From a virus, in IMG/VR virus record IMGVR_UViG_3300037258_000873, positions 1-22,379 of that record: a DNA stretch of 22,379 bases; one strand, given 5' to 3'. Shown one piece after another: positions 1 through 22,379 of this stretch. Both the position numbers and the translations under genes were made by a program. Below the pieces are notes generated by a model that was given only the letters and a program-made list of their open reading frames with translations, made no database searches and was not told the origin of the DNA. Positions within the stretch are counted from its first letter, which is position 1, and every line of letters starts with the position of its first letter.

Positions 1-101
1 GCCACGTTTGTGGCCAACCTATCCCGGCGCTCTTGATGAGCACGACCCGCCTTCCGATACGTACTCGGTCGACCTGTTCAGCACACATTAGGAGCACCAT
101 C

Positions 102-377
102 ATGAATATCGAAATTCTCGAATCGCTACCGTCCCGGGAAATTCTAGCTCAGCGACTGGAGAAGCAGCGCGATCGGCTCTTCTATGCCGACGGCATCATC
201 GGAACCGTTCTAACGACGCTTAGAGACACTGATCTCGAAAATGGCTCGCTAAGCAGTCGTGACGTCTGCCATGTCCGCTTTGCTCTCAAGGCGGCTCAGG
301 AAATGGTCGACGATGTAGCCGGCCAGCTTGAAACAGATGTTGCCCTAGATGTCGCGACGGCGGAGGAACAGTCATGA
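102..377 (+). CDS. small helical protein of unknown function (91 aa), first gene of a three-gene operon
   Basis: I do not recognise this family. The product is short, acidic and probably all-helical, with no signal peptide or membrane segment and one cysteine. I chose the ATG at 102 over the in-frame ATGs at 33 and 36 because an AGGAG ribosome binding site lies at 90-94, seven bases ahead of it. The stop overlaps the start of the next gene by four bases (ATGA at 374), and the second and third genes overlap in the same way, so all three are probably co-translated. The promoter is not obvious within the 101 bases upstream. Small stacked genes like this are typical of integrated elements and phages, but no function can be inferred. 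Confidence 0.7.
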   Translation: MNIEILESLPSREILAQRLEKQRDRLFYADGIIGTVLTTLRDTDLENGSLSSRDVCHVRFALKAAQEMVDDVAGQLETDVALDVATAEEQS

Positions 378-616
378 GCGCCGTAACGCCAATCATCCCG
401 CCATCTGAAGCCCTCCACGCCCTGGACGATGCCAGCATTCACCTCGGTCATGCTGGAGCCGTCGCCGATCTTGTCAAAGTCTTGGGTGATGCCGACGACG
501 CACTGGGCGCCGCGTTTAGTGGCCTCTGGAAGCACTCGCTCCATGAGGCACTGCACTGTGTGCAGTGGCATATCGCCGAGGCGTCCAAGCTGATCGAAAA
601 GGTCCCACGCAAATGA
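374..616 (+). CDS. small protein of unknown function (80 aa), second gene of the operon
   Basis: The ATG at 374 lies inside the end of the preceding gene (ATGA overlap), which implies translational coupling rather than an independent ribosome binding site. The product is a soluble, probably helical protein rich in Ala, Leu, His and Asp; its middle holds a run of alternating hydrophobic and acidic residues (around residues 15-45). It ends in a basic tail (VPRK). In size and composition it resembles the first gene's product, so the two may form a complex; that is inference only. No catalytic motif is visible. Confidence 0.65.
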   Translation: MSAVTPIIPPSEALHALDDASIHLGHAGAVADLVKVLGDADDALGAAFSGLWKHSLHEALHCVQWHIAEASKLIEKVPRK

Positions 617-954
617 AAACGCCAAAGCGCGACCGAGGCAGCGCAGTCGCTTCAAAGTGTGGGGTTAGCTTCCGAAAAGCGCCCGACGCTGATACTTGCA
701 TGGAGATGCTCGCGGAAATCATTTTGGAATCGCGTGCCGTCGCCGAATCCCTGCCCGAAGGAGAGTGTCGGCCCCACGCCGAACTTACGTGGCGGTACTA
801 CGCCGTCTCAGACCGGCTTCGAAAAGTGCAAGGTTTGGCTGGGCATCAAAGCGATGACCGCGAGCCCGTGATTCCTGACACTGTCGCGATGTGGGCGTGG
901 TATGCAATGGGCCAGCCAAGCCATCAGGAATGGCATACGCGTTGGGCGCTGTGA
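613..954 (+). CDS. small protein of unknown function (113 aa), third gene of the operon
   Basis: The reading frame is open from 565, but the ATG at 613 overlaps the stop of the preceding gene by four bases (ATGA), matching the junction before it, so I place the start there. The N-terminus is basic (MKTPKRDRGS). The centre is helical (residues about 30-80), and the C-terminus is rich in Trp and His (MWAWYAMGQPSHQEWHTRW). No known domain is recognised. Twenty-two bases after the stop lies a strong GC-rich hairpin (977-996), which may end the transcript or separate this operon from the next gene. Confidence 0.65.
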   Translation: MKTPKRDRGSAVASKCGVSFRKAPDADTCMEMLAEIILESRAVAESLPEGECRPHAELTWRYYAVSDRLRKVQGLAGHQSDDREPVIPDTVAMWAWYAMGQPSHQEWHTRWAL

Positions 955-976
955 TCGGATACAAGCCCGGCGCCCG

Positions 977-996
977 CGGCCGGGCCTCTCCGGCCG
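977..996. terminator. GC-rich hairpin after the three-gene operon
   Basis: Perfect 7-bp arms (CGGCCGG / CCGGCCG) around a 6-base loop, between the stop at 954 and the next start at 1018. There is no downstream T tract, so it may be a factor-assisted terminator or a structure affecting translation of the next gene. Confidence 0.4.
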
Positions 997-1017
997 GTAT
1001 TGAGTGATAATCCAAGC

Positions 1018-1881
1018 ATGACCAGCGCACCGGCGTTCGCACGACTGATCATGCCCAGAGGCATCGAGCTGGAACCCGGCGCCGACGGCGGAGCTTGGCG
1101 CTTCGCAACCACGCGCACGCTTCTTGGAAGCAACGAATTAGAGCAGCTCGGAACTCCAATTCTCGCTATGGATGTTCATAATCCGCAATCTTGGGTGCTG
1201 ATACACGCGCGCGGCAGTGTTGTGCAACGTAGTCTTTTGACCGACTCCATCAATGCCCGCAACCTACAGCACATCAGGAATCTCTCGTATCACCTAGGTG
1301 CCGTCTCCTATCACTGCACTGAGCTTGCCTTGGTGTACGCAGATCTATGTCGCGACCTGACGAACATCAACACGCGTTTGCCTGACGGGCGTCACGCAAC
1401 TCATACCACCTTCGGAGGGGCCGAGGATGCGTACTACGAATTCGATGCCTGCGTGACGGCTGCTCGGCGCATTTATAGCGCCTTACGAGAGCCGCTCTGG
1501 ACATTTCTGCACAGCCGGCATGGCAATTGCCCGTCCGACCTCGAAACAGTATTAGATTTGGCGGATCGACTGCCGTCCGATTTGCGTGAGGCCATTACTG
1601 CAAGTTGGAAATATATGGGGCAACGTGCCCGCGCTTACAGGAACAGTATTGAGCACTACGTGCCTGTCGATTTCGGAATGTCCAGCGCGAGCATGGCAAA
1701 ACTTTCAACGGGTGTCTGGTCCGCGCAGATTCGGATTCCCGACAACCCGGAAGCCAACTCGCGACGATTGTTCACCTACGCGCAGAACCTAGATGCGCTG
1801 GAATTCTGCCGAGAACTCGCGAGCGCTCTTTCGACATTGCTACGCCAGGTGGTCGATACCATCGCGGCAACAGGCGGATAG
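1018..1881 (+). CDS. HEPN-like protein of unknown function (287 aa)
   Basis: Soluble protein with no signal peptide. The C-terminal half is helical and contains an R-x4-H motif within RAYRNSIEHY (near residue 205), preceded by a helix with EFDACVTAARRIY. This arrangement resembles HEPN-superfamily proteins, many of which are RNases in toxin-antitoxin or anti-phage systems. The N-terminal third is not recognised. I chose the ATG at 1018; a TTG at 1000 would add six residues and neither has a clear ribosome binding site. There is no obvious antitoxin neighbour, although the three small genes upstream are on the same strand. The HEPN assignment rests on one short motif and helical context, so the fold is a suggestion, while the gene itself is well supported by its length and codon pattern. 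Confidence 0.7.
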   Translation: MTSAPAFARLIMPRGIELEPGADGGAWRFATTRTLLGSNELEQLGTPILAMDVHNPQSWVLIHARGSVVQRSLLTDSINARNLQHIRNLSYHLGAVSYHCTELALVYADLCRDLTNINTRLPDGRHATHTTFGGAEDAYYEFDACVTAARRIYSALREPLWTFLHSRHGNCPSDLETVLDLADRLPSDLREAITASWKYMGQRARAYRNSIEHYVPVDFGMSSASMAKLSTGVWSAQIRIPDNPEANSRRLFTYAQNLDALEFCRELASALSTLLRQVVDTIAATGG

Positions 1882-2186
1882 TCGCGAACGGGCGTGGCGT
1901 CGAGCTCGGTCGAGATTCGTCACGACTCGTGCGCTCGCGCGCTTTCGGCATCTACCGCAATTGCCCTGAAATTCTTGATTCGGTGGGCGAGATATCGATC
2001 TGTCGGCGCTCGCCGTCCTTCGAGCAGAAAAAGGCGCCGATACGGCTGCTGAACTCAGCGATCCGCTAGCCCTCATCGAGCTTCCGCAGCATGGCCGTCG
2101 AGCAGCCCGCACTATGTATGGTCTCAATCGCCTACAGTCGGCCGTTGCAAATAACGGCTGCCCCGGAGCGACGCGCTTTGCTGGAT
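1882..2186. other. non-coding or decayed stretch between convergent genes
   Basis: About 300 bases between the 3' ends of a plus-strand and a minus-strand gene. Reading the minus strand from about 2096 to 1958 gives a frame of coding-like composition interrupted by an in-frame TAG, which could be a remnant of a lost gene, but I cannot identify it. I see no clear terminator or repeat here. Confidence 0.3.
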
Positions 2187-3020
2187 TTACGGTTGATCAA
2201 TCGTGGCAGCGCAAGTGAGGTCTCCGGAACCGGCACAGCTCAAGGTGACAGTTCCGGCAATGCTGGCACCGCATATCTCCCCGACAGACATCTGGCGAGG
2301 GAAACCGCAGCCATCCACAGTAATGAGGCATTCCGCTGGAGTCGGAGCGGCCGGCTGGTCAGAGGAGGCTTGCTCGCACTTTATTGTTGCAGGGCCTTGG
2401 ATAGCTGCTGAACCTGATACCGAGATTTGGCCGAGATTCTTAGTGTATGCCCGGATGGTTTGCGTCGAATTAGAACCGGTAGGAGGCACATATCCATCAT
2501 CACAACCTGCGCCGGCATTCCCGGACGGGTTGGCCGCTGATGGCGTCCACGCAAAGTCTTGGCTAACCGATTGACCATGCTTTGAACACAAGTGCCCTCC
2601 AACGTCGGACATAGAATAGGTCCGGCCATCCTGATATTTGGCGAACATTTTCACATTGAAATCCCACTGGTCGTCTTCGGTTGCCGCGATGGTCACTCGG
2701 ATAGTGCATTGTGCAATGTCAATTAGCGCAAGCGTCTCAATTGATTCGTCGAAGGGAAGGTTATACCAGCCGGTGTCGGTATCTTTGTCCCAGTAGTTAG
2801 GGCCAAAACGTTCGTTGTGATCATAGTCAGATGCGATCGTTTTGCCGGCGCAGATCACTGCCGTACGCACCCCCGTGTCCCAATCCTTGTCATCGTCCGT
2901 AGTGTGGTAGTTGTAGTTCAGGACGATAAGCCCTTTGGGTATATGGGGCGCACTGCGGCTAGAGCAAGCGAAAAGAATGAGCGACGACAGGACCGCCAAG
3001 TAATGCAATCGTAGTTTCAT
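2187..3020 (-). CDS. secreted lipoprotein of unknown function (277 aa)
   Basis: The N-terminus is a lipoprotein signal: a short basic start, a hydrophobic core and the lipobox LFAC with the acylated cysteine at residue 19, followed by serines (not an Asp at +2, so outer-membrane sorting is plausible in a Gram-negative host). The mature part has many Asp, Gly, Tyr and Trp residues and about ten cysteines, mostly in the C-terminal half, suggesting disulfides in the periplasm or at the surface. It is likely a beta-rich fold, but no family is recognised. The ATG at 3020 has no strong ribosome binding site. It is transcribed opposite to its neighbours and appears to be a single-gene unit. Confidence 0.75.
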   Translation of the reverse strand: MKLRLHYLAVLSSLILFACSSRSAPHIPKGLIVLNYNYHTTDDDKDWDTGVRTAVICAGKTIASDYDHNERFGPNYWDKDTDTGWYNLPFDESIETLALIDIAQCTIRVTIAATEDDQWDFNVKMFAKYQDGRTYSMSDVGGHLCSKHGQSVSQDFAWTPSAANPSGNAGAGCDDGYVPPTGSNSTQTIRAYTKNLGQISVSGSAAIQGPATIKCEQASSDQPAAPTPAECLITVDGCGFPRQMSVGEICGASIAGTVTLSCAGSGDLTCAATIDQP

Positions 3021-3262
3021 GGGTGTATGGTCTCATTTGACATTCGCATCGAACTCAACGGCCTCTCCTTGTCCCGGCGGAAGGGGGTTGGGCCAGCCTT
3101 CTCCGAGTTTCTCGTCGCTACGTGATCACCGCTTAGAAACGGTCCCCATAGGTGCGGCCGGCAGGCAGCGATTAATATGTGCGCTTACCAAACGCCCCGT
3201 CAACTGATACATGCTTAAGCACGCCGGAACACGCAATAAGTTGGAATTGTGACTCAGACGTC

Positions 3263-3279
3263 GCAGCGAACATCGCTGC
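3263..3279. promoter_or_regulatory. 7-bp perfect inverted repeat, possible operator
   Basis: GCAGCGA - ACA - TCGCTGC. No T tract follows on either strand, so a protein-binding site is as likely as a terminator. It lies about 240 bases upstream of both the lipoprotein start and the small ORF at 3506. Confidence 0.3.
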
Positions 3280-3322
3280 CTACACTTGTCCGCTCTGTAC
3301 TCACAAGCTGTCAGCACATCAG

Positions 3323-3343
3323 TTACCGATAGTTGACGGATAA
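3323..3343 (+). repeat. 21-bp direct repeat, copy 1
   Basis: Begins TTACCGATAG and ends GATAA; it matches the copy at 4437-4457 at 19 of 21 positions. Both copies lie in intergenic DNA upstream of genes for secreted proteins. Confidence 0.5.
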
Positions 3344-3505
3344 CTACGTTCGGCTGGCTGGCGTCCCTGCTCTTTAGTGCTGACGCGCAGATAGCCGATC
3401 GCCTCTTTCATTTCCTGACCCCCGTCCTGAATCGTAATCATTTCTGCTCTATCGGAGCAGTTATGCGAGTGCAGAAGGCGTTCAGCATCGGTATAGGCTT
3501 ACGAC

Positions 3506-3649
3506 GTGAAGAAGATTCGCAAACCCAAGTCAAAACCCGAGCCCGTCGATGCGGTCATTAACGCCTATTGTTGGCTGCATGACGGCCGCCGGCGCTGGAA
3601 TCGAAAGCCCGTGAGGCAGTGCAATAGTGTGCGCGACCGCAAGAATTAG
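3506..3649 (+). CDS. possible very small basic protein (47 aa)
   Basis: An open frame starting at GTG (3506) and ending at TAG (3649) encodes a Lys/Arg-rich peptide starting (M)KKIRKPKSKPEP, with two cysteines and an aromatic centre (NAYCWLHDGRRRWN). The amino-acid pattern looks more like a gene than noise, but the ribosome binding site is weak and I do not recognise it. It would be followed by the secreted-protein gene at 3698. Confidence 0.35.
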   Translation: MKKIRKPKSKPEPVDAVINAYCWLHDGRRRWNRKPVRQCNSVRDRKN

Positions 3650-3697
3650 TCATGCCATGACCCCAGACATGAGGCCAGCGCGTAGCATTCCGTTGGC

Positions 3698-4390
3698 ATG
3701 ACATATGTTAGACAATGGCTATTTTCGGCATGCCTGCTGCTACTAGCGCCTTTGCCAGCGGGCGCATTTTGTACGCCCCGCGTTGCGCCGATCATTGGCG
3801 AACCAAGATCCTATTCCCTTGCATACATTGACGCACTGATCGAACTTCGAACTGCGATCTCGCATATGAAGGAGCTGGACACAGCAAAGACGGCCACAGA
3901 CGCCATCGTTTCATTCAGAGAGACCGAAGACGGATTCGAATGTGCGAATAGCTACCTGAAGCCCTATCAGGCAAGCCCAGAAGAATTCATACAGGCCAGC
4001 GCACAATTGTTTGCCGTGGCAATGACGGAGTTGGCAGAGTCGGTCGAAGGATTTCGTCAAGAATATAAGCGACTCATCGACGGAATAAACGAAAAGCCGT
4101 CAGAGCACGCGGAGCTGGCAGCAGCTCTAACTGTCAAAGGCGATGATGCCTGGCATGTGGAGTTTAAGGCTACCGAATGCTTGCTCTATTCGCTGATAGG
4201 GTTCGACGATAAAAAGACGCAGCAACTGAAATTGACCGCTGCCGACCGCGACGCGATGGTGGCCAAGTTAAAGGCGACATTTGGCGACGTACCGCACGCA
4301 AAGGGAGCCTTGTTCGGCGTCGAAGGTTCCGTGACGATGCTGCTCAATTTCCTAACCGACAAGGATCGGCGGACCGCCGACGGAACATAG
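3698..4390 (+). CDS. secreted protein of unknown function (230 aa)
   Basis: A classical signal peptide is visible: MTYVRQ, a hydrophobic core (WLFSACLLLLAPLP) and a likely signal peptidase I site after AGA near residue 23. The mature part is helical and acidic, with three cysteines, one of them immediately after the predicted cleavage site and one each in the middle and late part. It has no transmembrane segment after the signal, so it should be periplasmic. The family is not recognised. The ATG at 3698 lacks a strong ribosome binding site. The gene is followed by an intergenic region with the second copy of a 21-bp repeat and then another secreted-protein gene, so this is part of a small envelope-directed cargo group. 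Confidence 0.7.
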   Translation: MTYVRQWLFSACLLLLAPLPAGAFCTPRVAPIIGEPRSYSLAYIDALIELRTAISHMKELDTAKTATDAIVSFRETEDGFECANSYLKPYQASPEEFIQASAQLFAVAMTELAESVEGFRQEYKRLIDGINEKPSEHAELAAALTVKGDDAWHVEFKATECLLYSLIGFDDKKTQQLKLTAADRDAMVAKLKATFGDVPHAKGALFGVEGSVTMLLNFLTDKDRRTADGT

Positions 4391-4436
4391 TTGGCAGAAG
4401 GCCCGTGGCGTGATGTGCTGCCTAAAGCGTACCTAA

Positions 4437-4457
4437 TTACCGATAGCTGACCGATAA
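4437..4457 (+). repeat. 21-bp direct repeat, copy 2
   Basis: Second copy of the element at 3323-3343 (two mismatches). It lies 79 bases before the start of the DUF3761 gene, in the region expected to hold that gene's promoter. Confidence 0.5.
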
Positions 4458-4535
4458 GCAAGCGGCCGCCTTGCCTCAATCGGGCGTACACTGTGCGACA
4501 ACCTCTCGAATCGAAGAGGCTCAGGGGAATTTTCA

Positions 4536-4817
4536 GTGAAGCAGCTAGCGATTGCGCTTCTGTGGCTGTGGCTGGGCGCTGCAGCAGCGATCCATTCTGA
4601 CGACACGCCGGCTCCGAAGGCGACCAACGAGTCGCAGCTCCTTGAGCATGGGCACTACGTCAACAAGGATGGGGTTGTCGTTCATTCGCCCGCGCACACG
4701 GTATCAGGCGCTGCACCCGCAGGCGCCACCGCCAAGTGTCGCGACGGCACATTCAGTTTCAGCCAGCATCACAGCGGTACATGCTCACACCACGGCGGGG
4801 TAGCCAATTGGCTGTAG
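4536..4817 (+). CDS. secreted DUF3761-family protein (93 aa)
   Basis: Starts at GTG (4536) with an AGGGGA ribosome binding site about nine bases upstream. The first 19 or so residues form a signal peptide (MKQLAIALLWLWLGAAAA). The C-terminal 26 residues carry the signature of the DUF3761 family: a cysteine followed by RDGT, then SxS, then GTCSHHGGV and a terminal Trp. The family is common in proteobacteria as small secreted proteins of unknown role; the conserved Cys pair and His-His suggest a disulfide or metal site, which is inference. Its length is normal for the family and it appears complete. Its TAG stop overlaps the GTG start of the next gene by one base. Confidence 0.85.
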   Translation: MKQLAIALLWLWLGAAAAIHSDDTPAPKATNESQLLEHGHYVNKDGVVVHSPAHTVSGAAPAGATAKCRDGTFSFSQHHSGTCSHHGGVANWL

Positions 4818-5353
4818 TGGAACCAACGAGGCGCTGTCCTTACTGCGCTGAGGAAGTGCTGGCCGCTGCAATCAAGTGCAAGCACTGCGGCTCCGACATT
4901 TCTGCACCCACAGGCCGGCAGGACGCGCCACCGGCAGCTCAGGCTACCACTGATCTCGTGGCGCAGATTCCGCGTCGACTTGAGAAACGCCTGGCGCTGA
5001 TCTTGGAGCCGAGTGAGGTGGTGCGCGTGAAGCTTCGTGGAGTCTTTGCGGAAGCTCTTATCTGCACAGACCGGCGTGTCCTAATCCTGAAAGCCGGCTA
5101 CATGACTGGACATCTCTTCGGCGCCAGCATCTTTCAGACTCCGTATCGAAATATCACTTCCGCCCAAGTGAATACGCACTTGCTGAGCGGCTATTTCGAG
5201 ATTTCCGCTGGCGGCGTGCAGAACGTTGCGACTAGCTACTGGGGCACCGGAAAGAATAGCGCAGCATACAGAGACAACTGTGTTTCGCTGAACCGGACAA
5301 TGTTCAAGCGATTTCAGAGCGCCGCAAACTACATTACGTCCATGTGCCGGTAA
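4817..5353 (+). CDS. zinc-ribbon plus bacterial PH domain protein (178 aa)
   Basis: Residues 7-24 form a short zinc ribbon (CPYC, ten residues, CKHC). After a Pro/Ala/Thr-rich linker, residues about 55-165 resemble a bacterial pleckstrin-homology domain, including the typical strands CTDRRVLILKAG and the following FG and Y-x-N-I-T turns. Such proteins are usually cytoplasmic or membrane-peripheral and of unknown function. I place the start at the GTG at 4817, which overlaps the stop of the DUF3761 gene; an ATG at 4781 and a TTG at 4808 are in frame and possible. The zinc ribbon immediately follows the chosen start, so little is lost with any choice. Co-transcription with the upstream gene is likely. 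Confidence 0.75.
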   Translation: MEPTRRCPYCAEEVLAAAIKCKHCGSDISAPTGRQDAPPAAQATTDLVAQIPRRLEKRLALILEPSEVVRVKLRGVFAEALICTDRRVLILKAGYMTGHLFGASIFQTPYRNITSAQVNTHLLSGYFEISAGGVQNVATSYWGTGKNSAAYRDNCVSLNRTMFKRFQSAANYITSMCR

Positions 5354-5401
5354 TCACAAACACGAAGTCCCGGGACGATCGATAAAGACAGGAGTCGTGC
5401 G

Positions 5402-6169
5402 GTGTCACCAGAGGAACAGCCACCCAACCCACCAAACGCCAATCCAGATGGGAATGATGGCGCTCATAGCTACGATGAACCCGAGAAGGGTCAATCTGGG
5501 CCATCCCCAGACAATCATTGCTACCCCAACGCCCCACAGCAACGCTACTGGAAGAGCCCACAAAACCGAGTGGCTTTTGCAACGCTGGTAATCATATTTT
5601 TTACCTTCTGCGTTTACGCAGTTCAGTCGTGCATCTTCAGCAATCAACTCAATGTATCTAAGAGAGCCACCGACGACGCTCACGCGACGAATATCGCCAA
5701 TCTGAGGGCCTGGATCGGTCCAACTGGTGCTACTAGCGACACACCTATTTTGAACAAAGAACTGAGAATCGCGATTCGATACGCGAATAGCGGAAAAGAG
5801 CCGGCGATTCACACCACATTTGCCAGCAATGGCTTCACCAGCACCTATAGCGACGAAAATTCGACGGCTCTTTTGGGAGCGGTCAATACCTATCTCGATG
5901 GGTGTAAAGCAGGAAAACAGAAGGTCACGGAATTGGGTGCAGCGTACCCGGCGGCCGGAAACAACACCTATACAGCTTTTTCCTATTTCCCTCCCGCAGA
6001 TATTGATCAGAGTGTCATCGACGGCACCAAGAGGCTTGCTGTCACAGGATGCTTCACGTATGTCACACAAGGGGCGGTTCATCACAGCACGTTCTGCTTC
6101 TCCTGGAGGGCCAAGACCAGTGACCTTAAAGATTGGTACTTTTGCCCCGCAGGGAACGACGCCGACTAA
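5402..6169 (+). CDS. single-pass membrane protein of unknown function (255 aa)
   Basis: The GTG at 5402 follows an AGGAG site by nine bases. The first 50 residues are polar and rich in Pro, Asn and Asp and should be cytoplasmic. Residues about 57-79 form one transmembrane helix. The remaining 175 residues are predicted extracytoplasmic, starting with the motif NLRAWIG and containing several cysteines and many Thr/Tyr/Ala, suggesting a beta-rich domain. Proteins with one helix followed by an RAW[IV]G motif recur in phages and mobile elements without an assigned function. A long open frame on the opposite strand (5405-6253) is a shadow. It is the last plus-strand cargo gene and converges with the tail module. 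Confidence 0.7.
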   Translation: MSPEEQPPNPPNANPDGNDGAHSYDEPEKGQSGPSPDNHCYPNAPQQRYWKSPQNRVAFATLVIIFFTFCVYAVQSCIFSNQLNVSKRATDDAHATNIANLRAWIGPTGATSDTPILNKELRIAIRYANSGKEPAIHTTFASNGFTSTYSDENSTALLGAVNTYLDGCKAGKQKVTELGAAYPAAGNNTYTAFSYFPPADIDQSVIDGTKRLAVTGCFTYVTQGAVHHSTFCFSWRAKTSDLKDWYFCPAGNDAD

Positions 6170-6261
6170 TACGGCCAATAGGACCAGCGGCGCCGGGTAG
6201 GCGTACCTTACTTGCGAGCGCGTTGTCACGCCGATTCTATTGCGACTCGCCATGACCGCTA

Positions 6262-6753
6262 TTAGCCGTCGCCAAAGTAGTCCGCGCCAAGTTCGCTCAC
6301 TACCTCGCCATCGACGATCGCCTCCACCAGCGCTCGACCAATGATCTTCTCGACCTTGTTGCGATTGTTGAAAACCGCCGGCCCCATTACCGGGCGCGGA
6401 GGCATCTTGGAAGTGCCGAACTCGTGGTAGACCATAGTGGGGTCGGTCGAGCCAACGATGCCCTCGTTACCCTCGACCTCGTGGCTGAAGCTGTGCTGTA
6501 GATCGCCCTCGCGAAGTAGGGGCGCATCGGCCGGGTAGCCCAGGCGAGCCTTTTCCGCCTCTGTGCTGTCGGCCAGGGGAGCCCATTCGGGAAATCGGCC
6601 CGCCGCTTCCTGGTAGTGGCCGATCTGCTGCTCGGCGTCGGTCTGAATGATCTGCAACGCCTTTTCGAGGCCGTGCTCGGTATGTTTGTGCAGTTCATGC
6701 TTGAGCACGACTAGGTGCTCGGCGAAGGCGAGAACGCTCTCGAACTCTCTCAC
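6262..6753 (-). CDS. HK97 gp10-like phage tail-completion/neck protein (163 aa)
   Basis: The C-terminal half contains the signature of the HK97-gp10 family: a Tyr-His-Glu-Phe-Gly-Thr run followed by MPPRPVMGPA. These proteins act at the head-tail connection or in tail assembly of siphoviruses. The reading frame is open far upstream, but translation most likely starts at the GTG at 6753, two bases after the stop of the tape-measure gene; the upstream part of the frame is antisense-like sequence inside the tape measure. In most siphoviruses this gene lies upstream of the tape measure with the head-tail joining genes; here it lies downstream, an unusual order. The N-terminus is a long amphipathic helix rich in His and Glu. 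Confidence 0.8.
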   Translation of the reverse strand: MREFESVLAFAEHLVVLKHELHKHTEHGLEKALQIIQTDAEQQIGHYQEAAGRFPEWAPLADSTEAEKARLGYPADAPLLREGDLQHSFSHEVEGNEGIVGSTDPTMVYHEFGTSKMPPRPVMGPAVFNNRNKVEKIIGRALVEAIVDGEVVSELGADYFGDG

Positions 6754-6755
6754 GG

Positions 6756-8591
6756 CTAGTGTCCCGGAAGTCCGCCAGCGGGCATGAGTGCCGCGGAATC
6801 GTCGAAGAATGATGGGCCGGTCTGTGGACGATTCAGCTGGCGACCCGCCTCGTCGAAAATGGCCGTTGTGAGGCCGTGACGATCGAGCTTGTTGTGCACA
6901 TAGAAATTGATGGCGGGTGGCTGATTTGGCGGGACATACTGACTGGGACCGCGCGAAATACTGCCGTGCGCAACCCCGTGCCATGATGCATTTGGATCGC
7001 TGTGAGTCGCTTCGAAGAGTTTGCCACCGAGGAAGCCGCCCAAGTCCCCGCCTGGGCCGAAACTGTTAATCCACTTACCGAAGTAATAGCCGCCAGCCCC
7101 TGCAGCGCCCAATAGGCCGGCTTTGGCCGCGATGGCACCCAATCCTCCGGCGACTTCCATCAACTGGCCGCCGAGACCCAGCCCCTTGCCGACCGCGAGT
7201 GTCAAACCCAGAGCCCTGAAGCCCGCCACGGCGAGCATCAGGGAGCCGCCCACGGTGGCCACAGTTGCAAGCCCCGCGCCTGCGATCGCCACGCCAGTCG
7301 TGGTCTTCGGGAAGCGGTCCATGAGCTTGGTCATCGTGCTAAGCGACGTATTGAGTCCATTGATGCCCTTGATAGCGGTTGGCAGTGTGTCTCGACCCAA
7401 CGTTATCAGCGTGTCGTTCCATCTGGCGGTCAGATCAGCGAACGCGCTGTTCGGGTCTTTCTTCCATGCTGCGATCACATCGTTATAGCCAAGCGCGTTT
7501 GAGGTGAGCTTCGCATCGCGCAGCACCTGGAACATCTGCGTGTCGATGAGCGAGGCTTGGCCCGATGCGTTGCGATTGGAAAGCAGATCATTGGTGACGC
7601 GAAGGATGTCGGATTGACTTGTGATGCCTTTGGCCGCGAGCAGCGGCAGGAAGTCCTGACGAAACCATGACACCGGGTCGGAGCTCAGCAATGCCTCTGC
7701 AACTGGATGCGTCATGACGAGCGACTTCACTTGCTTGCCCGCAGCCGTCATATGCGTCTGCCAGCTGGTCTGGCCGATGCCAAGTTCCTGCAGCTTGAGC
7801 ATCGTCTTTGCCGGCGTGCGTCCGGCAATTAGGTTCTGGTAGATGCTCATCAGAGCCGTACCGGCACGACGACCGCCCTGTTCCTGCAGGATCGCGGCGT
7901 AGTTGAGAATGCCCTGGTCCGAGAGCCCTCTGAACGCCGTGCCGCCTTGCTGGCTGAAGGAGGCGAGGTCGCCGAACTTGAGGAAGCCGCCGGACCCAGT
8001 AACGAGCTTCTCGGCGAGGTCCAGATTGCTCCTGAACCCAGCTTCATCCTTCGTGCCGCCGCGTCGGTCGATGAACTGCATGAGCGAGCGCGAGGCGCCG
8101 TCATCGATAGCGCCGACCTTCCCTTGATAGATCGCCGCATTGGCGGCGTTGACGCTTGCGATCATCGGGGCGAGCTTCGAGGCTTGAGCGTAAGAGCCGA
8201 ATATTCCGACACTCTCGCTCAGAGTCTGCATCAGCTGGGTGGCACTGATACCCATCAGCCCCGCGCCGCGCGCGAACTTATCCGCCTGACTATTGATGAC
8301 ATCGCCCAAGTTCAGGTTTCTGAACTTGTTGAAGACCAATTCGTATTCGCGTGCTGCCTTGATGGGCGCCTCAAACATCCCAAGTCCCATGGCTCCTGCG
8401 CCGAGCGTGAGGCCGCCTGCCAGGCCCAGGGTCCTGATGCCCTTCAGGCGCCGCTCCATATCCATAAGGCCGGAGTTCGTCGTCGCAATGGACCCGTGCA
8501 GGCTCCTGAACGAGCCCATCAAGCCCATGAGGCCGGCCGTCACGCCATCCCGGAGGGTCAATTTCACTGCAACGTTGTATGCTTCAAACAT
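6756..8591 (-). CDS. phage tail tape-measure protein (611 aa)
   Basis: A tape measure sets tail length and lines the tail tube during assembly. This one has the usual signs: a start with alternating hydrophobic and Gly residues (DGVTAGLMGLMGSFRSL), a long Ala/Leu/Gln-rich helical body, a Gly/Ala-rich hydrophobic stretch at about residues 430-520 (AGLATVATVGGSLMLAVAGF and later repeats) and a Pro-rich end. The start is supported by GAGGA nine bases ahead of the ATG. At 611 residues it would specify a short tail if roughly 1.5 angstrom per residue holds, a family-level rule. Tail tube, sheath, baseplate and fibre genes are missing around it, so this is either a remnant or a module used with another phage's tail. 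Confidence 0.85.
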   Translation of the reverse strand: MFEAYNVAVKLTLRDGVTAGLMGLMGSFRSLHGSIATTNSGLMDMERRLKGIRTLGLAGGLTLGAGAMGLGMFEAPIKAAREYELVFNKFRNLNLGDVINSQADKFARGAGLMGISATQLMQTLSESVGIFGSYAQASKLAPMIASVNAANAAIYQGKVGAIDDGASRSLMQFIDRRGGTKDEAGFRSNLDLAEKLVTGSGGFLKFGDLASFSQQGGTAFRGLSDQGILNYAAILQEQGGRRAGTALMSIYQNLIAGRTPAKTMLKLQELGIGQTSWQTHMTAAGKQVKSLVMTHPVAEALLSSDPVSWFRQDFLPLLAAKGITSQSDILRVTNDLLSNRNASGQASLIDTQMFQVLRDAKLTSNALGYNDVIAAWKKDPNSAFADLTARWNDTLITLGRDTLPTAIKGINGLNTSLSTMTKLMDRFPKTTTGVAIAGAGLATVATVGGSLMLAVAGFRALGLTLAVGKGLGLGGQLMEVAGGLGAIAAKAGLLGAAGAGGYYFGKWINSFGPGGDLGGFLGGKLFEATHSDPNASWHGVAHGSISRGPSQYVPPNQPPAINFYVHNKLDRHGLTTAIFDEAGRQLNRPQTGPSFFDDSAALMPAGGLPGH

Positions 8592-8703
8592 GGTGTCAGT
8601 CCTCTATCGTGTTCGTGAGTGGGCGGCCGATCATTCCCGCGCCGTGCAATACCCGCCCGGGCGTGTGGCGCGGCAACCGCGTGCGCCATTCTTCAAGCAC
8701 GCG

Positions 8704-8817
8704 ATGCCGTTCCCAAGGCGAGTGCTCTACTTCGTGTTTGGCGTCGTGGCGATCTTCATCAGCGCCGCCGTGCTGCTGTTCGTCGGCGTATTCGTGTGGG
8801 GAATCCTGACCCAGTAA
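8704..8817 (+). CDS. possible 37-aa single-helix membrane peptide, opposite strand
   Basis: In the gap between the tape measure and the next minus-strand gene, the plus strand encodes a peptide from the ATG at 8704 with a basic start (MPFPRRVLY) and a 25-residue hydrophobic helix rich in Val, Phe and Ala. The frame is open upstream, so longer versions exist. There is no good ribosome binding site. A second small membrane ORF on the plus strand lies at 9925-10173, which makes this one somewhat more believable. Confidence 0.35.
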   Translation: MPFPRRVLYFVFGVVAIFISAAVLLFVGVFVWGILTQ

Positions 8818-8819
8818 TG

Positions 8820-9089
8820 TTAGGGTTCCCGCGCGGCGTGCCGCTGCATGTCGGCCGTCAGCCGCCGCACCCTCTTGCCGGCGCGATGAATGCGGGTGCT
8901 GAGCATTGCCAGCCTGACTAGTTCTCCTGCTGTCGGCGGTGTTACGCCTTTAGCCGAGTCACCACGCGCCACCGTTGCCGGTCCATCGGACTGCACCCAC
9001 GTACGGGTCAGCTCCTCGAACTCGGCTGCGAGCGCATCGCGCTTAGCCAGTAGATCGGCGGCGATCCGCGCCCATTTAGATTTGGTCAC
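8820..9089 (-). CDS. small helical tail-module protein (89 aa)
   Basis: The GTG at 9089 overlaps the stop of the upstream gene by four bases (GTGA), indicating coupling. The product is basic and helical with two likely coiled-coil stretches (about residues 8-30 and 55-80). It sits directly upstream of the tape measure in transcription order, where siphoviruses encode tail assembly chaperones, so a chaperone or tail role is plausible from position. I see no sequence similarity to known G/GT chaperones and no slippery sequence for a programmed frameshift. Confidence 0.65.
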   Translation of the reverse strand: MTKSKWARIAADLLAKRDALAAEFEELTRTWVQSDGPATVARGDSAKGVTPPTAGELVRLAMLSTRIHRAGKRVRRLTADMQRHAAREP

Positions 9090-9469
9090 GACGTGGCCTC
9101 TTTTTGAGAGCCGGCAATGGCGGTGACTCGCGCTTGAGCATCCTTAAGCCGTAGGCCGAGGCTCTGCTGCTCCGATGCAACCTGCAATCGTGTTTCGTTC
9201 ACGATGGCCTGAAGGTCGAGCAGCCCGAGCATGAATTCGCCGAAGTCCGCGACCTTCTTTCGATCGCTGGGTACTGGGTTTTCCGGCATCGCATTGAGTT
9301 CGGCGCGCGCGGCCTCCTGCATTAGGACCGCCGTGTGCTCCGCCTCGCGGAGCCTGCCATCGAGCCAGCGCAGGCCATCCGTGTTCACAGCGATGGCTTG
9401 CTCGAGTTGCACGCATGCCGCTCGTGCGGCCACCAGATCGGTGCTCGCGGTCATTGGGGCGGAGATCAC
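9086..9469 (-). CDS. coiled-coil tail-module protein (127 aa)
   Basis: The frame can start at GTG 9469, which overlaps the stop of the upstream gene (GTGA), or at the ATG at 9454. I use 9469 because both junctions in this trio have the same overlap. The product is almost entirely helical, with heptad-like hydrophobic spacing in two long stretches (about residues 10-60 and 75-120), no cysteine after residue 20 and no membrane segment. It is probably an oligomeric structural or assembly protein of the tail module. The family is not recognised. Confidence 0.65.
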   Translation of the reverse strand: MISAPMTASTDLVAARAACVQLEQAIAVNTDGLRWLDGRLREAEHTAVLMQEAARAELNAMPENPVPSDRKKVADFGEFMLGLLDLQAIVNETRLQVASEQQSLGLRLKDAQARVTAIAGSQKEATS

Positions 9470-9828
9470 TGCTCCAACCGGAATAGGCCGGATTCGATCT
9501 GCTGGAGGTTGAGCCGCATGGTGTGCTGCGATCTCTCCACGGCATCGATGACCGCAAACGGTGCACCTGAGTCGCGTAACGCCTTGAGTTTGCCAGTCAA
9601 TCCATAGACAGAGGACTTCGCTCCCGCCAGGGAATGTCGGAGCGCGCCGGCCGTTTCGGGACTGGCCGTCTTGAACGCATCGTTGAGAGTCAGCACGTCA
9701 TGCAAGGCGCCGCTGATGTCCGAGGCGGCCGGATGCATTCCGTTGCCGTCCCGTGCCTTCAGAATCACTAATCGTCCGACGGGCGTATCAAAGACGGTGT
9801 AGCGGTCGGTGTCGGTTTGGGGGGTCAT
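9466..9828 (-). CDS. tail-module protein of unknown function (120 aa)
   Basis: A much longer frame is open to 11220, but its upstream part is antisense or out of frame to the serine recombinase and neighbouring genes. The real start is the ATG at 9828, preceded by GGAG at a spacing of about eight bases. The N-terminus looks like a beta-rich segment (DRYTVFDTPVGRLVILKARD), followed by helices. It is the first gene of a coupled run with the 127-aa and 89-aa genes and the tape measure, so it belongs to the tail module. No family is recognised. Confidence 0.7.
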   Translation of the reverse strand: MTPQTDTDRYTVFDTPVGRLVILKARDGNGMHPAASDISGALHDVLTLNDAFKTASPETAGALRHSLAGAKSSVYGLTGKLKALRDSGAPFAVIDAVERSQHTMRLNLQQIESGLFRLEQ

Positions 9829-9924
9829 GAGAATGCTCCGGTAAGTGAACTTGGCCAATGGCTGAGAAAGACGCGACGGCGGCGCAGGACTAGCCTTCCG
9901 GGCTACGACAGAGGGAGGGGAAAC

Positions 9925-10173
9925 ATGGGCATCTCCGAGCGACTCGGTGCTTCCGCGAACGAAATCGGGATGGGTCTCGGCGGCCTGACGGCCGGAATAT
10001 GTATCTGGGAGGAAATGCAGCGCCACGGACTTGTCGCCTACATCGTCCTGGGCGGTCTCGTCACGTGGGGCCTGTACGGCGCCTATTCGGAGATTGCGAT
10101 GTTGAAGTTCAACTGCGAGCGGTTTGAACGCACCTTGCGTGCTGCAGGAATCGACCCAAGCCGATCGATCTGA
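9925..10173 (+). CDS. small membrane protein (82 aa), divergent from the tail module
   Basis: The ATG at 9925 has a strong GGAGGGG ribosome binding site. The product has a Gly/Ala-rich amphipathic first segment and a clear transmembrane helix at about residues 37-56, then a basic cytoplasmic-looking tail. It could have two membrane passes. It is transcribed away from the tail module (starts at 9925 and 9828 diverge) and towards the serine recombinase, so the 96-base gap probably holds a divergent promoter. Small membrane proteins near tail genes can be holins, immunity or superinfection-exclusion factors, but the sequence itself does not decide. Confidence 0.65.
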   Translation: MGISERLGASANEIGMGLGGLTAGICIWEEMQRHGLVAYIVLGGLVTWGLYGAYSEIAMLKFNCERFERTLRAAGIDPSRSI

Positions 10174-10184
10174 GTGTGACGCCC

Positions 10185-10859
10185 TTATCGAAGCCCGAGC
10201 CGTCGAGCAGCCTTGAGAAGTGATGGCGCGTGCCAAAGTCCGCCGCCGACGGATTCGATACCGCGCTTGTTCAACGCCTCGGCCGCTTTGCGCAACGATA
10301 CGCCGGGCTTCAGGGCAAACTCGATCTGTGGTCGCAGTGCCTCGGCTCGCGCCGTGGCGGCCTTCTGTTTCGCTTCCATGGCAAGCGCTAAAATCGCCTT
10401 CTGCTCGGCCTTTGACTTGCCAGCCATGCCGAGCTTCTTCTTGGAACGCGCCAGCGCTTCCTTCGTGCGTTCGCTGATCTGCGCTCCCTCCTTTTCGGCC
10501 AGGGCAGCATAGATCTGCAAGGTGAAGGCGTCGGCCTTCGGCAGCATCGTGACTACAAAGCGCACGCGCTGCTCCATTAGGCCGGTGATGAAGTGCGAAT
10601 TGCGGGCCAGACGGTCGAGCTTCGCAACGATTAATGCGCCCTTGAGCGACTTGGCGACCTTCAGCGCGGAGCGCAGACCGGGACGCAGCGCCAGAGCATC
10701 CGAGCCCTTGCCGGTCTGCACGTCCTGATACCAGCCGGCAATCGTAATGCCCTCGGCTTTCGCAAAGTTTTCGATTGCCTGACGCTGCGCGTCCAGCCCT
10801 AAGCCCGAGCGGCCCTGCTCGGCCGAGGAAACCCGCGTGTATCCGATTGCCTGCTCCAT
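10185..10859 (-). CDS. serine recombinase of the resolvase/invertase family (224 aa)
   Basis: The catalytic domain is clear: Y-T-R-V-S-S at residues 7-12 with the nucleophile serine (S11), and the LDRLARN motif near residues 81-87 with the conserved Asp and Arg residues. The E helix with KEGAQISERTKEAL follows, then a Lys/Ala-rich stretch and a C-terminal HTH-like segment (LRKAAEALNKRGI). The total length fits small resolvases and invertases rather than large phage integrases. The ATG at 10859 has a good GGAGGG site and a promoter candidate lies upstream (10883-10911). Its target sites are not apparent: I found no inverted repeats flanking an obvious switch, so resolution of multimers or transposition-related roles are equally possible. 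Confidence 0.9.
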   Translation of the reverse strand: MEQAIGYTRVSSAEQGRSGLGLDAQRQAIENFAKAEGITIAGWYQDVQTGKGSDALALRPGLRSALKVAKSLKGALIVAKLDRLARNSHFITGLMEQRVRFVVTMLPKADAFTLQIYAALAEKEGAQISERTKEALARSKKKLGMAGKSKAEQKAILALAMEAKQKAATARAEALRPQIEFALKPGVSLRKAAEALNKRGIESVGGGLWHAPSLLKAARRLGLR

Positions 10860-10882
10860 CGTCGCGCCCTCCAATTGAGGGA

Positions 10883-10911
10883 ACATTACGCCTATCGGGC
10901 AGCGATGTAAA
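10883..10911 (-). promoter_or_regulatory. candidate sigma-70 promoter of the serine recombinase
   Basis: On the minus strand TTTACA and TAATGT are separated by 17 bases, 24 bases upstream of the start codon. The -35 box matches the consensus at five of six positions, the -10 box only at three. Confidence 0.35.
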
Positions 10912-11026
10912 CGCTTTCGGACGGTCGTTGAGAAACGATAACATCGGCGATCGCTGCTGTTGCAACGCGGCAGGAAGTCGACCGCCGTTCGCTGCTCGAC
11001 CTGCACCCAGGCGGGGGCCGACCGTT

Positions 11027-11236
11027 CTATCGGAACTCGGACAGCCCCCGCATCTGCCGCCGCAAATCCAGTCCCAATTGCCGCAGCTGTGGTCGGATTG
11101 CTCCGCGGTACGCATTACGCGACACCGCCGATTTGCCGCGGAGTGTCCGCGGACCCGTGGACTTCTCCCATGGGCGCCAGCGATGGATCGCTTCGGCCTG
11201 CCGGCATCGGCGCTCCGCACTCCACCCGTTCGCCAT
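11027..11236 (-). CDS. small conserved basic protein, phage/plasmid associated (69 aa)
   Basis: The central motif (RRWRPWEKSTGPRT-like, followed by GK and RNAYRG) resembles a family of short basic proteins common in proteobacterial prophages and islands. The exact core seen here is HRWRPWEKSTGPRT and SRNAYRG. No function is assigned to the family that I know of; a nucleic-acid-binding role would fit the charge. I start it at the ATG at 11236. It overlaps the last 122 bases of the upstream gene in a different frame, and both reading frames carry conserved-looking sequence. An upstream extension to 11368 is open but has the composition of a shadow. Confidence 0.6.
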   Translation of the reverse strand: MANGWSAERRCRQAEAIHRWRPWEKSTGPRTLRGKSAVSRNAYRGAIRPQLRQLGLDLRRQMRGLSEFR

Positions 11237-11975
11237 CAGTCGCCTCCAATAGTTTGCTTGGCGTGATCGTCTTTTCCCCCGCGCGCGAGATCTGGGCTTC
11301 ACCCGCCGCGGCGCCGTTGTTGACCTGCTGATGACCGCCGGCGATGTTCGCCTGGGATGCCCGGACAAAGGTCGGGCTGCGAGGGTTCTTAATCTCGTTC
11401 AAGGTCTCGACCGTCATCCGGCACTGGTTTTGTGCCCGAAGAGCCAACCGCAGATAGGCGTCTGCAGCGTGCACGTGTTCGCCTATGTTCACAGCCGCTC
11501 GGCGGGCAAGGTTGTTGAATAGGCTGTCGAGGGTGTGGGCCTGGGCAGTCAGTAGGGTTTCCGCGCGCGTCAGATCGCCGTTGGCCACGACCTCGCACTG
11601 CCTTGCCAATTCGGTGACGATCGCATTCAAGGCGATCTCGCCGAAGTCCTTGTTCACCTGCTTTATGGTGACGGAGGCCTGAATCGTTGGACTCAGAGAG
11701 GCGGTGCTTCTGGCATCGACCTCCGTCTCGCCATCGCGACCGATAATGGTCAGGTGGTCTGGGTTCGCAGCCTTTGCGGGTACGTGTACCCCCTGCAGCT
11801 GGTGTGATATGCGTCGTCGCTGCAATTCGGCAGCTGCCTGTGCCGGCGATAGTCGGGACGATAGCGCGAGGCGCTCGGGATCTGGCACGGCTGCGGTCGA
11901 CCCACTGCTCGAGGTGAGCCGGCCTCGAGGCGTGGCTCGGGCAGGGCGATTTCTTGCGCTTCTGGCTTTCGTCAT
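11115..11975 (-). CDS. conserved phage/island protein of unknown function (286 aa)
   Basis: The N-terminal 60 residues are basic and low-complexity. Residues about 95-215 form a helical domain with the pattern AHTLDSLFNNLARRA, then AADAYLRLALRAQNQC and TLNEIKNPR, which I recall from hypothetical proteins found beside the short basic RWRPWE-type protein in proteobacterial mobile elements. The end is Gly/Asn/Gln-rich. No catalytic residues are visible. The ATG at 11975 has no strong ribosome binding site. It lies downstream of hairpins (12012-12079) that probably isolate it from the Spo11-like operon, and it overlaps the next gene by 122 bases. Confidence 0.7.
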   Translation of the reverse strand: MTKARSARNRPARATPRGRLTSSSGSTAAVPDPERLALSSRLSPAQAAAELQRRRISHQLQGVHVPAKAANPDHLTIIGRDGETEVDARSTASLSPTIQASVTIKQVNKDFGEIALNAIVTELARQCEVVANGDLTRAETLLTAQAHTLDSLFNNLARRAAVNIGEHVHAADAYLRLALRAQNQCRMTVETLNEIKNPRSPTFVRASQANIAGGHQQVNNGAAAGEAQISRAGEKTITPSKLLEATDGERVECGAPMPAGRSDPSLAPMGEVHGSADTPRQIGGVA

Positions 11976-12011
11976 GACCGGGCCACGATTCCGGCGCAGG
12001 CACGTGGTGAC

Positions 12012-12079
12012 AAAGCTGGACCTTCAGCTTTTATAAGCGTGTGCTTAGCCGCTCTGTGACCGCCCAAACGAGCGGTTTT
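12012..12079. terminator. three consecutive hairpins, probable operon terminator region
   Basis: Hairpin 1 at 12012-12031 (AAAGCTG / CAGCTTT, 6-base loop), hairpin 2 at 12034-12047 (TAAGC / GCTTA, 4-base loop) and hairpin 3 at 12049-12075 (CCGCTC / GAGCGG, followed on the plus strand by TTTT). They lie between the end of the minus-strand operon at 12136 and the next gene start at 11975. Hairpin 1 has an A/T-rich flank on both sides and could work in either direction. Confidence 0.45.
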
Positions 12080-12135
12080 GCTGTTAACTGAACTGGTAAC
12101 CGCCAATACTGAGTGGCATGTTCGCTTGTCGATAC

Positions 12136-13005
12136 TCATAGCGTCGATCCGAGCAAATTCATGCTTGCCACATTTTGGTAGAACTGCTGCATGGACTCGA
12201 TCTCAGTCCGCTCGATCATCCGGGCGTGCTCCCAGATTGGAATGTCGATGTATTCGCGGATTTGTTGCTCAACCCGCGCTCGAAGTACCGGTGGGCGCAT
12301 GGCATCAAGTTCGTAGCAGCTCGTGCCGATCTCCTCCTTGAACCAGCGATAGCGCGGGTCCCGGCTCTTGCTCTCAAGATCGAAACTGGGCAGGCCCTTA
12401 AGGTCATTCGCTAGCAGCGCGATGCGCTCCAGGATCACGTTGGCGCCGTACTCTTCCAGCCGGCGGGGCAGATCTTCATCGGACATGTGTTTGCCCGATG
12501 GGTCCCAATCGCCCACATACAGCGCAATGAGCGGCTTTTCGGTGCTGGTGGATAATTCAGCGATAGCGTTGACTACGGTCGCGGATGCGTAGCCGTGCAT
12601 CACGCGGAAGGTGACGCCGTACTCGTCGAGGATCGGGGCGAGTGTGCCTCGAACGGTCCCTTTTTCGCTCCAGACCTCGACCAGGAAATCCTGATCCTGC
12701 CACTGGTCGCGTCGGTAGGTAGTGACGGCAGCCCTGATGATTTCGTCCGGGCCGCTCCAGCGAGAGGCCGTCTCGGCTTCACGGGATTCGTCCACGATCC
12801 AGGACCATGGAATCTGCTTCTCTTCGCGGGCTATGGTGAGTAGTCGCGAGATAGAGTTGGTGCTGGACTTGCCCATGTCTCGAAGGAGCTTCGCCCCGAA
12901 CAACTGGTAACAGACCGCGCGAACGCTCGCCGGTTGGATCTCGCGCAGGATCTCGATAACGGCCGCTAGCACTTGCAACGTGCGCTTGCTCTTGCCGCGG
13001 CTCAT
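12136..13005 (-). CDS. Spo11/topoisomerase VI subunit A-like protein, Mini-A type (289 aa)
   Basis: Type IIB topoisomerase A subunits cut DNA with a tyrosine in a winged-helix domain helped by a Toprim domain. Here residues 1-75 look like the winged helix, with the motif SVRAVCYQLFG placing a candidate catalytic tyrosine at residue 33. Residues about 105-190 look like the Toprim domain: an acidic residue in VEVWSEKG (E110 or E114), then YVGDWDPSG with D166 and D168, which matches the D-x-D metal site. The length is shorter than topoisomerase VI-A (about 350-390), and no B (ATPase) subunit is in the window, which matches the Mini-A proteins described from mobile elements. Start ATG 13005 overlaps the stop of the preceding gene (ATGA). 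It could nick, break or recombine DNA for the element; that is inference. Confidence 0.7.
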   Translation of the reverse strand: MSRGKSKRTLQVLAAVIEILREIQPASVRAVCYQLFGAKLLRDMGKSSTNSISRLLTIAREEKQIPWSWIVDESREAETASRWSGPDEIIRAAVTTYRRDQWQDQDFLVEVWSEKGTVRGTLAPILDEYGVTFRVMHGYASATVVNAIAELSTSTEKPLIALYVGDWDPSGKHMSDEDLPRRLEEYGANVILERIALLANDLKGLPSFDLESKSRDPRYRWFKEEIGTSCYELDAMRPPVLRARVEQQIREYIDIPIWEHARMIERTEIESMQQFYQNVASMNLLGSTL

Positions 13006-13325
13006 GCCGCCCTCTGGATCGCATCCAACTGGGTCTCCACACGTAGGTAAGGCAGTCTTGAGCCACTCATCAGGGCTGTTTCAGAGCCCAGTCGGGGGTT
13101 ACAATCCACGTGCGTGTTGATTGCTCCCCGAGCTGGGCCGGCAGTAGTTGCTTGATGAGTGACTCTCCGGCCCGCTGCCTGTCTGGGGGCTGAAGATCGT
13201 TGCCAAAAATCAATCCGTGCCCGTGCGCATAAACCCATGAGCCAACAGGCGGAAATGCCGCTTCGCCTAAGAGTTTCAGGCTGGGTAGGGTTGGGCTTGG
13301 ATTGGAGTGGTAAGAGCAGACTCAT
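13002..13325 (-). CDS. possible protein of unknown function (107 aa) between coupled genes
   Basis: The frame begins at ATG 13325 overlapping the stop of the upstream gene (ATGA) and ends at 13002 overlapping the start of the Spo11-like gene (ATGA). Overlaps at both ends are hard to obtain by chance and argue for a translated gene. Against it, the amino-acid composition is rich in Arg, Ser, Thr and Cys and lacks a clear secondary-structure pattern, and no family is recognised. It may be a fast-evolving protein or a decayed gene that kept its coupling role. Confidence 0.5.
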   Translation of the reverse strand: MSLLLPLQSKPNPTQPETLRRSGISACWLMGLCARARIDFWQRSSAPRQAAGRRVTHQATTAGPARGAINTHVDCNPRLGSETALMSGSRLPYLRVETQLDAIQRAA

Positions 13326-13783
13326 ATCTGCACTCTTCCGAGCACGTTGCTCACCACTGAATATTGGTTAACCGGGGCTATCGGCTTTCGGTCGTGGTCG
13401 CGGTTCACGGTGTTAATTGCCACCTTCAGAGTGATGTTTTTCAGGGCGCTCATGGGTACTCGGTCCCAGCGGGCAATGCCGTGACCGAAGATCAGTCGCC
13501 AGTCGCGGGCGAACTTCGAATGCCGCGCCACCTTGAAGTGGTTGGACTTCCGGTTGAGGACGGTGGCGGCGTACCAGGCCGGTACGACCGTGCCAAATGC
13601 TTCGGTGCCTGTCTCGATGATCTTGAAGTCGATGCGCAACCGCCCGCCGTAGGCGCCACTCAGTGCGAATCCGGCGTAGCAGACTGCGTAGTCGCGCTCA
13701 GGTATGCGCACGAGGTCATCGACTGATTCGACGGCGTCGACGGGGTCGTTGCTTGGGAACGAGACTATATTGGCGCCGTTCAT
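13322..13783 (-). CDS. conserved protein of unknown function (153 aa) in Spo11-like operon
   Basis: The ATG at 13783 shares its A with the stop of the upstream gene (TGATG), so I prefer it to the open extension to 13837. The protein is alpha/beta, with PERDYAVCYAGFALSGAYGGRLRIDFKI, then WYAATVLNRKSNHFKVARHSKFARDW and WDRVPMSALKN, and ends QYSVVSNVLGRVQI. This layout resembles small hypothetical proteins I associate with mobile elements in proteobacteria. It has no membrane segment or known catalytic motif. Coupling to a Toprim protein suggests it works on DNA or with that enzyme, which is inference from context only. Confidence 0.7.
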   Translation of the reverse strand: MNGANIVSFPSNDPVDAVESVDDLVRIPERDYAVCYAGFALSGAYGGRLRIDFKIIETGTEAFGTVVPAWYAATVLNRKSNHFKVARHSKFARDWRLIFGHGIARWDRVPMSALKNITLKVAINTVNRDHDRKPIAPVNQYSVVSNVLGRVQI

Positions 13784-14307
13784 CACGCCGCATTGCGCTG
13801 CCGATGGCCGCGCTGCTTGCACGCATCGCTGCTGCAAGACTTTGAGTTGGGGCGGGTGTGTGCGCCCGACACCTCTATATTAGCTGGCCACGTATCGTGA
13901 ATGGGTGCCTTGTAGACAGATGCAGTGCGCGGGTTCTCTGAGGCCTTAGCGCGCTGCAGGTAGGTCTTGCCGCCTCGAGTCACTAGACGCTTCTCAGGCC
14001 GATGATTCACCGCTTTCGCCACCGCAGCGACGTACTGGAAGGAAACGCCTGCTCTACGGCCAATTTCCCGATAGCTCAGTAGTGTCGTCGCCGGACTCGC
14101 GAGCATCGCGATGACCGCATAGCGCTTGGTTCCATGGCCTTCCTCATCGGGGTGGGCTGCAATCACTCGCTCAAGACGTCGGGCGCGGTACGCAGCCCAC
14201 GGATCCCTCAGTAGCGCCCGCCGCTGACACTGCCCGCATGGCGGCAAGTTCAAATCTCGTGCCCGCTGCGACTGCACACGCAGATAGGTCAGCCAGCGGC
14301 TACACAT
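13783..14307 (-). CDS. putative DNA-binding protein with Cys pair and HTH (174 aa)
   Basis: The start is taken as the ATG at 14307, overlapping the end of the upstream gene by eight bases; the frame is open to 14364. Near the N-terminus a CGQC motif (about residues 24-27) could be half of a zinc site. Residues about 75-100 look like a helix-turn-helix (LSYREIGRRAGVSFQYVAAVAKAV). The C-terminal 60 residues are polar and low-complexity with further Cys and His. A regulatory or replication role for the element is plausible. It is followed by the 153-aa gene with a TGATG junction. Confidence 0.65.
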   Translation of the reverse strand: MCSRWLTYLRVQSQRARDLNLPPCGQCQRRALLRDPWAAYRARRLERVIAAHPDEEGHGTKRYAVIAMLASPATTLLSYREIGRRAGVSFQYVAAVAKAVNHRPEKRLVTRGGKTYLQRAKASENPRTASVYKAPIHDTWPANIEVSGAHTRPNSKSCSSDACKQRGHRQRNAA

Positions 14308-14707
14308 AGTCACGTTCCGAGGCTTCCGCGATGGTGTACGCAGCCGAGGGCTCGTCAGCACCAAAGTTATTGATGGCTCCGCTATTCGCCGGCCTTCGGC
14401 GTGCCCTGGAGATCAATTTTCGGGAGATACGATACGGATTTTCGGGCCCTCGGTAATTTGAGCAGGATCCGTGAACGTTCCACATTCGGCCTAGCAGGGC
14501 CGCACGATTGATGATTTCCTGAGATCGGCGCCGCAGCAGCTGAGCGCGACGTCGCCTGATAGCGCGCGCGATAGGTGCGTTCCAATCGAGTTCGCTGCGA
14601 TGTAACGCCTCGAGCAGCAGCTCGCGCCAGCAACTGCCGCAAGTGCATCTGTCGCCATAGTTGGCGTTCCCCAGTACGGGCATGGGAGAATTCATGTGTT
14701 GGCTCAT
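14300..14707 (-). CDS. small Arg-rich protein with Cys motif (135 aa)
   Basis: Begins at ATG 14707, with alternative in-frame ATGs at 14695 and 14683; none has a strong ribosome binding site. A C-T-C-G-S-C cluster (about residues 22-27) followed by WRELL suggests a metal site or a disulfide pair. Then comes an Arg-rich helix (AIRRRRAQLLRRRSQEI) typical of nucleic-acid binding. The next gene starts inside its end. It sits between the excisionase-like gene and the HTH gene in the same transcript. No family is recognised. Confidence 0.6.
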   Translation of the reverse strand: MSQHMNSPMPVLGNANYGDRCTCGSCWRELLLEALHRSELDWNAPIARAIRRRRAQLLRRRSQEIINRAALLGRMWNVHGSCSNYRGPENPYRISRKLISRARRRPANSGAINNFGADEPSAAYTIAEASERDYV

Positions 14708-14769
14708 CGCGCCGGCCGGGAAAGTGCCACCTCCCGCGTCCGGCGCAAACTTCTAGATTGGAGCTCTCG

Positions 14770-15045
14770 CTAGGCGGATCTCAATTTGCTTTCCGCTTTT
14801 TCTAGCGTCTCGGGTCGCCACCCGATTGCTTGGCCACCGGCGAAAACGTCGCGTGGTGGTAGCGACCGCGTGCGCGGCCGAATGGGTTCGCCTCTGGACA
14901 CTTTTTTGCCGGCACGTTCCCAGCGCCAGCGCGTGATGGGGCTGATACCGAGCCTCTCTTCGAGTCCCGACGGCCAAATTACCGCTGTGCCGCCTCTCGG
15001 CGCTCCACGGGTTCGTAAATCAGGCCGCTTGACTCGCCGTGGCAT
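14770..15045 (-). CDS. AlpA/excisionase-like HTH protein (91 aa)
   Basis: The core is a winged-helix or MerR-like HTH: IWPSGLEERLGISPITRWRW followed by the wing-like segment AGKKVSRG and, further on, PPRDVFAGGQAIGWRPETLEKAE. This pattern (HTH, RDV, GG, GWRPET) is typical of AlpA-like regulators and excisionases encoded near P4-type integrases. These proteins bend att DNA to drive excision or activate early genes. The frame is open to a GTG at 15141; I choose the ATG at 15045 because it leaves a product of usual size, but 15096 and 15141 remain possible. It is the first gene of the minus-strand operon, and the hairpin array at 15215-15334 is its upstream region and probably its control region. 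Confidence 0.75.
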   Translation of the reverse strand: MPRRVKRPDLRTRGAPRGGTAVIWPSGLEERLGISPITRWRWERAGKKVSRGEPIRPRTRSLPPRDVFAGGQAIGWRPETLEKAESKLRSA

Positions 15046-15214
15046 GACCGCCCGAGATACGCTGCTATCGCACCGCGTGCTGCGTCTTGATCCCATATGT
15101 GCTTTCTCGCTATTGCATGAAACCTGCTGAGAGTTCAGCACGTAACCGCCGCGGAAAAGAAACGGGGGCTAACCCTTTAGGCTAACGGAGCAATGCTCAG
15201 GGTTTGGCGTTATT

Positions 15215-15274
15215 CGGTGCCACCGGAAACGGTGGAACCGATAACGTGCCACCGAAAGCGGTGGGACCTAAGAC
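15215..15274. repeat. two 29-bp tandem units, each forming a short-loop hairpin
   Basis: Unit 1 hairpin at 15220-15235 has arms CCACCG / CGGTGG around a GAAA loop, extended by CGGT / ACCG to 15215-15240 with one mismatch. Unit 2 hairpin at 15249-15264 has the same arms around AAAG. The units repeat with a 29-base period. They lie upstream of the excisionase-like gene and may be its operators or leader structures. Confidence 0.6.
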
Positions 15275-15287
15275 GTGTCAGGATTTC

Positions 15288-15334
15288 CCGATCCCAATTT
15301 GGCGGGAATCGGTTCCCGTACTAATGCGGGAACC
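15288..15334. promoter_or_regulatory. two overlapping hairpins with an alternative pairing, attenuator-like
   Basis: Hairpin at 15288-15312 (CCGATCCC with GGGAATCGG, one bulge) and a perfect 8-bp hairpin at 15311-15334 (GGTTCCCG / CGGGAACC). A third pairing, GGGAA (15304-15308) with TTCCC (15313-15317), would exclude both. This is the leader side of the minus-strand operon and lies immediately after the end of the 15347-16159 gene. Confidence 0.45.
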
Positions 15335-15346
15335 GAAGATTTAGTC

Positions 15347-16159
15347 CTAGGTGCGGCCAGATTTGAGGGTCGCCCGAACTAATTGTGCAGATAAGCCAGT
15401 TACCCCAGCCAAGCCAAGGAGACCGGCGATGATCGCGTAGCGCTCTGTCTTGAACGGCGGAAGCAGACGATTGAGCTTTCGGATCAGCCAGCCTCGAGCC
15501 GCTGCTTCATGAGAGATCATCGCGCTTCCCCGTTTTCCAAGCAGGTTAGTCGGAAATATTTGGGCTAACCCAAGATCGGCCCCAAGCTCCTGCTCCATTT
15601 CTGCAAGTCTCTGGCGGGCTTCGGTCTGAAATCGTGGTTCACTTCGCTCGATTGAAGCACGATGATGCTCAAGCTGCTGGTTGGCTTGCATTACGCTAGC
15701 ATCGAGCATTGCGGCCAGCGAGTGTGCATCGCCGAAGCCGCCATCCCAGAGCGTTCGCGCGTATTCGAGCCAACGCACGATGACTTTCAGCGTGAAGGCC
15801 GCTCGGTCTACCTCTAGCTGCAATTCCGTCGCTACTCGATATGCGGCGTTGTATATCGGCTCGGAGAACCATATCGTTTCGAACCACTCATGGCGGCGTT
15901 TTCGGAGCAAGAGCGTATCAGCGATGTTGCGGTGTCTGTCAGTCCATCGTTCACGCCATAGATCAGCAACTAGGTAGCTACGTGCCTCATAGAAAATTGC
16001 CTGCGCGCATACCTCCAGTTTCAATTCGCTTGGAATACTTGCGAGGTGCTCATCGAAGACCCGCTGCCAAGCCTCTTCGCTAGAGAATCGATGACGCCAC
16101 TTCTTAACCGCAAGTAGCCCCATGAACGCCTCGACGGCCTCATCACGCATATTCTTCAT
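15347..16159 (-). CDS. C-tail membrane-anchored protein coupled to the integrase (270 aa)
   Basis: The start codon overlaps the integrase stop by four bases (ATGA at 16156-16159), so it is translated from the integrase message. Residues 1-230 are soluble and helical, rich in Arg, Trp and Glu, with a central aromatic patch (HEWFETIWFSEPIYNAAYRVATE is split across residues 90-112). A single hydrophobic helix lies near the C-terminus at about residues 241-261, giving a tail-anchored topology with the bulk in the cytoplasm. I do not recognise the family. Genes coupled to integrases are usually excision controls or cargo such as defence genes; the membrane anchor makes cargo more likely, which is inference. 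Confidence 0.75.
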   Translation of the reverse strand: MKNMRDEAVEAFMGLLAVKKWRHRFSSEEAWQRVFDEHLASIPSELKLEVCAQAIFYEARSYLVADLWRERWTDRHRNIADTLLLRKRRHEWFETIWFSEPIYNAAYRVATELQLEVDRAAFTLKVIVRWLEYARTLWDGGFGDAHSLAAMLDASVMQANQQLEHHRASIERSEPRFQTEARQRLAEMEQELGADLGLAQIFPTNLLGKRGSAMISHEAAARGWLIRKLNRLLPPFKTERYAIIAGLLGLAGVTGLSAQLVRATLKSGRT

Positions 16160-17433
16160 GCGAGCGCCTTACGCAGCGACTGGAGATATTTCTCCCACTT
16201 TTCGAGTGCCGCTCGCTTCTCCTCAAGATATGCGTGAGTGTCGTATGTCGCGGTAATCCGCTCCTGGGCATGACCGAGCACCCGTTCAGCGATGTGCGGC
16301 TCGATCTTCAATCGGGCGAGGCCGGTGCGGCATGTGCGGCGCAGGTCGTGGAGAGTGAAGGGTGCGACGCCGAGGGCCTTAAATCGTGGCTGACACTTGG
16401 CGACGCCTCGAGTGAGGAGCTTCGCCTCAAGAGGCTGTGCCTTATCCTTCGCTGGAAGTACCCAGTGCGAGTGGCCCGCAGCCTTCTTCAGTAGGCGGAA
16501 TTCATTGGCCGCCCAGGTTGAAAGCGGTACGACATGTTCGCGCCCGTTCTTGGAGTTCTCGGCCGGAATGGTCCAGGTAGGAGTCTTGCCCTTCAGAATC
16601 ACGTCACGCCAGCGCGCGCCGGCAAGCTCGCCCCGGCGCTGGCCGGTCAGTAGCAGGATTTGAATCACGTGCGCTAGGCGGCGAAGCCGCGTCGCCTTAA
16701 CTGGATCGCCCAGGAAGGCCTTCAGCTCCTCATCGCTGAGTGTGCGCTGCTTTGGCTTCTCCTTACCCCCAGGCCGCATAAGGAGCTGTACGGGCGTGGT
16801 TTCGACGATGGCCCGGTGAATACCAAACTTGAAGAGCTGGCCGAGCAGGGCGGCTGTACGATTCGCCATGATCGGCTTTCCGCGCGCGACGATCTTGTCG
16901 AGCAGTTCGATGACCTCGCGCGGCTTGATCGTTCGGGCATCCCGGCCCCTCCATTCCGGCAGGACGTCACGGCGCAGCATGGCCTCGGCATACTCGGGGC
17001 GCTTTCGGGTTAGCCTTAAGTGCCGTTCGGTGAATTCAGTTACTAAGTGGTCAACCGTATGGCGTGCGTCTGTACCAGCGGCCGCCGCAGACATGCTTAC
17101 ATGCGTTGCTGTGGGGCGTCTTCGAGGCCGGGCCCTGCGGGGGTCAATACCGTCGTCGATCTGACGGGTACAGGCTATGGCGGCCTGTCGAGCATCGGCA
17201 AGGGACATTCCCGGCCGGTGACCGATCGTCAGACGCACCCATTGGCCGCGCCAGCGGTAGCGAAACAGCCAAGTCCGCGACGCGCCGCCATGCTTCTCTC
17301 GCACCTGCAGCTGTAATCCCGTCGTTGCCGGATCGGTATATCGGCCAGGAGGCAGGCTATCGACCGCAGCCGCGGTGAGTCTCGATAATCGTTTGAGCTT
17401 CTTTGCTGTGGCCAACTTGTGGCCAATGTACAT
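16156..17433 (-). CDS. int: P4-type tyrosine integrase (425 aa)
   Basis: Site-specific recombinase that integrates the element at a tRNA 3' end. Residues about 15-105 form the arm-binding domain typical of P4-type integrases (the RYTDPATTGLQLQV, WLFRYRW and LTIGHRPGMSLADAR pattern). The core-binding domain follows at about 125-215, and the catalytic domain holds R266 (TGQRRGE), H362 and R365 (LHDLRRT), H388 (LGHA) and the nucleophile Y397 (TATYDTHAY). Its length is normal and it looks intact. It is transcribed away from the tRNA fragment at 17545-17592, the usual arrangement. The ATG at 17433 lacks a ribosome binding site and overlaps repeats that may be its own binding sites, so it could be autoregulated. 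Confidence 0.95.
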   Translation of the reverse strand: MYIGHKLATAKKLKRLSRLTAAAVDSLPPGRYTDPATTGLQLQVREKHGGASRTWLFRYRWRGQWVRLTIGHRPGMSLADARQAAIACTRQIDDGIDPRRARPRRRPTATHVSMSAAAAGTDARHTVDHLVTEFTERHLRLTRKRPEYAEAMLRRDVLPEWRGRDARTIKPREVIELLDKIVARGKPIMANRTAALLGQLFKFGIHRAIVETTPVQLLMRPGGKEKPKQRTLSDEELKAFLGDPVKATRLRRLAHVIQILLLTGQRRGELAGARWRDVILKGKTPTWTIPAENSKNGREHVVPLSTWAANEFRLLKKAAGHSHWVLPAKDKAQPLEAKLLTRGVAKCQPRFKALGVAPFTLHDLRRTCRTGLARLKIEPHIAERVLGHAQERITATYDTHAYLEEKRAALEKWEKYLQSLRKALA

Positions 17434-17528
17434 GAAATCGCATGAAACGGCACGTTAGAGCGTGAGGCGCTCGCGGGACTGTAATTTAAGCCATTTGCAC
17501 TAACAAGTCATTTCATGTACTTTCATGT
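17430..17528. promoter_or_regulatory. 18-bp inverted repeat pair between integrase and att core
   Basis: ACATGAAANNNCATGAAA at 17430-17447 and its inverse TTTCATGNNNTTTCATGT at 17511-17528, separated by 63 bases. Each arm is itself two CATGAAA units spaced ten bases apart (one helical turn). They flank the integrase promoter and lie next to the att fragment, so they are candidate arm-type integrase sites, excisionase sites or repressor operators. Confidence 0.6.
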
Positions 17529-17544
17529 GCGTGCGAGTTTGGAG

Positions 17545-17592
17545 TGCATGGGGTGCAAGGGGTCCCGAGTTCAAATCTCGGCGCTCCGACCA
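17545..17592 (+). other. att site: 3' half of a tRNA-Pro(GGG) gene
   Basis: The T arm (CCGAG - TTCAAAT - CTCGG, 17565-17581), the acceptor strand CGCTCCG, the discriminator A and an encoded CCA (to 17592) are exact. Further up, U33, anticodon GGG (17550-17552) and G37 are in place with the 3' side of the anticodon stem. The 5' side pairs only at three positions and no D arm or 5' acceptor strand exists, so this is not a functional tRNA gene. C1:G72 with A73 is characteristic of tRNA-Pro. It is the displaced 3' end at an element boundary or the attP of a free phage; the crossover is expected between the anticodon loop and the 3' end. Confidence 0.8.
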
Positions 17593-17620
17593 GCTTAAAA
17601 CGAGATCAGGAAAGGACGCT

Positions 17621-17640
17621 GTAGCCAAGTCTGTAGCCAA
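17621..17640 (+). repeat. direct repeat pair GTAGCCAA on the far side of the att core
   Basis: GTAGCCAA at 17621-17628 and 17633-17640, period 12. The integrase side has a similar pair, GTGGCCAA at 17408-17415 and 17419-17426, period 11. These are candidate arm-type sites. Confidence 0.4.
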
Positions 17641-17713
17641 CTTCACCGCAAGCGTAATTTCGTAAGATCGAGGCATGGCCCGCGCGGTACCTGGAATTTG
17701 CCCTTCATTTTAA

Positions 17714-18541
17714 GTGACAAAGCGCAGTAAATCGAAGCCGGCCAGCGTTGCTTTGACTCGCGTTGGCGTTTCAACCCCCGCGCTCTGGGCCGTCGTGCGC
17801 AACGCCATCAGGCATCTGACAGAGGCCGATGTGCACTACAAGAACAGCCGATATCCCAGCGCGTTAGCGTCCGCAGTCTTGTCCATCGAAGAAGCGGGCA
17901 AGGCAATAACGTGCATGGCTCACGGGAAGGACATTGAAAGCGGCAACAGGCATGTAATCCATCAAATGCCGTTCGTCGCCGTGGTCACCGTTTTAATGAA
18001 GTTGCAGACTGTGGCCAAATGGCAATCGATCTTAAAGAACGGCCTAGCACCGGATGCCGATGTGCCAATCGAAGTGCAGCAGATTGTTGACAAGCATCCT
18101 GAGTTCGCGTCCTTTATTACTGATTTACGCGCCGGTCGCTTGTCGGGTCAGCAGCAGCGCCTTGAGGCGTGGGCGCGGGCGCGAGTGGCAGAGGAGACGA
18201 GAAATGGTACGTTGGACGAATGGCAAAAACCGATATTAGGTGGCGTACTTCACGAACTCAGACTGAAATCCATCTACGTCGATATTGGGAAAGACGGAGA
18301 GGTAGTCTCAGCCCCTAACGCGATTGACGAAGACACCGCAAAGTCAGTTTGCGTGAGCGCTCTGGCATTCATCATGTTTATTGCTACGGAGCCTCGGCTT
18401 GCAGCACACAGAGACGAAACAGGCGAATTACTGGAAGGCATGACGGGCACCGAAACAGTTGCGTATTGGTTTCGGGCGTTCTTTATTGGTCCTTCGGATT
18501 CTTCGCCAGTTGCTGCCAACGCGACGACTGATCCTTGCTGA
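17714..18541 (+). CDS. abiV: AbiV-family abortive infection protein (275 aa)
   Basis: Residues about 25-75 carry the family pattern: a helix with A..HL.EAD, then YPSALASAVLSIEEAGKA, where the EExGK motif is the AbiV signature (residues 59-63). AbiV was defined in Lactococcus as an anti-phage protein blocking phage protein synthesis; relatives are scattered in proteobacterial prophages. The rest is helical, without a membrane helix except a hydrophobic stretch near residues 212-222. The GTG at 17714 has no clear ribosome binding site and no alternative ATG exists before the motif. The last ~20 residues are antisense to a decayed phage gene (18483-18731), so the native C-terminus was probably replaced. 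It sits 122 bases after the att fragment, a common place for cargo. Confidence 0.75.
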   Translation: MTKRSKSKPASVALTRVGVSTPALWAVVRNAIRHLTEADVHYKNSRYPSALASAVLSIEEAGKAITCMAHGKDIESGNRHVIHQMPFVAVVTVLMKLQTVAKWQSILKNGLAPDADVPIEVQQIVDKHPEFASFITDLRAGRLSGQQQRLEAWARARVAEETRNGTLDEWQKPILGGVLHELRLKSIYVDIGKDGEVVSAPNAIDEDTAKSVCVSALAFIMFIATEPRLAAHRDETGELLEGMTGTETVAYWFRAFFIGPSDSSPVAANATTDPC

Positions 18542-18731
18542 TGCCGAGTTCCTTGATGGTCGGTAACGCGGTCGCACCATTCGACTGCGTTATGATCTTG
18601 CCGCCCTTGCCATCTCGTTTGCTGCCTTTGTCGGCGGCGCCTGTGGCTTTCTCCATCGCGGCCAGCAGCTCGCTCGCGCAATTGGACCACTTTGCATTCC
18701 ATGTAAAGTGGTTGGCTAAAAATTTTACCAC
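18483..18731 (-). pseudogene. truncated ParB-like/HTH phage protein
   Basis: Residues about 19-80 read ELLAAMEKATG, a Gly/Lys linker and LGISKDQSSRWQQLAKNPKDQ. This is the pattern of phage and plasmid proteins with a KorB/ParB-like HTH (ELGISKxQSSxWQxLA). The normal protein continues on both sides. Here the N-terminal part is replaced by palindrome-containing sequence (from 18687) and the frame stops straight after the HTH, at the point where the AbiV gene's 3' end overlaps it. I therefore read it as a remnant cut at both ends. Confidence 0.6.
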
Positions 18732-18833
18732 TTCACTATCATATGGAAGTGGCTTAAATCATCCAACAGCAATTAGAAATGCATGCCGCGATGCTGGTTA
18801 CGATGTCGCTACTTCGGCCGTCTGCCGAAGTTG
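18687..18833. repeat. palindrome module A: three 25-bp hairpins
   Basis: Hairpins at 18687-18711, 18728-18752 and 18809-18833 share the frame C[CT]ACTT[TC] - 11 bases - [AG]AAGT[GT]G. The 11-base centres differ but remain self-complementary, for example CAT/ATG in the first and GGC/GCC in the third. The module is homologous to module B at 19177-19327. Confidence 0.7.
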
Positions 18834-19006
18834 TCGCCAGTAAATCCTTGGCTGAGCTTCCTGGCCAATTCTGGCGCGGCATCCAGCTCGATGATGCACT
18901 GTTCAAGCTCGTTTGCTAGCGGCTGCGTGAGGGCAGGCAGGAATTGCCGAAGTTTATCCTGTATGCCTGTGATTAAATCTTCTAACTGTCTCAAATAGGT
19001 ACTCAC
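18809..19006 (-). CDS. small helical protein of unknown function (65 aa)
   Basis: Starts at GTG 19006 with AAGGGGA at a good distance upstream. The product is one or two amphipathic helices (YLRQLEDLITGIQDKLRQFL and LANELEQCIIELDAAPELAR) with a basic C-terminal end (GRRPK). Its last codons lie in the third palindrome of module A. It could be a small coiled-coil partner protein; no family is recognised. Confidence 0.5.
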   Translation of the reverse strand: MSTYLRQLEDLITGIQDKLRQFLPALTQPLANELEQCIIELDAAPELARKLSQGFTGDNFGRRPK

Positions 19007-19046
19007 GTAATATCCCCTTTGATGATGCGGTCATGATGTATGCTGA

Positions 19047-19340
19047 TCATTCAGCCGCAATCGAGGATGACAGTGAGCTTTTTGCGCAGCAACTTAAAAC
19101 GCCATCGCAGAATGGTGCGCCGTTCACAGTTCTAGTTAGTGCCCAGCGGTCTCGATACCGGAGTGGTGTCGAATCCGAGTGTCCGCAGCGATGCGATGTG
19201 GTTAGCGAAAAACTGGACCACTTTACACGGGGTGCAAAGTGGTAACCAACATCATCCCACACACATTCGCCAAGCATGCCGCGAAGCCGGCTGCGATTTG
19301 GACCACTTTGATAGACTATCAAAGTGGCAGCTTCACTCAT
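19047..19340 (-). CDS. doubtful ORF across palindrome module B (97 aa)
   Basis: The ATG at 19340 overlaps the end of the upstream membrane-protein gene by eight bases (ATGAGTGA), as real genes in this train do. The sequence, however, runs through both hairpins of module B, giving motifs dictated by the palindromes (HF-x4-KW), and is rich in Ser, Arg and Cys. The opposite strand (19139-19369) is also open. I give it low weight. Confidence 0.25.
   Translation of the reverse strand: MSEAATLIVYQSGPNRSRLRGMLGECVWDDVGYHFAPRVKWSSFSLTTSHRCGHSDSTPLRYRDRWALTRTVNGAPFCDGVLSCCAKSSLSSSIAAE
19177..19327. repeat. palindrome module B: two 25-bp hairpins and one degenerate
   Basis: Hairpins at 19218-19242 (CCACTTT, 11 bases, AAAGTGG; centre CAC/GTG) and 19303-19327 (perfect 12-bp arms around one base). 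At the position matching the first hairpin of module A (about 19177-19201) only a weak CGCA/TGCG hairpin remains. The sequence between hairpins is clearly homologous to module A, including GCATGCCGCGA in both. Confidence 0.7.
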
Positions 19341-19641
19341 TGCCCAGCGGTCGCTTCATGCCGGTGTAGACCACCACTCGCGCCCGTAACCGCGCTTCCC
19401 ATTCTTCCCATGAATCCGTCCAGCGCGTGAACTGCTTGTCAGCATCCATGCAGTACAGCGAAACGCCGTTGGGGCCGACGTGATCGATGTAAAAAAGCTG
19501 ATCGCGATCCTGTAGCCAGATTTCCTCTGCCTGCGGCCTTCTGGCCCTTGCTGCTCGGCGTTTGAGTTCAAGTCTGATCCATGGCACGGCGACGAATTGC
19601 ACAACGCCAGCGACGCCCAGCACGATCAGCAGCACGATCAC
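19333..19641 (-). CDS. small membrane protein with cytoplasmic domain (102 aa)
   Basis: Starts at GTG 19641, overlapping the stop of the upstream gene (GTGA). Residues 1-22 form a membrane helix (IVLLIVLGVAGVVQFVAVPW). Then comes a basic segment (LKRRAARARR) that by the positive-inside rule should be cytoplasmic, and a soluble domain with WLQDRDQLFYIDHVGPNGVSLYC and RWTDSWEEWEARLRAR. The soluble part looks like a small beta-strand domain. It is in the phage gene train after the terminase; the family is not recognised and it is too large for a typical holin. Confidence 0.7.
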   Translation of the reverse strand: MIVLLIVLGVAGVVQFVAVPWIRLELKRRAARARRPQAEEIWLQDRDQLFYIDHVGPNGVSLYCMDADKQFTRWTDSWEEWEARLRARVVVYTGMKRPLGNE

Positions 19642-19820
19642 GGATCTACTGGCGACACGCGCAGCACGGTGCGGGCTTGACTGAGTAGCGCCGCTGAGAA
19701 TCCTGGTTGTTTAGTTGCTAAAGAACCAGAACCTTTACGTTTGATTCTCGCCGCATCCGGGTACAGCATTGCCGTGATCATGGCCTTCTGGCCTTTAAGC
19801 AGATCACGGATGTATGCCAT
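19638..19820 (-). CDS. short ParB-like/HTH protein, possibly truncated (60 aa)
   Basis: Begins at ATG 19820 (a TTG at 19826 is also open), 17 bases inside the end of the metalloprotein gene. The core pattern, a Lys/Arg-rich linker and then FSAALLSQARTVLRVSP, resembles the HTH of phage ParB-like proteins (GxSxxxLSxARxVLR). Related proteins I recall are longer after this motif; here the frame stops four residues later with a stop that overlaps the next start. It may be a natural short form or a truncated remnant similar to the one at 18483-18731. Confidence 0.55.
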   Translation of the reverse strand: MAYIRDLLKGQKAMITAMLYPDAARIKRKGSGSLATKQPGFSAALLSQARTVLRVSPVDP

Positions 19821-20283
19821 GCTCAATTGCGAGCCGCTGACTTTCTGCTATCGGCATTTCCCATGCGTCCAGCCACATCCGCATGAGCAATTCGCGCCAT
19901 GCCGGTCCGTGCTCAGTCCCGGGCAGAAGTAGGTGTGCAACTTCATGCATCAAGACTGGCAATCGGCATTCATGCGGATGAATCAGGATGCGATGCGCCA
20001 GTACCTTGGCGAGCGCTGCGGGTCTCATTTCCTGGATGACTAGCTCAGGTACATGCGGATAGAGCGGCCTACAACGGGCTCCATATGCTTCCCACAGCCG
20101 CGACAACTCCGCGACAGCCGCACGTTCATTCAGGCGCGGTGATCCTGAAGCACCGCATCGGTCCCATACGGCCTGCTCCCAGCGATAAACCCGCTGGCGC
20201 TGTTCCTGTTTCCTGGTCGGCTGCGTGCTGCGCCAGCGCAACTTCCGACCGGCTGGCCACTGCGCATGCTCGCAAGCACTCAT
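19804..20283 (-). CDS. HExxH zinc metalloprotein, SprT-like (159 aa)
   Basis: The motif LPVLMHEVAHLL gives a zinc-binding H113-E-x-x-H117, and the following EHGPAWRELL supplies a third ligand candidate at H125, which is the arrangement of SprT-like and related phage metallopeptidase domains. The first 40 residues are basic and include RQRVYRWEQAV, a segment seen in phage relatives. No signal peptide or membrane helix is present, so it would act in the cytoplasm, perhaps on DNA-bound or structural proteins. The ATG at 20283 shares one base with the preceding stop (TGATG). It is encoded in the phage train after terminase. Confidence 0.8.
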   Translation of the reverse strand: MSACEHAQWPAGRKLRWRSTQPTRKQEQRQRVYRWEQAVWDRCGASGSPRLNERAAVAELSRLWEAYGARCRPLYPHVPELVIQEMRPAALAKVLAHRILIHPHECRLPVLMHEVAHLLLPGTEHGPAWRELLMRMWLDAWEMPIAESQRLAIEHGIHP

Positions 20284-20606
20284 CAACTATTCGATACCAC
20301 GCTGATGTAATCGCCCGGATTCACCGCAATGTATTCGGTAGCGTTCGCAGGCAATCGTGGACATGATGCAGTCGGTACCTGATTGGTACCCGCAGGCGTC
20401 AGTGGTCCGATCATGAGTGAACAGATGGTATCTGTGTGTACACGAATCACGCGCGTCTGCTGATTGAACGCATTGGAATTTGCAGGCTCGCCGCTGAACG
20501 CAAGCGCCTGGAACGCCAATGGCGGCCACTTCGCGAACGGCAGTCCACCACCCGCCGTGGTGTCGTTGCTGAAAGTCGGAAACTCGGCGATGTACAACTT
20601 TGCCAC
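20283..20606 (-). CDS. small phage structural-type protein (107 aa)
   Basis: Starts MAKLYIAEF at ATG 20606. The product is beta-rich, without charged coils, and includes TRVIRVHTDTICSLMIGP and LPANATEYIAVNPGDYISVV, the pattern of small proteins encoded beside head genes in phages (strands with a Cys and an RLPA-x-x-TEY-like motif). A role as a head decoration or minor head protein is plausible from this pattern and from its place downstream of the terminase. It is coupled to the metalloprotein gene through TGATG. Confidence 0.65.
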   Translation of the reverse strand: MAKLYIAEFPTFSNDTTAGGGLPFAKWPPLAFQALAFSGEPANSNAFNQQTRVIRVHTDTICSLMIGPLTPAGTNQVPTASCPRLPANATEYIAVNPGDYISVVSNS

Positions 20607-20613
20607 GATTAGC

Positions 20614-21117
20614 TCATTCCCAGAACGACGTAAGGTCCTTTCCGCTCAGGCGATCCTGCGCGATGGCTCGAATGACATCGTCGCCGTTTCGATATAACTG
20701 CGCGGCTTTTTGCTTTACATCCGTCTGATAGCCTTCATTGCCGTCGCTGCTGCCAGTGTCTGGCATGTCGTGATTCTCGGCCGCGTTGGAAGACTGTGGC
20801 GCGCTGTTCGCCTTGCGCAACGGCTCACTGCCGAGCACGGTATAGGGCGACAGCTTATTGCCACCCTTGCGCAGCAATCGCGTGATTGACTTCAGCGCCT
20901 CCGCGTCGAAAGAGCGCGCGCGTTTTTCTGCCGTGGACAACGTGATGCGCAACATGTCCGCATCGGTCACGCGAACAGTGCCACGCTTCTGAAGTGAATC
21001 CGCCTGCGTCGGGCCAGCACGATGAATCTTTTTGAGTTCGGCGGCGACGCGGTCGCGGCCATCCGTATGCTCAGCCTTCTTGGCCGGCTGCAAAAAACTA
21101 TGACGGTATGCGCTCAT
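20614..21117 (-). CDS. phage protein of unknown function (167 aa)
   Basis: ATG 21117 is preceded by GAGG at suitable distance. The first 35 residues are basic; residues about 50-90 form amphipathic helices (ADMLRITLSTAEKRARSF, then ALKSITRLLRKGG). The middle is a Ser/Asn/Asp-rich linker and the end is helical again (VKQKAAQLYRNGDDVIRAIAQDRL). It could be a head-associated or scaffold-like protein by position and composition; I do not recognise it. It ends seven bases before the next gene, consistent with an operon. Confidence 0.65.
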   Translation of the reverse strand: MSAYRHSFLQPAKKAEHTDGRDRVAAELKKIHRAGPTQADSLQKRGTVRVTDADMLRITLSTAEKRARSFDAEALKSITRLLRKGGNKLSPYTVLGSEPLRKANSAPQSSNAAENHDMPDTGSSDGNEGYQTDVKQKAAQLYRNGDDVIRAIAQDRLSGKDLTSFWE

Positions 21118-21204
21118 TCTGGTGCCTCATTCATGAAAAAGTAAATAGTTGCCGACCACCACCGTGAACAAAACGGCGCGCCGGCTCTCGCGGGGTGGCG
21201 AGCT

Positions 21205-21236
21205 GTTCACCACGGCATGCCCCCATGCCCGTGAAC
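21205..21236. terminator. long hairpin in the phage gene train
   Basis: GTTCAC / GTGAAC outer stem and GGCATG / CATGCC inner stem around CCCC. It lies in the 192-base gap between the 67-aa and the 167-aa genes. No T tract is visible, so it may be an attenuator or an RNA processing site. Confidence 0.4.
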
Positions 21237-21309
21237 ACTCGGCAGAACGCGGCGAAGCGATCCATCGAGCAACAGCGCTGCATGGAACAACAGCGCCGAA
21301 TTCAGTGAC

Positions 21310-21513
21310 TCAATCATTGTCGGCCGCCGAGTACCCAGATATCGAGAAACCGGCGCCTAGCAGTTCATGAAGCGGCACAACGTTGGTGTCAATAGTCACC
21401 AGTCCAGCGCCATTGGGCACCAGCACAGGATGCGCGCCACGTGCAAAGCGCAGGCAGGTGTCCATTGATGGAATCCAGCTCGAAATGCTGGGGGCAACTA
21501 ATGTCACGATCAT
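21310..21513 (-). CDS. small phage protein (67 aa), beta-rich
   Basis: ATG 21513 has an AGGAG site that overlaps the terminase stop codon, so it is the next gene of the terminase transcript. The product is short, hydrophobic and beta-rich (MIVTLVAPSISSWIPS, then LVTIDTNVVPLHELLGAGFSI). It resembles small head-associated phage proteins in style; no specific family is recognised. Confidence 0.65.
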   Translation of the reverse strand: MIVTLVAPSISSWIPSMDTCLRFARGAHPVLVPNGAGLVTIDTNVVPLHELLGAGFSISGYSAADND

Positions 21514-21523
21514 ATCGGTACTC

Positions 21524-22379
21524 CTAAATGTCCCGCATAATGCCGCCCCGTCGCGCGGCGATCTCGAACAGAGGGCGACGCGCAGGCTGTGGCGCTACTT
21601 CTGCGGCTGGCGAAGTGCTGGCCTTCGCGGCGGCATTAGCGGCGTTTTGCTGCTGGTAGTATTCGATGATGCCCTGACCAGCGGCGCGCTTAATGAGCGG
21701 TGCGATGCCGTATCGAATCGAGTCGATGCAATGATTGTGACGATCAACGATGTCTGGCATGACGTCACCAGTCAATCGATCCACCTTGTAAGAATACAGG
21801 CGCATCTCATCAAGGGTGCGCACACAGTCAGGATGTACCACGATCATTTCGAACGCGCGCATACGCGCCACGCCGTCTTCTACCGAGTCTGGCCATTTTT
21901 CAACGGAAACAACATCTGGATAACCGTGCTGTTTGAGATAGCTGATCGTTTCGGGCCGCGCGCTATCGCAGCGAATGACGTGATCGCGTGCTCCTGAAAC
22001 CTGATCCAACAATGCGGGCAGGCGGTCGATATCGCAATTGAGCTGCCAAGCTTCGCGCTCGATGTACAAGCGATTGCCAGATACCCAGCATTTCGTCAAC
22101 ACGCTCGGGTCTTTGAATCCAAGGTCGAGACCGTGATAAGGACCATCCCAGTCATCGCCAACCGTGAACGGCTCGACCGTGTACTTCTTAGCGAATACCT
22201 GCGCGTCAGTGTTGCGGCGGCATTCGCCAAGCCAAACATGGCGGTATGCATCGTCATCGACGCGCTGCAAGTACTCGCGCTCGGCTTCCAATGGAGTCTC
22301 AGTGAACCACGGATTGTCGGCGTAGGTCACATGCACGTGCCGAGTATCAGGGCGCTCGCCACCGATAAATTGCATTACT
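21524..22379 (-). CDS. terL: terminase large subunit, C-terminal part (runs off the right edge)
   Basis: The terminase packages phage DNA into the procapsid: an N-terminal ATPase and a C-terminal RNase H-like nuclease. Only the end of the ATPase part and the nuclease are in the window. The nuclease carries the expected acidic residues: GLDLGF, CDSARPETISYLKQHGY and DRHNHCIDSIRYG. This matches the Terminase_3 C-terminal family of PBSX/P22-like phages. The end (after about residue 240 of this part) is Ala/Pro-rich and not conserved. The frame is open at the window edge, and the true start is outside. A portal gene is expected next but is absent here. Confidence 0.9.
   Translation of the reverse strand, partial: VMQFIGGERPDTRHVHVTYADNPWFTETPLEAEREYLQRVDDDAYRHVWLGECRRNTDAQVFAKKYTVEPFTVGDDWDGPYHGLDLGFKDPSVLTKCWVSGNRLYIEREAWQLNCDIDRLPALLDQVSGARDHVIRCDSARPETISYLKQHGYPDVVSVEKWPDSVEDGVARMRAFEMIVVHPDCVRTLDEMRLYSYKVDRLTGDVMPDIVDRHNHCIDSIRYGIAPLIKRAAGQGIIEYYQQQNAANAAAKASTSPAAEVAPQPARRPLFEIAARRGGIMRDI

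Follow-up and report, generated by a model that had tools for sequence, protein, structure and literature searches.

Hairpin repeats with shared outer arms and changed, still-pairing centres in the genome of a metagenomic phage

Background

Intrinsic terminators and other 3′-end hairpins of phage and bacterial operons are short stem-loops placed directly after stop codons, and in this respect, as well as in the T tract found at one of its hairpins (P4, below), the phage locus described here is like them. It is unlike them in that most of its five hairpins have no T tract, exact outer arms are common to the hairpins, and these have been duplicated as pairs, with a distance of about 60 nt. Rickettsia palindromic elements are longer and are dispersed through genomes, whereas the present dyads are local and most likely lie outside genes; a likeness between the two is that a palindrome can lie within an open frame.

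Quasi-palindromes are shaped by template switching, which, according to PMC8604942, homogenises the arms of inverted repeats and inverts their spacers. Homogenised arms, centre changes on both sides and a possible spacer inversion link our locus to the quasi-palindromes of PMC8604942 and PMC7202029, but those are single loci, whereas here five sites carry the same outer arms. REP and REPIN sequences (PMC3116915, PMC8266576) are likewise short palindromic hairpins lying in pairs outside genes; the present locus differs from them in that its hairpins lack a GTAG foot, its contig lacks TnpA-REP, and its five copies are local and not dispersed. The attC sites of integrons (PMC2727003) resemble it in their conserved ends, variable self-complementary centre and position 3′ of small genes, but the paired RYYYAAC/GTTRRRY boxes are missing here, no integron integrase was recognised, and the hairpins are only 25 nt long.

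Results

Five dyads form one family

The window analysed is the complete IMG/VR virus record IMGVR_UViG_3300037258_000873, 22,379 bases long. A preliminary description had listed five 25-bp palindromes of the form C[CT]ACTT[TC]-N11-[AG]AAGT[GT]G, and this pattern is matched exactly at all five of the positions reported, none of which is assigned to a strand: P1 (18687-18711, CCACTTTGCATTCCATGTAAAGTGG), P2 (18728-18752, CCACTTCACTATCATATGGAAGTGG), P3 (18809-18833, CTACTTCGGCCGTCTGCCGAAGTTG), P4 (19218-19242, CCACTTTACACGGGGTGCAAAGTGG) and P5 (19303-19327, CCACTTTGATAGACTATCAAAGTGG). P5 is a nearly perfect dyad with 11 pairs and a 3-nt loop, P2 has the weakest centre, and a stricter form of the pattern, CCACTTY-N11-RAAGTGG, is shared by P1, P2, P4 and P5, leaving P3 as a diverged member. 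The tetranucleotide TGGA precedes P1, P4 and P5 on the left side only, so that the elements are not fully symmetric. When up to two mismatches are allowed, the window contains 11 strand-wise matches against 0.68 expected; the five dyads are one family, real and far beyond chance.

The centres had been said to differ in sequence and yet to remain self-complementary, and this is borne out. Across the five dyads Watson-Crick pairs make up 18/25 of the centre pairs (p ~2e-6, with 11-mers of the window as the background), a figure that becomes 14/20 without P3 (p 4e-5) and 9/15 in the weakest three alone (P1, P2 and P4; p 0.005). In the specified 12-pair stem 88% of cells pair, and in nine cells both sides have changed. 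Sliding the partner by 1–3 columns lowers pairing to 32–45%, and the covariation score was reached by none of 500 shuffles, controls that serve as guides and not as probabilities, the rows being only five, few and related. A covariance model built from the five copies, as the preliminary description had proposed, refound them in the window and nothing else there below E 0.5.

Folding, strand preference and terminator features

The two stretches of about 130 nt that hold the dyad pairs (units A and B, below) fold better than shuffled sequence on both strands, with z between -2.6 and -3.6. Taken as single hairpins, P1 is more stable on the plus strand (-14.0 vs -9.3 kcal/mol), where it forms a 12-bp RNA hairpin that includes G.U and is interrupted on the minus strand, and P4 is more stable on the minus strand (-15.6 vs -10.9 kcal/mol). 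These opposite preferences are due to a G.U pair falling on opposite strands; thus neither RNA strand is preferred throughout the set.

Among the five, P4 alone is accepted by a terminator scan, on the minus strand, with a 12-bp stem and the tail CCAGTTTTTC. On that strand TTTTT comes after P4 and likewise after P2; P1, P3 and P5 are without a T tract, and the scan of the whole region returned two sites vs 2.5 in shuffles. A promoter search among the dyads yielded nothing sigma-70-like, and Rfam covariance models gave no match in the whole window up to E 1.

Duplicated units and turnover of the centres

Unit A (18701-18831) holds P2, its first dyad, together with P3, with P1 at its left edge; unit B (19191-19325), 490 bp from unit A and in the same orientation, holds P4 as its first dyad and P5. 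The units, neither of which is assigned to a strand, are homologous, with 65% identity over 136 columns in a lenient local alignment (E 1e-8 within the window). This alignment pairs P2 with P4 and P3 with P5 and leaves P1 as an extra dyad. The five are therefore not independent copies, since within the duplicated units P2 is the positional homologue of P4 and P3 that of P5.

The centres of P2 and P4 are identical at only 2 of 11 positions vs 73% in the flanks (p 2e-4), and their arms at 12 of 14; for P3 and P5 the corresponding values are 5 of 11 (p 0.05, flanks again 73%) and 10 of 14. Such low identity relative to the flanks indicates that the centres turned over faster than their surroundings while pairing was kept. 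The centre of P1 matches that of P4 at 8 of 11 positions when inverted and at 4 of 11 in direct orientation, and the left flanks of the two match directly. It is suggestive that P1 may be an inverted copy of P4, a borderline result (p 0.075 in a simulation allowing all pairs and both orientations). Of the criteria for a template-switch locus, concerted changes in both arms are seen, and the P1/P4 spacer inversion stands at that same borderline value.

A 25-nt direct repeat of 76% identity (19127-19151 and 19328-19352, 201 bp apart) suggests another local duplication; in the leftward reading an ORF ends in RPLGNE-stop at one copy and RPLGTN-stop at the other.

Gene surroundings

A tyrosine integrase is encoded on the minus strand at 16156-17433 and has an Arm-DNA-bind_3 domain, as phage integrases typically do; the same contig carries a serine resolvase-type recombinase (10185-11006, minus strand; Pfam Resolvase, E 1.7e-23). 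Just upstream of the integrase start there is an inverted repeat (17430-17461 and 17497-17528) with 32-nt arms that are 75% complementary and a 35-nt spacer, which may be involved in integrase regulation or form part of the attachment site. To the right of the integrase, a stretch at 17540-17592 resembles the 3′ end of a tRNA and could, judging by this resemblance, be an attachment site; ARAGORN found no whole tRNA there.

An AbiV-like (HEPN) ORF (17714-18541, plus strand), whose match covers residues 26-70 only, is convergent with the leftward genes. Its 3′ end is overlapped by a leftward coding fragment (18486-18690, minus strand) that has gene-like codon usage, adjoins P1 and looks truncated; no tblastn relative of this fragment was found in the phage collection. 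Between the units lies a small leftward ORF (18809-19006, minus strand; STYLRQLEDL...NFGRRPK) with codon usage like that of the contig's other genes and no family match, the stop codon of which (18809-18811, minus strand) is contained in P3. A leftward ORF of 102 aa (19333-19641, minus strand), supported by its codon usage and also with no family match, ends just before P5, which starts 5 nt past its stop codon. The leftward run includes an ORF at 19804-20286 (minus strand) and continues as far as the terminase gene (21524-22375). A separate 27-nt hairpin (19703-19729; 11 pairs, 3-nt loop) lies between leftward ORFs and has unrelated arms.

A second hairpin array in the same genome

An array of four successive hairpins occupies 15205-15345 (z -5.7, both strands), starting 10 nt past the stop codon of a leftward ORF (15347-16159). 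The first and the last of them (15214-15241 and 15309-15336) share the arms TCGGT.CC/GGAACCGA and differ in their paired centres; some hairpins of the array have GAAA-type loops on the plus strand, and no Rfam match was obtained for it. As the same design occurs here with other arms in the same genome, shared arms with changed centres suggest something that this phage does repeatedly and not a single event.

Search for copies elsewhere

Further copies in other genomes, on which the preliminary description had made the case for an element family depend, were not found beyond chance in searches that called for exact arms, and a mobile or dispersed family is not supported. The pattern TGGACCACTTT-N11-AAAGTGG, which requires exact arms, had two matches in 85,000 species genomes vs about seven expected from base counts. 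Matches of the exact core arms in viral contigs were, among those listed, isolated single sites only, and many of these were plainly other hairpins with different flanks. A blastn search of 18541-19345 against phages and plasmids gave best matches at chance level, megablast of the whole window against the same collections gave no match, and no relatives of the region were found by DNA or protein search of phages, plasmids and viral contigs, nor any of the two leftward ORFs and the integrase among viral contigs. The pattern and peptide scans required exact arms or octapeptides and could therefore miss diverged relatives.

Relatives of the terminase exist at 35–57% identity, and none of 13 records with related terminases carries a copy of the hairpin. 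Hairpin pairs with shared outer arms within 1.5 kb number three in the window vs two in ~1.23 Mb of other viral loci, a rough yardstick as that sample was partly picked by a hairpin-like pattern; one of the two pairs has a differing centre and the other is an identical repeat. A literature search on phage palindromic repeats returned nothing.

Several known classes of element can be compared directly with the locus. The sequence TGGACCACTTT resembles repeated IS ends. IS21-type ends were nevertheless rejected, in agreement with the preliminary description, which had seen no match to them: the ORFs that were scanned included no recognisable transposase, and TGGACCACTTT is not in excess outside the dyads. 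The other exclusion made there, that of REP/GTAG repeats, also holds, with GTAG missing from all ten feet in the flanking sequence inspected and no Y1 transposase in the record, where a search with PF01797 (Y1, TnpA-REP) found nothing; the five copies are clustered in one contig, and the exact-arm pattern revealed no dispersed REP-like family in 85,000 genomes. As for the R″/R′ boxes of attC, two GTTRRRY matches occur in 3 kb, which is below chance, and they do not bracket the units. Serine-resolvase crossover sites were rejected on inspection, as the centres share no core dinucleotide.

Discussion

We tentatively suggest that one hairpin element, lying between genes, is present at the locus in two paralogous copies, both of them located where a leftward gene has its 3′ end; this is our leading explanation, although we hold it to be somewhat short of probable. 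The phage would be a temperate one that has the element in the region separating the AbiV-like gene from its run of leftward genes. Leftward transcription would reach P5 and P3 first in their units, and these would fold into hairpins right at the stop codons; P4 and P2, which come about 60 nt later and have TTTTT after them, could act as a weak terminator or a 3′-end protector. The wholesale change of the centres might then have resulted from quasi-palindrome template switching and/or from selection for a paired stem of any sequence.

We count in favour of such a 3′-end element the two leftward ORFs with gene-like codon usage that end at dyads, and the second array, which starts 10 nt past a leftward stop. 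On the same side stand the homology of the units with their dyads at corresponding places, the terminator-like P4 and the T5 runs after P4 and P2, the changed but still-pairing P2/P4 centres, and the better folding of both units than of shuffles. Counted against it are the missing T tracts at P1, P3 and P5 together with terminator sites no commoner than in shuffles, as well as the greater stability of P1 on the plus and of P4 on the minus strand. From sequence, we infer a modest role as a transcript 3′-end hairpin, favoured by the position at leftward stop codons and by the terminator-like P4. The preliminary description had read the covarying centres as pointing to selection on a folded RNA or single-stranded DNA. 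What stands of this is one hairpin family with changed but still-pairing centres, the product of folding-related selection or of a mutational process; selection on the folded strand is not proven, since template switching yields the same pattern without selection and covariation alone is no proof of it.

Protein-binding operators, neutral quasi-palindromes and recombination of a folded strand are less likely rivals, named here by falling likelihood. That the dyads are operators, with a dimeric phage regulator reading the outer arms and the centres free to vary, we consider unlikely. Arms that are conserved where centres are not, the clustering of all five sites within a single stretch of non-coding DNA, and a dyad symmetry that fits the lack of RNA strand preference are what such sites would be expected to show. 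However, a site read through its arms needs no self-complementary centre, yet self-complementarity is kept here beyond chance; the arm centres are 18 bp apart, which is not near one or two helical turns; and neither a sigma-70-like promoter among the sites nor a candidate regulator was identified.

It is also rather doubtful that the dyads are functionless quasi-palindromes, in which template switching during replication copies arms and flips spacers within a region rearranged by duplication. Both arm homogenisation and spacer inversion are documented for such loci in PMC8604942. The region has duplications, P1 adjoins a leftward coding fragment, and the centre of P1 is closer to the inverted than to the direct centre of P4, next to left flanks that match directly, as such flipping would leave it; the inversion is, however, only borderline. 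Template switching alone leaves unexplained both the outer arms shared by all sites and the presence of dyads at two stop codons.

A coding constraint, under which a conserved plus-strand peptide, WLAKN[FW]TT..SG..HPTxIRxACRxAGxD, would be what is maintained and the dyads its by-products, appears improbable. No stop interrupts the plus-strand frame in either unit; codon position 3 accounts for 11 of the 20 substitutions outside the dyad, and among 14 changed codons 7 still encode the same amino acid. Nevertheless, codon usage in this frame is not gene-like, the peptide encoded by the centre is not conserved, and the dyad DNA is read in two frames, as LDHFxxxxKW in P1/P5 and as TTxxxxxSG in P2/P4; no protein relatives of the plus-strand peptides were found in the collections searched.

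We regard as still less plausible that the dyads are mobile palindromes or recombination sites, folding as single-strand hairpins recognised by a recombinase or transposase in the manner of attC or REP. This would explain the conserved outer boxes, the variable paired centres and the duplicated gene-plus-hairpin units, the layout is cassette-like, with two leftward genes each followed by a hairpin pair, and the contig encodes both a tyrosine integrase and a serine resolvase. It is opposed by the lack of a Y1 transposase, by GTTRRRY boxes that occur less often than chance predicts and do not flank the units on both sides, by the absence of copies outside the locus in exact-arm scans, and by centres without the common core dinucleotide that resolvase sites need. 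A more specific version, in which a phage recombinase unlike IntI or TnpA-REP recognises folded DNA hairpins and duplicates or shuffles gene-plus-hairpin cassettes beside an attachment site, the arrays at 18.7-19.3 kb and 15.2-15.3 kb each having its own arm pair, would be highly speculative.

Under our preferred reading as a 3′-end hairpin element, and with regard to their kind, the dyads are most likely lineage-specific hairpin repeats outside genes and not a new mobile element family. Being the orphan of a single metagenomic phage, the element is of limited general importance for now. The locus also carries a warning, in that compensatory changes in a few related hairpins need not mean selection on RNA, as template switching leaves the same trace. 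Should a real function lie behind it, the locus would offer a clean, small case of a nucleic-acid element that depends on its stem pairing and outer arms alone, the remainder turning over faster than the surrounding sequence.
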